A stretch of 61,220 nt of DNA. Origin: an uncultured Burkholderiales bacterium (GTDB taxonomy: Bacteria; Pseudomonadota; Gammaproteobacteria; Burkholderiales; Casimicrobiaceae). Within the stretch, counting starts at the first letter, position 1; the number at the start of each line of letters is the position of its first letter. The translations under genes were made by a program, and so were the position numbers. The DNA is taken from contig CALDYQ010000003.1 in assembly GCA_937944385.1 (NCBI GenBank), forward strand, positions 1-61,220, read 5' to 3'. The notes under the pieces were generated by a model. That model was given only the letters and a program-made list of their open reading frames with translations, had not been told where the DNA came from and made no database searches. Of this stretch, positions 1-61,220 are shown one piece after another.

Positions 1-1
1 G

Positions 2-175
2 GTTTTTGCGCCAAGCGTGACGCTGTTCAGTATGTGCGGCGACGCGCAGTTCCCCGACCCACCTGGGGAAGTTATGCTGAACGTAGCGCCTGTGACCGGC
101 ATCGCCTGCGCACTCGCGTCTGGGGGCGCAAGCACGCAGAGTAGCGCGATGTGCAGCGCTGTGAGCGCTGACTAA
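2..175 (+). CDS. C-terminal tail of an unrecognised ORF (cut by window edge)
   Basis: An open frame enters from the left edge and ends at TAA 173-175, giving 57 codons. Third positions are mostly G or C, as in the real genes of this window, which favours coding. The visible tail is Ser/Ala/Gly-rich and contains three cysteines. I recognise no domain and propose no function. A purine-rich AGGAGA follows the stop at about 180, in front of an ATG at 194, but the frame that starts there does not look like a protein. Confidence 0.3.
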   Translation, partial: VFAPSVTLFSMCGDAQFPDPPGEVMLNVAPVTGIACALASGGASTQSSAMCSAVSAD

Positions 176-280
176 AACTAGGAGAAATTTTTGATGGGCG
201 CCGTTATGAATGGAATCTCGCTTCCTTTATGCGCTGCGTGTAGGTTGCCTACCGGTCGCTTTCGAACGATGCTGAGGTGC

Positions 281-322
281 GGTGGCCGAGGCACGGTGGC
301 TGAGGCACGATGGCTGAGGGCC
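281..322. repeat. Three-copy 14-bp tandem repeat
   Basis: Three head-to-tail copies of a 14-bp unit, GGTGGCCGAGGCAC and two variants, lie at 281-294, 295-308 and 309-322. Copy 2 differs from copy 1 by one base and copy 3 differs by a few. It lies in a stretch without a convincing gene. The unit length is not a multiple of three, so copy-number change would shift any reading frame crossing it. Confidence 0.8.
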
Positions 323-886
323 TCGGACCGAGCGGGGCTGACTGTGGGCTTTCGTGTGGGCTGCCGCGGGCTCTGCGCACGCTTCCTTACTAGGATTATC
401 TCCGAAGCTCGCTATTGGTCAATCACGTAACAGACCCTCTCGTGTGTTGAGGCGTCGAAACCAGGCGGCGCGCACGCGCAGGCACGATGACGCCGGATCG
501 CCACTGCGCCCGGAGGGAGGGGTGTGTTTGCGGTCCTGCACGCTCCGGCTCGGGCCCGGCGCATCGTCGACGGGCGATTGATACGAGATGTCATGTGGGA
601 GATTTTTGAGTACGAGGTCGGGCGACACGTGGCCTCATCGGAAGCCTGCCAGACGGCGAAGTTCGGCCTGTGCAGGTGCGACGTTTCTGTTTGCAAGACA
701 CTCGTGTGCAAGCTGGGCCACGCGTCCGATCTTCTCAGAACGCTCTGACTCTTGATGCCTGGGAGTGGGTCGATGGGATACAAGAGGACGGACTCGAGGA
801 GGCGGGTCGTTCTCAGGCGGTAGCGAAGGAGCGAGCCGGTGTGGCGATCAGGCAATTTTTCGTGACGTCGTTTCGGCGGGCTGCCC

Positions 887-1003
887 GCGCACATGCGCCT
901 CGACCTTGCCGAGCAGCCCGTGCGAGTCGGCCAGCTTGCGCTCATCGAGCGCGACCACGGCTTCGACGAGCCCGTGTTCGTGTTCCGCCGCCGTGGGGAG
1001 ATC
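887..1003 (-). pseudogene. Possible remnant of a hemerythrin (HHE) domain protein
   Basis: On the minus strand, about 39 codons inside an open frame (848-1051) read like the last helices of a bacterial HHE/hemerythrin domain: an EHEHGLVEA-like helix, then LDERKLADSHGLL, then a KVEAHVR helix. In intact relatives HVR is normally followed by W/F-E-E-R, which carries metal ligands. Here the similarity stops abruptly after HVR and unrelated residues run to a stop. The upstream helices with the other iron ligands are also missing. This is recognition by eye only, and chance similarity is possible. Confidence 0.3.
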
Positions 1004-1174
1004 GGGGCAGCGGTCAGAGGTAGTCAGTCGTTCTCGGGGAGACACGCGCAAGCGCCGCGTGGGGTGACGTGTTCATCGGGAGCCAATCCTCTCGCTCAAG
1101 CCATTGACGCATTGACTGCTCAAGCCTAAAGCATTTGAGTCAAGCGTGTCTGGGCCGAAAGCGAAAAGCGCGGG

Positions 1175-2812
1175 TCACTCGCGCCAGCCGTTAGTGATGG
1201 GATACCGCCAATCGCGGCCAAACGCTCGCGGGGTGACGCGCGGGCCGACGGGAGCCTGACGGCGTTTGTACTCGTTGATGCGCAGGAGCCGCACGACGCG
1301 ATCGACGTCCTCGGGCGGCAGTCCGCGCGCCTTGATCTCGGCTGCGGAGAGGTTCTGCTTCATGTAAAGCGTCATGATCTCGTCGAGGACCGGATAGGGT
1401 GGCAACGCGTCCTGATCCGTCTGGTCGTGGCGCAGTTCGGCGGAAGGTGCACGGGTGATGACGCGCTCGGGGATCACGCGGCCAAAGCCGTTGCGCCAGC
1501 GTGCGAGCTCGTAGACAAGCTCCTTGTCGCAGTCCTTGAGCACACCGAAGCCGCCGGCCATATCACCATAAAGCGTGGCGTAGCCCGTGGTCATCTCGCT
1601 TTTGTTGCCGGTGGTGAGAACGAGCCAGCCCGTCTTGTTCGAAAGCGCCATGAGCATCGTGCCACGGATGCGCGATTGCAGGTTTTCCTCGGTCGCATCT
1701 GGTGCGAGACCGGCGAACTGAGGCGCAAGCGCTTCCTCGAAGGCGGCGTAGACCGGCTCGATCGGAATTTCGTCGTAACGGACGCGATGCTCCCCCGCCA
1801 TCCAGCGCGCATCCTCGAGGCTGATCGCGGCGTTGTACTTGGAAGGCAGCATCACGGCGCGCACCCGCTCGGGCCCGAGCGCATCCACTGCGATCGCGAG
1901 CACGAGGGCGCTGTCGATGCCCCCGGAGAGCCCAAGCAGCACGCCCGGAAAGCCGTTCTTTCCGATGTAGTCGCGCACCGCGAGGACCAGCGCCGAGTAG
2001 ACGTCCGCCACCTCGCCCTGCGGTGCGTTGAAACTTACGGGCCGAGGGGACACACGCCCTGCGCCGCCGGCTTGACCGTCGAGGCGCTCGATCTCGACGA
2101 CCGCAGTCGCCTCCGTGAAGCCCGGCAGGCGCTGGCAGACCTCCCCCGATGCCGCCATCACGAAGGACTGGCCATCGAAGACGAGATCGTCCTGCCCGCC
2201 GACCTGGTTGACGTAAACGAGCGGCAGCCGCGCCTCCTGCGCCCGCGCGGCGCAGGCGGCCTCGCGTGCAGCGAGATGGCCGGTCGCGTAGGGCGATCCG
2301 TTCAGCACCGCAACGAGTTCGGCACCGGCTGCAAGTGCCTTGCCGGTCGCTGCGGGAAACCAGGCGTCCTCGCAGATGAGGAGCCCCACGCGGACGCCCT
2401 CGACCGTGACGACGCACGGATCGGTGCCTGGCGTGAAGTAGCGCTTCTCGTCGAACACCGCGTAGTTCGGCAGTTCGTGCTTGCGGTAGACCGCCTCGAT
2501 GCGCCCCCCACGCAGCACGGCCGCCACGTTGTAAAGGGGACCGTCCGCGGCGTCCTGCCAGGGTAGGCCGACGACCACCGCGACCTCGGGTGGCGCTTCG
2601 AGCGCGAGCGCCACCGTATGCGCGCGACAGGCGTCGACGAACGCGCGCCGGAGCAAGAGGTCGTCAGGCGGGTAGGCGCAGATCGAAAGCTCGGGCGTGA
2701 TGACGAGCCGTGCGCCCACCGCAGCCGCCGATTTCGCCGCCTCGAGAATACGGGCGCGATTGCCCAGCAGATCCCCGACCTTCTGGTTGAGTTGCGCGAT
2801 GACGAGCTTCAT
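1175..2812 (-). CDS. nadE: Glutamine-dependent NAD+ synthetase
   Basis: 545 aa, the usual length of the two-domain enzyme. It makes NAD+ from deamido-NAD+, ATP and glutamine-derived ammonia, the last step of NAD synthesis in the cytoplasm. The N-terminal nitrilase-type glutaminase domain carries the Glu-Lys-Cys triad at about E41, K111 and C147 (within LLICEDAW). The C-terminal synthetase domain has the ATP-pyrophosphatase P-loop SGGIDS at 296-301. The start is ATG at 2812, which begins MKLVIAQLNQ; the frame stays open further upstream but that part overlaps the neighbouring gene. It is the last gene of a minus-strand group after leuA and a glycosyltransferase, 37 bp from the latter. Confidence 0.96.
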   Translation of the reverse strand: MKLVIAQLNQKVGDLLGNRARILEAAKSAAAVGARLVITPELSICAYPPDDLLLRRAFVDACRAHTVALALEAPPEVAVVVGLPWQDAADGPLYNVAAVLRGGRIEAVYRKHELPNYAVFDEKRYFTPGTDPCVVTVEGVRVGLLICEDAWFPAATGKALAAGAELVAVLNGSPYATGHLAAREAACAARAQEARLPLVYVNQVGGQDDLVFDGQSFVMAASGEVCQRLPGFTEATAVVEIERLDGQAGGAGRVSPRPVSFNAPQGEVADVYSALVLAVRDYIGKNGFPGVLLGLSGGIDSALVLAIAVDALGPERVRAVMLPSKYNAAISLEDARWMAGEHRVRYDEIPIEPVYAAFEEALAPQFAGLAPDATEENLQSRIRGTMLMALSNKTGWLVLTTGNKSEMTTGYATLYGDMAGGFGVLKDCDKELVYELARWRNGFGRVIPERVITRAPSAELRHDQTDQDALPPYPVLDEIMTLYMKQNLSAAEIKARGLPPEDVDRVVRLLRINEYKRRQAPVGPRVTPRAFGRDWRYPITNGWRE

Positions 2813-2849
2813 GCGAGGGATTGTAGGAAGCCCCCACTCGCTGGCAGTC

Positions 2850-3908
2850 TCACGCGGTGGTGCGGGGGCTTCTCGCTCGAGCGATATGGCGGAGCTGGGC
2901 AAACGCCTCGAGCACGTGCTCGGTGCTGATCTCGCGGACATGCCCGTCCTCGCGATAGGAGGCTTGGCCCAGCGGGATGACGGGTGCAGAAGGCGCGCGC
3001 GGCACCCAGCGTTCATGGCCATGCCTGCCGAAGAGCACGACCGCCGGACAGTCGAGCGCGGCCGCAAGGTGGGCCGGGCCGGTGTCGATCGAGATGATGG
3101 CGCTCGCCAGGCGAGCGAGCCCGGCAAGTCGGGGCAGCGGCAATTCGTGCGCCGCATCGATGACACGCCCGGCTGCTGCAGGATGCTTGATCTGCCCGCG
3201 GATCGCGGCAGTGACGTCCGCCTCGGTCGGCGCGCCGCAGAGCACGACGAATGCGTCCGGTTCCCAAGCAAGGATCGCGTCGATCACCGCGCCCCAACGT
3301 TCGATGGGCCAGAACTTGTCGTTGTCTCCGCGGTGCAGGCTGAAGCGCTTGCTGGTTTTCTTGCTGCCCGGCTGGACGAGGATGATCTGCGCTCCCGCAG
3401 GCACGGCGCGGGCAGCGAGCCACGCCTGGGCATCGGAAAGCCAGGCCCTCGGAACGTGGAGCACCGGCTGCCCACGGCCCGCCTCGATCGGACTGTCGTT
3501 CGCCACGGCGTGCCACCAATCGGCCCAGTGGATGCGATCTCCCGGCCAGTGGTCCCAGAGCGCGCGGACACGTTCGCGCGGCACGCCACGCGCGACGAGC
3601 CGCCACGCGGCAGGCTCCGGGTCGCACAGCCAGACCGGGCCGCTGTGCTGACGCAGCCAGCTCACCGCCTCCCACTGGGAAGGCGTCAGCACGTAGGGTC
3701 GTTTACGGCTGGCGACCGTGCAGACCGCACGCACGTAGGGCTGCACTTCGAGCAAGATTCGCGCCCAAGTCCCCGAGGTCAGTACATCCACCGGCCGCCC
3801 CAGTCGACGGGCCAGCCCGTCGAGCAGGACGGTCAGCAGAACCGTATCGCCCAGCGCGGCAAAGCGGACGACAACGGGCGTGTCATCGTCCTGAAGCTGT
3901 TCACTCAA
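2850..3908 (-). CDS. Glycosyltransferase family 9 (heptosyltransferase-like) protein
   Basis: 352 aa. The GT9 family includes the ADP-heptose:LPS heptosyltransferases WaaC, WaaF and WaaQ, which build the inner core of lipopolysaccharide at the inner membrane. Visible features are an N-terminal strand [10 protein letters not shown] (usual form xxRxxxxGDxxL), a central ILVQPGSKK segment with the KxW-type stretch [12 protein letters not shown], and a C-terminal [13 protein letters not shown] motif typical of the nucleotide-sugar site. The likely start is TTG at 3908, overlapping the leuA stop in a TTGA arrangement, so it is probably translationally coupled to leuA. The sugar and acceptor cannot be told from sequence. 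No other LPS genes adjoin it. Confidence 0.88.
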
Positions 3909-5641
3909 CGGGGCTGCTTCTCGGCACGACTGGTCCGCGCCCCCAGGTTGCGCGCCACGTCACGGTTCAGCCCCGACAGGATGGCCTTGAACGAGGCAGT
4001 CACGATGTTCGAGTCCATCCCCACGCCGTGCAGCGTCGGCCCGTCACCCACGCGCATTTCGATGTAGGTGATGGCGGTGGCGTTCGCGCCCTGCCCGATC
4101 GAGTGCTCGTGGTAGTCCATCACGCGGACCGGAGCATGGATCTCCTCGGCGATGGCGGCCACGAAGGCATCGATGGGGCCGTTGCCCACACCCTTCGCGC
4201 GGTGGACGTCGCCATCGATGCGCACCTCGGCGTACACCTCCACGGCATCCGGCCGCGCCGAGTCCTCAGCCAGCTTGTGCGCGATGTAACGATACGGTGT
4301 GTCACGCGAGATGTACTCCGCATCGAAGATGTTCCAGATGTCGTCTGCGGTCATCTCGCGTCCGGTGTCGTCCATGACCTTCTGGACCACCTGCGAGAAC
4401 TCGATCTGCAAACGTCGCGGCAAATCGATGCCGTACTCGCTCTGCAGCAGGTAGCTGATGCCGCCCTTGCCTGACTGGGAGTTCACGCGGATCACGGCTT
4501 CGTAGTTGCGGCCCACGTCCATCGGGTCGATGGGCAGATAGGGCATGTTCCATTTCGCATCCGGATCTGCGGCCAGGTCGGCCTCGCGCCGGGCGAAGGC
4601 CTTCTTGATCGCGTCCTGGTGCGAGCCCGAGAAACTCGTGTAGACGAGGTCCCCCGCATACGGGTGCCGCGGGTGCACCGGCAACTGGTTGCAGTACTCG
4701 ACGGTCTTCTTGATCTCGTCGATATCGCTGAAGTCGAGGTTCGGCGAAACCCCCTGCGAGTAGAGATTGAGCGCGAGGTTGACGATGTCGACGTTGCCAG
4801 TCCGCTCGCCGTTACCGAACAGGCACCCCTCCACGCGATCAGCACCTGCCATCATCGCCATTTCCGCCGCCGCGGTGCCCGTGCCGCGGTCGTTATGCGG
4901 ATGCACCGAGAGGATGATCGCGTCGCGCCGGGCCACGTTGCGGCACAGCCACTCGATCTGGTCCGCGAAACGATTGGGCGTGAGGTTCTCCACCGTCGTC
5001 GGGCAGTTGATGATGATTGGCCGCTCGGCCGTGGCGCCGAACTCCTCGACGACCGTGTCGATCACGCGCCGCGCGAAATCCATCTCCGTGCTCGAGAACA
5101 TCTCGGGAGAGAACTCGAAGCGCCACTCGGTTTCCGGGTAGCGCGCCATCATCGCCTTCACCTTGCGTACGTGCGGAATCGTCAGTTGCTCGATCACCTG
5201 GTCCTGCGAGAGCCCGAAAACGATCTCCCGCATGATGGGTGCGGTCGCGTGGTAGAGGTGGAAGATGGCGCGCTTCACGCCCTGGAGCGCCTCGAAGGTG
5301 CGCTCGATGAACGCCTCGCGTGCCGGCGAGAGCACCTGGATCCAGACGTCGTCCGGGATCAGGCTGTCTTCGATCAGGGTGCGAACGAAGTCGAAGTCGG
5401 TCTGCGATGCGGATGGAAAGCCGACCTCGATTTCCTTGATGCCGACCTTGACGTTCAGCGCGAACATGCGGCGCTTGCGCTCGATGTCCATCGGTTCGAT
5501 CAGTGACTGGTTGCCGTCACGCAGATCGGTGGCGAGCCAGATCGGCGCGTGTTCGAGCGTACGGTCGGGCCACGTCCGCTCGGGGAAATCGAACGGGCGG
5601 TAGGGGGTGTATTTCCGGGCAGGGTCTTTGAGCATGGGCAT
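3905..5641 (-). CDS. leuA: 2-isopropylmalate synthase
   Basis: 578 aa, the long form of LeuA. It condenses acetyl-CoA with 2-oxoisovalerate in the first committed step of leucine synthesis. The N-terminal DRE-TIM barrel shows TDLRDGNQS (catalytic Arg41, metal ligand Asp42) and the [11 protein letters not shown] metal-binding segment followed by [12 protein letters not shown]. The C-terminal third is the regulatory domain that binds leucine for feedback inhibition. The start is ATG at 5641, with AGGAG eight bases upstream; a second in-frame ATG lies two codons on. The start of the downstream GT9 gene overlaps its stop. Its upstream region holds a promoter, a small leader ORF and strong secondary structure (listed separately), suggesting control by leucine supply. 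Confidence 0.97.
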
Positions 5642-5705
5642 GGAGCGAACTCCTGAATCGGTGTGATCGCGCACGGGCCAGGCGTGCCGTTGCAGGCTCG
5701 TGCGA

Positions 5706-5749
5706 CCGGGGTCAGCGCCTTGGGTGAGCCTCTCGCTGCCGCACCCCGG
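5706..5749 (-). promoter_or_regulatory. Stem-loop in the leuA leader
   Basis: On the transcribed minus strand, CCGGGGT (5743-5749) can pair with ACCCCGG (5706-5712), and CAGCG (5734-5738) with CGCTG (5713-5717). This forms a 12-bp two-part stem with a four-base bulge. A competing pairing, GGGTG with CACCC, uses part of the same sequence. The stem lies between the leader ORF and the leuA start and has no U-tract after it. If it acts in attenuation it is not a classic intrinsic terminator. Pairing was done by hand. Confidence 0.4.
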
Positions 5750-5798
5750 GGACAGGGGCTCTGACGGGCGACAACGGATTGTGGGGAGGGGCGTTCGT

Positions 5799-5906
5799 CT
5801 ACTGCTTTCGCAGCAGCAGGCGACGCAGCGCAGACGAGGCGAGCGCACCAACGATCGCGGGCGTTGCACCCTGCGAGTCCGTGTCGGCGGCTTTCACGAA
5901 AATCAT
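5799..5906 (-). CDS. Candidate leucine leader peptide upstream of leuA
   Basis: A 35-codon ORF runs from ATG at 5906 to TAG at 5799. It ends LRRLLLRKQ, with four Leu codons, all CTG, within six codons near the end. The Leu codons overlap a small hairpin (CTGCT pairing with AGCAG). A good sigma-70 promoter ends seven bases before the ATG, so the transcript would begin at or next to the start codon and the ORF would be leaderless. Clustered cognate codons just before a biosynthetic gene are the mark of an attenuator leader peptide. The ORF could be fortuitous, but promoter, ORF and Leu cluster agree. Confidence 0.55.
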
Positions 5907-5913
5907 GTGTGCG

Positions 5914-5943
5914 AATATAGCCCGAAACGCGGGCTGCGTTCAA
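5914..5943 (-). promoter_or_regulatory. Sigma-70 promoter of the leuA leader
   Basis: On the minus strand, TTGAAC (5938-5943) and TATATT (5914-5919) are separated by 18 bp, close to consensus. The predicted start of transcription is at about 5907, next to the leader ATG at 5906. It lies in the 329-bp gap between pssA and leuA, so leuA is probably transcribed independently of pssA. Confidence 0.65.
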
Positions 5944-5970
5944 GGTGAGCGCCGCGACCGATCAGATGGG

Positions 5971-6855
5971 TCAGCGTGTCGATTCGCGATCGGACACCGT
6001 GCCGCCCTCCGGGTCAGCAGGCGGAGCGCCCTTCACCAGCGCGGCCAACGGATCGACTGGGCGACGCCCCGTTGCCACGTGCCACAGCCAGACGACGTAG
6101 CCCGAAAGCAGGTAGAGCATAAAGGTCGCGAAAACCACCTTTGCCGGCTCCGCCACGGCAATGCCGATGAAAAAGGCAAGCAGCGCAACAGCCGTGAAGG
6201 ACACCGCACGCCGTCCCATCGCCTTGAAGCTGTAGAACTTTGCGGTCGTGACCATCGAGATACCCGCCACCAGGGTCACGACCAAGGCCCACCAGGCGAC
6301 GACCTTGCCTTCGATCTCGTGGTCATCCATGAGCCAGACGAAACCCGCCACGAGCGCTGCGGCCGCCGGGCTCGGCAAGCCCACGAAGAAACGCTTGTCG
6401 ACGCTGCCGATCTGGACGTTGAATCGCGCGAGCCGGAGGGCGGCACAGGCCGTGTAGACAAACGCGACAGCCATTGCCAGGCGCGGCGACGGCAGCGTGC
6501 GCAGCGCCCACTCGTAGACGATGAGCGCAGGCGCCGCGCCGAACGAAACCATGTCCGCGAGGCTGTCCAGCTCGGCGCCGAAGGCGGTCTGCGTCTTTGT
6601 CATGCGTGCGACGCGCCCGTCGAGGCTGTCCATGATCATCGCGGCAAAGATGGCAATCGCCGCATGATCGAAACGCAGATTCATCGCCTGGATGATGCCG
6701 AAGAACCCGCAGAACAGGCAGCCGAGCGTGAACAGGCTCGGCAACGCGAACATGCCGCGCCGACGGATGCGCAGTTTGAGCAGCGCGCGGCGCTCGCGCA
6801 GCGTGGCACGACGCTCGGCTTCGGCATCCATCGATCCATCAGGGGGCGACTGCAT
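5971..6855 (-). CDS. pssA: CDP-diacylglycerol--serine O-phosphatidyltransferase
   Basis: 294 aa. A membrane enzyme that makes phosphatidylserine, the precursor of phosphatidylethanolamine, from CDP-diacylglycerol and serine. It has the CDP-alcohol phosphotransferase signature D-x2-DG-x2-AR-x8-G-x3-D-x3-D, seen as Asp76, Asp79, Gly80, Ala83, Arg84, Gly93, Asp97 and Asp101. About eight hydrophobic segments follow a basic N-terminus of about 35 residues. This is the integral-membrane PssA type of Gram-positives and many betaproteobacteria, not the E. coli type. It lies upstream of leuA on the same strand, a common betaproteobacterial order. The start is ATG at 6855; an in-frame ATG eight codons on is the alternative. 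Confidence 0.93.
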   Translation of the reverse strand: MQSPPDGSMDAEAERRATLRERRALLKLRIRRRGMFALPSLFTLGCLFCGFFGIIQAMNLRFDHAAIAIFAAMIMDSLDGRVARMTKTQTAFGAELDSLADMVSFGAAPALIVYEWALRTLPSPRLAMAVAFVYTACAALRLARFNVQIGSVDKRFFVGLPSPAAAALVAGFVWLMDDHEIEGKVVAWWALVVTLVAGISMVTTAKFYSFKAMGRRAVSFTAVALLAFFIGIAVAEPAKVVFATFMLYLLSGYVVWLWHVATGRRPVDPLAALVKGAPPADPEGGTVSDRESTR

Positions 6856-6886
6856 GGGCGCAGTTTAGCCGCGCCAATGCGAAGGC

Positions 6887-7598
6887 TCAGGCCCACCGCC
6901 CCCGTGCTGCGAGTGTGCGCGGCGTCGGCATCTCACCCTCGCGTTCCCGCTGGATGCTGGTGAGGGTATCCCGAGCGCGTTTGAGCGTCTCCTGGAGTGC
7001 CGGTCCGCGCTCGAGTGCCACGGTGACCACCACGTCCTCATGCGTGAGCAGCACGGCTGACTGCACCTGCCAGTGGGGTCGTTGTAAGCCACCGTATGCA
7101 TGCCGAGCAGAAAGAACTTGTGCTGAGCGTCGAGGGCCACCACACCCGAGTTGCCGACGCCGTAGAACTCGATGCGATGCGCCCTGGAGAGCGCCTCCGC
7201 CGCTCGCTCGAAGAGCTTCGGGTCGACCTGTTTGCGCAAGGCCATCAGGGTCGCGATCGAGCGGTCGAACACCTTGGCCACGACGTCCGCCAACGAATCG
7301 GAAATCGAGACGTCAGTATGCACGCAGGGGACACCCCGTGCGAGGCTCTTGGCGAGTGCAACCTTGAAGGCCTTGAAGCCGGAATACCCGAGCGCTTGGC
7401 AGAACCGCGCGATCGTCGGATCGGTCCGGTCACGCCGACCGCGTCCGCCAGTTCACAGATGGCCATGCCGGTCACCCGGTTCGGTGCGCCCAGGATGAAG
7501 CTGGCCACACGCTGCTCGCTCGGTCGGAGCGAGAGTCGCACCGCCGTGATGCGGGCAAGCAGCGCCTCGCCACTGTCCGTCGGGGTCGTGGTGTCCAA
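6887..7598 (-). pseudogene. Broken RpiR-family (possibly HexR) regulator
   Basis: Three-frame reading reconstructs an RpiR-type regulator. An N-terminal helix-turn-helix (LRPSEQRVASFIL, then PTIARFCQALGYSGF) is followed by the start of a SIS sugar-phosphate domain (FYGVGNSGVVALDAQHKF). Two lesions break the frame. One is a five-base tandem duplication at 7422-7431 (CGGTC twice on the plus strand). The other is one base missing from a G run at 7075-7078. With both repaired, the protein would be about 235 aa, short of the usual 280 or so, because the SIS domain ends early. The likely start was TTG at 7598. It faces pgi-tal, as HexR often faces central-carbon genes. Sequencing error could explain the second lesion but not the truncation. 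Confidence 0.75.
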
Positions 7599-7794
7599 TG
7601 GGTCGGATCCGACGGCGTCGGGATGGGTAGCGTTTGACGGGCAGAGCGAGCGGACGGCTCGAGTCCGTCGGTCATTCTGCACGCATCCTTGCGAGTCGGG
7701 CTTCCCGCGGACATTTTGACCCGCACCCGTGGGCGCGGCGCCGACGAAGCGGGCAAAATGGTAGATTGCACAGATACGCGCCCAACCTGCCCGA

Positions 7795-9255
7795 ATGCCC
7801 ACCCGTCCCGCCGCCGCCGACGCCATCACGGTCGTCGCGGGTCAGATCCTGTTTGACTTCTCGCGTCAGCGCATCGCGCAGGGCTCGTGGCAGGACGCAA
7901 TCGACAGCCTCACCCAACTCGATTTCCCGGGTCAGCGGCGCGCGCTGTTCACCGGGGGGCGCGTCAACACGACTGAAGGCCGCGCCGCGACGCACACGCA
8001 GGCTCGGGACCACGCTCTTGCGATCACGGCCCGGCAGATCGAAACCCTGTCCCGCCATGCCGCCGCGCTCGTCGCCGACGGCGTGGACACCGTGCTGCAC
8101 CTCGGTATCGGGGGTTCCGACCTCGGCGTGCGCCTCGTGCATGAGGCTTTCGTGGCCGTGGGGCTGGAGCCGCGCTGTCGATTGCGCTTTGCCTGCGGGC
8201 TCGATCGGGCTGAGTGGCGCGAGGCGCTCGACGGTCTGGATCCCCGACATTGCGCGATCATCGTCGCGTCCAAGTCGTTTCGCACCGTGGAGACGCTCGA
8301 ACTGCTTGCACGCGCGCGGCGATGGCTGCAGTCGGCGGGAATCGATCCCGAGCGACGCCTGCATGCCGTCACTGCACGGGGCGATCTGGCGGCTTCGCTC
8401 GGCATCGCCCGAAGCCACATCGCCCTGCTCGACGAGTCGATCGGTGGTCGCCATGCCATCTGGAGTGCGCTCAATCTCGGGCTTCGAGCCGCGTGGGGAG
8501 ATGCGCCGGTCGCGGCCCTGCTCGAGGGTGCGCATGCGATGGACCAGCACTTCGTGCGAGCACCGCTCGCCCGCAACGCACCGGTGCTCGCCGCGATCGC
8601 GCGATTCATCAACCGCAACCGGCGGCAACTGACGGACCACGTCATCGCACCTTACAGTTGGGGGCTCCGCAGCTTGCCGCGTTACTTGCAGCAACTCCTC
8701 ATGGAGAGCCTGGGCAAGCGCGTCACGCACGACGGCGAACCGGTGTCGGCCAACCCGTGCTCGAGCGTTTGGGGCGATCAGGGCACGGCTGCACAGCATG
8801 CGTTTTTCCAGTGGCTGCACCAGCACCCGACCGGGGCCGCGGTGGACTTCATCGCAGTGCGGCCGGAAGAGCACGACACCGCGGGCGCCACCCTGTTTGC
8901 CAACGCGGTCGCCCAGGCGCAGGCACTGGCCCAGGGGTTTCGGCCCGAGCATCATGGAGACGTGGGAGACGCCCATCGAAGCGCCCCAGGGGGGCGCCCG
9001 AGCACGTTCATTGCGTTGCCAGAGCTCTCGCCCCCGATTCTGGGCGCGCTGCTCTCGTTCTATGAAGCGAGCGTATTTGCGGAAGCCTGCCTCGCCGGCG
9101 TGAACCCATTCGACCAGTTCGGCGTGGAATTCGGCAAGACGCTGGCCCTCGACACGGTACGGGCAGTGGTCGCAGGCGAGACGACGAACCTCGATGCCCA
9201 GGCGCTCGCGCTCGTCCGGTGGGCGCGCGCCCAAGAGGAACCGAAAGACGACTGA
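7795..9255 (+). CDS. pgi: Glucose-6-phosphate isomerase
   Basis: 486 aa, shorter than the roughly 550 aa of E. coli Pgi but within the family range. It interconverts glucose 6-phosphate and fructose 6-phosphate in glycolysis and gluconeogenesis. Visible motifs are GIGGSDLG at about 105-112 (phosphate binding), SKSFRTVETL, LLMESLGK, the VWGDQGTAAQHAF segment with catalytic residues, and NPFDQFGVEFGK near the C-terminus (catalytic Lys). The start is ATG at 7795. It is followed six bases later by tal, so the two form a carbon-metabolism operon. The divergent RpiR-type regulator next to it is broken, so its local control may be lost. Confidence 0.96.
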   Translation: MPTRPAAADAITVVAGQILFDFSRQRIAQGSWQDAIDSLTQLDFPGQRRALFTGGRVNTTEGRAATHTQARDHALAITARQIETLSRHAAALVADGVDTVLHLGIGGSDLGVRLVHEAFVAVGLEPRCRLRFACGLDRAEWREALDGLDPRHCAIIVASKSFRTVETLELLARARRWLQSAGIDPERRLHAVTARGDLAASLGIARSHIALLDESIGGRHAIWSALNLGLRAAWGDAPVAALLEGAHAMDQHFVRAPLARNAPVLAAIARFINRNRRQLTDHVIAPYSWGLRSLPRYLQQLLMESLGKRVTHDGEPVSANPCSSVWGDQGTAAQHAFFQWLHQHPTGAAVDFIAVRPEEHDTAGATLFANAVAQAQALAQGFRPEHHGDVGDAHRSAPGGRPSTFIALPELSPPILGALLSFYEASVFAEACLAGVNPFDQFGVEFGKTLALDTVRAVVAGETTNLDAQALALVRWARAQEEPKDD

Positions 9256-9261
9256 ACGCTG

Positions 9262-10218
9262 ATGCAGCCCCAGAAGTCCCAGACGCCACCGAGCACACTC
9301 GACCAATTGCGCGCGATGACCACGGTCGTGGCCGACACCGGCGACGTGAACGCCATGAAGGCGTACGCCCCACGCGAGGCCACGACCAACCCAACCCTCA
9401 TCCTGAAGGCAGCCCAGCAACCGACCTACCGGCCGTGGATTGATGAGGTGATCGCTTCAACGGCAGGCGACGCACTCGCCGATCGCGTCGATCGCCTGCT
9501 GATCCGCTTCGGACGCGAGATCCTCGGCATCGTTCCGGGACGAGTCTCCACGGAGGTCGATGCCCGGCTGTCCTTCGACACCCATGCCACGGTGGATCGC
9601 GCGCTCAGGCTAATCGAGCGCTATCAGATGGAAGGCGTCGACCCAGGCCGGGTTCTGATCAAGATCGCCGCCACCTGGGAGGGGATCCGGGCCGCAGAGA
9701 CGTTGGAGCGACGCGGTGTGCATTGCAATCTCACGCTCATCTTCTCGCCCGTGCAGGCCGTAGCCTGTGCCGAGGCCGGCGTGACGCTCATCTCCCCCTT
9801 CGTCGGCCGCATCCTCGACTGGCACCGTAAGCAAAGCGGCCGCGACTTCTCGGCCGAGGACGACCCTGGCGTGCGCTCGGTACGCACGATCTACACCTAT
9901 CTCAAGGCCCACGGCCTGCCGACCGAAATCATGGGTGCGAGCTTCAGGAACACCGGGCAGATCCTCGCTCTGGCTGGGTGCGACCTGCTCACGATCTCTC
10001 CGGATCTCCTGGCCGAGCTCGCCGCCTCGACCACGCCGGTCGTGCGGCGCCTCGGTGTCGGATCCGACGGCGACCGCCCGCCCACGATCGACGTGCGCGA
10101 AGCCGCCTTCCGCTATGCGCTCAACGCGGACGCGATGGCCACGGAGAAGCTCGCCGAGGGCATTCGCGCGTTCGCGGCGGATGCCGAGCGTCTCGACGCC
10201 CTCCTTGGGGGTGCCTGA
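9262..10218 (+). CDS. tal: Transaldolase
   Basis: 318 aa, the length of TalB-type enzymes. It transfers a dihydroxyacetone unit from sedoheptulose 7-phosphate to glyceraldehyde 3-phosphate in the non-oxidative pentose phosphate pathway. The sequence shows EATTNPTLI near the N-terminus, the Schiff-base Lys in [20 protein letters not shown], and the [10 protein letters not shown] phosphate-binding segment. The start is ATG at 9262, six bases after the pgi stop. Confidence 0.96.
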
Positions 10219-10336
10219 CGCCGGGACCACGACTTTTTTGCCCGGGTGCGACCGCGGATTCCGCTATAGTGCCGCGACCGGGTGCATCCATCGCGCCCTC
10301 ACTCTCCGCCGCCATCGCCGCCGCGGCCTACCGTCC

Positions 10337-11638
10337 TTGGACGTCTTCATCCTCGTCGGACTCATTCTCCTGAATGGTCTGTTCGCCATGAGCGAAATCG
10401 CTCTGGTGTCCGCAAAGAAAGTGCGCCTCCACCAGGCCGCGGAGCGCGGCAGCCGGGGAGCGCAGTGCGCCCTGCAACTCTCCGGCGCACCGACGCAACT
10501 GCTCTCGACCGTGCAGATCGGCATCACGCTGGTCACGCTGGGTCAGGGCGCCTTCGGCGAAAGCGCATTCAAGGAGGATCTGGGCGCATGGATCGCGGAC
10601 TGGCCTGCGCTCGCCCCCGTGGCGAGCGAACTGGCGACCGTGACGGTCCTGTTGGCCATCGGCACTGCGTCGTTGATCTTCGGCGAACTGGTGCCCAAGC
10701 GAATCGGCCTACTCTACCCCGAAGCCATCGCCAAGGTGGCCGCGCGGCCGATGCTCTGGCTTGCGCGCGCTGCCGCCCCGTTCGTGCGCGCGCTTTCGTG
10801 GGTCACCGAGTCGATCGTCGCACCGCTCGCGCGTCGCGGCGAAGATGTCCCACCCGTCACCGAGGAGGACATCAAGGGCCTGCTCGCTCAGGGCGCATCC
10901 GCCGGCGTGTTCGAGGCGAGCGAGAGTCGGATCGCCAGCCGCGTCTTCAATCTGGACGACTATACCGTCGAGCGGATCATGACGCCCCGTGCGGACATGG
11001 TGGTCATCGACCTCGAAGCCGAGGCCGAGGAGATCGAAGCCCTCCTCAAGCAAAGCGATTTCACGCTCTATCCCGTGGTCAAGGGCGACGTTGCCAACGT
11101 CATCGGCGTCATCGATTCGGGCGACCTGCTCGCGCACTTCCTGAAAAGCGGTCGACTGATGCCGGACCGCGTACGCAAGGACCCGCTGTTCATCCCCGAG
11201 ACGGTCAGCGTGCTCGATCTGCTCGAAACCTTCAAGCGCACGCGAGTCGGCATGGCCTTCGTCGTCGACGAGCACGGCGAGGTCCTGGGTCTGGTCACGC
11301 TGAAGGACGTGCTCGAAGCCATCGTCGGCGACCTGGGCGAGGAAGGCGAACCCGCGGGCTCGGATGCCGTGCGCCGCGCCGATGGTAGCTGGCTCGTGGA
11401 TGGTGGGATGACGCTCGACCGCTTCCACGAACTTTTCGCCGACGCGCCTGCATTTCCCGGCGAGGAGGATGCCGCCTATCGCACGCTCGGTGGCTTCATC
11501 ATGGCCGAACTGGGTCGTCTCGCGCGGGTCGGCGATCTGGCCTGGAACGCCGGGTGGCGCTTCGAGGTGCTCGATCTCGACGGCAAGCGCGTGGACAAGC
11601 TGCTGATCACGCCCCCGCACGAGGAGACCGGCGTTTGA
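10337..11638 (+). CDS. HlyC/CorC family membrane protein (DUF21 and CBS domains)
   Basis: About 433 aa. An N-terminal CNNM/DUF21 membrane domain has three or four hydrophobic segments (beginning FILVGLILLNGLFAMSEIAL), followed by a CBS pair (DYTVERIMTPRADM to LVTLKDVLEAIVGDL) and a C-terminal CorC/HlyC domain of about 80 residues. Family members are linked to magnesium or cobalt efflux, though most are uncharacterised. The likely start is TTG at 10337, immediately before the first membrane segment. No clear ribosome site precedes it, so the start is uncertain. Its stop overlaps the next start (TTGA). A TATAGT at 10265-10270 could be a -10 element, but no matching -35 is visible. Confidence 0.88.
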   Translation: MDVFILVGLILLNGLFAMSEIALVSAKKVRLHQAAERGSRGAQCALQLSGAPTQLLSTVQIGITLVTLGQGAFGESAFKEDLGAWIADWPALAPVASELATVTVLLAIGTASLIFGELVPKRIGLLYPEAIAKVAARPMLWLARAAAPFVRALSWVTESIVAPLARRGEDVPPVTEEDIKGLLAQGASAGVFEASESRIASRVFNLDDYTVERIMTPRADMVVIDLEAEAEEIEALLKQSDFTLYPVVKGDVANVIGVIDSGDLLAHFLKSGRLMPDRVRKDPLFIPETVSVLDLLETFKRTRVGMAFVVDEHGEVLGLVTLKDVLEAIVGDLGEEGEPAGSDAVRRADGSWLVDGGMTLDRFHELFADAPAFPGEEDAAYRTLGGFIMAELGRLARVGDLAWNAGWRFEVLDLDGKRVDKLLITPPHEETGV

Positions 11639-12585
11639 TCCTCATCGAGGTCATGCTGCCGGTGGCGATCATCGTGCTGGCCGGGTTCATCGCCGGCCGG
11701 CGCGTGCTCGACGCAGCAGGCATCAAGGCCCTGGCGGACCTGGCGTTTTTCCTCTTTCTGCCCTGCCTGCTCTTTCGTTCGATGGCGACTGCCACCTTCG
11801 AGACCACGGATGCGCAGTTTCTCGCGGTGTACTTTGGCACCTCGCTCGTTTGGTTCGTTTCCGTGACGCTGTTCTCACGCCGTGTCTGGCGGGAGGCCAC
11901 CGGTGGTGCGATCGTGCTCGGGCTAGCCGCGGTCTACTCGAACACGGTGCAGCTGGGCATTCCAGTGCAGAAACTCGCCTTCGGCGAGGCGGGTCTGCGC
12001 CTGCAACTCGCCATCATCTCGTTGCAGTCGCTTACGCTCCTCACGGCGGCCACTGTGTGGATCGAGTCGGCTCGCGCCCGTGCAGCCAAGGCGTCAGGCG
12101 GCACCGGCGGTGGCCTCGTGCGCACCGTCTTCGATGTCGTGCGTTCAGCCGTGATCCACCCCGTCATCCTGCCGATCGGGCTGGGCCTGCTTTGGAATGC
12201 CACGGACCTGCCCCTGCCCAAGTGGTCGGAGCAGCCGCTCGGCTTTCTTGCGTCGGCAGCGGGCCCGCTGCTCCTCGTGCTGATGGGCGCGCAGCTCTCG
12301 CGGATGGAGCTGAAAAGCCAGATCCGCGCGGCCTTCGTGTTCAGCGCGCTCAAGAATTTCGTGCACCCGCTGCTCGTCTGGGCGGTTGCCTGGGCGGTTG
12401 GTCTGCCGCCGATTCCGACCGCCGTGGCCGTCGTCTGTGCGGCGCTGCCCATGGGGGCGAACGTGTTCCTGTTCTCGCAACGCTACCGCGTCAATGAGGA
12501 TGCCATCACGGCTTCGATCGCGCTGTCCACGCTCGTCGGCATGATCTCGGTCACGCTGGCGCTTGCGCTTGTGCCCCGAGTGTGA
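11635..12585 (+). CDS. AEC family transporter (auxin efflux carrier-like permease)
   Basis: 316 aa with about ten hydrophobic segments, beginning ILIEVMLPVAIIVLAGF. AEC family carriers such as MdcF and YfdV move small organic acids such as malonate or malate. The family pattern of two five-helix halves joined by a charged middle loop (around ARARAAKASGGTGGG) is visible, and YSNTVQLGIPV matches the broken-helix Asn/Gly region. The start is TTG at 11635 overlapping the previous stop; ATG at 11653 is possible. Its stop overlaps the next GTG start. The substrate cannot be inferred from these neighbours. Confidence 0.85.
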   Translation: MILIEVMLPVAIIVLAGFIAGRRVLDAAGIKALADLAFFLFLPCLLFRSMATATFETTDAQFLAVYFGTSLVWFVSVTLFSRRVWREATGGAIVLGLAAVYSNTVQLGIPVQKLAFGEAGLRLQLAIISLQSLTLLTAATVWIESARARAAKASGGTGGGLVRTVFDVVRSAVIHPVILPIGLGLLWNATDLPLPKWSEQPLGFLASAAGPLLLVLMGAQLSRMELKSQIRAAFVFSALKNFVHPLLVWAVAWAVGLPPIPTAVAVVCAALPMGANVFLFSQRYRVNEDAITASIALSTLVGMISVTLALALVPRV

Positions 12586-14084
12586 GCGTCACCACCGATC
12601 CTCAGGGCACACCGTTCCTTCCGCCGGCCCTGCTCGCGCTCGGGCCGTTCGCCTTCATCGATGTCGAGACGACGGGGATGCAGCCGCGGGATGACCGGCT
12701 GACCGAGATCGCAATCCTGCGCTACGACAGATCGGGGCGCGTCGAACAGTGGTCGAGCCTCGTGAACCCCGGGGTGCCGATCCCGCCGGATATCCAGGCC
12801 ATGACCGGTATCACGCCCGCGATGGTCAAGAACGCACCCCCGTTCGATGCAGTAGCCGCCACCGCCTGCAGCCTGCTCGAGGGCGCCGTCCTCGTCGCCC
12901 ACAACGCCCGCTTCGATTACGGTTTCATCAAGCATGCCTTCCGCCGAGCGGGGCTCCGCTTCACGGCTGATGTGCTTTGCACGGTGCGCCTCTCGCGCCT
13001 GCTCTACCCCGACGCCGCTAGGCACGGGCTCGATCAATTGATCGAGCGGCACCGTCTCATTGGGACGGATCGTCACCGCGCGTTGGGCGACGCCGCCCTG
13101 ACCGCAGGTTTCGTCGCCGCAGCCTGCAGCGAACGCGGCGCAGACAGTGTCGTTGCCGCGATACGTCGGCTCCTCAAGACCCCGTCGCTGCCAGCGCAGC
13201 TGCCGCCCCATGCGTTGGACGATCTGCCCGATGGTCCAGGCGTCTATGTGTTCTACGGCGTCAATGACCTGCCGCTCTACATCGGCAAGGCAAAGCACTT
13301 GCGGGAGCGTGTTCGCGCCCATTTCTCGAGCGATCACAGGACGGCGAACGACGTCCGGCTGTCGCGCGAGCTCACCCGAATCGAGTGGTTTCCCACGGCG
13401 GGCGAGATAGGCGCGCTGGTGCTCGAGTCCCGCTGGGTGAAGTCGCGCGCTCCCCTGCACAACGTTGCGCTCCGGCGGCATGCCCGCGCGGGTTTGCTGA
13501 CACTCCCGCCCGAACGCACCGAACCTGCCTTCGTGCCCGTCGGCGAGCGTCACCTGGAGTGGGACGCTTTGACCGCGCGCGACTCTGCCCCGCCAGCCTG
13601 GGGCCCGTTCGCCGATCGCGCGGCAGCGCGACGGTGGCTGGACGCACTCGCGCAGGCGCATCGACTCTGCCCACGTGCGCTCGGCCTCGAGGCCGACCTC
13701 CGCGCACGATGGGCCCAGGGGCAAGACACCGGCAGCGATGCGCGATCGCCCTGCTTTTCGCGCCAAATCGGTCGGTGCATGGGTTGGTGCGTAGGCGAAG
13801 AAAGCACCGAGGCGCACCGAGAACGGTTCATCGCCGCTGCAGACTCGATGCGGCTGCGGGCGTGGCCATGGTCGGGGCCGGTTGTGCTCGAAGAGGTCGA
13901 TCACGCGAACGGCCGCTGCGAGCGACTCGTTTTCGACCGCTGGCTTCTCGTCGAGGACGGCGTGCATCAACCCTTCGACCGGGACATCTACCGGCTGTTG
14001 GTCAGACTGTCCGAAAGGACACCCGAGGCATTCGTAGAATTGCCCGCGCTTCGATCAACCGCTGCATCCGAGGAGCTCGATTGA
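12582..14084 (+). CDS. DEDDh exonuclease fused to a GIY-YIG (UvrC/Cho-like) nuclease domain
   Basis: 500 aa. Residues 20-190 form a DnaQ/epsilon-type 3'-5' exonuclease with DVETTG (Asp27, Glu29), an AHNARFDYGF motif II and a DRHRALGDA motif III containing the DEDDh His and Asp. From about 218 a GIY-YIG endonuclease begins, GPGVYVFYG, then LYIGKAKHLRERVRAHF, as in the N-terminal half of UvrC and in Cho. A segment with spaced cysteines (CFSRQIGRCMGWCVG) resembles the UvrC/Cho Cys-rich region. This fusion is known in other bacteria, often annotated as an exonuclease-domain protein, and a role in DNA repair is inferred. The start is GTG at 12582 overlapping the previous stop. Confidence 0.88.
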   Translation: MSVTTDPQGTPFLPPALLALGPFAFIDVETTGMQPRDDRLTEIAILRYDRSGRVEQWSSLVNPGVPIPPDIQAMTGITPAMVKNAPPFDAVAATACSLLEGAVLVAHNARFDYGFIKHAFRRAGLRFTADVLCTVRLSRLLYPDAARHGLDQLIERHRLIGTDRHRALGDAALTAGFVAAACSERGADSVVAAIRRLLKTPSLPAQLPPHALDDLPDGPGVYVFYGVNDLPLYIGKAKHLRERVRAHFSSDHRTANDVRLSRELTRIEWFPTAGEIGALVLESRWVKSRAPLHNVALRRHARAGLLTLPPERTEPAFVPVGERHLEWDALTARDSAPPAWGPFADRAAARRWLDALAQAHRLCPRALGLEADLRARWAQGQDTGSDARSPCFSRQIGRCMGWCVGEESTEAHRERFIAAADSMRLRAWPWSGPVVLEEVDHANGRCERLVFDRWLLVEDGVHQPFDRDIYRLLVRLSERTPEAFVELPALRSTAASEELD

Positions 14085-14085
14085 C

Positions 14086-14478
14086 ATGACAACCACCGCG
14101 TGGCGAGGCCTCAACGTGCTGGGCACACCGCTTCAGCCCTGCAGTCTGCGTCCCCTCACCGGGTTCACGAGAAGCGGTTGCTGCGAAACCGGCCCGGATG
14201 ATGTCGGCTCCCATACGGTCTGCGCAGTGATGACCGAGGAGTTTCTTGCCTTCACCCGCGAGCGGGGCAATGACCTGACCACGCCCCAGCCGATGTATAT
14301 GTTCCCGGGACTCAGGCCGGGGGATCGGTGGTGCTTGTGTGCGTCGCGCTGGCTCGAGGCCTACCGGGCAGGGGTCGCCCCGCTCGTCGTCCTCGAAGCC
14401 TGCCATGAAAAGGCGCTCGATATCGTGCCGCTCGCGGCGCTCAGATCGCACGCAGCGCAGCTTTCTTCGGCCGACTGA
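14086..14478 (+). CDS. DUF2237 family protein
   Basis: 130 aa. Strongly matches the conserved DUF2237 pattern: NVLGTPLQPCS near the start, RSGCCETGPDDVGSHTVCA, EFLAFTRERGNDLTTP, PGLRPGDRWCLCASRW and VVLEACHEKALDIVPL. It has several conserved Cys and His residues that could bind metal. The family is widespread but its function is unknown to me. The start is ATG at 14086, two bases after the previous stop, so it is probably the last gene of the CorC/AEC/exonuclease unit. Confidence 0.9.
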   Translation: MTTTAWRGLNVLGTPLQPCSLRPLTGFTRSGCCETGPDDVGSHTVCAVMTEEFLAFTRERGNDLTTPQPMYMFPGLRPGDRWCLCASRWLEAYRAGVAPLVVLEACHEKALDIVPLAALRSHAAQLSSAD

Positions 14479-14639
14479 GTCGAACGAGTCGATTCCGACG
14501 TGTGGGAACAGGTCGTCGCAAGCGAAGCCAAGACGCGGCGCGCGCGAGCGAGAGGTGAGACATACCTTCGAGGTAGGCGATGCCTCGATCAAGCGCGCAA
14601 CAAAGTACAGGCAAGCGCAGCAGAGCTGTTCTCACTCGA

Positions 14640-15605
14640 TCAGTCAAAGCGAAGATTGCCGTTGGCAACCAACTTCCGCCAGCCATTGAAATCGTCGGCG
14701 ATGAAGCTTGCCAGCCGTTCCGGCCCGCCTGGCGTGAGTTCCACGCCATCGGCAGTCAGGCGCTCCTGAACGTCGCGCATGGTGAGAATCTTTTGCACGT
14801 CAGCATTGAGTCGATTCAGGATGGGCTGTGGCGTGCCGAGCGGCGCGACGATGCCCCAGTAGTTGTAGACCTCGGTCCCGGGCGCGCCGGCCTCGGCGAC
14901 GGTTGGCACGTCAGACAACTGCGGCACACGGCGGGCCCCCGTCACCGCGAGCGGCTTGGCCTTGCCCGCCTTGAAATGCGGGAGCATGGCGGGGATGCTT
15001 CCCGTCAGAAGCTGAATCGATCCGCCGAGGAGATCCGTCGTGGCGGGTGCGATGCCCTTGTAGGGGACGTGCAGGATGTCGGTCCCCGTACGCGCCTTGA
15101 ACAGTTCGAGCGCGAGGTGATTCACACCGCCTGTCCCGGCGCTGCCGTAGGAGAGCTTGCCCGGGTTGGCCTTGGCATAGGCAATCATCTCTCTGAGCGA
15201 ATTGAACGGAGCCTTCTCGCTTGCCGCCCAGACGAGTGGACCTGTCGCGATCAGCGCAACAGGTGCGAAGCCACGCACTGGATCGTACTTCGCCACATCC
15301 GGTGTCGCCGCGGCCACCGTCGTGAAGGGCGAGGCGACGAAAAGCAACGTGTAGCCATCGGCCGGCGCACTGGCGACAAACTGGGTACCGATTGCCCCGC
15401 TCGCCCCCGCACGGTTCTCGACCACGACGGGCTGCTTCAATTCACCCTCGAGCTTCTGCGCGACGAAGCGCGCCACCGCATCGGTGCCGGCACCAGCCGC
15501 GAACGGCACGATCAACTTGATCGGACGATCCGGAAACTGCGCTTGTGCGACCGCCGTCCACCCCGCCACCCCACAAAGCACGATCGATTTCAGGAAACGC
15601 AACAC
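14640..15605 (-). CDS. TctC-family (Bug) periplasmic solute-binding protein
   Basis: 321 aa with a Sec signal peptide ending near AVAQA, then the TctC signature FPDRPIKLIVPFAAGAGTD and VVVENRAGASGAIGT. Bug proteins bind carboxylates or related solutes in the periplasm for TctAB permeases, and Burkholderiales carry many. No tctA or tctB lies nearby, so the ligand and permease are unknown. The start taken is GTG at 15605, with GAAGGG upstream; ATG at 15653 would add 16 residues before the signal. It is divergent from the AAA+ ATPase gene. Confidence 0.9.
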   Translation of the reverse strand: MLRFLKSIVLCGVAGWTAVAQAQFPDRPIKLIVPFAAGAGTDAVARFVAQKLEGELKQPVVVENRAGASGAIGTQFVASAPADGYTLLFVASPFTTVAAATPDVAKYDPVRGFAPVALIATGPLVWAASEKAPFNSLREMIAYAKANPGKLSYGSAGTGGVNHLALELFKARTGTDILHVPYKGIAPATTDLLGGSIQLLTGSIPAMLPHFKAGKAKPLAVTGARRVPQLSDVPTVAEAGAPGTEVYNYWGIVAPLGTPQPILNRLNADVQKILTMRDVQERLTADGVELTPGGPERLASFIADDFNGWRKLVANGNLRFD

Positions 15606-15741
15606 TTGAACACCCTTCGCCAGTCCGCGCTGGCCGTTTGATTCGGAAAGCATCTCGAGGTTAGCGATCCTGTCCTCCGCCGCCTTGACGTCCACGTTAC
15701 AGTCTCGCCGGTCAACCCTTGACGCTGAGTCCGCCTCGCCC

Positions 15742-18048
15742 ATGCATTTCGCACCCACGCCTGACACCGAGCCGCTCGCCATCCCCGCCCCGCAGTCTAG
15801 CCAGACGACCGCGGTCGACCAAAACGCCGCGCTCCTTGCGCTCCGGCTCGTGCTCACGCTCGGGCCGCGCTTCAACCTTCGGCGCGACATCAACGACGTG
15901 ATGACGCTCTGCGCACGGCACCTGCGGTGGCCGCACGGGGTGCTCGCGCGGCTGCAGCGCTTTCTCTCCCAGCGCTGCGCCGACCTGCCAGCGTGGCAAG
16001 GCGTCGCCGAACTCGCACCCGAAGCCTTCGTCACCCGCCATTGCATCTGGAACGGGACCTACGACGACTCGACCGTCTTCTACTTTCTCGACGAGTACTG
16101 CAAGCAAAACCAGAAGGAAATTCTCGCCCTGCTCTCGACCACGGCTGATGCGCTCGAGCACGCCGTGCGCCGCTCCCCGCCGCGCATCGGCGAAAACATC
16201 ACGCTGCTCGCTCGCGTGCTTGGGCTGAACGCCGCCGAGCAGTCGCTCCTCCATGCGGCAGCGCTCGCCAAGTGCTCACGCGACCTCCGCCCGGTGCTCG
16301 TCGACTGCAAGGCCTCGAGCGCGGCCGAGGCACACGCGATGCTCGCCGAGGTGACAGGCGTCGACGCCCGGGAGATCGGCCTGGCCCTGAAGCCCGGCGG
16401 ACGGCTCGAGTCCCTCGCGCTCATCGACGCCCCGATCGCGGAGCACAACATCACGGACCTTGGCGATCTCATGCGGCTCACTGACCGCCTGCTGCCCATC
16501 CTCCAGGCCGAATACAGGGACGAGGCCGCGCTCATGGCGGCCTTCACGCGGCCGGCGAAGCCCACCACACTCTCGCTCGCCGACTACCCCCATGTCGAGG
16601 ACGATGCACGCTACCTGGCCGCCCTGCTTGCCGCCGCCTCCGAGCGGCGGGAGCCTGGCGTCAACGTGCTGATCTACGGGGCACCGGGCACGGGAAAGAC
16701 CGAGTTCGCCAAGGTCATCGCGGCGATGGCGGCTGCAGAACTCTACGAGGTGGAATGTTTCGACCGAGAAGGGGCGAGCCTCACGGGCAAGGAGCGCTAC
16801 CGCTCGCTCCAGATCTCCCAGTCCTTTCTCAAGGACCGTGCGAACACGGTGCTGCTCTTCGACGAGGTGGAGGACGTCTTCCCCTCCAACCCCTCGGACA
16901 TGCTCAACATGTTCTTCGCCGACGAGCACCACCGCGGCAGCGTGAACGGCAAGGCCTGGGTGAACCAGACGCTCGAAACCAATCCGGTGCCGACGATCTG
17001 GATCTCCAACGCGATCAACCAGATCGACCCGGCCTATCGTCGCCGCTTTCAGTTCCATCTCGAGCTCAAGAACCCGCCGCAGAAGGTGCGCGCGAACATC
17101 ACTCGCAAGCATCTTGCCGACCTGCCGGTGAGCGAAGCCTTCATCGAAAAGCTTTCGGCGCGACGCACACTCACCCCGGCGCAGATCCACGCGGCGGCGA
17201 GGTTTGCACAACTGACCGCGGGGCGTGTGACCGACGACGTGGAGGCGCTGATCGAGCGGCAGCTCGATCGCTCCGAGGCTGCGCTCGGCCTCAAGGACGA
17301 GCGGTCCTCGGGCGGCCTCCGGCCGAGCGTCACGCACTACGATCTCTCTCTGCTCAACGTCGAGACTCGCCACCCGGTCGAGCGCATCGTGGCCTCGCTC
17401 AGGACCAAAGGCGTGGGCAGCCTGCTCTTCCACGGCCTGCCGGGCACAGGCAAGACCGCGCTCGCCGAGCACATCGCACGCGAGATCGAGCGCCCGCTCA
17501 TGATCCGCAAGGCGAGCGACCTCGTCTCCAAGTGGGTGGGCGAGACCGAGCAGAACATGGCGGCGATGTTCAAGGAGGCCGCCTCCGAAAAGGCCGTCCT
17601 CCTGCTCGACGAGGCCGACAGCTTCTTCCAGCCGCGAGGGATGGCACAACGCAGCTATGAGGTCACCGAAGTCAACGAAATGCTCCAGCAGATGGAGCGC
17701 TTCGGCGGCGTGTTCGTCTGCACGACCAACTTGATCGACCGGATCGACGAGGCGGCGCTCCGGCGCTTCACCTTCAAGATCCGCTTCAACCCGCTCAAGC
17801 CCGAGCAACGCGAGCGGATGTTCGTGACCGAGGCGCTCGAAGGTGACACCTCCCGGCTCACCGAGCGCCATCGCCACACGCTTGCCAAGCTCGACCTGCT
17901 CACCCCCGGGGACTTCGCCGCAGTCAAGCGGCAGGTGGCGCTCTTCGATGAACCGCTCGCGCCGGACGATTTCCTCGCCCAACTCGTGGAAGAGCACAAG
18001 GTCAAACCCGACGTGAAGTGGGCGCGCCCGATCGGGTTTTCAGGCTGA
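15742..18048 (+). CDS. Tandem AAA+ ATPase of unknown role
   Basis: 768 aa. An N-terminal domain of about 290 residues without a motif I recognise precedes two AAA+ modules. Module 1 has Walker A GAPGTGKT at about 313 and Walker B VLLFDEVED at about 370-378. Module 2 has GLPGTGKT at about 565 and VLLLDEAD at about 619-626. Both have arginine-finger-like RRF segments (DPAYRRRF and DEAALRRF) after a sensor-1-like WISNAIN or CTTNLID. No transmembrane segment, signal or protease domain is visible, so it is probably a cytoplasmic remodelling ATPase. The start is ATG at 15742. It overlaps the convergent glycosylase gene by nine bases. Neighbours give no clue to substrate. Confidence 0.85.
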   Translation: MHFAPTPDTEPLAIPAPQSSQTTAVDQNAALLALRLVLTLGPRFNLRRDINDVMTLCARHLRWPHGVLARLQRFLSQRCADLPAWQGVAELAPEAFVTRHCIWNGTYDDSTVFYFLDEYCKQNQKEILALLSTTADALEHAVRRSPPRIGENITLLARVLGLNAAEQSLLHAAALAKCSRDLRPVLVDCKASSAAEAHAMLAEVTGVDAREIGLALKPGGRLESLALIDAPIAEHNITDLGDLMRLTDRLLPILQAEYRDEAALMAAFTRPAKPTTLSLADYPHVEDDARYLAALLAAASERREPGVNVLIYGAPGTGKTEFAKVIAAMAAAELYEVECFDREGASLTGKERYRSLQISQSFLKDRANTVLLFDEVEDVFPSNPSDMLNMFFADEHHRGSVNGKAWVNQTLETNPVPTIWISNAINQIDPAYRRRFQFHLELKNPPQKVRANITRKHLADLPVSEAFIEKLSARRTLTPAQIHAAARFAQLTAGRVTDDVEALIERQLDRSEAALGLKDERSSGGLRPSVTHYDLSLLNVETRHPVERIVASLRTKGVGSLLFHGLPGTGKTALAEHIAREIERPLMIRKASDLVSKWVGETEQNMAAMFKEAASEKAVLLLDEADSFFQPRGMAQRSYEVTEVNEMLQQMERFGGVFVCTTNLIDRIDEAALRRFTFKIRFNPLKPEQRERMFVTEALEGDTSRLTERHRHTLAKLDLLTPGDFAAVKRQVALFDEPLAPDDFLAQLVEEHKVKPDVKWARPIGFSG

Positions 18049-18540
18049 CTGGGAGCCCTCTGGCCGAAGGACCGCGCGCCATGCAGCGATCTTGCGCTCG
18101 AAGGTCCACGTTGCGTTTGTTGGGCTGGTCGATGGCAGTCCGATGATCTCGATCTCGCTACCGCGAAGCAGCCGACGCGCCTCGCGGTAGGCGAGCCCGC
18201 CATTGCAGGCCACACGTTCGAGTCGTCGGAGTCGGCCGATCAGCCCGATCACGTCGTTCGGCTCGGCTTCGGCGATCGCGCTGTCGAGGCTGCCCGCGCG
18301 CTCGCAAGCGGCGTAGACATCCCAGAGCGCAACGCCCCGGTCCCGGAGCCAGCGACAGCGCTCCGCGTAGGGTGTCGGCTGGGGGTGCTCCGGCCAGAGG
18401 GCTGCAAGCAGCCGCCAGAACTCGTTCTGCGGATGCGCGTAGTAGCGCCGCTCGGCGAGCGAGCGCACGCCGGGAAAGCTCCCGAGCACGAGCACCCGGG
18501 CGTCACGGCGGGCGATCGGAGCCAATCCAGTCAGCGGCAT
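18040..18540 (-). CDS. DNA-deoxyinosine glycosylase (family 6 uracil-DNA glycosylase superfamily)
   Basis: 166 aa. It matches the family that removes hypoxanthine from deoxyinosine in DNA: VLVLGSFPGV near residue 18, the YYAHPQNEFW segment with the candidate catalytic Asn39, VACNGGLAY and the C-terminal LPSTSPTNA motif. It would start base-excision repair of deaminated adenine. The start chosen is ATG at 18540, which puts the conserved core about 14 residues in; ATG at 18561 is possible. Its 3' end overlaps that of the AAA+ gene by nine bases. It is divergent from a tctC gene. Confidence 0.87.
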   Translation of the reverse strand: MPLTGLAPIARRDARVLVLGSFPGVRSLAERRYYAHPQNEFWRLLAALWPEHPQPTPYAERCRWLRDRGVALWDVYAACERAGSLDSAIAEAEPNDVIGLIGRLRRLERVACNGGLAYREARRLLRGSEIEIIGLPSTSPTNATWTFERKIAAWRAVLRPEGSQSA

Positions 18541-18587
18541 GGCGTGGTAGCTTATCGGCATCGAGACTCGATTTCGGAGAAACACCT

Positions 18588-19595
18588 ATGCACACTCTGT
18601 CCCGACGTCAGGCGCTTTTCGCCTTGGGCGCACTGCCCGCGCTTGGCATGGGTCTTCCCGCCTTTGCCCAGGCGCGAACGATCAGGATTCTCGTCGGCTT
18701 CCCACCAGGCGGCGGCACCGATGCGATCGCACGCCTGCTTGCCGACCGATTGAAGGACGAACTGCCGGGCACCCAGCTCGTGGTCGAGAACAAGGCAGGG
18801 GCCGGCGGACAGCTCGCCGCGCAGGCGCTCAAGGCCGCCGCACCTGACGGGCTCACCTTGTTCCTCACGCATGACCACACGATCTCGATCCCCCCCCTGG
18901 TGACCAAGAACCCAGGCTTCGATCCGGCCGCGGACTTCGCACCCGTGGCGGGGTTCGCGACCTTCGTCAACGCCTTCGCGGTGTCCGGCGGCACGCCGGT
19001 CAAAACTTTCCCCGAGTACATCCAATGGATCCGCGACGGTGGGGACCGCTCGAGTGGTAACACCGCCAAGGGCCGCGGCACCGTGGGCGTCCCGGCGCCC
19101 GCATCGATCCCCGAGTTCGTGGTCAGGCTGATCGCCCAGCGCTACCAGCTGGATCTCGCGCCCGCCCCCTATCGGGGCAGCGCACCGATGATGGCTGACA
19201 TGCTGGGCAACCAGATCGCCGCAGGCACGGGCTCGGTGCCGGACTTCATCGAGAACCACCGTGGGGGTCGCCTGCGCGTGGTCGCCGTGATGGGTCGTGA
19301 GCGTCAAAGCCTGTTGCCGGATGTTCCGACCTTCGCGGAACTTGGCCTTGCCGGGTTCGAGGAGGTTCCCTACTACGGCTTCTTTGCGCCCAAAGGCGTG
19401 CCTGCGACCTTCGTGCAGGAGTTTGGGGCGGCGCTCCAGCGCGCGCTCGGCAAAGGCGATCTGCGCGACCAGATGACCCGTATGGGGCTTGCGCCGGGTT
19501 ACATGAGCGCCCAGCAGCTCGGTGAGCGCGAGCGAGCCTACACGCGGGTTTGGACGGAAATCATCAAGGCCCGGGGCTTTGCGCCCGCAGGTTGA
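18588..19595 (+). CDS. TctC-family (Bug) periplasmic solute-binding protein
   Basis: 335 aa. The N-terminus LSRRQALFALGALPALGMG followed by a cleavage-like AFAQA has a twin-arginine pair, so export by Tat is possible. The mature part begins with the family signature (IRILVGFPPGGGTDA, VVENKAGAGGQLAAQAL) and continues with LLPDVPTFAELGL, typical of Bug proteins. The start is ATG at 18588 with GGAG eight bases before it. It stands alone without tctAB genes. The ligand is unknown. It is not a recent duplicate of the 14640-15605 gene, because the two differ throughout. Confidence 0.9.
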   Translation: MHTLSRRQALFALGALPALGMGLPAFAQARTIRILVGFPPGGGTDAIARLLADRLKDELPGTQLVVENKAGAGGQLAAQALKAAAPDGLTLFLTHDHTISIPPLVTKNPGFDPAADFAPVAGFATFVNAFAVSGGTPVKTFPEYIQWIRDGGDRSSGNTAKGRGTVGVPAPASIPEFVVRLIAQRYQLDLAPAPYRGSAPMMADMLGNQIAAGTGSVPDFIENHRGGRLRVVAVMGRERQSLLPDVPTFAELGLAGFEEVPYYGFFAPKGVPATFVQEFGAALQRALGKGDLRDQMTRMGLAPGYMSAQQLGERERAYTRVWTEIIKARGFAPAG

Positions 19596-19616
19596 TCGGG
19601 CGGTAGTGTCCCGTCT

Positions 19617-19640
19617 CGGGCATGTCTGGCGACATGCCCG
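19617..19640. terminator. Perfect 10-bp hairpin between convergent genes
   Basis: CGGGCATGTC (19617-19626) and its exact complement (19631-19640) flank a four-base loop, TGGC. It lies in the 51-bp gap between a tctC gene (plus) and gyrA (minus), where a bidirectional terminator is expected. There is no T-tract on either side, so intrinsic termination would be weak. Confidence 0.6.
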
Positions 19641-19646
19641 GACGAA

Positions 19647-22226
19647 TCAGATCAGTTCGCCCTGGCTGCCCGGCGCATCCGCATCGTCCTCGGGTTCCGC
19701 GATTCGTTCGATTCCGGAGAGCTTGACGCCTTCGTCGAGTTTGATGAGCGTCACGCCTTGGGTGGAGCGTCCTGATTCGCGGATCGACTTCACGGTCGTG
19801 CGGATCAGCACTCCCGCCGTCGTGATGAGCATCACCTCGTCCCTGGGACTCACGAGGGTCGCCGCCACGACTTTGCCGTTTCGTGCTGACTGCTGGATCG
19901 CGATCATGCCCTTCGTGCCGCGCCCGTGGCGGGTGTATTCGACGATCGGCGTGCGTTTGCCGTAGCCGTTTTCGGTGGCGGTCAGCACCTGCTGCTCTTC
20001 GTTGTCGGCCACCAGCATGGCGATCAACCGCTGTCCGGGCTCGAGCATCATGCCGCGCACGCCGCGAGCGTTTCGGCCCATTGAGCGCACGTCGTTCTCG
20101 TCGAAGCGGACGGCCTTGCCTCCGTCGGAGAAAAGCATCACGTCGTGCTTGCCGTCGGTGAGCGCCGCACCGATCAGGTAGTCGCCGTCATCCAAGTCCA
20201 CCGCGATGATGCCGGTCTTCTTGGGACGCGAGAAGTCCGCGAGCGAGGTCTTTTTGACCGTGCCCATGCTCGTCGCCATGAAGATGTACTTCTCGGGGTC
20301 GAAGTCCTTGACGGCCACGATTGCCGTGATCTTCTCGCGGTCGGCGAGCGGAAAGAGATTGACGATTGGCTTGCCACGACTGTTACGCCCCCCCTCGGGC
20401 ACCTCGTAGACCTTGAGCCAATAGACCCGACCGCGGTTCGAGAAGCAAAGGATCGTGTCGTGCGTGTTGGCGATGAACAACCGCTCGACGAAGTCCTCTT
20501 CCTTGGTCGCAGTGGCCTGCTTGCCGCGGCCACCGCGCTTCTGCGCGCGGTATTCCTCCACCGGCTGGGCCTTGAAATAGCCGCCGTGCGTGAGCGTCAC
20601 GACCATGTCCTGCGGCTTGATGAGATCCTCGATCGAGGTCTCCTCGGCGTTGAGCACGATTTCGCTCTTGCGTGCGTCGCCGAACTGTTTCTTGATGTCG
20701 GCGAGCTCGGAGGCGATGATCTCGGTCACGCGCTCGGGCTTGGCGAGAATGTCGAGCAGATCACGCACGGTCTCGATGATCTCTTTGTATTCGGCGAAGA
20801 CCTTGTCGGACTCCATCGCTGTCAGGCGCTGCAGGCGCATCTCGAGGATCGCCTTGGCCTGGACCGGGGTCAGGCGGTAGCTTTGCTCCTTCTCTTGCCA
20901 GCAGTATTCGACGCCGATGTCGTCCGGCCGCAGGAAGTCCGCGCTCGCGCGGCTCACCATCTCCTTGACCAACGGGCTCTTCCACAGACGGCTCGTGAGT
21001 GCGGTCTGGGCTTCGTCCGGCGAGGCGCTTTTCTTGATGGTTTCGATGATGGCGTCGACGTTCTCTAGCGCGACTGCGAGGCCCTCCAGGATGTGTCCCT
21101 TGGCGCGCGCCTGCTTGAGCTCGAAGCGTGTCCGGCGGGTCACCACCTCGCGGCGGTGCACCAGAAACGCCTCGAGAAGCTCCTTGAGGTTCAGCACCCG
21201 CGGCCGACCGTCCACCAGAGCGACCGTGTTGACGCCGAAGCTGTCCTCGAGCTGCGTGTTCTTGTAGAGGTTGTTGAGGACGATATCCGGAATTTCGCCG
21301 CGCTTCAGCTCGATGACGATGCGCATCCCGGATTTGTCTGATTCGTCACGCAGATCGCTGATGCCTTCGATCTTTTTGTCCCGAACCAACTCGCCGATCT
21401 TCTGCAGCAGCGTCGCCTTGTTGACCTGGTAGGGGATCTCGTCGACGATGATCGCCTGTCGGTCGGTCTTGCCGATCGGCTCGAAATGGGTTCGCGCCCG
21501 CATGACGACGCGCCCGCGACCCGTGCGGAACGCCTGATGGACACCCTCGAGACCGTAGATGAACCCGCCGGTGGGAAAGTCCGGCGCGGGCAGGACGGCG
21601 ATCAGCTCGTCGACCGTTGCCTCCGGCCGCTTGAGCAGGAGCAGCGTGGCATCGATCACCTCGGAGAGGTTATGCGGCGGAATGTTGGTCGCCATCCCGA
21701 CCGCGATGCCCGCCGAGCCATTGACCAGAAGATTCGGAAATTTCGCGGGCAGGACCGTGGGTTCCTGCTCCTTGCCGTCGTAGTTGTCCTGAAAATCGAC
21801 GGTTTCCTTGTCGAGATCGGCCAGAAGTTCGCCCGCGATCTTTTCAAGGCGACACTCCGTGTAGCGCATCGCCGCGGCGTTGTCGCCGTCGACCGAGCCG
21901 AAGTTGCCCTGCCCGTCGATCAACGTGTAGCGCAGCGAGAAGTCCTGCGCCATGCGTACGAGTGTGTCGTAGATCGCGCTGTCACCATGGGGGTGGTATT
22001 TGCCCATGACGTCGCCCACGACACGCGCGCACTTCACATAGGGACGGTTATGGACGTTGTTTGCCTCGTGCATGCCGAAGAGCACCCGCCGATGCACTGG
22101 CTTCAGCCCATCGCGCACGTCCGGGAGCGCGCGACCGACGATTACGCTCATCGCGTAATCGAGGTAAGACGAGCGCATCTCCGCTTCGAGGCTGATGGGC
22201 AGGGTTTCCTTCGCGAATTGATCCAT
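19647..22226 (-). CDS. gyrA: DNA gyrase subunit A
   Basis: 859 aa, the usual length. With GyrB it introduces negative supercoils by passing DNA through a double-strand break. The active-site Tyr122 lies in AMRYTE. The quinolone-resistance region reads [17 protein letters not shown] with Ser83 and Asp87 by E. coli numbering, the susceptible form. The C-terminal half is the beta-pinwheel domain, including the GyrA box-like QKRGGRGKQ stretch. It ends in an acidic tail rich in Asp and Glu ([10 protein letters not shown]). The start is ATG at 22226, beginning [12 protein letters not shown]; no strong ribosome site is visible. Confidence 0.97.
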
Positions 22227-22429
22227 GGCGTCTTTCGTGGTGACCCGCGCCGCGGGCAAATCGTCTCCGGCGGGGCTCGAACACTGCCCCGGCAAGACCG
22301 ATGAGGGAACTCCCTGATTTTACCGGCCCCCAGACCCGTGTCCCGGCAGCGCGCCAGGCGCTGGCGTTGCGGTCGCGCCACAATGCAAACATGTGTCGCA
22401 ATGAAGATGGAGCTCGGTCTTTGCGAGCA

Positions 22430-22458
22430 TTGCGGGGTACAGGCCCGGTGGTATATTG
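22430..22458 (+). promoter_or_regulatory. Sigma-70 promoter of ompA
   Basis: TTGCGG (22430-22435) and TATATT (22453-22458) are separated by exactly 17 bp. The transcript would start at about 22465, leaving a 5' leader of about 90 bases before the ompA ATG at 22557. A long leader fits the known post-transcriptional control of abundant outer-membrane proteins. The element lies in the gap divergent from gyrA. Confidence 0.65.
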
Positions 22459-22556
22459 GCCGCAGTGGGGATTCAGGTCAGCTCGCGGGTAGCTCTGCAG
22501 GCTGTTCGCAATCACCGTTGTTTCCTGTAGTTCAGCCATCAAGGGGTAACAAGACA

Positions 22557-23342
22557 ATGAAACGTCGCTTCATCGCAAGCGCAGTCGCCGGGGCAGTCGC
22601 AGCGCTTTCAGCTGGCGCCGCCCTTGCGCAAGCCACACCCAGCAACAGCGGTTACTTGCTTTCCGCAACGGGTGACGCAAAAAACAACGTCGTTCGCAGC
22701 GGCCGCTACGGCACGAACAACGCCTCCTGCAACCTCTGCTGGCGGACGGGCTACTGGACTCCCGCGATGGCCATCGCCGAGTGCGATCCTGATCTCGTGA
22801 AGCGAGCCGCACCACCCCCGCCGCCCCCAGCACCGGTCGCCCCGCCGCCTCCGCCGCCCCCAGCGCCGGTCGCCCCGCCGCCTCCGCCGGCCGCACCCGC
22901 GCAGCCGGCGACGCCGCCTGCTCCGGCCGCTCCTCCGCCGGCACCCGCCGTCCAGAAGATCACCATCGCCTCCAAGGCGCTGTTCGATTTTGACAAGGCT
23001 GTGCTCAAGCCCGAAGGTCAGGCCGTGCTCGATCGCGAAATCGTTTCGCGCATTGGACAGATTCAGAAGCTGGAGCTGGTCCTCGTCACCGGCCACACCG
23101 ACCGTCTCGGTTCGCAGCAGTACAACCAGAAGCTGTCCGAGCGTCGTGCCGCGGCGGTCGCTGCATATCTCGCAAGCAAGGGTGTGCCCAGGGACAAGAT
23201 CGAGACCCTTGGCATGGGTAAGACCCAGCCGGTCCCGGGCGTCGTCTGCGAGCAGAAGAACCGCAAGCAACTGATCTCCTGCCTCCAGCCGCATCGCCGC
23301 GTCGAAGTCGAAGTCAAGGGCGAGATCACCGTCCGCCGCTGA
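22557..23342 (+). CDS. ompA: OmpA-family outer membrane protein
   Basis: 261 aa. A Sec signal peptide ending ALAQA (about 26 residues) is followed by a short N-terminal region with NASCNLCWRTGYW, a pattern typical of Burkholderiales OmpA-like proteins, and not by a full beta-barrel. A Pro/Ala linker of about 50 residues holds two near-repeats of PPPAPVAPPPPP. The C-terminal peptidoglycan-binding OmpA domain has LFDFDKAVLKPEG, VTGHTDRLGSQQYN and LSERRAAAV (the usual Asp and Arg that bind diaminopimelate). It tethers the envelope to the cell wall. The start is ATG at 22557, downstream of AAGGGGTAA. It has its own promoter and a strong terminator, so it is monocistronic. Confidence 0.93.
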   Translation: MKRRFIASAVAGAVAALSAGAALAQATPSNSGYLLSATGDAKNNVVRSGRYGTNNASCNLCWRTGYWTPAMAIAECDPDLVKRAAPPPPPPAPVAPPPPPPPAPVAPPPPPAAPAQPATPPAPAAPPPAPAVQKITIASKALFDFDKAVLKPEGQAVLDREIVSRIGQIQKLELVLVTGHTDRLGSQQYNQKLSERRAAAVAAYLASKGVPRDKIETLGMGKTQPVPGVVCEQKNRKQLISCLQPHRRVEVEVKGEITVRR

Positions 23343-23361
23343 TCCGACGATTACGTTCGTC

Positions 23362-23390
23362 AAACCCCGCTTCGGCGGGGTTTTTCTTTT
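23362..23390 (+). terminator. Rho-independent terminator of ompA
   Basis: AAACCCCGC (23362-23370), loop TTCG (23371-23374) and GCGGGGTTT (23375-23383) form a nine-pair stem with a UUCG tetraloop, running into a T-rich tract to 23390. This is a classic intrinsic terminator 20 bases after the ompA stop. Confidence 0.93.
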
Positions 23391-23441
23391 CTGTCGATCC
23401 CGTTTGCGACAAAAGCGTGCACCACTAAAGTGAATACGGCC

Positions 23442-24794
23442 ATGTGGAAACTCATTGAAGCAGCCTGGATCGTCACCGGCAGTGCCGACGGCGACGAAGT
23501 GCGTGCGACTCCCAAAGGTGCAGTCGCCATCGATGCCGAGGGTCGCATCTTGGCGACGGGTTACCGGGAAGACGTGGTCGCGGCAGCGCGGTCACCGGAT
23601 GCGCCTGAACCGGCAGAGCGCGTGGTGCTGGATCGCCACATCCTCATGCCCGGGCTCGTCAATGCGCATACCCACGCAGCGATGACGCTGCTCCGTGGCC
23701 ATGGCGATGATCGGGCGCTCCAGGATTGGCTGCAGAACTACATTTGGCCGGCCGAGGCTGCCCTCGCAGACCCCGAGTTCGTGTACACGGGCACCGTGCT
23801 GGCAGCCGCCGAGATGCTGCTGAGCGGAACAACAACCTGCGCAGACATGTATTTTTTTCCGGAGGTCGCCGGCCGGGCATTCGTCCGGATGGGGCTACGC
23901 GCGCAGCTCGCCATGCCTGTGCTCGACTTTCCGACGCGCTACGCAGCCGATGCCGACGGCTATCTGAGGGCCAACCTCGCCGCCCGTGATGCCCTTACCG
24001 ATGAGCCGCTGCTCAGTTGGGCCCTTGGCCCGCACGCGCCCTACACGGTAAGTGATCCAACTTACCGCCGCGTGCTGGCCTTTGCCACGGAACTCGATAT
24101 TCCTATCCACACCCATCTGCAGGAGACAACCGACGAGGTCGCATCGAGTCTGCGGGAACACGGGGTCACGCCGGCGGCACGGCTCGCAAAGCTCGGCGTC
24201 GCGTCGGCAGGACTCGTCGCAGCCCACGGCGTGCACCTGGATCCGACCGACCGCACCCTTCTCGGAAAGGCCGGCGCAAGCATCATTCATTGCCCCTCGT
24301 CCAACCTGAAGCTCGCCAGCGGCTTTGCTGACGTGGCCGCACTCGTGCACGCGAAGGTGAACGTCGCGCTGGGGACCGACGGTGCGGCATCGAACAACCG
24401 GCTCGATCTGTTCGAGGAGATGCGTCTGGCTGCGCTGCTCGCGAAGGCCGTGTCCCGTGATGCGGCCAGCGTCCCGGCAACCCAGGCCTTTCTCCTCGCC
24501 ACACGCAACGGCGCACGAGCCCTCCGGCTGGACGATCGAATTGGCACACTCGAGGCCGGCAAGCGGGCCGATCTAGTGGCCGTGCGTATCGACACCCCGG
24601 CGGCGACACCCATGTTCGATCCAGTGTCCCATCTGGTCTACGTTGCCGGTCGTGGGGACGTAACGCACGTCTGGGTCGATGGCCGCGCGCGTGTCACGGA
24701 GGGGAGACTGGCGGAGGGGCCACGCGTTGCTTTGGCAGAATGCGCGGGCTCGATCGCAACCTTCGCCGGACGGGTCCGCGCACTTCGACAATGA
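23442..24794 (+). CDS. mtaD: 5-methylthioadenosine/S-adenosylhomocysteine deaminase
   Basis: 450 aa, amidohydrolase superfamily. It deaminates 5'-methylthioadenosine or S-adenosylhomocysteine to the inosine forms. Metal-site motifs are NAHTHAAMTLLRG, the HTHLQET His, and GTDGAASNN with the catalytic Asp. The sequence also resembles other chlorohydrolase-type deaminases, so the exact substrate is inferred. The next gene, ubiG, makes S-adenosylhomocysteine as a by-product, and a thioinosine phosphorylase lies at 33215, both supporting this reading. The start taken is ATG at 23442; GTG at 23430 is in frame. Its stop overlaps the ubiG ATG. Confidence 0.88.
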   Translation: MWKLIEAAWIVTGSADGDEVRATPKGAVAIDAEGRILATGYREDVVAAARSPDAPEPAERVVLDRHILMPGLVNAHTHAAMTLLRGHGDDRALQDWLQNYIWPAEAALADPEFVYTGTVLAAAEMLLSGTTTCADMYFFPEVAGRAFVRMGLRAQLAMPVLDFPTRYAADADGYLRANLAARDALTDEPLLSWALGPHAPYTVSDPTYRRVLAFATELDIPIHTHLQETTDEVASSLREHGVTPAARLAKLGVASAGLVAAHGVHLDPTDRTLLGKAGASIIHCPSSNLKLASGFADVAALVHAKVNVALGTDGAASNNRLDLFEEMRLAALLAKAVSRDAASVPATQAFLLATRNGARALRLDDRIGTLEAGKRADLVAVRIDTPAATPMFDPVSHLVYVAGRGDVTHVWVDGRARVTEGRLAEGPRVALAECAGSIATFAGRVRALRQ

Positions 24795-25549
24795 CCACGC
24801 CGCAAACCGAACCCAACGCTGAACCGGGCAAGCCGCTCAACGCAGACCCCGCCGAGCTTGCCCGCTTTTCGGCGCTGGCCAGCCAGTGGTGGGATCCGGC
24901 GGGCAAGTTTCGCCCACTGCACGACATCAACCCGCTTCGTGTGGCACTTGTCGAGGCCTTGCTCCAAGGCGAGGGCGGATTGCGTGACAAACGCATTGTG
25001 GACGTCGGCTGCGGAGGCGGCCTCCTGTCGGAGGCACTGGCCAGCCGCGGCGCCCGTGTCACGGGTATCGACCTGGCAACAAAGGCGCTTTCGGTCGCCC
25101 GCCTGCACGCAATCGAGACAGGGGTCAGCGTCGATTACCGCGAGATGTCGGCCGAGGCACTCGCCGAAGCAGAGCCCCACGCCTACGACGTCGTCACATG
25201 CCTGGAGATGCTCGAGCACGTCCCGGATCCGGCGCAAGTCGTCGCCGCCTGCGCTCGCCTGGTGCGGCCGGGCGGGCATGTGCTGTTCAGCACGATTTCG
25301 CGCACGCCCAAGGCCTATGCGCTAGCCGTGGTGGGCGCAGAGTACGTGCTGGGTCTGCTGCCGCGGGGCACGCACGACTACGAAAAGTTCATTCGCCCCT
25401 CCGAACTCGAGGCCTTCGCCCGGGCTGTGGGCCTCGACGTGGTCGAACTCCGAGGCATGCGCTACAACCCCTTCACCCATCGGGCCGACTGGTCAAAGGA
25501 CGTTGGCGTGAATTACCTGGTGGTTTGCCGTGCCCGTGGCGGCCACTGA
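24791..25549 (+). CDS. ubiG: Ubiquinone biosynthesis O-methyltransferase
   Basis: 252 aa. Performs both O-methylations in ubiquinone synthesis using S-adenosylmethionine. Seen are the UbiG N-terminal ELARFSALASQWWDPAGKF, motif I VDVGCGGGLLSEALA, the VTCLEMLEHV segment and the conserved RTPKAYALAVVGAEYV stretch. The start is ATG at 24791, overlapping the mtaD stop. The next gene, gph, begins inside its last codons. The ubiG-gph pair is common in proteobacteria. Confidence 0.96.
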   Translation: MTTPQTEPNAEPGKPLNADPAELARFSALASQWWDPAGKFRPLHDINPLRVALVEALLQGEGGLRDKRIVDVGCGGGLLSEALASRGARVTGIDLATKALSVARLHAIETGVSVDYREMSAEALAEAEPHAYDVVTCLEMLEHVPDPAQVVAACARLVRPGGHVLFSTISRTPKAYALAVVGAEYVLGLLPRGTHDYEKFIRPSELEAFARAVGLDVVELRGMRYNPFTHRADWSKDVGVNYLVVCRARGGH

Positions 25550-26276
25550 CCCGGCGATTCATAAGCTGCGGAGTTCCGGGCCCGACAGCGCAAGGCCGCC
25601 CAGACCCAAGGCGATCCTGTTCGATTTCGACGGCACGCTGATCGACAGCGCCCCAGACCTTGCGGGTGCCGTCAACGAACTGCGAGCCGAGCAGGCGCTC
25701 GATCCGCTGCCCTATGCAATGCTTCGCCGTCACGCCACCTACGGCGCGCGCAGTCTTCTCAGGGCCGGTCTCGACATCACGCCGGAACACCCGCAATACG
25801 AACCGTTGCGGGCGCGCTTTCTCGCCCTCTATGACGCACGCAAGCTTACCTCCGCCGCGCCGTTCGACGGCGTGGCCGAACTTCTCGCTGCCCTCGATGC
25901 GCAGGCCATCCCGTGGGGCATCGTGACCAACAAGCACTCGCGTTTCGCGCTGCCGATGATCGAGGCGCTTCTCGTGGCCCGCGGCTGGCAGCCGAGCGTC
26001 GTCATCTGCGGCGACAGTACATCCAGCCCCAAGCCTGCCCCGACGCCCCTACTCGCGGCGGCCGAAGAGATCGGATGCGAGTCCGGTGCCTGCTGGTACG
26101 TCGGTGATGGCGAGAATGACATGCTGGCCGCACAGGCGGCGCAGATGCAACCGATCCTCGCCGCTTACGGCTACCTCCCAGAGGCTCGGGTCGCCGAAAC
26201 GTGGCGTGTCCGACACGAGGCGCTCGTCATCGAGACGCCGAATCAGTTGATCTCGTTGCTCGATTCGGTCGGCTGA
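25530..26276 (+). CDS. gph: Phosphoglycolate phosphatase (HAD family)
   Basis: 248 aa. HAD-type phosphatase that removes phosphate from 2-phosphoglycolate. Motif I is FDFDGTLIDSAPDL with the nucleophile Asp, motif II includes the Thr of WGIVTNK, motif III is the SPKPAPTPLL Lys, and motif IV is YVGDGENDM. The ubiG neighbour supports the Gph assignment, since ubiG-gph is a conserved pair. The start is GTG at 25530, overlapping ubiG by 20 bases; an extra N-terminal segment of about 26 residues precedes motif I. A 10-bp tandem repeat runs through its stop codon. Confidence 0.9.
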   Translation: MPVAATDPAIHKLRSSGPDSARPPRPKAILFDFDGTLIDSAPDLAGAVNELRAEQALDPLPYAMLRRHATYGARSLLRAGLDITPEHPQYEPLRARFLALYDARKLTSAAPFDGVAELLAALDAQAIPWGIVTNKHSRFALPMIEALLVARGWQPSVVICGDSTSSPKPAPTPLLAAAEEIGCESGACWYVGDGENDMLAAQAAQMQPILAAYGYLPEARVAETWRVRHEALVIETPNQLISLLDSVG

Positions 26277-26307
26277 CGTCGGCTGAGGTCGGCTGAAGTC
26301 GGCTTAG
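26268..26307. repeat. Four-copy 10-bp tandem repeat over the gph stop codon
   Basis: Four direct copies of GTCGGCTGA plus one variable base lie at 26268-26277, 26278-26287, 26288-26297 and 26298-26307; the last copy has one further change. The first copy contains the gph stop (TGA 26274-26276). Each of the first three copies carries TGA at the same place. Confidence 0.85.
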
Positions 26308-26327
26308 GTCGTCCGACAGCCTCAGCC
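26281..26327. terminator. Compound inverted repeat between convergent gph and the gspC-like gene
   Basis: GGCTGAGG (26281-26288) can pair with CCTCAGCC (26320-26327), and inside it GTCGG (26298-26302) with CCGAC (26313-26317). It is built partly from the 10-bp repeat and reaches into the stop codon of the minus-strand gene. It has no T-tract. A bidirectional terminator role is inferred from its place between convergent genes. Confidence 0.4.
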
Positions 26328-27086
26328 GCGGCAGCGCGCGGCCGCCACGACCCAACGCCTCGGCGTCCCGCCGCGCTCCCCTTCGATGACCACCGCCCCG
26401 CCAGCGGCAACCTTTTCGATCACCGCGGAGAGGACGGCCCCTGCATCCCTGAGCGGCACGCCGTCAGCCCGCACCAGGAGGTCGCCGTCCGCCACGCCGA
26501 ACGTGGCCGTGAGGCCTCCTGTCGAGCGCGCACGTACGCCCGCCAGTTCTGCCGCGAAGATCCGGGCGAACACCGCACGCTCGGCAGCCAACGCAGTGGC
26601 CACCTGCGGCTCCATGAACACGGCCTGCGCCCGGTCACGCTCGGACAGGGCACAGGGGGCCGCGGTACTGCCCGAGGATGCGCGCTGTCCCGGCGCGCCG
26701 CGGCCAGCTGCCGACGATGGGCCGTTAGGGTAGAGCGCGATCTCGTCCCCTGTGGCCGTCCGCACCGCATCGCGCTCCACGCGCACGACCGCCGTGCCGC
26801 TGGGCAACGAATCGCCTTGCGACACGGAAAGAATCGCCGTACCCGAACGGAACCAGGCACGATCGTTGACGATCCCCATGAGGCGCGCATTTTCCGTGGC
26901 ACGGGTCGCGCCGGGCAGCGGGGCTGTCGCGGCCACGAGGACGGCAGGCTCGGGCAACCTCGGCGGGCCATCAGCCGCCAGAGCGTGGCTGCCCCAGGCA
27001 TCGAGCAGGCGGCTTGCTGCAAGCCCGAGCAGCGCCGCCACGGCGAGGGTGGCGGCGATCGTGATCAAGGACGAATTCGAGGTCAT
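26322..27086 (-). CDS. GspC-like type II secretion protein, orphan
   Basis: 254 aa. Residues 5-30 are a single membrane anchor (LITIAATLAVAALLGLAA). Residues 65-130 match the GspC homology region (ARLMGIVND, AWFRSGTAILSVSQGDSLPSG, VVRVERDAV), which in type II secretion contacts the outer-membrane secretin. After an Ala/Gly/Ser-rich linker, the last 90 or so residues resemble the PDZ domain (FGVADGDLLVRADGVPL, VEKVAAGGAVVIEGERG). No other gsp gene is in the window. The start is ATG at 27086; a longer frame extends to 27158 but adds an unlikely basic leader. Confidence 0.78.
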   Translation of the reverse strand: MTSNSSLITIAATLAVAALLGLAASRLLDAWGSHALAADGPPRLPEPAVLVAATAPLPGATRATENARLMGIVNDRAWFRSGTAILSVSQGDSLPSGTAVVRVERDAVRTATGDEIALYPNGPSSAAGRGAPGQRASSGSTAAPCALSERDRAQAVFMEPQVATALAAERAVFARIFAAELAGVRARSTGGLTATFGVADGDLLVRADGVPLRDAGAVLSAVIEKVAAGGAVVIEGERGGTPRRWVVAAARCRG

Positions 27087-27250
27087 CGCGAAATCATCGC
27101 ATCGAGCCGTGCGCCGAAACCGCGGTTTTATACTCAAGTGCCTTCGCGACCCTTTCACGACACGGCGCGTCGCTTTGCTTGGTCGCCTCTGGCCAGTCCG
27201 ACGCTAACCTGACGCTGTGATTGCAACCGCCCCGCAGGTTGCACAACTGC

Positions 27251-28459
27251 ATGAATCCCTACCTCGCCGACCTGAACGAATTCACGTTCACCCGCCTTGC
27301 ACGCCTGCTCGCCGGCAACCGCCCTCCGGCAGAGCTCGCCCCGATCGACCTCTCGATCGGTGAGCCGAAGCATCCGACGCCGACGTTCATCCGCGAGGCG
27401 TTGGCGCAAGCATCTGCCGGCTTGGCGCACTACCCGCCGACCAAGGGCAGTGATGCTTTGCGGGGGGCGATTGCGACATGGCTCACCCGACGGTTTGATT
27501 TGCCCAGCCTGGATCCCGCAACCCAGGTTCTGCCGGTTCTCGGGAGCAAGGAAGCGCTCTACAGTTTCACGCAGCTCGTAGTCGACCCCCGCCGCCCGCG
27601 GCCCACCGTGGTCATGCCCAATCCGCTCTACATGGTCTACGAGGGGGCCGCGACACTGTGTGGAGCACGCCCGTATTTCGTCAACCGCCGGCCCGAGGGC
27701 GGACATGCCTGGGATGAGGTACCGGATTCAGTGTGGGCGGACACGCAGCTCGTCATCGTCTGCTCACCCGACAACCCGACCGGGGACATCACCCCGCACG
27801 CCACATGGCAGCGGCTGTTCGAGCTGGCCGACCGGCTTGGCTTCGTCATCGTGGCCGACGAGTGTTACAGCGAGATTTACTTCGACGAGTCCGCGCGCCC
27901 CACAGGAGCCCTGCAGGTTGCGCAAGAACTTGGGCGAAGTGACTTCCGCAACCTGATCAGCACCGGCTCGCTGTCCAAGCGATCGAATGCACCGGGGCTC
28001 CGCTCCGGCTATGTCGCGGGCGATGCCCGCTGGATCGCGGCCTTCCTGAAGCTCCGGGCGTTCAACGGCTCGGCCATGTCAGCCACGGTCGCCGCGGCGA
28101 GCATCGCTGCGTGGAATGACGAAGCCCATGTGATTGCGAACCGCGAGGCCTACGCACGTAAATTTCGCGAGTTGACGCCCCGCCTGAGCGGCCTACTTGG
28201 CGTGACGCACCCCAAGGCGGCCTTCTACTGGTGGGCGCGCATCCCGAGCGCGTGGGGCGACGACGACGAAGCCTTCACGCGCTCGTTACATGAGGCGACC
28301 GGCGTGACCGTCATCCCCGGCAGCTACCTGTCGCGTACCGCGGCCAATGGCATCAATCCTGGCCGCGGTCACGTCAGAATCGCACTTGTCCCTGAATTCG
28401 ACGTCTGCGCCGAGGCTGTCGACCGCATCGCCGGCTTCGTCACGGCGAGTGGACACTGA
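27251..28459 (+). CDS. dapC: N-succinyldiaminopimelate aminotransferase
   Basis: 402 aa, a PLP-dependent class I/II aminotransferase. It converts N-succinyl-2-amino-6-ketopimelate in the lysine/diaminopimelate pathway. Seen are [11 protein letters not shown] near the N-terminus, [19 protein letters not shown] and the PLP Lys in [18 protein letters not shown]. The SKRSN form and the adjacent dapD gene support DapC over other aminotransferases. The start is ATG at 27251, before [10 protein letters not shown]. It is followed 20 bases later by dapD. Confidence 0.93.
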
Positions 28460-28479
28460 ATCCATCCTTCCCATCGATC

Positions 28480-29304
28480 ATGACCTCTTCCCTGCAAAAC
28501 CTCATTGACGCCGCCTGGGAGCAGCGTACCGAACTGTCCCCGAAATCGCACCCGAAGGACCTCTTCGAGGCCGTCGAAACCGTGATCCGGGAATTGAACA
28601 AGGGTCGCCTGCGCGTGGCCGAGAAAATCGAAGGCCAGTGGGTCACCCACCAATGGATCAAGAAGGCGGTGTTGCTCTCCTTCCGGCTGCGCGACAACGA
28701 GCCCGTGACCGCCGGCGACCTCGCATTTTTCGACAAGGTTCCGACCAAGTTCGCCCACCTCGATGCCGAACAGATGAGGGCGAGCGGCGTGCGTGTCGTG
28801 CCTCCGGCCGTCGCTCGCCGAGGCGCCTACATCGCGCGCAACGTGGTGCTCATGCCGTCCTACGTCAACATCGGCGCCTACGTCGATGAAGGCACGATGG
28901 TGGACACCTGGGCCACGGTGGGCTCCTGTGCCCAGATCGGCAAGAACGTGCACCTCTCGGGGGGCGTTGGCATCGGCGGCGTGCTTGAACCCCTGCAGGC
29001 CAGTCCGACGATCATCGAAGACAACTGCTTCATCGGTGCCCGATCCGAGGTGGTCGAAGGCGTGATCGTCGAGGAGAACTCGGTGCTCGGCATGGGGGTC
29101 TACATCGGCCAGAGCACCAAGATCTACAACCGCGCAACCGGCGAGGTGACCTACGGACGGGTGCCAGCCGGCTCCGTCGTGGTCGCCGGCTCGCTGCCCT
29201 CGTCAGATGGCCGCTACAGCCTCTACTGCGCGGTGATCGTCAAGCAAGTCGATGCGAAGACACGCAGCAAGACAGGCATCAACGAACTCCTGCGCGGCGA
29301 CTGA
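28480..29304 (+). CDS. dapD: 2,3,4,5-tetrahydropyridine-2,6-dicarboxylate N-succinyltransferase
   Basis: 274 aa, the normal length. It makes N-succinyl-2-amino-6-ketopimelate from succinyl-CoA and tetrahydrodipicolinate. The middle and C-terminal parts are a left-handed beta helix with hexapeptide repeats ([30 protein letters not shown]). The helical N-terminal domain includes [14 protein letters not shown]. It works on the product side that feeds DapC, the gene just upstream. The start is ATG at 28480. Confidence 0.97.
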
Positions 29305-29320
29305 GCCCCCCTTACGCCCC

Positions 29321-30109
29321 ATGTCCGTACAGATCAAGACCCCGGAAGACATCGAAGCCATGCGACGGGTCGGCCGGAAGACAGCCGAGATCCTTGACTT
29401 CATCACGCCGTACGTGAAGCCGGGCGTGACCACCGAGGAGCTCGACCAACTCTGCGCGGAATTCGTCACCAAGGTCCAGGGCGGCTACTCGCCCAACCTC
29501 AACTACTCGCCCCCGGGACATCGCCCCTTCCCAAAGTCGATCTGCACTTCGCCCAACCATGTCGTCTGCCATGGCATTCCGGGCCCAAAAAAACTCAAGG
29601 ACGGCGACATCCTCAACATCGATGTCGCGATGGTGCTCGACGGATATTACGGCGATACGAGTCGGATGTTCATGGTGGGTAAGCCCACGATCCAGGGCAA
29701 GCGTCTAGTCGAGGTAACTTACGAGGCCATGTGGCGCGGCATCCGTGCGGTTCGGCCTGGGGCGACGCTCGGCGATATCGGGCACGCGATCCAGAGCTTC
29801 GTCGAGCCGTTGGGCTACTCGGTCGTGCGGGAGTTCTGCGGTCACGGCATCGGCAAGCGCTACCACGAGGAGCCGCAGGTGATGCACTACGGCAAGCCGG
29901 GCACCGGTCTCACGCTCGTTCCGGGCATGATGTTCACCATCGAGCCGATGATCAACGCCGGCCGCGCCGGCATCCGAATACTCGCCGATGGCTGGACGGC
30001 GGTCACGGCCGACCACAGCCTCTCGGCGCAGTGGGAGCACACGGTGCTCGTGACTGAGACGGGCTTCGAAGTCACCACCCTCTCGGACGGCGCGCCGCCG
30101 CCCCCCTGA
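29321..30109 (+). CDS. map: Type I methionine aminopeptidase
   Basis: 262 aa. Removes the N-terminal Met from new proteins. The pita-bread fold has the five metal ligands: ILNIDVAMVLDGYYGDTSRMF holds two Asp (the run is spread over about residues 96-116), GHGIGKRYHE a His, FTIEPM a Glu and SAQWEHTVLVT a Glu. The HGIPGPKKLKDGD segment is typical of type I. The start is ATG at 29321. It comes 16 bases after dapD and 13 bases before glnD; map-glnD is a common proteobacterial pair. Confidence 0.96.
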   Translation: MSVQIKTPEDIEAMRRVGRKTAEILDFITPYVKPGVTTEELDQLCAEFVTKVQGGYSPNLNYSPPGHRPFPKSICTSPNHVVCHGIPGPKKLKDGDILNIDVAMVLDGYYGDTSRMFMVGKPTIQGKRLVEVTYEAMWRGIRAVRPGATLGDIGHAIQSFVEPLGYSVVREFCGHGIGKRYHEEPQVMHYGKPGTGLTLVPGMMFTIEPMINAGRAGIRILADGWTAVTADHSLSAQWEHTVLVTETGFEVTTLSDGAPPPP

Positions 30110-30122
30110 ACGCTCGCCGGCG

Positions 30123-32669
30123 ATGACGAGTGCCCTCGCAGCGATGCGCTCGGCGCATCGCGAGAGTGTCCAAGCCGTGTTTGCGGGCGGCGTGGACGCT
30201 CAGACCACGAACGAGTGCCTCATCCGCCACGCTCAGCAGGTCGACCGGCTGCTCGCCGATCGCTGGACGGCCAGCGGGCTCGCCTCTCATGGGCTTGCCC
30301 TGCTCGCCGTGGGCGGCTACGGTCGCGGCGAGTTGTTCCCGCACTCCGACGTGGACATCATGATCCTTCACGGTGATGCGCCTCCACCGTCGGAGCCCAT
30401 CGAGCAGTTTCTCGGTGACGCCTGGGACCTGGGGCTGGATCTTGGGCACAGCGTGCGAAGCGTCGAGGAGACGCTGGCCCAGTCTGCTGCCGATGTGACC
30501 GTCGCCACCGCGCTCCTCGAGCGCCGCGTGCTCACCGGCGACACTGACCTCGTCGAGACGCTGGATCGCGCGTGGGCCGCGCACTTCGATCCCGGCCACT
30601 TTGTGAAGGCCAAGCTGTTCGAGCAACAGCAGCGACACCTGAGGTTCGAGGATACGGCATACAACCTCGAGCCCAACATCAAGGAGAGCCCGGGCGGGCT
30701 GCGCGATGCGCAGATGGTGATCTGGATCGCCCGAGCGCTCGGCCGCGGTGACGATTTTCCGAGCCTCGTGCGCGCAAGGCTCCTGACGCCTGCGGAGGAT
30801 CGGGATCTTGCTCAAGCCATCGACCACCTGCGGTTCCTGCGCACTCGGTTGCACCTGCTCGCCGGTCGACGCGAGGATCGGCTCGTGTTCGAGCTTCAGG
30901 CTCGACTCGCCGCGGCCCTTGGCCTCGCCGAGGAGCGGGGGCTGCGCCCCAGCGAAGTGCTCATGCAGCGCTACTACCAGGCCGCGCGTCGAATCAAGCT
31001 GTTCAATGAAATCCTGCTCGACGCGCTGACCACGACGGGGGGCGCCCGACGCGTCGCACTGCCCGGCACGCGCTTTGCCCAGCGCGGCGACCGGCTCGAT
31101 GTAGCACAGGACGAAACGCGGCTCGATGCGGAGGATGTGCTTGCAGCCTATCGCCTGCTCTACCGCGATCGCCAGTACCGACGCTTCACCCCGGCACTCC
31201 GGCGCGCGATCATGCGTGCCGTCGCCGAACTGCCGCCCGAGGCGTTCACGGCTCGCGCGGTCAGCGACCGTCTGCTCGCCGCGCTGCGGGCAGATGACGG
31301 CGTGTATCACGCGTTGCGCGACATGAATGAACTCGGCGTGCTCGGACGGCTGATCCCGCCTTGGGAAGCCATCGTCGGGCAAATGCAGCACGACCTGTTC
31401 CACGTCTACACAGTCGATCAGCACATCCTGATGGTGCTTCGCAACATGCGCCGGTTCGTGGACCCTGTGCATGCGCATGAATACCCCCTGTGCAGCCAAC
31501 TCATCACCGAGTTCCCCGAGCGCGAGGTGCTTTATCTCGCCTGTCTGTTCCACGACATCGCCAAGGGACGGGGCGGGGATCACTCGGAGCTTGGCCAGCG
31601 CGATGCACTGGCCTTCTGCGCCCACCTCGGGCTCGCTCCTGCCAGTGCAGAACTGGTCGGTTGGCTGGTCGAGCACCACCTCCGGATGTCGAGCGTGGCC
31701 CAGAAGCGGGACATCACCGACCCGGCCGTGGTGCGCGAGTTCGCACAGCTCTGCGGTACCGAGCGTCGCCTGGTCGCGCTCTACCTGCTCACCGTGGCCG
31801 ACGTGCGCGGTACGAGTCCGAAGGTCTGGAACAGCTGGAAAGCTCGGCTGCTCGAGCAGCTGTTCCTCTCGGCACGTGCCTGGCTGAGACAGGGCGCTCG
31901 CGAGGCCAGCGATTTCGATCTGCTGGCCGACCGCCTGATCGAGGCGCGACGCCTACTTTCGCTGCAGGCCATCGAGCCCGAACAGGCCGAGCCACTCTGG
32001 AGAACACTTGATTCGGTCTACCTGCAGCGCCACAGTGCCGACGAGATCGCCTGGCATGCGCGGCACCTGCACTGGCGGGTCGAGTCGCCCTCCCCGGTGG
32101 TCTGCAGCCGGCTCCTGCCCAACAGCGAGGGCGTGCAGGTCTTCGCCTATCTCCGGGATGCACCCAACCTGTTTCTTCGCGCCGTCAAGGTTCTTGCTCG
32201 CCTCGGCTTTTCGGTCGTCGATGCACGAATCCACACCTCGAAGCGGGGCTACGCACTCGATACCTTCACGCTCATCCAGCAGTCGGCGGCGGCACCTGCC
32301 TACCGCGACATCGCGCCGATTCTCGAACACGATCTGAGCGAAGCGCTGAGCCGGAACGATGACACCCCCTTGCCCACTCTGGGCCGCACGACGCGGCAGC
32401 AACGTCACCTGTCGATGGCGCCTCGCATTGAAATCACCCCCGGGGAATCGGGACAACGCTACACGCTTGAGCTCGTTGCGGCGGATCGGTCCGGGCTGCT
32501 CGCGCACGTCGCGAGCATGCTGGCCCGTCGCGGCATCTCGATTGAAACGGCACGCGTGAACACCCTCGGCGCTCGCGCCGAGGATGTGTTCGTCATTTCC
32601 GGTGGCCGGTTGGCCGAGGAATCGACCCGTATTGCGCTGGAGACGGAGCTCGCGGAAGCGCTGAGCTGA
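30123..32669 (+). CDS. glnD: Bifunctional uridylyltransferase/uridylyl-removing enzyme
   Basis: 848 aa. The nitrogen sensor that adds UMP to, or removes it from, PII proteins according to glutamine level. The N-terminal nucleotidyltransferase has GGYGRGELFPHSDVDIM at about 64-80. The HD domain with CLFHDIAKG at about 475 and GGDHSELG does the removal. Two C-terminal ACT domains (FSVVDARIHTSKRGYALDTF and RSGLLAHVASMLARRGIS) bind glutamine. The start is ATG at 30123. It is probably cotranscribed with map. Confidence 0.96.
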   Translation: MTSALAAMRSAHRESVQAVFAGGVDAQTTNECLIRHAQQVDRLLADRWTASGLASHGLALLAVGGYGRGELFPHSDVDIMILHGDAPPPSEPIEQFLGDAWDLGLDLGHSVRSVEETLAQSAADVTVATALLERRVLTGDTDLVETLDRAWAAHFDPGHFVKAKLFEQQQRHLRFEDTAYNLEPNIKESPGGLRDAQMVIWIARALGRGDDFPSLVRARLLTPAEDRDLAQAIDHLRFLRTRLHLLAGRREDRLVFELQARLAAALGLAEERGLRPSEVLMQRYYQAARRIKLFNEILLDALTTTGGARRVALPGTRFAQRGDRLDVAQDETRLDAEDVLAAYRLLYRDRQYRRFTPALRRAIMRAVAELPPEAFTARAVSDRLLAALRADDGVYHALRDMNELGVLGRLIPPWEAIVGQMQHDLFHVYTVDQHILMVLRNMRRFVDPVHAHEYPLCSQLITEFPEREVLYLACLFHDIAKGRGGDHSELGQRDALAFCAHLGLAPASAELVGWLVEHHLRMSSVAQKRDITDPAVVREFAQLCGTERRLVALYLLTVADVRGTSPKVWNSWKARLLEQLFLSARAWLRQGAREASDFDLLADRLIEARRLLSLQAIEPEQAEPLWRTLDSVYLQRHSADEIAWHARHLHWRVESPSPVVCSRLLPNSEGVQVFAYLRDAPNLFLRAVKVLARLGFSVVDARIHTSKRGYALDTFTLIQQSAAAPAYRDIAPILEHDLSEALSRNDDTPLPTLGRTTRQQRHLSMAPRIEITPGESGQRYTLELVAADRSGLLAHVASMLARRGISIETARVNTLGARAEDVFVISGGRLAEESTRIALETELAEALS

Positions 32670-32681
32670 CCCGTCGACCCC

Positions 32682-33218
32682 TTACTGCGTCGCCCACTCC
32701 GGAAACAGCGTCGTCGTGAAGCCGAATCGACGGAGATCATCGATGCGCATCGGGTAGAGGATGCCGTCGAGGTGATCGCATTCGTGCTGAACTACACGCG
32801 CGTGAAAGCCTTCCACGGTGCGATCGATGGCGTGGCCCGCGCTGTCGCGACCGGTGTAGCGGATGCGCGAGAAGCGCTTCACTTCGCCACGGAGTCCCGG
32901 TACGGAAAGACAGCCTTCCCAGCCCGCCTCGCGCGCATCGTCCAAGGGCTCGATCACGGGGTTGCAGAGAACCGTGTAGGGGATCTCGGGCGCGTCGGGA
33001 TAGCGCGGATTCCGGCCCGTTCCGCCGAAGATGACCACGCGCAGGTCGCAACCGATCTGCGGTGCCGCGATGCCTGCCCCGCTCTCGGCGCGCATCGTGT
33101 CGATCAGGTCGGTGACGAGGTTCGCCAGTTCTTCCGAGCCGAATAGCGCCTCGGGCACCGGTTGCGCAATGCGAAGCAGACGCGCATCCCCCATTCGGAG
33201 CACGGCGCGCGCCGTCAT
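32682..33218 (-). CDS. def: Peptide deformylase
   Basis: 178 aa. Removes the formyl group from initiator Met. All three family motifs are present: GIAAPQIG at about 50, EGCLSVPG at about 95 and QHECDHLDG at about 139-147 (HExxH form with Cys and two His as metal ligands). The start is ATG at 33218, overlapping the stop of the phosphorylase gene upstream in an ATGA arrangement. It is not next to fmt, so it may be a second copy; the genome would have to be checked. It converges on glnD. Confidence 0.95.
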
Positions 33219-33958
33219 GTCGACTCTCCAGCCAGCGCGAGGATCACCCGTCGCACCCGCTCCACGCAGCCGACGATCGTGCGATCGATCGCCGCCAGAT
33301 CGATCGCGCTGGCGCTGTCGCCTAGGCCCGCCGCCCAGTTGACGACGAAACACAGGTGGGCGTAGGGCAGTTCCAACTCCCGCGCAAGCACGGCCTCTGG
33401 CATACCGGTCATGCCCACGAGTGTTGCCCCATCCTGCCGGAGCCGGATGATCTCGGCTGCGGTCTCGAGCCGCGGCCCCTGAGTCGCCGCGTACACACCC
33501 CGGTCGAGCACCGCCTCGCCCACGGTGGCCGCCGCGTCGAGCAGCCTCCGGCGCAGCGATGCGTCGTAGGGCTCGGTGAAATCGACGTGTCGCACCACGC
33601 GATCGGCACCGTCGAAAAACGTCGCCTCACGGCCATGGGTGTAGTCGAGGATTTGATGCGGCACGGCGATGACGCCTGGCACGGCGTCCGGTGCGATGCC
33701 ACCGACGGAGGCCAAGGCCACGATCGCGGTTGCACCAGCCTCCTTGAGCGCATAAATGTTGGCTCGGTAGTTGATCCGATGCGGAGGCAAGACGTGTCCT
33801 GAGCCGTGTCGCGCCAGAAAGAGCGTTTTCTGACCGGCCACGCTGGCCACGACGATGGGTGCAGAAGGGTCCCCGTAAGGCGTGCGAATGATGCGACGAC
33901 GCCGATCGGGCAAATCGAACAGTTGTCCGACGCCGCTGCCGCCAATGATTGCAAGCAT
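33215..33958 (-). CDS. S-methyl-5'-thioinosine phosphorylase (MTAP/PNP family)
   Basis: 247 aa. Cleaves methylthioinosine with phosphate to hypoxanthine and methylthioribose 1-phosphate. Family marks are IIGGSGVG at the start, [18 protein letters not shown] (phosphate site), SVGGI and [12 protein letters not shown]. The base-binding stretch reads CFVVNWAAG with Asn where adenine-specific MTAP enzymes have Asp. Asn favours a 6-oxopurine, which is why I prefer methylthioinosine. This fits with mtaD at 23442. The start is ATG at 33958, and the def start overlaps its stop. Confidence 0.85.
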
Positions 33959-34103
33959 GCGCTAAAGGCAATGGTGGTTGAGATGAGAACGGTATCTCGA
34001 TGAACGACGCAGCGGGCAGAACACTGATCCGCACGCAGTTTTGCACGATTTGCGTTCCTCTATATTCTCGCAGTTCGCCAGCACGTCCTTGGCCTCGCGC
34101 ATC

Positions 34104-35246
34104 ATGTTCATCACTAGGCTCCTCACCCTCATGGCGGACCGACAGGCCTCCGACCTGTTCATCGCCGCCGGCACGCCAATCCATATGAAGGTGAACAACG
34201 AGACCCTGCCGGTCAGCACGCAGGTCATCGACGCCGAGACGAGCAAGAGCATCGTCTACGAAATGTTGAGCCCCGAGCAGATCGACGAATTCGAGCGCGA
34301 GCGGGAACTCAACTTCTCGCATATCGAGCCGCAACTCGGGAATTTCCGCGTCAACGTGCTCCGGCAGCGCGGCTCGGTTTCCTGCGTGATCCGCTACGTG
34401 CGGAGCACGATCCCGCCGTTCCAGAGCCTCAACCTGCCGCCGGTACTACTGGAACTCGCGCTCGAGCGGCGCGGCCTGATCCTCGTGGTCGGCTCGACCG
34501 GCAGCGGCAAGTCGACCACGTTGGCCTCGATGATCGATCACCGCAACACGACGACCACGGGTCACATCCTCACCATTGAGGATCCAATCGAATACCTGAT
34601 CCGGCACAAGCGATGCGTCGTCAACCAGCGCGAGGTCGGCCACGATACGCTGAGTTACGAAAACGCCCTGCAGAACGCGCTGCGCGAAGCGCCCGATCTG
34701 CTATTGATCGGCGAGATCCGGAGCCGCGAGACCATGCAGCATGCGCTGACCCATGCGCTGACCGGAAACCTTTGCATGAGCACGCTCCACGCCACCAATG
34801 CCTACCACGCATTGTCGCGAATACTCACGATGTATCCGCAAGAGGCGCGCTCAGGTCTGCTTTCCGACCTCGCCTATGGCCTCAAAGCCATCATCGGCCA
34901 GCGCCTCGTGCGTACGACGAGGGGTACACTGCAACCCGCCGTGGAAGTGCTCATCAATACCAAGCTCATCTCCGAGCACATCGCCAATGGCGAACTGCAC
35001 AAAGTCAAGGAAGCGATGGAGCAGTCGCTGTCGGCCGGCTCGTGCACCTTCGAGCAGGCGCTAGCCCGCCTATATCTGGCCGGCACGGTGACGTATGAAG
35101 ACGCTCTTGCGGTAGCCGACTCGCCGACCAATCTCGCGTGGCTCATCAATCAGTCCCAGGTGAACGAGGCGAACAAACGCGAGCGCCGCGCCACGAAGGC
35201 CGATTTCGAAGGCTTCGAACTCAGCCGATCTGGCGACCACAGATGA
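34104..35246 (+). CDS. pilU: PilU-type twitching motility ATPase
   Basis: 380 aa. Hexameric ATPase of the PilT/PilU family that helps retract type IV pili. Seen are the N-terminal MADRQASDLFIAAG, Walker A GSTGSGKSTT at about 130, the Asp box TIEDPIEYL, Walker B LLLIGEIRS and the His box STLHATNAYHAL. The SHIEPQLGNFRVNVLRQRGSV stretch and a charged C-terminal extension point to PilU. The start is ATG at 34104 (MFITRLLTLMA). No pilT or other pilus gene is adjacent. prmB follows 30 bases later. Confidence 0.9.
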   Translation: MFITRLLTLMADRQASDLFIAAGTPIHMKVNNETLPVSTQVIDAETSKSIVYEMLSPEQIDEFERERELNFSHIEPQLGNFRVNVLRQRGSVSCVIRYVRSTIPPFQSLNLPPVLLELALERRGLILVVGSTGSGKSTTLASMIDHRNTTTTGHILTIEDPIEYLIRHKRCVVNQREVGHDTLSYENALQNALREAPDLLLIGEIRSRETMQHALTHALTGNLCMSTLHATNAYHALSRILTMYPQEARSGLLSDLAYGLKAIIGQRLVRTTRGTLQPAVEVLINTKLISEHIANGELHKVKEAMEQSLSAGSCTFEQALARLYLAGTVTYEDALAVADSPTNLAWLINQSQVNEANKRERRATKADFEGFELSRSGDHR

Positions 35247-35276
35247 CGGAGCCCCCGGGAACACAAGGATAGTCAC

Positions 35277-36200
35277 GTGACGCTTGCCGATGACGCGCAG
35301 TCCCTCGCTCGGATCGGCGCGGGCACACCTCCCGAAGACCTGCTGACCGTGCTCGACTGGTGGCGATTTGCGGTCAGCGAACTCACCCGTGCAGGCGCCG
35401 CGTTTGGTCAGGGTACCGTCTCTGCAACCGATGATGCGGCGTTTCTCGTTCTCGGTGGGCTGGATCTGCCCCTCGGGGATATCGAACCGTTTGCCCATGC
35501 GCGCCTGACACCAGCTGAGCGGGCGCATCTGCATGCGCTACTCGCCGCCCGAACCCGTCAGCGCAAGCCGACCGCCTACGTGCTCGGGTTCACGGAACTC
35601 GTGGGGCAGCGGTTCCGCGTCGATCCGAACGTGCTCATTCCCCGTTCCTATTTGGCGGAACTCGTCGTCGACGATGCACCGCCATGGCTAGAAGGTCCAC
35701 CGGAACGGATCCTCGACATGTGTACCGGGTCGGGTTGTCTCGCCATCCTTGCCGCGCAGGTCTTCCCTGACGCTCATGTGATCGCAGTCGATCTCTCCCC
35801 AGAAGCGCTCGCCGTCGCGCGCGAAAATGTCCAACTCCACAGCCTCGAGAACCGGATTTCACTCCGGCAAGGCGACGGCTTGAGTGCGGTCCGCGGCGAG
35901 CGCTTCGATCTCATTCTGTGCAACCCGCCCTACGTGACCACCGCCAGCATGGACGCGCTGCCACCCGAGTTCCGCTGGGAGCCCGCGCTCGCCTTGGCCG
36001 CCGGTGAGGACGGCAACGCTTTCCTGCGCCACTTCCTTCCCGCACTGCCCGCGCATCTCACCGCGCGCGGCGTGACCCTCGTCGATGTCGGCCACAACCG
36101 CAGGCTTGTCGAAGCGGCATTTCCCGACCTGCCGTTCACGTGGCTCGCCACCGAGGGCGCCGAGGACGGTGTCTTCCTGCTCAGGCGAGGTGATCTCTGA
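35277..36200 (+). CDS. prmB: 50S ribosomal protein L3 glutamine methyltransferase
   Basis: 307 aa. Uses S-adenosylmethionine to methylate a glutamine of ribosomal protein L3. The N-terminal helical domain is followed by a Rossmann methyltransferase with DMCTGSGCLAILAA (motif I) and the LILCNPPYVT motif that holds the substrate Gln. The order RKPTAYVLGFTELVGQRFRV and VLIPRSYLAEL is typical of PrmB and distinguishes it from PrmC. The start is GTG at 35277. Its stop overlaps the next ATG (TGATG). Confidence 0.94.
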   Translation: MTLADDAQSLARIGAGTPPEDLLTVLDWWRFAVSELTRAGAAFGQGTVSATDDAAFLVLGGLDLPLGDIEPFAHARLTPAERAHLHALLAARTRQRKPTAYVLGFTELVGQRFRVDPNVLIPRSYLAELVVDDAPPWLEGPPERILDMCTGSGCLAILAAQVFPDAHVIAVDLSPEALAVARENVQLHSLENRISLRQGDGLSAVRGERFDLILCNPPYVTTASMDALPPEFRWEPALALAAGEDGNAFLRHFLPALPAHLTARGVTLVDVGHNRRLVEAAFPDLPFTWLATEGAEDGVFLLRRGDL

Positions 36201-37291
36201 TGGGACGCACACTCGCGCTCGTCGGCGGCGGACACGCGCACGTGGAGGTGCTTCGGCAGCTCGCCGAGAAGCCGATCAGCGATCTCGACGTCGCCCTTTT
36301 CGATCCGTCGCCATCGGTGTGGTACTCGGGCATGGTGCCGGGCGTCATCGCGGGCCATTACGAACCGGCAGAGGCCAAGGTCAATCTCTGGGCCCTCTGC
36401 CAGCGCGCACGGGTTCGCTTCTTCGAAACCTCGGTGACGCGGATCGATGCCCAGAACCAGCGCATCTACACCGCCCTAGGGGAGAAACATTTCTACGACA
36501 TGCTTTCGCTCAACATCGGCGGTGCAACACGTCAGCTGCCGATCATGGAGGGTGCCTTCGCGGTGCCGGTCAAGCCGATCGGCGGCTTGGTGGACATGGT
36601 GGAAGAGCGGTCGCAGTTGACCGTCTCGCACGCGAGGACGGCCGTCATCGGCGGCGGCGCGGCGGCCGTGGAAGTCGTGCTCGCTCTCGCACATCGATGG
36701 AGCAACCGCGAAGGGCAACTATCGATCATCAGCGACGGGCCACTCCTTGCGGGATTCCCGGCGTCCGCCCGCCGAGCTGCGCTTGCCGCCTGCGCACGCT
36801 ACCGCATCCAGGTCCGCGAAGGCCAGCGAGTGGTCCGCATAGAGCCTGGGCGCGTCTGCCTTGCTTCGGGCGATCCAATCGTGTCACACGTCGCGATCCT
36901 CGCCACCGGGCATGCAGCCCCGGAGCTGATTCGCACGAGCGGCCTGGAGATGGCCCGCGACGGTACGGTTGCAACCAACGAGTCGCTCCAGTCGGTCAAT
37001 CAGCCCAATGTGTTTGCCGTAGGCGACTGCGCCTCTGTCGTGGGCGGCCGTCATCCCAAATCTGGCGTGACCTCCGTTCGCCAGGGACGCGTGTTGCTCT
37101 CCTGTCTCGATGCCTACGCCCGGGGCCAGCCCCTGCCAAAGTGGCAATCGGGTACTGAAGCGCTGGCCTTGATCTCGCTGGGTGATCGGCGGGCGATTGC
37201 CGCGCGCAACGGTATCGCGCTCACAGGCGCGTGGGCGTGGCGTTGGAAGGACGCGATCGACCGGCGCTGGATCAAACGCTACGCAGTCTGA
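36200..37291 (+). CDS. Pyridine nucleotide-disulfide oxidoreductase-like FAD protein
   Basis: 363 aa. The N-terminus LALVGGGHAHVEVLRQL is the FAD-binding motif in the GGGHAH form seen in the family often fused or adjacent to selenophosphate synthetase SelD. A second Rossmann motif TAVIGGGAAAVEVVLAL begins at about 148, and the NVFAVGDCA FAD segment lies near 275. No redox-active CxxxxC pair is visible, so it resembles NDH-2/SQR-type proteins, not disulfide reductases. No selD is in the window. The start is ATG at 36200, overlapping the prmB stop. The substrate is unknown. Confidence 0.85.
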   Translation: MGRTLALVGGGHAHVEVLRQLAEKPISDLDVALFDPSPSVWYSGMVPGVIAGHYEPAEAKVNLWALCQRARVRFFETSVTRIDAQNQRIYTALGEKHFYDMLSLNIGGATRQLPIMEGAFAVPVKPIGGLVDMVEERSQLTVSHARTAVIGGGAAAVEVVLALAHRWSNREGQLSIISDGPLLAGFPASARRAALAACARYRIQVREGQRVVRIEPGRVCLASGDPIVSHVAILATGHAAPELIRTSGLEMARDGTVATNESLQSVNQPNVFAVGDCASVVGGRHPKSGVTSVRQGRVLLSCLDAYARGQPLPKWQSGTEALALISLGDRRAIAARNGIALTGAWAWRWKDAIDRRWIKRYAV

Positions 37292-37345
37292 CTGGGCCCC
37301 GCGGGCACCGACCCGCTGCGGGTCGCCGGAGAGGCGGGAGCCTTG

Positions 37346-38305
37346 TCATCGATAGCTCGGGCGGCTGACTGCCTCGATGACCGCCGTGCCGAAGCTCGAT
37401 CCGAGACGTCGCGCGAAGCGCTCGAACGGCGACTCCTCGATCGTGTAGTCATAGACGTCCTCGGCCTTGATGACGTCACGTGCGAGTTCATCGACGCTGC
37501 CATGCGCATCGATCAAGCCCAGACCCAGCGCCTGGGACCCATTCCACACGAGCCCGCTGAACAAGCCCGGCGCTTCCTTGAGCCGGCTGCCGCGCCCCTC
37601 GCGAACGGCCTTGATGAACTGCTGATGCACGTCGGCGAGCACGCTTTCCATGTGCAATTTGTGCTCCGGCTTGAGCGGTGCCAGAGGATCGAGAAAGGCC
37701 TTGTGGTCACCCGCCGTGATGGTGCGGTTGTCGATGCCGATCTTCTCCATGAGCTTGTCGGCACCGATGCCTTGATAGATCACACCGATCGAGCCGATCA
37801 GGCTCGAAGGATCGGCGTAGATCCGGTCTGCGGCCGCCGCGACGTAGTAACAGCCCGAGGCGCAGATTTCGTCGACCACGACATAGAGCGGCTTGTCCGG
37901 GTATTGGGCCCGCAGGCGGCGAATCTCGGCATACAGTCGCGCCGACTGTACCGGCGAGCCGCCGGGCGAGTTCACCGAGAGCACGACGGCGGCGCTGTGG
38001 GTCGCTTTGAACGCGCTCCGGAGCGCCTCGCCGATCTTCTCGAAGCTGGCCGGCGACTTATCGGAGATCTGCCCTTCGAGCTTGACCAGCGCGGTGTGGC
38101 GCCCCACGGGATCGGACCGACCGGCATCGTGGCCGAGCCAACCCATCCAGTGCCCGATCACGAGCGCGATCAGCCCGAGCCAGACGAGGCGGAAGAAGAT
38201 CGACCAGCGGCGTCTCGCCCGGGTCTCCTTGAGCTGCGCCATGGCCAGATTCGCGAGCAGCTCGCGCTCCCAGCCTTCGCGCGGGGGAAGTTGTTCATCG
38301 TTCAT
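37346..38305 (-). CDS. sppA: Signal peptide peptidase SppA-type serine protease (S49)
   Basis: 319 aa, the short form. It digests cleaved signal peptides in the inner membrane. A membrane anchor (IFFRLVWLGLIALVIGHWMG) is followed by a periplasmic ClpP-fold domain. The nucleophile Ser lies in CASGCYYVAAAADRIYAD and the general-base Lys in TAGDHKAFLDP. SVNSPGGSP and SLIGSIGVI are also typical. The start taken is ATG at 38305, which overlaps the stop of the HAD gene; GTG at 38308 is one codon earlier. It is the last gene of rluC-HAD-sppA. Confidence 0.93.
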   Translation of the reverse strand: MNDEQLPPREGWERELLANLAMAQLKETRARRRWSIFFRLVWLGLIALVIGHWMGWLGHDAGRSDPVGRHTALVKLEGQISDKSPASFEKIGEALRSAFKATHSAAVVLSVNSPGGSPVQSARLYAEIRRLRAQYPDKPLYVVVDEICASGCYYVAAAADRIYADPSSLIGSIGVIYQGIGADKLMEKIGIDNRTITAGDHKAFLDPLAPLKPEHKLHMESVLADVHQQFIKAVREGRGSRLKEAPGLFSGLVWNGSQALGLGLIDAHGSVDELARDVIKAEDVYDYTIEESPFERFARRLGSSFGTAVIEAVSRPSYR

Positions 38306-38964
38306 CACAGGTCGCCCGGGTGAAGCAAGGCCGCCAGTTCAGCCACGGAATCTACCAAAGCCACCGAGGGGCAGGTGGTCAGAAGCGCCGCATCATGCGC
38401 ACCATAGGTGACGCCGATGGCCGGCGTACCGGCGTTGGCGGCCAGCTGGAGATCGTGCGTCGTGTCGCCGATCATGAGCGCCTGCGCGGGCGCCACACCG
38501 GTGCGCTCGAAGATCGCGTGCAACATCCCGGGATGAGGCTTCGCAAAGCCCTCGTCGGCGCAGCGGGTTGCGACGAAGTACGAGCCGAGTCCCATCTGAT
38601 CGAGTGCCCGGTCGAGCCCGCGCCGGGACTTTCCGGTCGCAATCGCCAGGTCGAACCCGTGGGTCTGCAACCGATCGAGCATGGGTCGCACCCCGTCGAA
38701 CAAGACGATCTCTTCCTCGGCGGACAGGAAGTGGATGCGATAGCGCTCGATTAGTCGTGGCAAGTCGGCCTCGCGCAACGTCGGAATGGCATGGGCGAGC
38801 GCAGCCTGAAGGCCCATGCCGATGATGTAGGCCGCTTGCGCATCGGTCGGGACGGGATAGCCGAGATCCGCCGCAGCGCGCTGCAAGGCCCGCTTGATGA
38901 CCGCAGTCGAGTCGGCGAGCGTACCGTCCCAATCGAACACGATGAGGCGAGGGTGGGTGTTCAT
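38305..38964 (-). CDS. HAD-family phosphatase (phosphoglycolate phosphatase-like)
   Basis: 219 aa. Motif I IVFDWDGTLADS, motif II Thr in IATGKSRRG, motif III Lys in KPHPGMLH, and motif IV MIGDTTHDLQLA define a small-molecule HAD phosphatase with a helical cap. It is a second HAD protein besides gph at 25530. Its place between rluC and sppA is conserved in betaproteobacteria, but the substrate is unknown. The start is ATG at 38964, overlapping the rluC stop (ATGA); its own stop overlaps the sppA start. Confidence 0.9.
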   Translation of the reverse strand: MNTHPRLIVFDWDGTLADSTAVIKRALQRAAADLGYPVPTDAQAAYIIGMGLQAALAHAIPTLREADLPRLIERYRIHFLSAEEEIVLFDGVRPMLDRLQTHGFDLAIATGKSRRGLDRALDQMGLGSYFVATRCADEGFAKPHPGMLHAIFERTGVAPAQALMIGDTTHDLQLAANAGTPAIGVTYGAHDAALLTTCPSVALVDSVAELAALLHPGDL

Positions 38965-39983
38965 GACGTCTCGCGAGTGCTTTCCCAGAACGCAGCGAGC
39001 TCCTTCGGCAGAGGTGAGGCGATCGCGAGCGTCTGGCCGGTCACCGGATGCTGGAAGCTGAAACTTGCAGCATGGAGAAACATTCGGGTCAGCGGAACCG
39101 GCGTGCGCCGCGCGAGTTCCCGATTCAGAGCGGGGTCGCCGTATTTCGCATCCCCGAGAATCGGAAAGCCGAGATGTTCGAGATGAACGCGAATCTGATG
39201 CGTCCGGCCTGTCTTCAGCTCCGCCTCGAGCAGACTCATCGTGCGTCGGCGTTCCCGCAGGTTGAAGATCGTGTGGGCAAACTGCCCCTCTTCCTCGTTG
39301 ACCTCGACCCGTCGGTCCCCGTCATGGGTGGTGAAGCGCGCGAGAGGCTTCTTGACATGCTGACGGTCGTTCAACCACTCCCCGCGAACCGCCACCAGAT
39401 ACCGCTTGTCGCCGGTCTTTTCACGCATGATGTGGTGCAGCCCGACGAGAGCCGCCCGGGTCTTGGCCACGAGCAGGATGCCGGAAGTCTCACGGTCGAG
39501 GCGATGAGCCAGCTCGAGCATCGGCGCGCGCGGACGCTCCTGTCGCAGTTGCTCGATCACGCCCAGGCTGACGCCGGACCCGCCATGGACCGCGAGCCCC
39601 GCCGGTTTGTCGATGGCGAGCAGGTGCGCGTCCTCATGGAGAACCGGCAGCGGTGCGAGCACGCGCCCCGCAAGGCAGCCCTCGCCAGGGGCCGAGGCCT
39701 GCGGCAGCCGGACTGGCGGAAGACGAACTTCATCCCCCGCCGCCAGCTTGGTCTCGGCTCGCACGCGCGAGCCATTCACTCGGACCTCGCCGGAACGGAT
39801 GATGCGGTAGACATGCGTCTTCGGCACGCCGCGCAGCTCGCGAATTAGATAGTTGTCGACCCGCTGGCCGGCGTGACTTTCGCCGACCACGATGCGCCGC
39901 GGCGGATTCTTCGCCTCAGGACTGTACGCCACGATGCCGACCGGCTCCGGACCCGCTCTAGGAGTTCGCGCTAAGTGCTTCAT
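38961..39983 (-). CDS. rluC: 23S rRNA pseudouridine synthase RluC-type
   Basis: 340 aa. Makes pseudouridine at three 23S rRNA sites in the E. coli case. An N-terminal S4 RNA-binding domain (AGQRVDNYLIRELRGVPKTH) precedes the catalytic domain with HRLDRETSGILL (catalytic Asp) and GRTHQIRVHLEHLG. The start shown is ATG at 39983, but the first 30 or so residues are unlike the family. A GTG about 17 codons on is a plausible real start. It is divergent from rne, as in E. coli and many other proteobacteria. Confidence 0.93.
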   Translation of the reverse strand: MKHLARTPRAGPEPVGIVAYSPEAKNPPRRIVVGESHAGQRVDNYLIRELRGVPKTHVYRIIRSGEVRVNGSRVRAETKLAAGDEVRLPPVRLPQASAPGEGCLAGRVLAPLPVLHEDAHLLAIDKPAGLAVHGGSGVSLGVIEQLRQERPRAPMLELAHRLDRETSGILLVAKTRAALVGLHHIMREKTGDKRYLVAVRGEWLNDRQHVKKPLARFTTHDGDRRVEVNEEEGQFAHTIFNLRERRRTMSLLEAELKTGRTHQIRVHLEHLGFPILGDAKYGDPALNRELARRTPVPLTRMFLHAASFSFQHPVTGQTLAIASPLPKELAAFWESTRETS

Positions 39984-40026
39984 TTACCTTATACTTTGGA
40001 CACGTTTTCCGGAGCGATTCGGGCGC

Positions 40027-40062
40027 GTGGCTTTCAACGTGGCTTTCAACGTGGCTTTCAAC
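40027..40062. repeat. Three exact copies of a 12-bp unit upstream of rne
   Basis: GTGGCTTTCAAC occurs three times without a mismatch at 40027-40038, 40039-40050 and 40051-40062, followed by a partial GTG. It begins about 32 bases after the candidate -10 for rne, so it would lie at the 5' end of the rne transcript. Confidence 0.95.
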
Positions 40063-40558
40063 GTGTACGTCGCGCCGTGTCACCCGACGCATCGGAAGCG
40101 ACCAGCGCGCAATTATCGGCGCATGGCGCGGCTCGTTCCCGCTTGGTCTCGACGCACCCGGGATGCCTTGGCGAAGTCCAGTCATCCGGCGGCGCAGGTG
40201 ATCCAGCAGTGCAGTCGGCCATCGGGCTCCGGATTTGATGCACTGGCGGTCCCGTTGTCGCCGTGAAGGGCAACCGCTGTCACACAATCAGGTCTTTCGC
40301 CACGAGCGGTCCCAGTCAACGGGGCGTCGTGGCTTGCACGCTACCTCCGGTGCCTCAAAAAACAGGCGCCAACACAACGCAATTTCAATCAGGCTCGCGC
40401 CCGCTCGACCGATCCTCGGCGGCTGGGAGCCCGGTCCGGTCAGTGATCCGTTCTCACCCCTCAGCATCGACCCCCTCGCCGACACCGCTCACGACGCGCG
40501 TGGTTCGGCCGGGTTGCGCCCGCTTCACCGGGCTGGTCGCGCGGGTGACGCCCTGGTG

Positions 40559-40591
40559 CCTTCTGGCGCGCCCGGCGCCTTCTGGCGCGCC
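40559..40591. repeat. Two copies of a 14-bp direct repeat in the rne leader
   Basis: CCTTCTGGCGCGCC occurs at 40559-40572 and 40578-40591, separated by CGGCG. A third, degenerate piece (TTCCGGCGCG) follows. Each copy contains the self-complementary GGCGCGCC, so the region could fold in several ways. Confidence 0.85.
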
Positions 40592-40842
40592 TTCCGGCGC
40601 GGCGGCTGGTGGGGTCAGACTGCACAACCCGCTTGCCGGGCTGCACGGTCCGCGACCGATGACTTGCGTGCTCGTGCCAACCGGTTCCTTCGGGACCGGC
40701 CAACCGTGACGCGCTCCCCGCTGTCTTGCGCCAACCGAAGACAGACCGGGCCCGCTAAACGAACACACGAGGTCGAGGAGCAACACGCGAGCCGCCGCCC
40801 CCGCTGAACCGCCCGCCCGGCCCCAAGACCGGAAGGGTCTGC

Positions 40843-43764
40843 ATGAAACGCATGCTGTTCAATGCGACGCAAGCCGAAGAGCTTCGTGTCGCCATCGTCG
40901 ACGGTCAGAAGCTGATCGACCTCGACATCGAGTCCGCCTCCAAGGAGCAGCGGAAATCCAACATCTACAAAGGCGTCATCACCCGCGTCGAGCCCTCGCT
41001 CGAGGCCTGCTTCGTCGACTATGGCACGGAGCGCAACGGTTTCCTGCCGTTCAAGGAGATCGCTCGCGCTGTCCTGGGTGAAGGCGACGGCAGCAAGAAG
41101 GTCGCCGATGCGATCAAGGTGGGTCAGGAGCTTCTCGTCCAGGTCGAAAAGGACGAGCGCGGCAACAAGGGCGCCGCACTCACGAGCTACATCTCGCTCG
41201 CCGGCCGCTACCTCGTGCTAATGCCAAACAATCCGCGCGGCGGGGGCGTGTCGCGCCGCATCGAAGGCGAAGACCGCAATGAACTGCGTGATGCGATCGC
41301 CCAGCTCGAGGTTCCCCAGGGCATGAGCATCATTGCCCGCACGGCCGGTATCGGTCGCTCGGTGGAGGAGCTCCAGTGGGATCTGAACTACCTGCTCCAG
41401 CTCTGGAAGGCGATCGATGGCGCGGCCCAGGCCAACAAGGCCCCCCTGCTCATCTATCAGGAATCGAGCCTCGTCATCCGGGCGATCCGGGACTACTACA
41501 CCGCCGACATCGGCGAGATCCTCATCGACACCGAGGACATCTACGAGCAGGCACGCGGCTTCATGCAGCATGTGATGCCCAACATGGTCACGCGGGTCAA
41601 GCACTACCGCGATGACGTGCCGCTCTTCTCGCGCTTCCAGATCGAGCACCAAATCGAAAGCGCGTTCAGCCGCACGGTGAACCTGCCCTCGGGCGGCGCC
41701 ATCGTCATCGACCACACCGAGGCACTAGTCGCCATCGACGTCAACTCGGCACGTGCCACCAAGGGCGCCGACATCGAGACCACGGCCTTCAACACCAACA
41801 TGGAGGCGGCGGACGAAGTCGCCCGCCAGCTGCGTCTGCGCGATCTGGGCGGCCTGATCGTCGTCGACTTCATCGACATGGAGTCCGGCAAACACCAGCG
41901 CGAGGTGGAGGATCGACTGCGTGATGCGATGAAGTTCGACCGGGCGCGGGTCCAGATCGGCAAGATCTCGCGCTTCGGGCTCATGGAGCTCTCGCGTCAG
42001 CGCTTGAAGCCCTCGCTCGGCGAATCGGCCCACCTGCCCTGCCCGCGCTGCCATGGTACCGGCCACATCCGCTCGACCGAATCGATCGCGCTTCACATCC
42101 TGCGCATCATCCAGGAAGAAGCGATGAAGGACAACACTGCGCAGGTCGTCGCGCAGGTGCCGGTCGAAGTGGCGACCTACCTGCTCAACGAAAAGCGCAT
42201 CGACATCCAGTCGCTCGAGGCGCGGCTCAAGGTCACGGTCGTTCTCATCCCCAACATGTACCTCGAGACGCCGAACTACACGGTCAAGCGCCTCAAGCAT
42301 GACGAGCTCAATCAGTCCGAGCCGCTGCCGACGAGCTACCGCATGGTCGAGCGCCCGGAGGCCGTCGATCCGGTGCAGGCGATCAAGGACAGCGCCAATG
42401 AAGTCCGGCAGGAAGCCGCGGTGAAGGGCATCGTGCCCGCACAGCCCGCGCCAGTGGCTGCAGAACCGCCGAGCGCGTCGGCAGAGCAGACGCAACGCGC
42501 GCCGCGCACATCTGCCCCGATGCCCGCCTCGGCACCGGCTGACCTGCGCCCGCAGACCACCACGCCCCTGCCGAAGGCTGGTCTCTGGGCCAAGGTGAAA
42601 TCGATCCTCGGACTCGCGGAATCGCAGCCGGCCGCACCGACCGTCGCTGCCCCCCCGTCGGCGACGGGCACGCGTGGGTCCGCTCCAGCACGCTCGGGTG
42701 ACGAACGTCGCCTGCGCGACCGCAATGAGCGTGGCGAACGTGGCGACCGGCAGGACCGCAATCGGGGAGACCGCGATGGCCGGGGCGACAAACGCGAACG
42801 CGACAGTCAAGCCAGCAAGGGGCAAGACCCGCGCGGCGATCGCCGCCGCGACGGGCTACCGAACGGCAAACCCCGTGACGATCGGAGAGAGGGCGGTCCG
42901 CATACACCGCGTGCGGATCGCAATCAACGTGAGCCACGCGCCGAGCGGCCGGCTCGGGACTTTGCAAACGACGCCGCAAAGGAGGCCGCAAAGGAGGCCG
43001 CAAAAGACGCGGCCAGGGACGCTGCACGGGCTGCGCCCGAGCACCTCGCTGACGGCGCATCATCCGCGCAAGCCGACCATCGCCCCGAGCGCGAGCCGCG
43101 CGGCGACCGCCCGCGCCGTGACCGGGCAGAGCGTGGTGAGCGCTCCGAGCACAGGGAACGTCTGCCACGCGCAGACGCAGCGCAGCCCGTAACGGGTGCG
43201 GCCGAGGGGGCACCTCTCGTTGACTCAAGCGGGAGTGAGACTGCGGGTGTCGCCGCAACCGACATGCCCGGCGACACCGCACGCGATCGCACCGACGGCC
43301 GCAACTCGCGTCGCCGCGAACGGCCGGAGCGCAGTGATCGCAACGATCGGCCGCCCCGGTCCGAGCGTCCCGCACGCGACCCGGCGGTTGCACAACCGGA
43401 GTCCACTGCGGCGGCCCCCAGTGCCACAGTCCCCGAATCCGTGGCGTCCGTACCGTCCCGCGCGGATCGGCCGACGCGTCCGGAGCACACAGATCAGGCT
43501 GAACGGCAGGAGCGCGCGGACGTTCGCACGATGCCCTCGGCCGCATCGCCTGCCGCACCGGCGAGTGACGTCCCTGCGCGCCCACCGGCGCAACCGTTCC
43601 GCTTCGAGTTACCGCCGGATGCGGGCATCCAGCTCATAGAAACCCGGGTGCCAACGGCTGCTACCCCCGTGGAGGAACCTGCGCCGCGCCTGGGTCGCCA
43701 GCGCCCGCCGCGGCCTCAGGTCTCCGAGGAGCCGATGCAGATGGTGGAGACAACGCAGAAGTAA
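40843..43764 (+). CDS. rne: Ribonuclease E
   Basis: 973 aa. The endonuclease that starts mRNA decay and processes rRNA and tRNA. The N-terminal half (1-510) is catalytic: S1 RNA-binding domain, Mg ligands Asp299 (AIDVNSAR) and Asp342 (VVDFIDM), and the Zn-link Cys400 and Cys403 in CPRCHGTG. The C-terminal half is disordered and Arg/Asp/Glu-rich, as for a degradosome scaffold. Residues 578-591 ([14 protein letters not shown]) could be an amphipathic membrane-binding helix. Residues 710-731 are an [12 protein letters not shown] repeat encoded by 12-bp DNA repeats at 42973-43008. The start is ATG at 40843. Confidence 0.96.
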
Positions 43765-43783
43765 CCCGGCGCTGAGAGCAACG

Positions 43784-43803
43784 GGGCCCCGCGCGCGGGG
43801 CCC
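43784..43803 (+). terminator. GC-rich hairpin after rne
   Basis: GGGCCCCGC (43784-43792) pairs with GCGGGGCCC (43795-43803) around a two-base loop, 20 bases after the rne stop. Only a short T-containing stretch follows (TGTCATTT), so it is a probable but not textbook terminator. It also lies downstream of iscX on the other strand. Confidence 0.7.
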
Positions 43804-43997
43804 TGTCATTTGCGCAACCGCCCGGGGCCTAAGCTCAACCGATGCCCCCTGATCCGCTCTTCATTGCCACGAGAAAGAGATACCCACGTGCACCCGAGAT
43901 TGGGGGGGACTCCAACTGCCGCCCGTGCTTCTCAGGTGCGTATCGTCGGTTATGAAAACGCTGCGCGGCCGCTCCCACGCGGAGCCCTCGCGTCGGA

Positions 43998-44192
43998 TTA
44001 CGCGACCTCGTCGATCCACGCCTGCTGGATTGCCTCCAGGATCCGCTCGCCGCAGCGCCTGGGATCATCATCGAAGCCCGGCAGCGCAAGAACCTTGGCC
44101 ATCAGGTCGGTGAAGCGAATCGTCCGCGGGTCGACGTCGGGATGCGACTCGGCCAATTCGATCGCGATGTCGGTGACATCGGTCCACTTCAT
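43998..44192 (-). CDS. iscX: Fe-S assembly protein IscX
   Basis: 64 aa, the usual size. A small acidic protein that binds IscS and tunes iron supply to cluster assembly. It matches the family closely: WTDVTDIAIELAESHPDVDP, RFTDL, LPGFDDDP and a C-terminal EAIQQAWIDE. The start is ATG at 44192, overlapping the fdx stop. It is the last gene of the isc operon. The 233 bases between it and rne hold the hairpin but no gene I can support. Confidence 0.95.
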   Translation of the reverse strand: MKWTDVTDIAIELAESHPDVDPRTIRFTDLMAKVLALPGFDDDPRRCGERILEAIQQAWIDEVA

Positions 44193-44530
44193 CCGTTCTT
44201 CTCCCGGGCGTGATTGATGGTGTAGCGCGGCAGTTCGATAGTGAGCGGGGCGTCGTTGAGCCGCACCTGGCAGGACAGCCGTGACACGCTCGTGAGGCCC
44301 CAGGCCCGGTCGAGCAGGTCCTCCTCGCGCTCATCGAGTTCACCCGTGGCGGCGAAGCCTTCCCGGACGATGACGTGGCACGTGGTGCAGGCCAGCGACT
44401 GGTCGCAGGCATGCTCGATCTCGACCCCGTTTTCGAGCAGAGCCGAGCACAGGGTGATGCCCTCGCGTGCATCGAAAGCCGTGCCCTCCGGGCACAGTTC
44501 GGGGTGAGGCAGAACCGTGATTCTCGGCAT
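44189..44530 (-). CDS. fdx: ISC [2Fe-2S] ferredoxin
   Basis: 113 aa. An adrenodoxin-type ferredoxin that gives electrons for cluster assembly on IscU. Cluster ligands Cys42, Cys48, Cys51 and Cys87 are at the same positions as in E. coli Fdx, and the start PRITVLPHPELCPEG is typical. The start taken is ATG at 44530, three bases after the hscA stop; a TTG two codons upstream is unlikely. Confidence 0.96.
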   Translation of the reverse strand: MPRITVLPHPELCPEGTAFDAREGITLCSALLENGVEIEHACDQSLACTTCHVIVREGFAATGELDEREEDLLDRAWGLTSVSRLSCQVRLNDAPLTIELPRYTINHAREKNG

Positions 44531-44532
44531 GA

Positions 44533-46416
44533 TCAAAGCACTTCGTTGACAGTCCGACCGGTGAGCGCACGCTTGACCGCACGGTCCATCCGCCGGGCGG
44601 CGAACTCGCTGCTCGCGCGGTTCAGGTCCTCGGCCGCGCGCGCGATGGCGCGATGGTCATCGCCCTCGACCAGATGGGCGAGATGCTGCATGCGCTCCTC
44701 GAGCGCTGAGCGTTCTTCGGCGGACAGCAGTTCGGCGTCCGCGGCGAGTGCCGTTTCGAGCGCGCCGAGGAGGGATTGCGCCTCGACCCGCGCTTCGGCG
44801 AGCGCACGCGCCTGCATGTCCTCGCCGGCGTGGGCGTAAGCCGACTTGAGCATGCCGACGATCTCGTCTTCGCTCAGGCCATAGCTCGGCTTGACCGCGA
44901 TTTCCGCCCGCACGCCGCGCGTGGTTTCGACCGCGCTCACCGAGAGCAGTCCGTCGGCATCCACCTGAAAGGTCACCCGGATGCGCGCCGCTCCTGCAAC
45001 CATGGGCGGAATGCCGCGAAGTTCGAAGCGCGCAAGCGAGCGGCAATCCTCCACCCGCTCGCGCTCGCCTTGAACCACGTGCAGGCTCATGGCCGTCTGA
45101 CCATCCTTGAAAGTGGTGAACTCCTGCGCCTTGGCGACCGGGATGGTCGCGTTGCGCGGGATGATCTTCTCGACCAGGCCCCCCATCGTCTCGAGCCCGA
45201 GCGAGAGCGGGATGACATCGAGAAGCAGATGAGCAGCCCCGCCCTCGCGCGTATTGCCCGCGAGCTGATCGGCCTGAATCGCTGCCCCGAGCGCGACCAC
45301 CTCATCGGGATTGAGATCGGAGAACGGCTCCCGACCGAAGAGCCCAGTGAGCGCGCGCCGCACCTGTGGCATGCGGGTTGCGCCACCTACGAGTACGACG
45401 GCATCCACATCGGTCACGGCCAGCTTCGCATCCCGCAGCGTGCGCCGGACGAGGCTCAATGTCCGCTCGACGAGCGGTGCAGTGAGCGCCTCGAACTGCT
45501 CTCGGCTCACCTCGAGCGCGCTGTCGAAACCGCATCCCCAGTTGACCTGCAGGGTTGCCGTTTGGTCCGTGCTCAGTGCTTCCTTGGCAACACGCGCCGC
45601 GGCAAGGAGGTTCGCCTGCCCCGAGGGCGAGAGTGCGCGGGTCAGGCTCCAGGAGGCAAAGGCGTGTCGAGCGAGAGCCTGATCGAAATCATCGCCGCCC
45701 AGGTGTGTGTCCCCCGCTGTGGCGAGCACCTCGAACACGCCCCGCGTGAGGCGCAGCACCGATACATCGAACGTGCCGCCACCGAGGTCGTAGATGACAA
45801 AGGTGCCCTCGCTGCGCTGGTCGAGACCATAGGCAACCGCGGCCGCGGTGGGCTCATTCAAGAGCCGGAGCACATGGAGACCGGCAAGGCGCGCAGCGTC
45901 CTTCGTCGCCTGTCGCTGTGCGTCGTCGAAGTACGCCGGTACGGTGACCACGGCGCCGTAAAGCGGTCCACCCAGCGTCGCCTCGGCGCGTTCGCGCAGC
46001 ACGCGCAGAATTTCGGCTGAAACCTCGATCGGTGTGACTTCGCCGTGCCGCGTGATGATGCGGATGCTGCCGCGGTTCGCCTCCGTTGGCGGGGCGAACT
46101 GGTAGCGCGCTGCCGCTTCTTCACGCAGGTCCGACATTGCGCGTCCCATGAAGCGCTTGACCGAGGTAATCGTGTTGAGTGCATCATCGCCACGGCGGGC
46201 GAGCGCGGCATGACCGACCTCGATCGCTCCATCCTCGGCATAGCGCACCGCCGAGGGCAGCATCGTGCGTCCCGCCTCATCCGGCAGGCACTCGGGGATC
46301 GCATTGCGCAATGTGGCCACGAGCGAGTTGGTGGTGCCCAGGTCGATGCCGACCGCGAGCCGCCGGGTATGCGGATCGGGGCTTTCGCCCGGCTCGGAAA
46401 TCTGGAGAAGTCCCAT
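44533..46416 (-). CDS. hscA: Fe-S assembly chaperone HscA (Hsp70 type)
   Basis: 627 aa. ATP-driven chaperone that helps release the cluster from IscU by binding its LPPVK motif. The N-terminal ATPase shows [49 protein letters not shown] and [12 protein letters not shown]. The substrate-binding domain follows from about 390 ([17 protein letters not shown]). It is shorter than DnaK and ends without the EEVD-like tail. The gene follows hscB by 14 bases and precedes fdx. Confidence 0.97.
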
Positions 46417-46430
46417 CGACTGAACTGCGC

Positions 46431-46937
46431 TCAGGCGAGCGCCGAGAGTTCTTGTTCTACCGCCTCACGCTGCCGCGCGATGAAGCGCATTTTTCGGGCC
46501 GCGTCGCGGGCGGTATCGAGCGCTGCCGGATAGCTGGCCGCAAACCGCGCGATCTCGGCATTCAGCTCTTCGGTCATCGCTGCGTCCAGGGCGGCAAGCG
46601 CCGTCTCGCTGCCTGCGGCCTCGGCAAGCTTCTCCCGCCACTCGATCTGGCGCATGAGGAACTCGGCTGGCATGGCCGTTTCGCTAGGATCGAGCGCGTC
46701 AACGCCTGCCAGTTCGAGCAGGTGTAGCGCCCGAGCAACCGGATCACGCAGGCACTGCCAGGCCGCGTTGACTTCCAGCGCGCGCGCCACCGCGATCTGC
46801 TGCTCAGCCGCCGAGCTGGCAGCGTAGCGATCCGGATGAACCGCCTGCTGCAGTTCCCGGTAGCGCGTCGCGAGAGCTGCCGGATCGAGCGCGAAGGTTG
46901 GAGAAAGCCCGAATACGGCGAAATGATCGACCGCCAT
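46431..46937 (-). CDS. hscB: Co-chaperone HscB (J-domain protein)
   Basis: 168 aa. Delivers IscU to HscA. The N-terminal J domain carries HPDRY, the HPD needed to stimulate the ATPase, at about 32-36. The C-terminal three-helix part ([16 protein letters not shown]) contacts IscU. The start taken is ATG at 46937 ([10 protein letters not shown]), overlapping the iscA stop by one base; a longer frame upstream lies within iscA. Confidence 0.95.
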
Positions 46938-47260
46938 CAGACGGTGAAGGACTCGCCGCAGCCGCACCGAGCCCGCTCGCGCGGGTTGTTGAACCTGAAG
47001 CCCTCGTTCAATCCTTCGCGCTGGAAATCGAGCTCGGTGCCATCGAGCACCGCGAAGCTCTTGGGGTCGACGATCACCTTGGTGCCGTGGCTTTCGAAGA
47101 CGAGATCATCCGGTTCGCTCGCATCCGCATACTCGAGCTTGTAGGCCAAGCCGGAGCAGCCCGTCGTCTTGACCCCGAGCCGAATGCCGATACCGCGCCC
47201 GCGCCGCGCGAGGTACTTCTGCACATGGTTCGCCGCCGCTTCGGTGAGTGTGACAGCCAT
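46937..47260 (-). CDS. iscA: Fe-S assembly protein IscA
   Basis: 107 aa, A-type carrier. The three conserved cysteines are present at 35 (TTGCSG), 99 and 101 (CGCGESF). It accepts or delivers Fe-S clusters, mainly [4Fe-4S] maturation. The start is ATG at 47260, ten bases after iscU. It sits in the normal order between iscU and hscB. Confidence 0.97.
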
Positions 47261-47270
47261 GCAAGTCTCC

Positions 47271-47672
47271 TCAGGCAGCTTTCTTGTCCGCTGCCCCGTG
47301 CTTGGCGCGGTAGTCGGCCACGGCCGCCTTGATCGCGTCCTCGGCCAGGATCGAGCAATGAATCTTCACCGGCGGCAGTGCCAGCTCCTCGGCGATTTGC
47401 GTGTTCTTGAGCGCCATCGCCTCGTCGAGCGTCTTGCCCTTGACCCATTCGGTCACGAGCGAGGAGGATGCAATCGCCGAGCCGCAGCCGTAGGTCTTGA
47501 ACTTGGCGTCTTCGATGATGCCCTGCTCGTTGACCTTGATCTGCAGCTTCATCACATCACCACAGGCAGGCGCACCCACCATGCCGGTGCCGACGTCCGT
47601 CGCATCCTTGGCGAACGAGCCGACGTTGCGCGGGTTTTCGTAATGGTCGATGACTTTTTCGCTATAGGCCAT
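47271..47672 (-). CDS. iscU: Fe-S cluster scaffold IscU
   Basis: 133 aa. The scaffold on which [2Fe-2S] clusters form. Cluster ligands Cys37, Cys63, Cys106 and Asp39 are at E. coli positions. The LPPVK motif recognised by HscA is at 99-103. The C-terminus has a short Lys/Ala tail (GAADKKAA). The start is ATG at 47672. Confidence 0.98.
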
Positions 47673-47692
47673 GGTTCAACTCCTTGCCAGAT

Positions 47693-48907
47693 TCAATGTG
47701 CGACCCACTGCACCTTGCTGATATCGATGCCGTCCTGATGCATTTCCCAGAGCGGGCTCATCGCCCTGAGCTTCTCGACGGTGCGTTTCATCGAGGCGAT
47801 GGTCTGGTCGATGTCGTCTTCGGTGGTGAAGCGGCCGACCGTGAGCCGGATGGAACTGTGCGCAAGTTCATCGCTTCGACCGAGTGCGCGGAGCACGTAG
47901 GACGGCTCGAGCGAGGCACTCGTGCAGGCCGACCCGGAGCTGACCGCCACCTCCTTGATGCCCATGATGAGGCTCTCGCCCTCGACGAAATTGAAGCTCA
48001 CGTTGAGGTTGTGCGGCACGCGTGACTCGAGATCGCCGTTGACGAACATCTCGGGGATGTCGCGTAAGCCGGCCAGCAGCCGATCACGCAGCATCCGGAT
48101 GCGCTCGCATTCCGTAGCCATTTCGACCCGCGCCAGCCGGAAGGCCTCGCCCATGCCGACGATCTGGTGTGTCGCCAAGGTGCCGGAGCGGAAGCCGCGC
48201 TCGTGCCCGCCGCCATGCATCTGCGCCTCGAGCCGCACCCGCGGCTTCTTGCGCACGAAGAGCGCCCCGACGCCCTTCGGGCCATAGGTCTTGTGCGCAG
48301 AGAAACTCATCAGATCGACCTTGAGTTCGGCCAGATCGATGACGACCTTACCCGTGGCCTGTGCCGCATCCACGTGCAAGAAAATGCCGCGCTCTCGCGT
48401 GATTTCGCCAATCTCGCGAATGGGCTGGATCACGCCGATCTCGTTGTTGACGAACATCACCGAGGCAAGGATCGTATCCGGCCGAAGCGCCGCCTCGAAC
48501 GCCTCGAGATCGAGCAGACCGTTTTCGAGGACGTCGAGATAGGTGACCTCGAAGCCCTGCCGCTCGAGCTCGCGCATCGTGTCGAGCGTGGCCTTGTGCT
48601 CGGTCTTCACCGTGACCAAGTGCCGTCCGCGGTCCTTGTAGAAATGCGCCGCGCCCTTCAAGGCGAGGTTGATCGACTCGGTCGCCCCGGATGTCCAGAC
48701 GATTTCCTTGGGGTCACAGTTGACGAGCGCGGCCACCTCGGCGCGGGCCTCCTCTACGGCTTTCTCTGCCTCCCAACCATAGGCGTGCGAGCGCGAGGCC
48801 GGATTACCGAAATGCTCGGTGAGCCAAGGAATCATCTTCGCCGCCACGCGCGGGTCGACCGGCGTGGTGGCGCTGTAATCCATGTAGATGGGCAGTGAGT
48901 TCGTCAT
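47693..48907 (-). CDS. iscS: Cysteine desulfurase IscS
   Basis: 404 aa. A PLP enzyme that takes sulfur from cysteine for Fe-S clusters, tRNA thiolation and molybdenum/tungsten cofactors. Seen are [16 protein letters not shown] at the start, the PLP Lys in [12 protein letters not shown], and the mobile-loop Cys in [14 protein letters not shown]. Two ATG codons are adjacent (48910 and 48907). I chose the second, because GGAG then lies seven bases upstream. The frame stays open into iscR but that part is not IscS. Confidence 0.97.
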
Positions 48908-48936
48908 CATTGCTCTCCGCAGTCGGTCTTCACTCG

Positions 48937-49410
48937 TCACGCTGCCACACGCTCGTTCGCCGCCGCGCGCAGATCCTGCACCACATGGATCGAAGGCGAC
49001 TTCTGCTCGCGCGCATCGTCCACGAGGGATTGCAGACTCACACCCTGAAGGTAGGCGAAGATATGCCTGTTGAGGCTCGCCCAGAGGTGATGCGTCAGAC
49101 ACTGCCGGTCTTCGTGGCAGTTGCGCTCGCCGCCGCACTGGGTGGTGTCGATCGGCTCATCCACCGCGAGAATCACGTCGGACACCGAGATGGCGGCGGC
49201 GGACTTGCCGAGGTTGTAGCCGCCGCCCGGGCCGCGAACGCTCTCGACCAGCCCGTGGCGGCGCAGCCTGGCGAAGAGCTGCTCTAGGTAAGACAGTGAA
49301 ATCTTCTGCCGCTCGGAGACTTCGGCAAGCGTGACCGGCCCCTCGTGATTGTGGAGCGCCACGTCGATCATGGCAGTGACCGCGAAGCGGCCTTTGGTCG
49401 TGAGCTTCAT
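48937..49410 (-). CDS. iscR: Fe-S cluster regulator IscR
   Basis: 157 aa, Rrf2 family. Represses its own operon when it carries a [2Fe-2S] cluster. The N-terminal winged helix begins [18 protein letters not shown]. The cluster ligands Cys92, Cys98, Cys104 and His107 match E. coli IscR exactly. The start is ATG at 49410. It is the first gene of the operon, 29 bases before iscS. An IscR-type operator overlaps its promoter (listed separately). Confidence 0.97.
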
Positions 49411-49456
49411 CGCAACGGCTCCCGGACGGGTTGGTAAGAGATCGAGTCGAGCACGA

Positions 49457-49481
49457 AAGGTTGACTGATTTGCTCAGGATT
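49457..49481 (-). promoter_or_regulatory. IscR type 1 binding site at the isc promoter
   Basis: On the minus strand, the 25 bases match about 19 positions of the E. coli type 1 IscR consensus, including the CAGTCAAC half. The site overlaps the end of the -10 element, so bound IscR would block transcription, giving feedback repression when Fe-S supply is enough. The match was counted by hand against the consensus as I know it. Confidence 0.7.
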
Positions 49482-49507
49482 CAACAATGTCCGAGCGTTT
49501 TTGTCAA
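49479..49507 (-). promoter_or_regulatory. Sigma-70 promoter of the isc operon
   Basis: On the minus strand, a perfect TTGACA (49502-49507) and TTGAAT (49479-49484) are 17 bp apart. The -10 is weak but the -35 and spacing are ideal. The leader to the iscR ATG is about 60 bases. The same 153-bp gap must also hold the mnmC promoter, which I cannot place. Confidence 0.65.
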
Positions 49508-49563
49508 GCTATTGAGCGCGCGTGGTCCGTCGAGTTCACGCGCTGGATACGATTCCTGTTGTC

Positions 49564-51429
49564 ATGCCCACCCCTGTCCTTTGGCCCGACGAGGGCGCCT
49601 CCGAATCTGCCCCGATGAGCGCGCGCTACGGCGACCGCTATCACGCCGGTCGGCCGCTCGAGCAGGCGCGGTCCGTATTCCTCGCCGGGTGTGACCTCCC
49701 CGCAGCGTGGGCGGGACGACCGCGGTGGTGCATCCTCGAGACGGGGTTAGGCCTCGGCAGCAACTTCCTCGCCGCGTGGGCGGCCTGGCGGGCCGATCCG
49801 GTGCGTCCCGCGCGGCTCCGATATGTGGCCATAGAGGCACATCCCGTGGCGCGCGCCGATCTCGAGCGGCATCTTCGCGACGTCGTGGCCGCCGAGCCCG
49901 CGCTTGCTCCGTTCGCCGAAGCCCTCGCTTCTGCCTGGTGGGGCCTGAGCCCAGGCTTTCACCTCCTCGAGTTCGAAGGCGGGTGCGTGACGCTCACCCT
50001 CGCCGTGGGCGACGTGAGCCGCGCCCTCCCCCAGGTGATCGGGCGGTTCGACAGCGTCTTCCTCGACGGCTTTGCGCCGGCCAGGAATCCGGCCATGTGG
50101 TCACCGCCCGTACTGAGGACCATTGCGCAGCGCTGCACCCACGGGGCCCGTGCTGCGAGCTGGTGCGTGGCCGGGGCGGTGCGCCGAGCACTGGCCGAAG
50201 CGGGCTTTCGCGTGGAGCGCGCGAGGGGACTTCCGCCCAAGCGGGAGCGGCTCGTCGCGACCTTCGATCCGCCCTGGCGAGCACCTGCCGTGCCGCGCGC
50301 CGAGGCGCTCGAGGGAAAGACCGTGGCCATCGTCGGCGCGGGCCTGGCCGCTGCCGCGCTCGCCGAGGCGTTCGCCCGGCGCGGCGCAGCGCTCACCGTG
50401 ATCGGCGCCGCCGGGGCCCCAGCCGACGGTGCATCGGGCATCCCTGCTGGACTCATGGCGCCGCAGCACTCGCGCGACGAGTCGCTGATGACGCAGCTCA
50501 CCCGGAGCGGCATGCGCCTCACACTCGCCCGCTGCGAAGCCCTGCTCCGCGAAGGCGCAGACTACGCCGTGAGCGGCTGCCTGCAGCGCTTCGCCGCGCC
50601 ACACGGCTGGGCGCCACCGACGGCCGAATCGCTCGACTGGACCCGCGTAGCCACGGCCGGGGAGATCGCAACGAGCCACTGGGCAGGGATCGAAGCCGAG
50701 CATGCGCTATGGCATCCACGCGCGGCCTGGATCAGGCCGTCGGCACTCGTGGCCGCGCTACTCGACTGTGCGCGGGCACGATGCCTCTTCGGCCGTGCAG
50801 TCGCACGGATCGAGCCACCGCCGGTCACGGGCGAACACTGGACGCTCTACGATGATGCGGACCACATCATCGCCACAGCCGATCGGGTGATCGTCGCCGC
50901 CGGCCCGGAGACGCCGCGCTTCGTGCCGGGTCTCGACACGGTTCGGCCGGTGGCCGGTCAGCTCGCCTGGGCGATCACCGACCAACCGCTCGCGAAGGGC
51001 TCGCCGTGTAACGGCTTTGGGCACTGGCTACCCGACCTGCCCACGGCGGGGGGCTTCTTCTGGGTGCTCGGTAGCACCTACGAGCCCGGCACGACTCATC
51101 ATGAAGACGTCTGGGCTGGCTGGCTTACAGCAACGGGCGATCGCCCCCCGGCCGCGCAGGCGGCCCTTACCGAGGCACGCGCAGCGGGACGCCTCCAGCG
51201 CTTCCGTGGCCTACGCGCCGCGACCACCAATCGCATGCCGCGCGTGGGGACTGTGGCCGATGGTCCGCTTGCGGGGTTGGGGTATCTCACCGGCCTCGGT
51301 TCGCGTGGCCTATCGCTTGCGGTGCTCTGCGCCGAGGCGCTCGCCGCAGCGTGGAGCGACGAACCGCTCTCCGTACCCCGCTCGGCAGCGCGCCTGATGA
51401 CGCTGACCGCCGACGCTGGCCGCGCATGA
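49564..51429 (+). CDS. mnmC: Bifunctional tRNA 5-methylaminomethyl-2-thiouridine synthesis protein
   Basis: 621 aa. Finishes the wobble-uridine modification mnm5s2U34 in tRNA. The N-terminal methyltransferase (about 1-235) has LETGLGLGSNFLAAW and VFLDGFAPARNPAMWS. The C-terminal FAD oxidase (from about 255) starts TVAIVGAGLAAAALAEAFARR and has GLMAPQHSRDESLM and GLGSRGLSLAVL. Both halves are intact. The start taken is ATG at 49564; GTG at 49522 is in frame. It is divergent from iscR. Its stop overlaps the xdhC ATG. Confidence 0.94.
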   Translation: MPTPVLWPDEGASESAPMSARYGDRYHAGRPLEQARSVFLAGCDLPAAWAGRPRWCILETGLGLGSNFLAAWAAWRADPVRPARLRYVAIEAHPVARADLERHLRDVVAAEPALAPFAEALASAWWGLSPGFHLLEFEGGCVTLTLAVGDVSRALPQVIGRFDSVFLDGFAPARNPAMWSPPVLRTIAQRCTHGARAASWCVAGAVRRALAEAGFRVERARGLPPKRERLVATFDPPWRAPAVPRAEALEGKTVAIVGAGLAAAALAEAFARRGAALTVIGAAGAPADGASGIPAGLMAPQHSRDESLMTQLTRSGMRLTLARCEALLREGADYAVSGCLQRFAAPHGWAPPTAESLDWTRVATAGEIATSHWAGIEAEHALWHPRAAWIRPSALVAALLDCARARCLFGRAVARIEPPPVTGEHWTLYDDADHIIATADRVIVAAGPETPRFVPGLDTVRPVAGQLAWAITDQPLAKGSPCNGFGHWLPDLPTAGGFFWVLGSTYEPGTTHHEDVWAGWLTATGDRPPAAQAALTEARAAGRLQRFRGLRAATTNRMPRVGTVADGPLAGLGYLTGLGSRGLSLAVLCAEALAAAWSDEPLSVPRSAARLMTLTADAGRA

Positions 51430-52403
51430 GCCCCGCTGACATCGATCCCCTGCACCGTGTGCTCGACTGGCTGCGCGACGGCGCCGAGATTCAGCTCTTC
51501 ACGGTCACTGCGACTTGGGGCAGCGCACCGCGGCCGGTGGGTTCGTTCTTTGCCGTTCGCAGCGATGGCCAGGCCGTCGGCTCGGTCTCGGGCGGCTGCA
51601 TCGAGGACGACCTGATCCGACGTACGACGGACGGCGAGTTCACCGGAACACCGGTGGAGCGACTGCGCTACGGCGTCACCGCCGAGGCGGCGCAGCGATT
51701 CGGGCTGCCCTGCGGCGGCACGGTGGGGCTCGTTCGAGAATGGCTGAGCGTCGCCTCGGGCCGAGATGGCGGACTCCCGGCCGTGCTCAGGGCGATCGAG
51801 CGGCGGGAGCTCGTCGCCCGCGAGGTCGATCTCGCAAGCGGTGCGGTGTCGGTACGCCCGGCGTCTTCAGAAGAGTCGCTGTCGGTCGATGAGGCGCGGA
51901 TGATCACGGTGCATGGTCCACGCTGGAGGCTGCTACTGATCGGCGCCGGGGAACTGTCGTACTTCGTCGCGCAGTTTGCACTCGCGCTCGGCGACGAGCT
52001 CATCGTCTGCGATCCGCGCGCTGCCTACGACGATGCCTGGCGCGGCCTGTCGGCCGTCGCGCGGAGCCATGACATGCCGGACGATTGTGTGCGCGACCTC
52101 GCCCCGGATCGGCGGACTGCGGTCCTTGCACTTTCGCACGACCCGAAACTCGACGATCTCGCCCTGATCGAAGCGCTCTCCTCGGAGGCGTTCTATGTCG
52201 GTGCACTCGGCTCGCGAAAGACTGTCGCCGCCCGCCATGAGCGCCTGAGGGAATTCGGCCTGACAGAGGCACGACTCGCTCGCCTGCGTGGACCCGTAGG
52301 CCTCGACATCGGTGCGCGAACCACGGCCGAAATCGCGTTGGCGATCGTCGCCGAACTGACCGCGCTACGCCGTGGGATGAGGCTGCCCGGGTGCACGCCG
52401 TGA
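51426..52403 (+). CDS. XdhC/CoxF family molybdenum cofactor protein
   Basis: 325 aa. XdhC binds molybdopterin cofactor and supports its sulfuration and insertion into xanthine dehydrogenase-type enzymes. The N-terminal part has TVTATWGSAPRPVGSFFAV and GSVSGGCIEDDL, and the C-terminal part a Rossmann-like LLLIGAGELSYFVAQFAL and LSHDPKLDDLAL. No xanthine dehydrogenase gene is in the window. The nearest pterin enzyme is the AOR 2 kb away, on the other side of a MoeB-like gene. The start is ATG at 51426, overlapping the mnmC stop. It overlaps the convergent MoeB-like gene by 39 bases. Confidence 0.87.
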   Translation: MSPADIDPLHRVLDWLRDGAEIQLFTVTATWGSAPRPVGSFFAVRSDGQAVGSVSGGCIEDDLIRRTTDGEFTGTPVERLRYGVTAEAAQRFGLPCGGTVGLVREWLSVASGRDGGLPAVLRAIERRELVAREVDLASGAVSVRPASSEESLSVDEARMITVHGPRWRLLLIGAGELSYFVAQFALALGDELIVCDPRAAYDDAWRGLSAVARSHDMPDDCVRDLAPDRRTAVLALSHDPKLDDLALIEALSSEAFYVGALGSRKTVAARHERLREFGLTEARLARLRGPVGLDIGARTTAEIALAIVAELTALRRGMRLPGCTP

Positions 52404-53144
52404 GCCACACGCGGCGCAAGTCGCGCTGCGCGCGATCTCAACCGTGTGGAAGTCCATCCGCCGCGCATCGAGGACCAGGAGCCGGCCGACGAGCGGCTCG
52501 CCCGAGCCCGCGAGCAGCTTGATGGCCTCAGCCGCCTGGATCGTGCCCACGATGCCCACGAGCGGCGCAAAAACACCCATCACAGCGCAACGCTCTTCCT
52601 CGAAGCTCGCCTCCTCCGGGAACAGGCAGGCGTAGCAGGGCGAATCCTCGCGCCGGGGGTCGAACACGCTCACCTGCCCGTCCATGCGGACCGCCGCACC
52701 AAAGACGAGCGGCTTGCCCGCCTCGACACAGGCGCGGTTGATCGCGTGGCGGGTCGCGAAGCGATCAGTGCAGTCGATCACCACATCGGCTTCACCGACC
52801 AAGGCCGCGAGTCGCTCGCCCTCGAGCCGCTCGGCGAGCGGGACGATCTCGACCGTCGGGTTGATCGCCCGCATCCGGGCCGCGGCTGAGGCGACCTTCG
52901 GCTGCCCCACCGTGGTCGTGTCATGCGCGATCTGGCGCTGTAGGTTCGTGAGATCCACCGAGTCGTGATCCGCGATCGTGATACGGCCCACGCCGGCGCT
53001 TGCGAGATAGAGCGCGACTGGCGAGCCCAGCCCCCCGGCCCCGATCACGAGCGCATGCGCCTGCAAGAGCCGCGTCTGGCCCTCGATGCCGATTTCGTCG
53101 AGCAGAATGTGGCGCGAGTAGCGGGTGAGTTGGGTGTCGTCCAT
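52365..53144 (-). CDS. MoeB/ThiF/HesA-family sulfur-carrier adenylyltransferase
   Basis: 259 aa, E1-like. It adenylates the C-terminal Gly-Gly of a small sulfur carrier (MoaD or ThiS). Visible are SRHILLDEIGIEGQ, the nucleotide site GAGGLGSPVALYLA, DLTNLQRQIAH (Arg and Gln of the site), CTDRFATRHAIN, and two Zn pairs CYAC and CAAC. There is no rhodanese domain. Its partner could be the MoaD-like protein at 58242, or the general MoaD elsewhere. The start taken is ATG at 53144 (MDDTQLTRYSRH). Confidence 0.9.
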   Translation of the reverse strand: MDDTQLTRYSRHILLDEIGIEGQTRLLQAHALVIGAGGLGSPVALYLASAGVGRITIADHDSVDLTNLQRQIAHDTTTVGQPKVASAAARMRAINPTVEIVPLAERLEGERLAALVGEADVVIDCTDRFATRHAINRACVEAGKPLVFGAAVRMDGQVSVFDPRREDSPCYACLFPEEASFEEERCAVMGVFAPLVGIVGTIQAAEAIKLLAGSGEPLVGRLLVLDARRMDFHTVEIARSATCAACGSRRAPGQPHPTA

Positions 53145-53187
53145 CGGGCGATTTTGCGTCGGCGCAGCAACAATCCACGCCACACCG

Positions 53188-54330
53188 TCAGAGCGCGTCC
53201 TCGGGCGGCCGGGTGCCCAGCTTGCGATAGATCGTCGCCCGCGAGATGCCGAGCCGCTCAGCCGCGGCCTTGACGTTGCCGCGCAGCTCGCGCACCGTGC
53301 GGCGGATGAGGTCGACCTCGAGCGCCTTCAATGGCCGGCAAGAAACATCCTCTGGCAAGCTGGTTTTGCGGGCGCCGCCGTGCGGGTAGACCTCGGCACG
53401 CACCATCAGGCCGCTCCACAGCGGGAGCTCGGTCGCGCCCCGTCGCCCGGCGAGATCGAACAGCCGCTGCCACTTCATCGCGAAAACGTCCGCCAGATGC
53501 GCGCCATGAATGACAGCATCGCCCGGCGCCGGGGGCAATCCAAGCATGTCACAGGCCTCTCGGCTGAGCCCTGTGATGCAGCCTTCGCCGTCGGCCACGA
53601 GCCAACCGCGCGGGTGACCGTCCATGGCGAGGTCGGGCCAGTCGATGGCCAGGGCGATTGCATGCGGCTGCGCTAGGACGGCTCGCGTCTCGATCGCGCG
53701 CGCGGCGCTCGCCACGAGATGCCGGAGCGCCGGGCGCTCGGCGGCCATGATGCCCGTCAGATCGAGCATGCCCGCGAGGCGCCCGAGGCCGTCGTGAATC
53801 GGCGCACCGGCGCAGCTGTACACCGCAGTGTCATCGAAAAAATGCTCGCCCCGATGCAGCCAGACCGGACGGCATTCCGCAAGTGCCGTGCCGATGGCGG
53901 TGGTACCGACGCACTCCTCGGAGAGATCCACCCCGACGCGGGCGATGAGGTCGGCATGGCGGTCGGTGCGGTCGATCGGCCCATCCACGGCCACGACCAC
54001 ACCATCGCGATCGGTCAGGATGGCGAAGTAACCCGTGCTTTGCATCGTACGCCGCAGCCCGGCGATCACCGGTTCGGCCGCGGCGGTCAGCCTCTGCGCC
54101 CGCTCGCGCACGGCGCGCATCCGGGTCGCTGTCACCAAGTCGAACGACACCGGCGTGCCGGGCGACATGCCCCGAGCCACGCAGCGCCGCCACGAGGCGT
54201 CTACCCACGGCGCAAGCGTGGTCGGCAACTCCGTTCCATCGAGCAGTCGCCGCCGGGCCGCAGCGATGGCACGCTCTCGAAGATCGAGCTGCGTCGTGCG
54301 AGTGAGTGAAACGGCGGACAGCCCGCTCAT
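53188..54330 (-). CDS. AcoR-like regulator lacking the sigma-54 AAA+ domain
   Basis: 380 aa. Residues 60-250 hold a GAF-type sensor (FAILTDRDGVVVAVDGP, VGVDLSEECVGTTAIGTAL, HFFDDTAVYSCAGAPIHD), as in AcoR. A PAS-like segment follows (GWLVADGEGCITGLSREACDML). The last 40 or so residues are a Fis-type helix-turn-helix (NVKAAAERLGISRATIYRKLG). The central AAA+ domain of sigma-54 activators, with GAFTGA and Walker motifs, is absent, yet the frame is intact. The start is ATG at 54330 with GGGAGGA just before it. It is divergent from aorA, so it probably regulates AOR. Confidence 0.85.
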   Translation of the reverse strand: MSGLSAVSLTRTTQLDLRERAIAAARRRLLDGTELPTTLAPWVDASWRRCVARGMSPGTPVSFDLVTATRMRAVRERAQRLTAAAEPVIAGLRRTMQSTGYFAILTDRDGVVVAVDGPIDRTDRHADLIARVGVDLSEECVGTTAIGTALAECRPVWLHRGEHFFDDTAVYSCAGAPIHDGLGRLAGMLDLTGIMAAERPALRHLVASAARAIETRAVLAQPHAIALAIDWPDLAMDGHPRGWLVADGEGCITGLSREACDMLGLPPAPGDAVIHGAHLADVFAMKWQRLFDLAGRRGATELPLWSGLMVRAEVYPHGGARKTSLPEDVSCRPLKALEVDLIRRTVRELRGNVKAAAERLGISRATIYRKLGTRPPEDAL

Positions 54331-54527
54331 GCGATCCTCCCTGTTTTTTGTCTGACGTCGCAGCGCAGATTTTCCTATCGGCTCGACTGATCGAGGATGC
54401 CCCGTGTCGCAGTTTGAGAATGATTTCACGGCCTTCGGCGCGCTCCGGGTAAACCCTTACCTCGACGCCAGTGGGGATTTTCACAATGCGGCCGAGAGTT
54501 GACAACGAAACCCAAGGAGAGAGGCGA

Positions 54528-55004
54528 ATGCAAAAGGTCCTGCACATCGATGCCGGCAAATGCACCGGCTGCCTGCAGTGCGAAATGGCCTGTTCCTATG
54601 AGAACTATCAGGTCTTCGCACCTTCGAAGTCGCGCATCAAGGTGTTCGACTTCCACGCCACCGGAAAGAAAGTGCCCTACACCTGCACCCAGTGCGACGA
54701 GGCCTGGTGCCTGCATGCCTGCCCGGTCGAGGCGATCACCGTGGACAAGGCCACCGGGGCGAAGGTGGTGAGCGAGGCGACCTGCGTCGGCTGCAAGGTG
54801 TGCACGATCGCCTGCCCGTTCGGCACGGTGAACTACGTGCAGGAAACCGGCAAGGTGCAGAAGTGCGATCTCTGCGGCGGCGAGCCCGCCTGTACCGAAG
54901 CCTGCCCGACCGGCGCGATCACCTACATCGATGCCAACTGGACGGGTCTCGGACGCATGGCCGAGTGGGCCAACAAGCTCGGCAATCAGCCGGTAGCAAA
55001 CTGA
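54528..55004 (+). CDS. aorA: AOR electron-transfer subunit with four [4Fe-4S] sites
   Basis: 158 aa. A poly-ferredoxin with 16 cysteines in four groups: CTGCLQCEMAC, CTQCDEAWCLHACP, CVGCKVCTIACP and CDLCGGEPACTEACP. It would carry electrons from the tungsten subunit to the FAD subunit. The layout is that of AorA in Aromatoleum-type AOR and of HycB/DMSO reductase B-like proteins. The start is ATG at 54528, with AAGGAG nine bases before. aorB follows after 18 bases. The 197-bp gap to the divergent regulator holds no clear promoter that I can place. Confidence 0.92.
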   Translation: MQKVLHIDAGKCTGCLQCEMACSYENYQVFAPSKSRIKVFDFHATGKKVPYTCTQCDEAWCLHACPVEAITVDKATGAKVVSEATCVGCKVCTIACPFGTVNYVQETGKVQKCDLCGGEPACTEACPTGAITYIDANWTGLGRMAEWANKLGNQPVAN

Positions 55005-55022
55005 TCGGGAAGGAGAACGAAC

Positions 55023-56870
55023 ATGGCATGGGCAGGAAAAATCCTTCGCGTCAACCTGACGGATGGCACCGTCAAGAGCGAAGCGCTCAACATGCAGTGG
55101 GCGCGCGACTATATCGGCTCGCGCGGCCTGGGCTCGAAGTACTTGGTCGAAGAGGTCGATGCGAAGGTCGACCCCCTCTCGCCGGAGAACAAGATCATCT
55201 GGGCCACCGGGCCGCTCACCGGCACGATGGCCTCGACCGGCGGCCGCTACACCGTCATCACCAAGAGTCCGCTCACCGGCGCCATCGCCTGCTCGAACTC
55301 CGGCGGCTACTGGGGCGCAGAGCTCAAGATGGCCGGCTGGGACATGATCATCTTCGAAGGCAAAAGCCCGAAGCCGGTCTACCTCTACGTCAATGACGAC
55401 GTGGCCGAACTGCGCGATGCAGCGCACCTCTGGGGCAAGAGCGTCTTCCAGACCGAGGAGATCATCAAGAAGACGCATCAGGACCCGCTGATGCGCATCT
55501 CCTCCATCGGCAAGGCGGGCGAGAATCAGGTGCTGTTCGCTGCCGTGGTCAATGATCTGCATCGCGCCGCAGGCCGCTCGGGTGTCGGAGCAGTCGCTGG
55601 ATCGAAAAACCTGAAGGCAATCGCCGTGCGCGGCACGAAAGGCGTGGGCAACATCCGCGACCCGAAGGCCTTCATGCAGGTCACCTTCGAGAAGAAGAAG
55701 ATCCTCGCCGAGAACGCGGTGACCGGACAGGGCTTGCCCGCCTACGGCACACAGGTGCTCATGAACGTGATCAACGAAGTCGGCGCCCTGCCGACGCGGA
55801 ATCACCGCGATGTCCAATTCGAAGGCGCCAAGGACATCTCCGCCGAGGCCATGAAGACGCCGCGCAAGACGGACGGCAAGACCCACCTCGTCACCAACCA
55901 AGCCTGCTTTGGCTGCACGATTGCATGCGGCCGCATCAGCAAGATCGACGAAACGCACTTCACGGTGGTCAACAAGCCCGAGTACTGGGGCGCCTCTGGA
56001 GGCCTCGAGTACGAGGCGGCATGGGCTTTGGGCGCAGCCAACGGCGTCAACGATCTCGAATGCCTGCAGTATGTCAACGTGCTCTGCAACGAAGAGGGCA
56101 TCGATCCGATTTCCTTCGGCGCCACGGTCGGCGCGGTGATGGAGCTCTACGAGCTCGGCGTGCTCACCAAGGAGCAGATCGGCATCGAGGCCCCGTTCGG
56201 ATCGGCGAAGGCACTTGCCTTCCTCGCCGAAGAGACGGTCAACGGCCGCGGCTTCGGCAAGGAAATCGGCCAGGGCGCCAAGCGCCTGACCGCCAAGTAC
56301 GGCCGTCCCGAACTCGCCATGCATTCGAAGGGCCAAGAATTCCCCGCCTACGACGGCCGCGCGATCCAGGGCATCGGCCTCGCCTATGCCACATCAAACC
56401 GCGGTGGCTGTCACCTGCGGGGCTACACGATCGCGAGCGAAGTGCTGGGCATTCCGGTGAAGACCGACCCGACCGAAAGCGAGGGCAAACCGGAACTGGT
56501 CAAGGCCTTCCAGGATGCGACTGCGGCGTTCGACTCTTCTGGGCTTTGCATCTTCACCAGCTTTGCCTGGAGCCTGCCCGACCTTGCGCCCCAGCTTGCG
56601 GCGGCCTGCGATGACGGCTACACGACCGAGGAATTGGCCAAGATCGGCGAGCGGATCTGGAACATGGAGCGCGACTTCAACAACCGCGCGGGATTCACGG
56701 CGAAGGACGACACGTTGCCCAAGCGCCTGCTCGAGGAGGCATGCAAAACGGGTCCCTCGAAAGGCAAGGTGAACGAACTGGCGAAGATGCTGCCGAAATA
56801 CTACGAGGTCCGTGGCTGGAATCCGGACGGCACGCTCAAGCCCGAGACACGCGCCCGCCTGGGGCTCTGA
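55023..56870 (+). CDS. aorB: Tungsten-dependent aldehyde:ferredoxin oxidoreductase catalytic subunit
   Basis: 615 aa, the usual AOR length. Oxidises aldehydes to acids at a tungsten bis-pterin site, possibly also the reverse with hydrogen or reduced ferredoxin. The [4Fe-4S] ligands are Cys295, Cys298, Cys302 (CFGCTIAC) and Cys509 (DSSGLCIF, the DxxGLC pterin motif). The N-terminal domain has GPLTGTMASTGGRY and SNSGGYWGAELKMAGWD. The HLRGYT segment carries the candidate active-site His. It is soluble and has no signal peptide, so it is cytoplasmic. The start is ATG at 55023 after GGGAAGGAG. The metal is inferred from the family. Confidence 0.95.
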   Translation: MAWAGKILRVNLTDGTVKSEALNMQWARDYIGSRGLGSKYLVEEVDAKVDPLSPENKIIWATGPLTGTMASTGGRYTVITKSPLTGAIACSNSGGYWGAELKMAGWDMIIFEGKSPKPVYLYVNDDVAELRDAAHLWGKSVFQTEEIIKKTHQDPLMRISSIGKAGENQVLFAAVVNDLHRAAGRSGVGAVAGSKNLKAIAVRGTKGVGNIRDPKAFMQVTFEKKKILAENAVTGQGLPAYGTQVLMNVINEVGALPTRNHRDVQFEGAKDISAEAMKTPRKTDGKTHLVTNQACFGCTIACGRISKIDETHFTVVNKPEYWGASGGLEYEAAWALGAANGVNDLECLQYVNVLCNEEGIDPISFGATVGAVMELYELGVLTKEQIGIEAPFGSAKALAFLAEETVNGRGFGKEIGQGAKRLTAKYGRPELAMHSKGQEFPAYDGRAIQGIGLAYATSNRGGCHLRGYTIASEVLGIPVKTDPTESEGKPELVKAFQDATAAFDSSGLCIFTSFAWSLPDLAPQLAAACDDGYTTEELAKIGERIWNMERDFNNRAGFTAKDDTLPKRLLEEACKTGPSKGKVNELAKMLPKYYEVRGWNPDGTLKPETRARLGL

Positions 56871-56896
56871 CCAGCCGCCTCCGCACAGGTCGTCGT

Positions 56897-56923
56897 GGGG
56901 GCGTTCGCGCCCCCTTTTTCTTT
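56897..56923 (+). terminator. Intrinsic terminator between aorB and aorC
   Basis: GGGGGCG (56897-56903), loop TTCG (56904-56907) and CGCCCCC (56908-56914) form a perfect seven-pair stem followed by TTTTTCTTTT. It is a textbook terminator 26 bases after the aorB stop and 35 bases before the aorC ATG. It would lower transcription of aorC and the genes beyond it relative to aorAB, or aorC needs its own promoter. Confidence 0.9.
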
Positions 56924-56957
56924 TGTGTCCCCTTCTGTTCCCGAAAGACGAACGAAC

Positions 56958-58235
56958 ATGACTCACCACGTGATACTCGGTGCCGGCCCGGCCGGTGTGA
57001 TCGCCGCAGAGACGATCCGCAAGCATGCGCCGCAAGATGCGATCACGATCGTCGGCGATGAACCCGAGCCGCCCTATTCGCGGATGGCGATTCCCTACCT
57101 GCTCGCGGGCAATATCGCCGAAGCGGGCACGCACCTGCGCCATGCGCCTGATCATTTCGAGCGGCAGCGCATCACCGTTCGCCGCGGTCGCGCGGTGTCG
57201 ATCGACACCGTAGAACGCGAGGTCGCGCTCGAGGGGGGCGAGCGGCTCGGTTTCGACCGGCTGTTGATCGCAACCGGATCGCGGCCAGTCAAGCCGCCCG
57301 TGCCCGGCATAGACAGCCCCGGCGTGCACACCTGCTGGACGCTCGATGATGCGCGCCACATCATGCAACTCGCCACGAAGGGCGCGCGCGTGCTCCAGAT
57401 GGGGGCGGGCTTCATCGGCTGCATCATCATGGAGGCGCTCGCCACACGCGGCGTCAAGCTCACGGTCGTCGAGATGGGCGACCGCATGGTGCCGCGCATG
57501 ATGGGCCCGACCGCGGGCGGCATGATCAAGGCGTGGTGCGAATCGAAGGGCATCACCGTGCGCACCGGCGCCCGCGTCGAGGCGATCGAAGCCGAGGCCC
57601 CGCTCTCGGCGCGGCTGTCGACCGGCGAGCGCGTCGCGGCCGATCTCGTGATCAATGCAACCGGCGTCAAGCCGGCCATCGGCTTTCTGGAAGGTTCGGT
57701 TATCGCCCTTGGAGTCGGTGTGCTCACCGATGCACGCATGCAGACGAACGTTCCGGGCATCTATGCCGCAGGCGACTGTGCCGAGGCGTTCGATGCACTC
57801 ACCGGCAAGACGGTCGTCTCCGCGATTCAGCCCAACGCTGCCGAACAGGCGCGCATCGCAGCGCTCAACATGGTCGGGCAGTGCGCAAGCCTGCGTCAGG
57901 TCACACAAATCAACGTGCTCGACACGCTCGGCATGATCTCGACGTCGTTCGGCAACTGGCAAGGTGTCACCGGTGGCGAGCACGTCGAACTGACCGACGA
58001 AACCCTCGGGCGCCATCTCAGCCTGCAGTTCAAGGACGACGTCCTGATCGGCGCCAACAGCGTCGGGTGGACCGACCAGGTGGGCGTGCTTCGCGGTCTG
58101 GTCGAAGGGCGTGTCCATCTGGGTCCATGGAAAGACGAGCTTCTGCGCGATCCGACGCTGCTCTCGAAAGCCTACCTCGGCGCGGCACAAGCCCAGGGGC
58201 AATGGGTCAGCGCCGCTGATGCACGACGTCGCTGA
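56958..58235 (+). CDS. aorC: AOR FAD/NAD(P)-binding subunit
   Basis: 425 aa, pyridine nucleotide-disulfide oxidoreductase fold. The FAD motif HVILGAGPAGVIAAETIRK opens the protein. A second Rossmann motif VLQMGAGFIGCIIMEALA for NAD starts near 150, and GIYAAGDCAEAFD closes the FAD site near 265. It would transfer electrons from AorA to NAD+ in the Aromatoleum-type AOR complex. The C-terminal 130 residues are a dimerisation-like domain. The start is ATG at 56958. It is six bases before the MoaD-like gene. Confidence 0.9.
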   Translation: MTHHVILGAGPAGVIAAETIRKHAPQDAITIVGDEPEPPYSRMAIPYLLAGNIAEAGTHLRHAPDHFERQRITVRRGRAVSIDTVEREVALEGGERLGFDRLLIATGSRPVKPPVPGIDSPGVHTCWTLDDARHIMQLATKGARVLQMGAGFIGCIIMEALATRGVKLTVVEMGDRMVPRMMGPTAGGMIKAWCESKGITVRTGARVEAIEAEAPLSARLSTGERVAADLVINATGVKPAIGFLEGSVIALGVGVLTDARMQTNVPGIYAAGDCAEAFDALTGKTVVSAIQPNAAEQARIAALNMVGQCASLRQVTQINVLDTLGMISTSFGNWQGVTGGEHVELTDETLGRHLSLQFKDDVLIGANSVGWTDQVGVLRGLVEGRVHLGPWKDELLRDPTLLSKAYLGAAQAQGQWVSAADARRR

Positions 58236-58241
58236 GAGCGC

Positions 58242-58496
58242 ATGAAGATCACGCTCAAACTCTTTGCTTCGCTCACCGACTGGCTTCCTCCCGAGGCCCG
58301 TCGGGAAAATCAGGTCGCGCTCGACTACGACAGTGCGCCGACCGTGAGCGAAGTCATCGAGCGCTTCGCCCTACCGCCGAAGTCGGTGCACCTCGTGCTC
58401 GTCAACGGCGCGTTCATTACGCCGGACATGCGGTCCAATCACCGACTCGCAGACGGCGACGTGCTCGCGATCTGGCCGCCGATCGCCGGTGGCTGA
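58242..58496 (+). CDS. MoaD/ThiS-family sulfur carrier protein
   Basis: 84 aa, beta-grasp fold. It ends IAGG, with the Gly-Gly tail that is adenylated and turned into a thiocarboxylate to give sulfur to molybdopterin or another cofactor. The body (MKITLKLFASLTDWLP, VNGAFITPDMRSNHRLADGD) resembles MoaD. Its place after aorC suggests it serves the AOR cofactor. The start is ATG at 58242, and the next gene begins seven bases before its end. Confidence 0.9.
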   Translation: MKITLKLFASLTDWLPPEARRENQVALDYDSAPTVSEVIERFALPPKSVHLVLVNGAFITPDMRSNHRLADGDVLAIWPPIAGG

Positions 58497-58833
58497 TTCA
58501 ACGAACGGCCGCCCGCCATCGGCACCGCCCGAACGCTTTACGCGCCTGATGACCATCACCGAGGCCGAGTGGCTTCGCTCGCTGCCCGGGGCGGTCGCCG
58601 GGCACGCGCTCAGCATCGAAGGCCGCTCTGCGCGCATCACGATTTCCAACGCTGGCAACGCAGCGCCGCCTCGTTCGCTCCACATCACGTGGTCCCCGGC
58701 CATCGATCTGGTCCTCGGGTCTATTCGACTCGCCCGCCTTCAGGTCGCATTCGATCTGACTTCGATTCCGCCCGAAACACGCACGGCGTTCATGCGAGGC
58801 TTCGATCTGCACATGCAGCGCGGCGGCGGCTGA
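58489..58833 (+). CDS. Hypothetical protein, last gene of the AOR cluster
   Basis: 114 aa. I do not recognise the family. The start is GTG at 58489, overlapping the MoaD-like stop, so translation is coupled. It is a cytoplasmic protein with no signal or membrane segment. The middle (EAEWLRSLPGAVAGHAL) and C-terminal part (LGSIRLARLQVAFDLT) look folded. It ends with QRGGG, a terminal triple Gly next to a gene whose product ends in GG. No cysteine or metal motif is visible. Position alone suggests a role with AOR. Confidence 0.7.
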   Translation: MADSTNGRPPSAPPERFTRLMTITEAEWLRSLPGAVAGHALSIEGRSARITISNAGNAAPPRSLHITWSPAIDLVLGSIRLARLQVAFDLTSIPPETRTAFMRGFDLHMQRGGG

Positions 58834-58871
58834 GCCGGCGCGAATGCTTGCGCCGCGCTCCGCACCGACGC

Positions 58872-59402
58872 TCAACGAATGGCCGAGACGAGCTGTGGTG
58901 CCCGCAGCGGCTCGGGTTGCCGCAGCACGTGCTCGAGGGTGAGTCGCACGGTGCGGAAGGCGAGCTGATCCCACGGAATCTCCCGCGGCGCGAAGAGCGC
59001 GATCTCCGTGCTCTCGGGTGTGGTCTCCCACCGCGGCTCGATGAGCTCGCCCAAGAACATCATGTGCACCTGATGGATGTGCGGCACCGAGATCACGGCG
59101 ACGAGCGGACCCAAGGTGACACGGGCGCGGGTCTCTTCCCATAGCTCGCGGAGCGCCCCCTCCTCGACCGACTCGCCGTTTTCCATGAAGCCCGCCGGCA
59201 GAGTCCATTTACCGAGGCGTGGCTCAATGCCGCGACGGGCAAGCAGCACGCGGTCGCCCCACAAGGGCACGACGCCGCAGACGATCTTCGGATTCGAGTA
59301 ATGAATCGTCCCGCAATCCGGGCAGACCCAGCGCTCACGGTGGTCCCCCTCCGGAATGACCCAGGCCACGCGTGCACTGCCGCAGGCGGAACAGAATCTC
59401 AT
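58872..59402 (-). CDS. Nudix hydrolase with zinc ribbon
   Basis: 176 aa. An N-terminal zinc ribbon has Cys pairs CSAC and CPDC (residues 4-7 and 27-30). The Nudix box [20 protein letters not shown], continuing TRARV, follows the G-x5-E-x7-REUxEExGU pattern except that Thr-Arg replaces the final Gly region. It resembles NudC-like or other nucleoside-diphosphate hydrolases; the substrate is unknown. The start is ATG at 59402, overlapping the orn stop (ATGA). Confidence 0.88.
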
Positions 59403-60001
59403 CCGGAGACCTCGGCCTGCGGGACAGGCGTCGTGGCCGAGGGGGACACAGGCACCGAAACTCGGATGAAGTGATCGCGGTAGTGCTTCAACTCATCGAT
59501 CGACTCATAGACATCCGCAAGCGCCGTGTGCCGGGTCTTCTTCTGGAACGACTTCTTCACCTCGGGCGCCCAGCGGGCGGCAAGCTCCTTGAGCGTGCTC
59601 ACGTCGAGATTGCGGTAATGAAAAAACGCCTCCAGTCGCGGCATGTACTTGACCATGAAGCGCCGGTCCTGATGCACGCTGTTGCCGCACAGCGGTGAGC
59701 TTCCCCTGGGCACATGCAGCGCGAGAAAATCGAGCAGTATGTCACTCGCCTGCTCCTCGTCGATGCTCGATGCACGCACCCGGTCCACGAGTCCTGTCCT
59801 GCCGTGTGTATCCCGGTTCCACTGATCCATCGCCTGGAGCACGACCTCCGGTTGATGGATCGCAAGCACCGGCCCTTCGGCCACAGTCTCGAGATTTGCA
59901 TCGGTGACGACCACGGCCACCTCGAGGATGCGGCAGGTCTCCGGGTCGAGGCCGGACATTTCCATGTCGAGCCAGACGAGGTGGTTTTGATTGACGGCCA
60001 T
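59399..60001 (-). CDS. orn: Oligoribonuclease
   Basis: 200 aa. A DEDDh exoribonuclease that degrades 2-mer RNA and pGpG, the product of c-di-GMP breakdown. Motifs are [13 protein letters not shown] (Asp and Glu of Exo I), [12 protein letters not shown] (Exo II Asp) and [15 protein letters not shown] (catalytic His and Asp). A short Pro/Thr/Val tail extends beyond the usual end. The start is ATG at 60001. It is divergent from the M48 gene, as in many betaproteobacteria. Confidence 0.96.
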
Positions 60002-60099
60002 TGCATCGCGGCCGCGACCGATGTGGCAGGGCGCGGCCCGTGAAAGAATCTGCAGGGCATTGTTCCACAGGCGGCAGCGCCCCCCGGTGACGCAGACTC

Positions 60100-61220
60100 A
60101 TGACCCTCGCCCCTGAGCTCGAAACACTCGCTTGGCTGGTTATCCTGGCCATCGTTATCGCCTGGGCGACCGAGGTCCTGCTTGCAGCACGCCAGACCCG
60201 GCATGTGCAGTTGCACCGCAGCCGAGTGCCCGAGGCGTTCGCTGACACGATCTCGCTTTCCGATCACCAGCGAGCTGCGGACTACACCCTGGCCCGCGGC
60301 CGGCTCGCCTCGGCCGAGAGCATCGCCTCGACCCTGCTCGCAATCGGCTGGGTCGCGGGTGGGCTCGCCCTCGCCTGGCAGGCGGCCGGTGCGGTTGCCG
60401 GCACGACTGGCCCGCTGGGTGAGGCGCCGATCCTGCGGGAACTGGTCCTGGTCGCCATCATGGCGCTGGTGGGCGGCGCGGTCGGGCTCCCCTTCGCATG
60501 GCTCGCCACTTTCCGTGTCGAAGCGCGCTTCGGCTTCAACCGCACCACGCCGGCGACTTTTTGGGCCGACCTCGTCAAGTCCACGATCCTGTCCGCCGCC
60601 ATCCTTGGGCCGGTTCTTGCGCTCGTGTTCTGGCTGATGCGCGCGGCTGGGCAGACGTGGTGGCTTTGGGCGTGGGGCGTCTTCATCGTGCTGCAGTTCC
60701 TGCTGCTCGCGCTCTACCCAACGGTGATCGCACCACTCTTCAACCGCTTCACGCCACTCGACCGGTCCGACACACGCGAGGCGGTCGAAGCCCTTCTTGC
60801 ACGGACCGGTTTCGCTGCGCGCGGTCTCTACGTCGCCGACGGCTCACGCCGGTCGTCCCATGGCAACGCCTACTTCGCCGGGTTTGGCCGTGCACGCCGG
60901 ATCGTCTTCTTCGACACCCTGCTCGAGCGTCTTTCGAACAGCGAGATCGTGGCCGTGCTCGCACACGAACTCGGCCACTTCAAGCGCCGTCATATCGCCA
61001 AGCGCCTCATCGTGCTCGTGCTCGCCTCCGGTGCCTTCTTTGCGCTCGTGGCCTGGGCGATGCGCTCACCCGCGCTCTACGCCGCAGTGGGAATCGACCC
61101 GATCGAAGGCATGGCATCCCCGGGCCTGGCCCTCGTGATTCTGGCGACGATCCTGCCGCCGCTCTTCTTCTGGCTCACGCCGCTCGCCTCATGGTATTCA
61201 CGCAAACACGAATTCGAGGC
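60100..61220 (+). CDS. M48 (Ste24/CAAX-type) zinc metallopeptidase, truncated by window edge
   Basis: At least 373 codons, open at the right edge. The N-terminal half has four or five membrane segments (LAWLVILAIVIAW, LALAWQAAGAVAG and others). The zinc motif LAHELGHFKRRH lies near residue 287, and the third ligand is probably the Glu in RKHEFEA at the edge. The SHGNAYFAGFGRARRIVFFDTLLE segment before HExxH is typical of Ste24/HtpX-like proteases. They cut membrane proteins or short peptides in the inner membrane. The start is ATG at 60100, 98 bases from divergent orn. Confidence 0.92.
   Translation, partial: MTLAPELETLAWLVILAIVIAWATEVLLAARQTRHVQLHRSRVPEAFADTISLSDHQRAADYTLARGRLASAESIASTLLAIGWVAGGLALAWQAAGAVAGTTGPLGEAPILRELVLVAIMALVGGAVGLPFAWLATFRVEARFGFNRTTPATFWADLVKSTILSAAILGPVLALVFWLMRAAGQTWWLWAWGVFIVLQFLLLALYPTVIAPLFNRFTPLDRSDTREAVEALLARTGFAARGLYVADGSRRSSHGNAYFAGFGRARRIVFFDTLLERLSNSEIVAVLAHELGHFKRRHIAKRLIVLVLASGAFFALVAWAMRSPALYAAVGIDPIEGMASPGLALVILATILPPLFFWLTPLASWYSRKHEFE

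Follow-up and report, generated by a model that had tools for sequence, protein, structure and literature searches.

Can a regulator related to the sigma-54 activators, and devoid of their AAA+ module, control the operon that it faces, and by which route? The question is raised by a locus in a 61,220-nucleotide stretch of DNA (the window) from an uncultured Burkholderiales bacterium of the Casimicrobiaceae (assembly GCA_937944385.1, contig CALDYQ010000003.1, positions 1 to 61,220), in which a short regulator gene faces aorABCD, a three-subunit aldehyde oxidoreductase (AOR) operon on the opposite strand. A first-pass annotation had described an AcoR-like protein acting on the gap at 54331-54527 as a repressor or a sigma-70 activator; the range that it gave for the regulator locus, 53188-55004, also covers aorA. 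The features of the locus are as follows.

53188..54330, minus strand: DhaR/AcoR-type regulator without AAA+, with an intact open reading frame of 380 aa from ATG; GAF at residues 82-210, PAS-like module at about 225-316, HTH_8 at 334-371 (Pfam, DhaR profile and structural model)
54336..54342, minus strand: ribosome site of the regulator, AGGGAGG, read from the sequence
54405..54421, plus strand: operator TGTCGCAGTTTGAGAAT, predicted site of the regulator from motif conservation and co-occurrence, centre 54413, about -81
54446..54457, plus strand: second box CGGGTAAACCCT, conserved, family form AGGG-N4-CCCT, centre about -42.5
54482..54487, plus strand: -10-like CACAAT (conserved ACAAT), with a putative transcript start near 54494
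54514..54521, plus strand: ribosome site of aorA, AAGGAGAG, from the sequence
54528..55004, plus strand: aorA, four-cluster Fe-S subunit, from its reading frame and family matches
55023..56870, plus strand: aorB, large subunit of the tungsten aldehyde oxidoreductase (AFOR_N, AFOR_C)
56952..58235, plus strand: aorC, FAD/NAD subunit, from family matches
58242..58496, plus strand: aorD, MoaD/ThiS-like, from family matches
58489..58833, plus strand: orfE, without a family match, with a counterpart 3' of aorD in many aor loci

The domains of the regulator were analyzed in the first place. In Pfam, GAF (82-210) and HTH_8 (334-371) scored 31.8 and 38.8 bits against cut-offs of 22.4 and 22, respectively, and neither Sigma54_activat nor any other AAA model was found at E<=0.1, so that the retention of GAF and a Fis-type HTH and the absence of AAA+, claimed in the first-pass annotation, were borne out. 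A receiver family was absent from the Pfam matches. The annotation had overlooked a PAS-like module between GAF and HTH, which Pfam detected weakly, below its own cut-off, at 240-267. When 45 members of the family were scanned (the window protein and 44 of the 84 relatives described below), HTH_8 was detected in 45/45, GAF in 42/45 and PAS_4 in 29/45, and Sigma54_activat was not among the 22 Pfam families matched (E<=0.01). The PAS-like part is assigned from these weak PAS_4 matches and the DhaR profile match, and was modelled within the whole protein.

The nearest named family was DhaR (NCBIfam, residues 37-265, corresponding to the front part of DhaR). The GAF domain is of AcoR/DhaR type, and DhaR is a nearer named relative than AcoR. 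The AlphaFold model, based on 45 family members, reached a pLDDT of 87.6 and a pTM of 0.85. Because E. coli DhaR(N) was the top PDB match by sequence profile (E 5.8e-9), Foldseek and VIA-align (Z 26.0 over 186 residues at 2.3 A, model residues 40-227, a comparison that mainly tests residues 69-223), the regulator is the sensor half of a DhaR-type activator fused to the Fis HTH of the family. DhaR, the activator of the E. coli dihydroxyacetone kinase operon, has the same GAF and PAS sensor half and a Fis-type HTH; by contrast, the NCBIfam DhaR model spans a sigma-54-type AAA+ region that is absent here, and no dha genes were found at the window locus.

As had been noted earlier, the frame of 380 aa is intact and a ribosome site precedes it. 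A truncation or frameshift artefact was ruled out, given that all the 84 relatives recovered (80 loci from a genome scan and four from whole-genome searches) are also intact and short, 360-399 aa, although these lengths are approximate, since start codons were assigned by a rule of thumb that gave no proper start for L039, L064, L084 and L096; nor are the family counts independent events, as L104 and L106 belong to one strain and many loci to Variovorax. The window regulator itself combines full-length homology, a short intact frame and an operator in front of an enzyme operon. It thus seems to be a simplified switch that still works, not the remnant of a damaged gene, and the earlier proposal of a functional short form gained support from the 84 short, intact relatives and from the conserved operator that tracks the regulator.

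The GAFTGA pattern was present in 30/30 full-length relatives and in 0/9 divergent short rows; in the window regulator it is missing because there is no AAA+ region to hold it. The class is patchy within the order, since a full-length match with at least 44% identity was obtained in only 4 of 200 sampled genomes, that of the window included. In a tree of 101 rows, which took in the window and 62/84 short rows (near copies among the non-aor rows being removed), the 63 rows of the main short family grouped in a single clade (SH-aLRT 99), separate from the full-length relatives, and more distant short forms were placed elsewhere. One of these, L181, from the same family as the window's genome, nested among full-length rows with a support of 82, so the loss of AAA+ may have been repeated in evolution. 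More remote GAF/HTH relatives that are short (342-420 aa) and lack GAFTGA were observed at L176, L177, L178, L179, L180, L181, L182 and L183.

The search for regulators of the same type beside aor operons, proposed in the first-pass annotation, gave 21 of the 84 relatives divergent from aorA. A further 55 were divergent from coxS-coxL, encoding a coxSL-type molybdenum hydroxylase, four followed a cox..xdhC operon in the same orientation, and four had other settings. One regulator family therefore faces non-homologous tungsten or molybdenum enzymes. As more relatives face cox than aor, a regulator exclusive to AOR was ruled out, and so was a short regulator as a general feature of aor, being beside or near aor in 3/34 loci of the order (L141-L174, the window's own excluded). 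The CoxL-like protein carries molybdenum-cofactor domains and scored below the cut-offs for both carbon monoxide dehydrogenase (675.6 vs 991.15) and glyceraldehyde dehydrogenase (646.9 vs 790). Since the label 'aor-linked' needs at least three changes on well supported branches of the tree, the regulator has switched enzyme partner more than once.

The divergent gaps were then compared. In 22 aligned aor gaps, the operator GTGTYTCAnTTTGAGAAT was followed by AGGG-N4-CCCT, AACAAT and a ribosome site. The same order was found in 55 cox gaps, with variation of single elements, and the operator consensus across the family gaps was TGTYTCAnTTTGAGAAT. The core TCTCAAnTTGAGA was detected with up to two mismatches in 22/22 aor gaps, where shuffles would give 0.12. 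Among the cox gaps, 37/55 had it with two mismatches, 14 with three and 4 with four, the values expected by shuffling being 0.12, 1.8 and 13.4; the 18/55 sites with three or four mismatches to the symmetric core count against the reading preferred below. The gap at 54331-54527 thus holds a conserved operator tracking the regulator, in agreement with the predicted action on it.

The spacing of these elements was measured in 71 gaps (19/22 aor and 52/55 cox; 6/77 were dropped because a site touched an end). The distance from operator to box was 38.5-40.5 in 69/71, the other two (27.5 and 28.5) being about one helical turn shorter, and that from box to -10-like site was 24-25 in 66/71, although the picking of box and -10-like site as the best match within a distance range favours regular-looking spacing. 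The window gap showed 38.5 and 24, respectively. Taking CACAAT (54482-54487) as the -10 would set the box at -42.5, the operator at about -81 and the transcript start near 54494. The -10-like hexamers, that of the window among them, are poor matches, which weighs against the reading preferred below. No -35 was recognised, since the window position matches TTGACA at 1/6 bases and the family did no better than shuffles; such a lack fits a promoter that depends on an activator. Some aor operons that have no short regulator (L144, L173) carry the second box as well, which also weighs against that reading, so this element is not the regulator's own and its binder is probably another protein. A strict pattern of box and -10 gave seven matches in seven genomes, of which three were known aor promoters; the window's own promoter does not fit it.

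Sigma-54 would be available in the window genome, as it encodes RpoN and six strong AAA+ activator domains. Nevertheless, a conserved sigma-54 promoter in the family gaps was rejected: -24/-12 sites with up to two mismatches were found in 0/22 aor and 1/55 cox gaps, about the level of shuffles. In the window gap the best match on the forward strand has five mismatches; no well-spaced sigma-54 promoter of aorA was found, in agreement with the independence from sigma-54 that had been proposed from the missing AAA+ module. On the regulator's own strand, 6/22 aor gaps have a sigma-54-like site at two mismatches. Since AAA+ (PF00158), GAFTGA and a -24/-12 promoter at the target are missing, the regulator is not a bEBP, even though it has the GAF sensor, the fold match to DhaR(N) and HTH_8.

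Operons near a full-length relative may be under sigma-54 control. Their best sites had one mismatch in L152 (aor) and three in L225 (cox, from the window's genus), but four and five in L155 and L144, and this contrast, resting on four loci, is only suggestive. Good sigma-54-like sites also precede aor operons without a full-length neighbour (L174, one mismatch; L157, two), and sigma-54 may drive aor in another lineage, family f48. The aor sites of L157, L161 and L174 from this family read TGGYACGATCCTTGC in two and ATGGCACGCTATTTGCA in L174.

Whether the operator belongs to the regulator was analyzed from their co-occurrence. Taking aor and coxS together, the operator was present in 4/4 sampled enzyme operons with the regulator and in 0/58 without it. 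Among the 34 aor loci of the order, 32 were scored, two lacking an aorA start: the operator was found in 3/3 with the short regulator (2-3 mismatches) and in 0/29 without it (fewest, four), including two loci of the window's own genus (L141, L142). For coxS, 30 loci were used (those that matched best among 49 genomes in which coxS was found), and the operator was present in 1/1 with the regulator and 0/29 without it. Of the four positives, however, three (L145, L148, L211) also belong to the set that defined the motif.

Three loci from outside that set, L143, L190 and L196, show that the operator stays with the enzyme operon when the regulator gene sits elsewhere. In L143 it precedes aorA although the regulator lies about 3 kb away; in Ramlibacter sp. 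WS9 (L190), where the regulator does not adjoin cox, coxS is preceded elsewhere in the genome by operator, box and ACAAT; and in Hydrogenophaga sp. 2FB (L196) the operator precedes coxS with a regulator that is not divergent. Conversely, the stretches upstream of non-divergent regulators contained no site (6-8 mismatches in L041, L043, L048, L050 and L051; seven in L002). The window genome has one exact operator match. Eight other genomes gave 13 matches with at most one mismatch, eight at aor or cox promoters and five elsewhere, and all six exact ones were at an aor or cox promoter. Ramlibacter aquaticus (L055) has operator-like sites with 2-3 mismatches at 2988 and about 7930, preceding genes for a PQQ alcohol dehydrogenase and a TonB receptor; box and AACAAT are in place at the TonB receptor gene site.

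The reading that we prefer, with a probability of about 0.6, is that of an activator which does not need sigma-54, probably works with sigma-70, binds near -81 and serves a single operon. The regulator would be a one-component transcription factor sharing ancestry with the DhaR/AcoR-type sigma-54 activators, in which the AAA+ module is absent and the Fis HTH is attached to GAF and PAS. Probably as a dimer, it would bind the single operator TGTYTCAnTTTGAGAAT of the aorA promoter and activate transcription by a sigma-70-type polymerase, with the cooperation of a second factor at the AGGG-N4-CCCT box. The gene company of the family suggests that the sensor half responds to an aldehyde handled by AOR, or to its alcohol or acid. 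The layout fits an activator that binds well upstream, in constant helical phase with the second box, where the promoter has no -35.

Of the two actions proposed in the first-pass annotation, the sigma-70 activator is thus favoured by the operator position and the rigid spacing, and the repressor is less likely. A repressor would shut aorA, or its own gene, from the same operator until an aldehyde released it. Repression is common among one-component regulators whose genes are divergent from their target, and the operator lies between both genes in 76/84 loci. However, it is situated about 70 bp ahead of the -10 that we predict and leaves it uncovered, its helical spacing from the second box is constant and the promoter has no -35; we consider repression unlikely. 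As the own genes of the non-divergent regulators named above lack the operator, autorepression is not the conserved role.

A metal switch, in which the signal would be tungstate, molybdate or the supply of cofactor in place of an organic substrate, is quite unlikely. Both enzyme types need a metal-pterin cofactor, and TupA or ModE genes were found in 11/21 aor-linked and 24/55 cox-divergent loci. Against this, the two enzymes use different metals, R. aquaticus has operator-like sites in front of a PQQ alcohol dehydrogenase gene, a ModE-like repeat is present as a distinct element in some aor leaders, and ExaC or DUF779 lies beside some members (3/21 aor-linked, 1/4 cox-codirectional and 1/4 other loci; L041 is adjoined by DUF779 and an ExaC acetaldehyde dehydrogenase scoring 951 vs a cut-off of 900).

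A third protein might own the operator and merely co-occur with the regulator, whose binding to it is a prediction, and the second box does imply another factor, probably; yet the co-occurrence of 4/4 vs 0/58, and an operator that follows the enzyme where the regulator gene sits elsewhere, make this improbable. That the short protein acts as a helper, mixing with or competing against an AAA+ paralogue and working still through sigma-54, is very improbable: six Hydrogenophaga-type loci (L031-L035, L037) do have a full-length relative at 1.7-2.0 kb on the downstream side, but no other protein of the window genome matched the regulator at E<=0.001 and the family promoters have no sigma-54 site.

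For the sigma-70 activator, a known parallel is offered by RegA/PrrA/ActR, in which a sensor-type front is set on a Fis HTH with no AAA+ and which act with sigma-70 RNA polymerase. Their front is a receiver domain, for which the window protein has no Pfam match, and by this analogy the regulator might work like a one-component counterpart of the short Fis regulators of RegA/PrrA type.

The nearest published idea is AorR of Clostridiales, a predicted regulator of the aor-moaD operons of Clostridium and Geosporobacter; there, it is a predicted sigma-54 activator with AAA+ and sigma-54 promoters, and its site type, TGT-N10-12-ACA, resembles the family operator (PMC6615313). The aorABCDE operon of Aromatoleum aromaticum has the same order and the same subunits aorA, aorB, aorC and aorD, and the words regulator, promoter and transcription are absent from the main text of that article, to which the statement is limited (PMC6365974). 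The main text of PMC13328260 contains no word beginning with regulator. In the open-licence literature, covered mostly at the level of listings, no description of a betaproteobacterial aor regulator or of the short class was recognised.

The finding is wider than first noted: a short class with its own operator is common to tungsten and molybdenum enzymes. The first-pass annotation had overlooked the operator, the second box and the facing of a non-homologous molybdenum enzyme by the family. More tentatively, relatives of sigma-54 activators in Burkholderiales may have dropped the AAA+ motor and become sigma-70 activators that kept sensor and DNA reading, one such regulator with one portable promoter module (operator, AGGG-N4-CCCT box and -10) being passed between non-homologous enzymes that share a chemistry, namely the tungsten AOR, the molybdenum hydroxylase and, in the single genome of R. 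aquaticus, the PQQ alcohol dehydrogenase.

If so, the module would mark aldehyde-responsive operons, including those of CO dehydrogenase-like molybdenum hydroxylases, and point to their substrate; the shared operator would predict that the CoxL-like hydroxylase of Variovorax and its kin does the job of the tungsten AOR. It would also be a natural case of a motor-driven sigma-54 activator turned into an ordinary one, and a caution against assuming sigma-54 dependence for every Fis-family GAF regulator. Operator and promoter sequences of the short class would be ready to test, and mesophilic tungsten enzymes would gain a regulator to study.

Additionally, several minor observations were made. 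TupA, the tungstate-binding protein, was not found in the window genome (G000) despite the tungsten AOR encoded there. An XdhC-like gene and a ThiF-family gene (51351-53147) adjoin the regulator; in a genome of the same genus (G258, L141) no regulator or operator lies between thiF and aorA, and the order xdhC-thiF-aorA is the same. An inverted repeat of the form GCTATG-N10-CATAGC, which we take to resemble a ModE-type metal site, was detected 3' of the -10-like site and ahead of aorA, with up to two mismatches, in 7/22 aor gaps (L032, L037, L038, L049, L059, L003 and L145) and in 0/22 shuffles, with one shuffle for each gap; it is absent from the window and complete in L144. Finally, the aorB match of L173 (G360) has three in-frame TGA codons.
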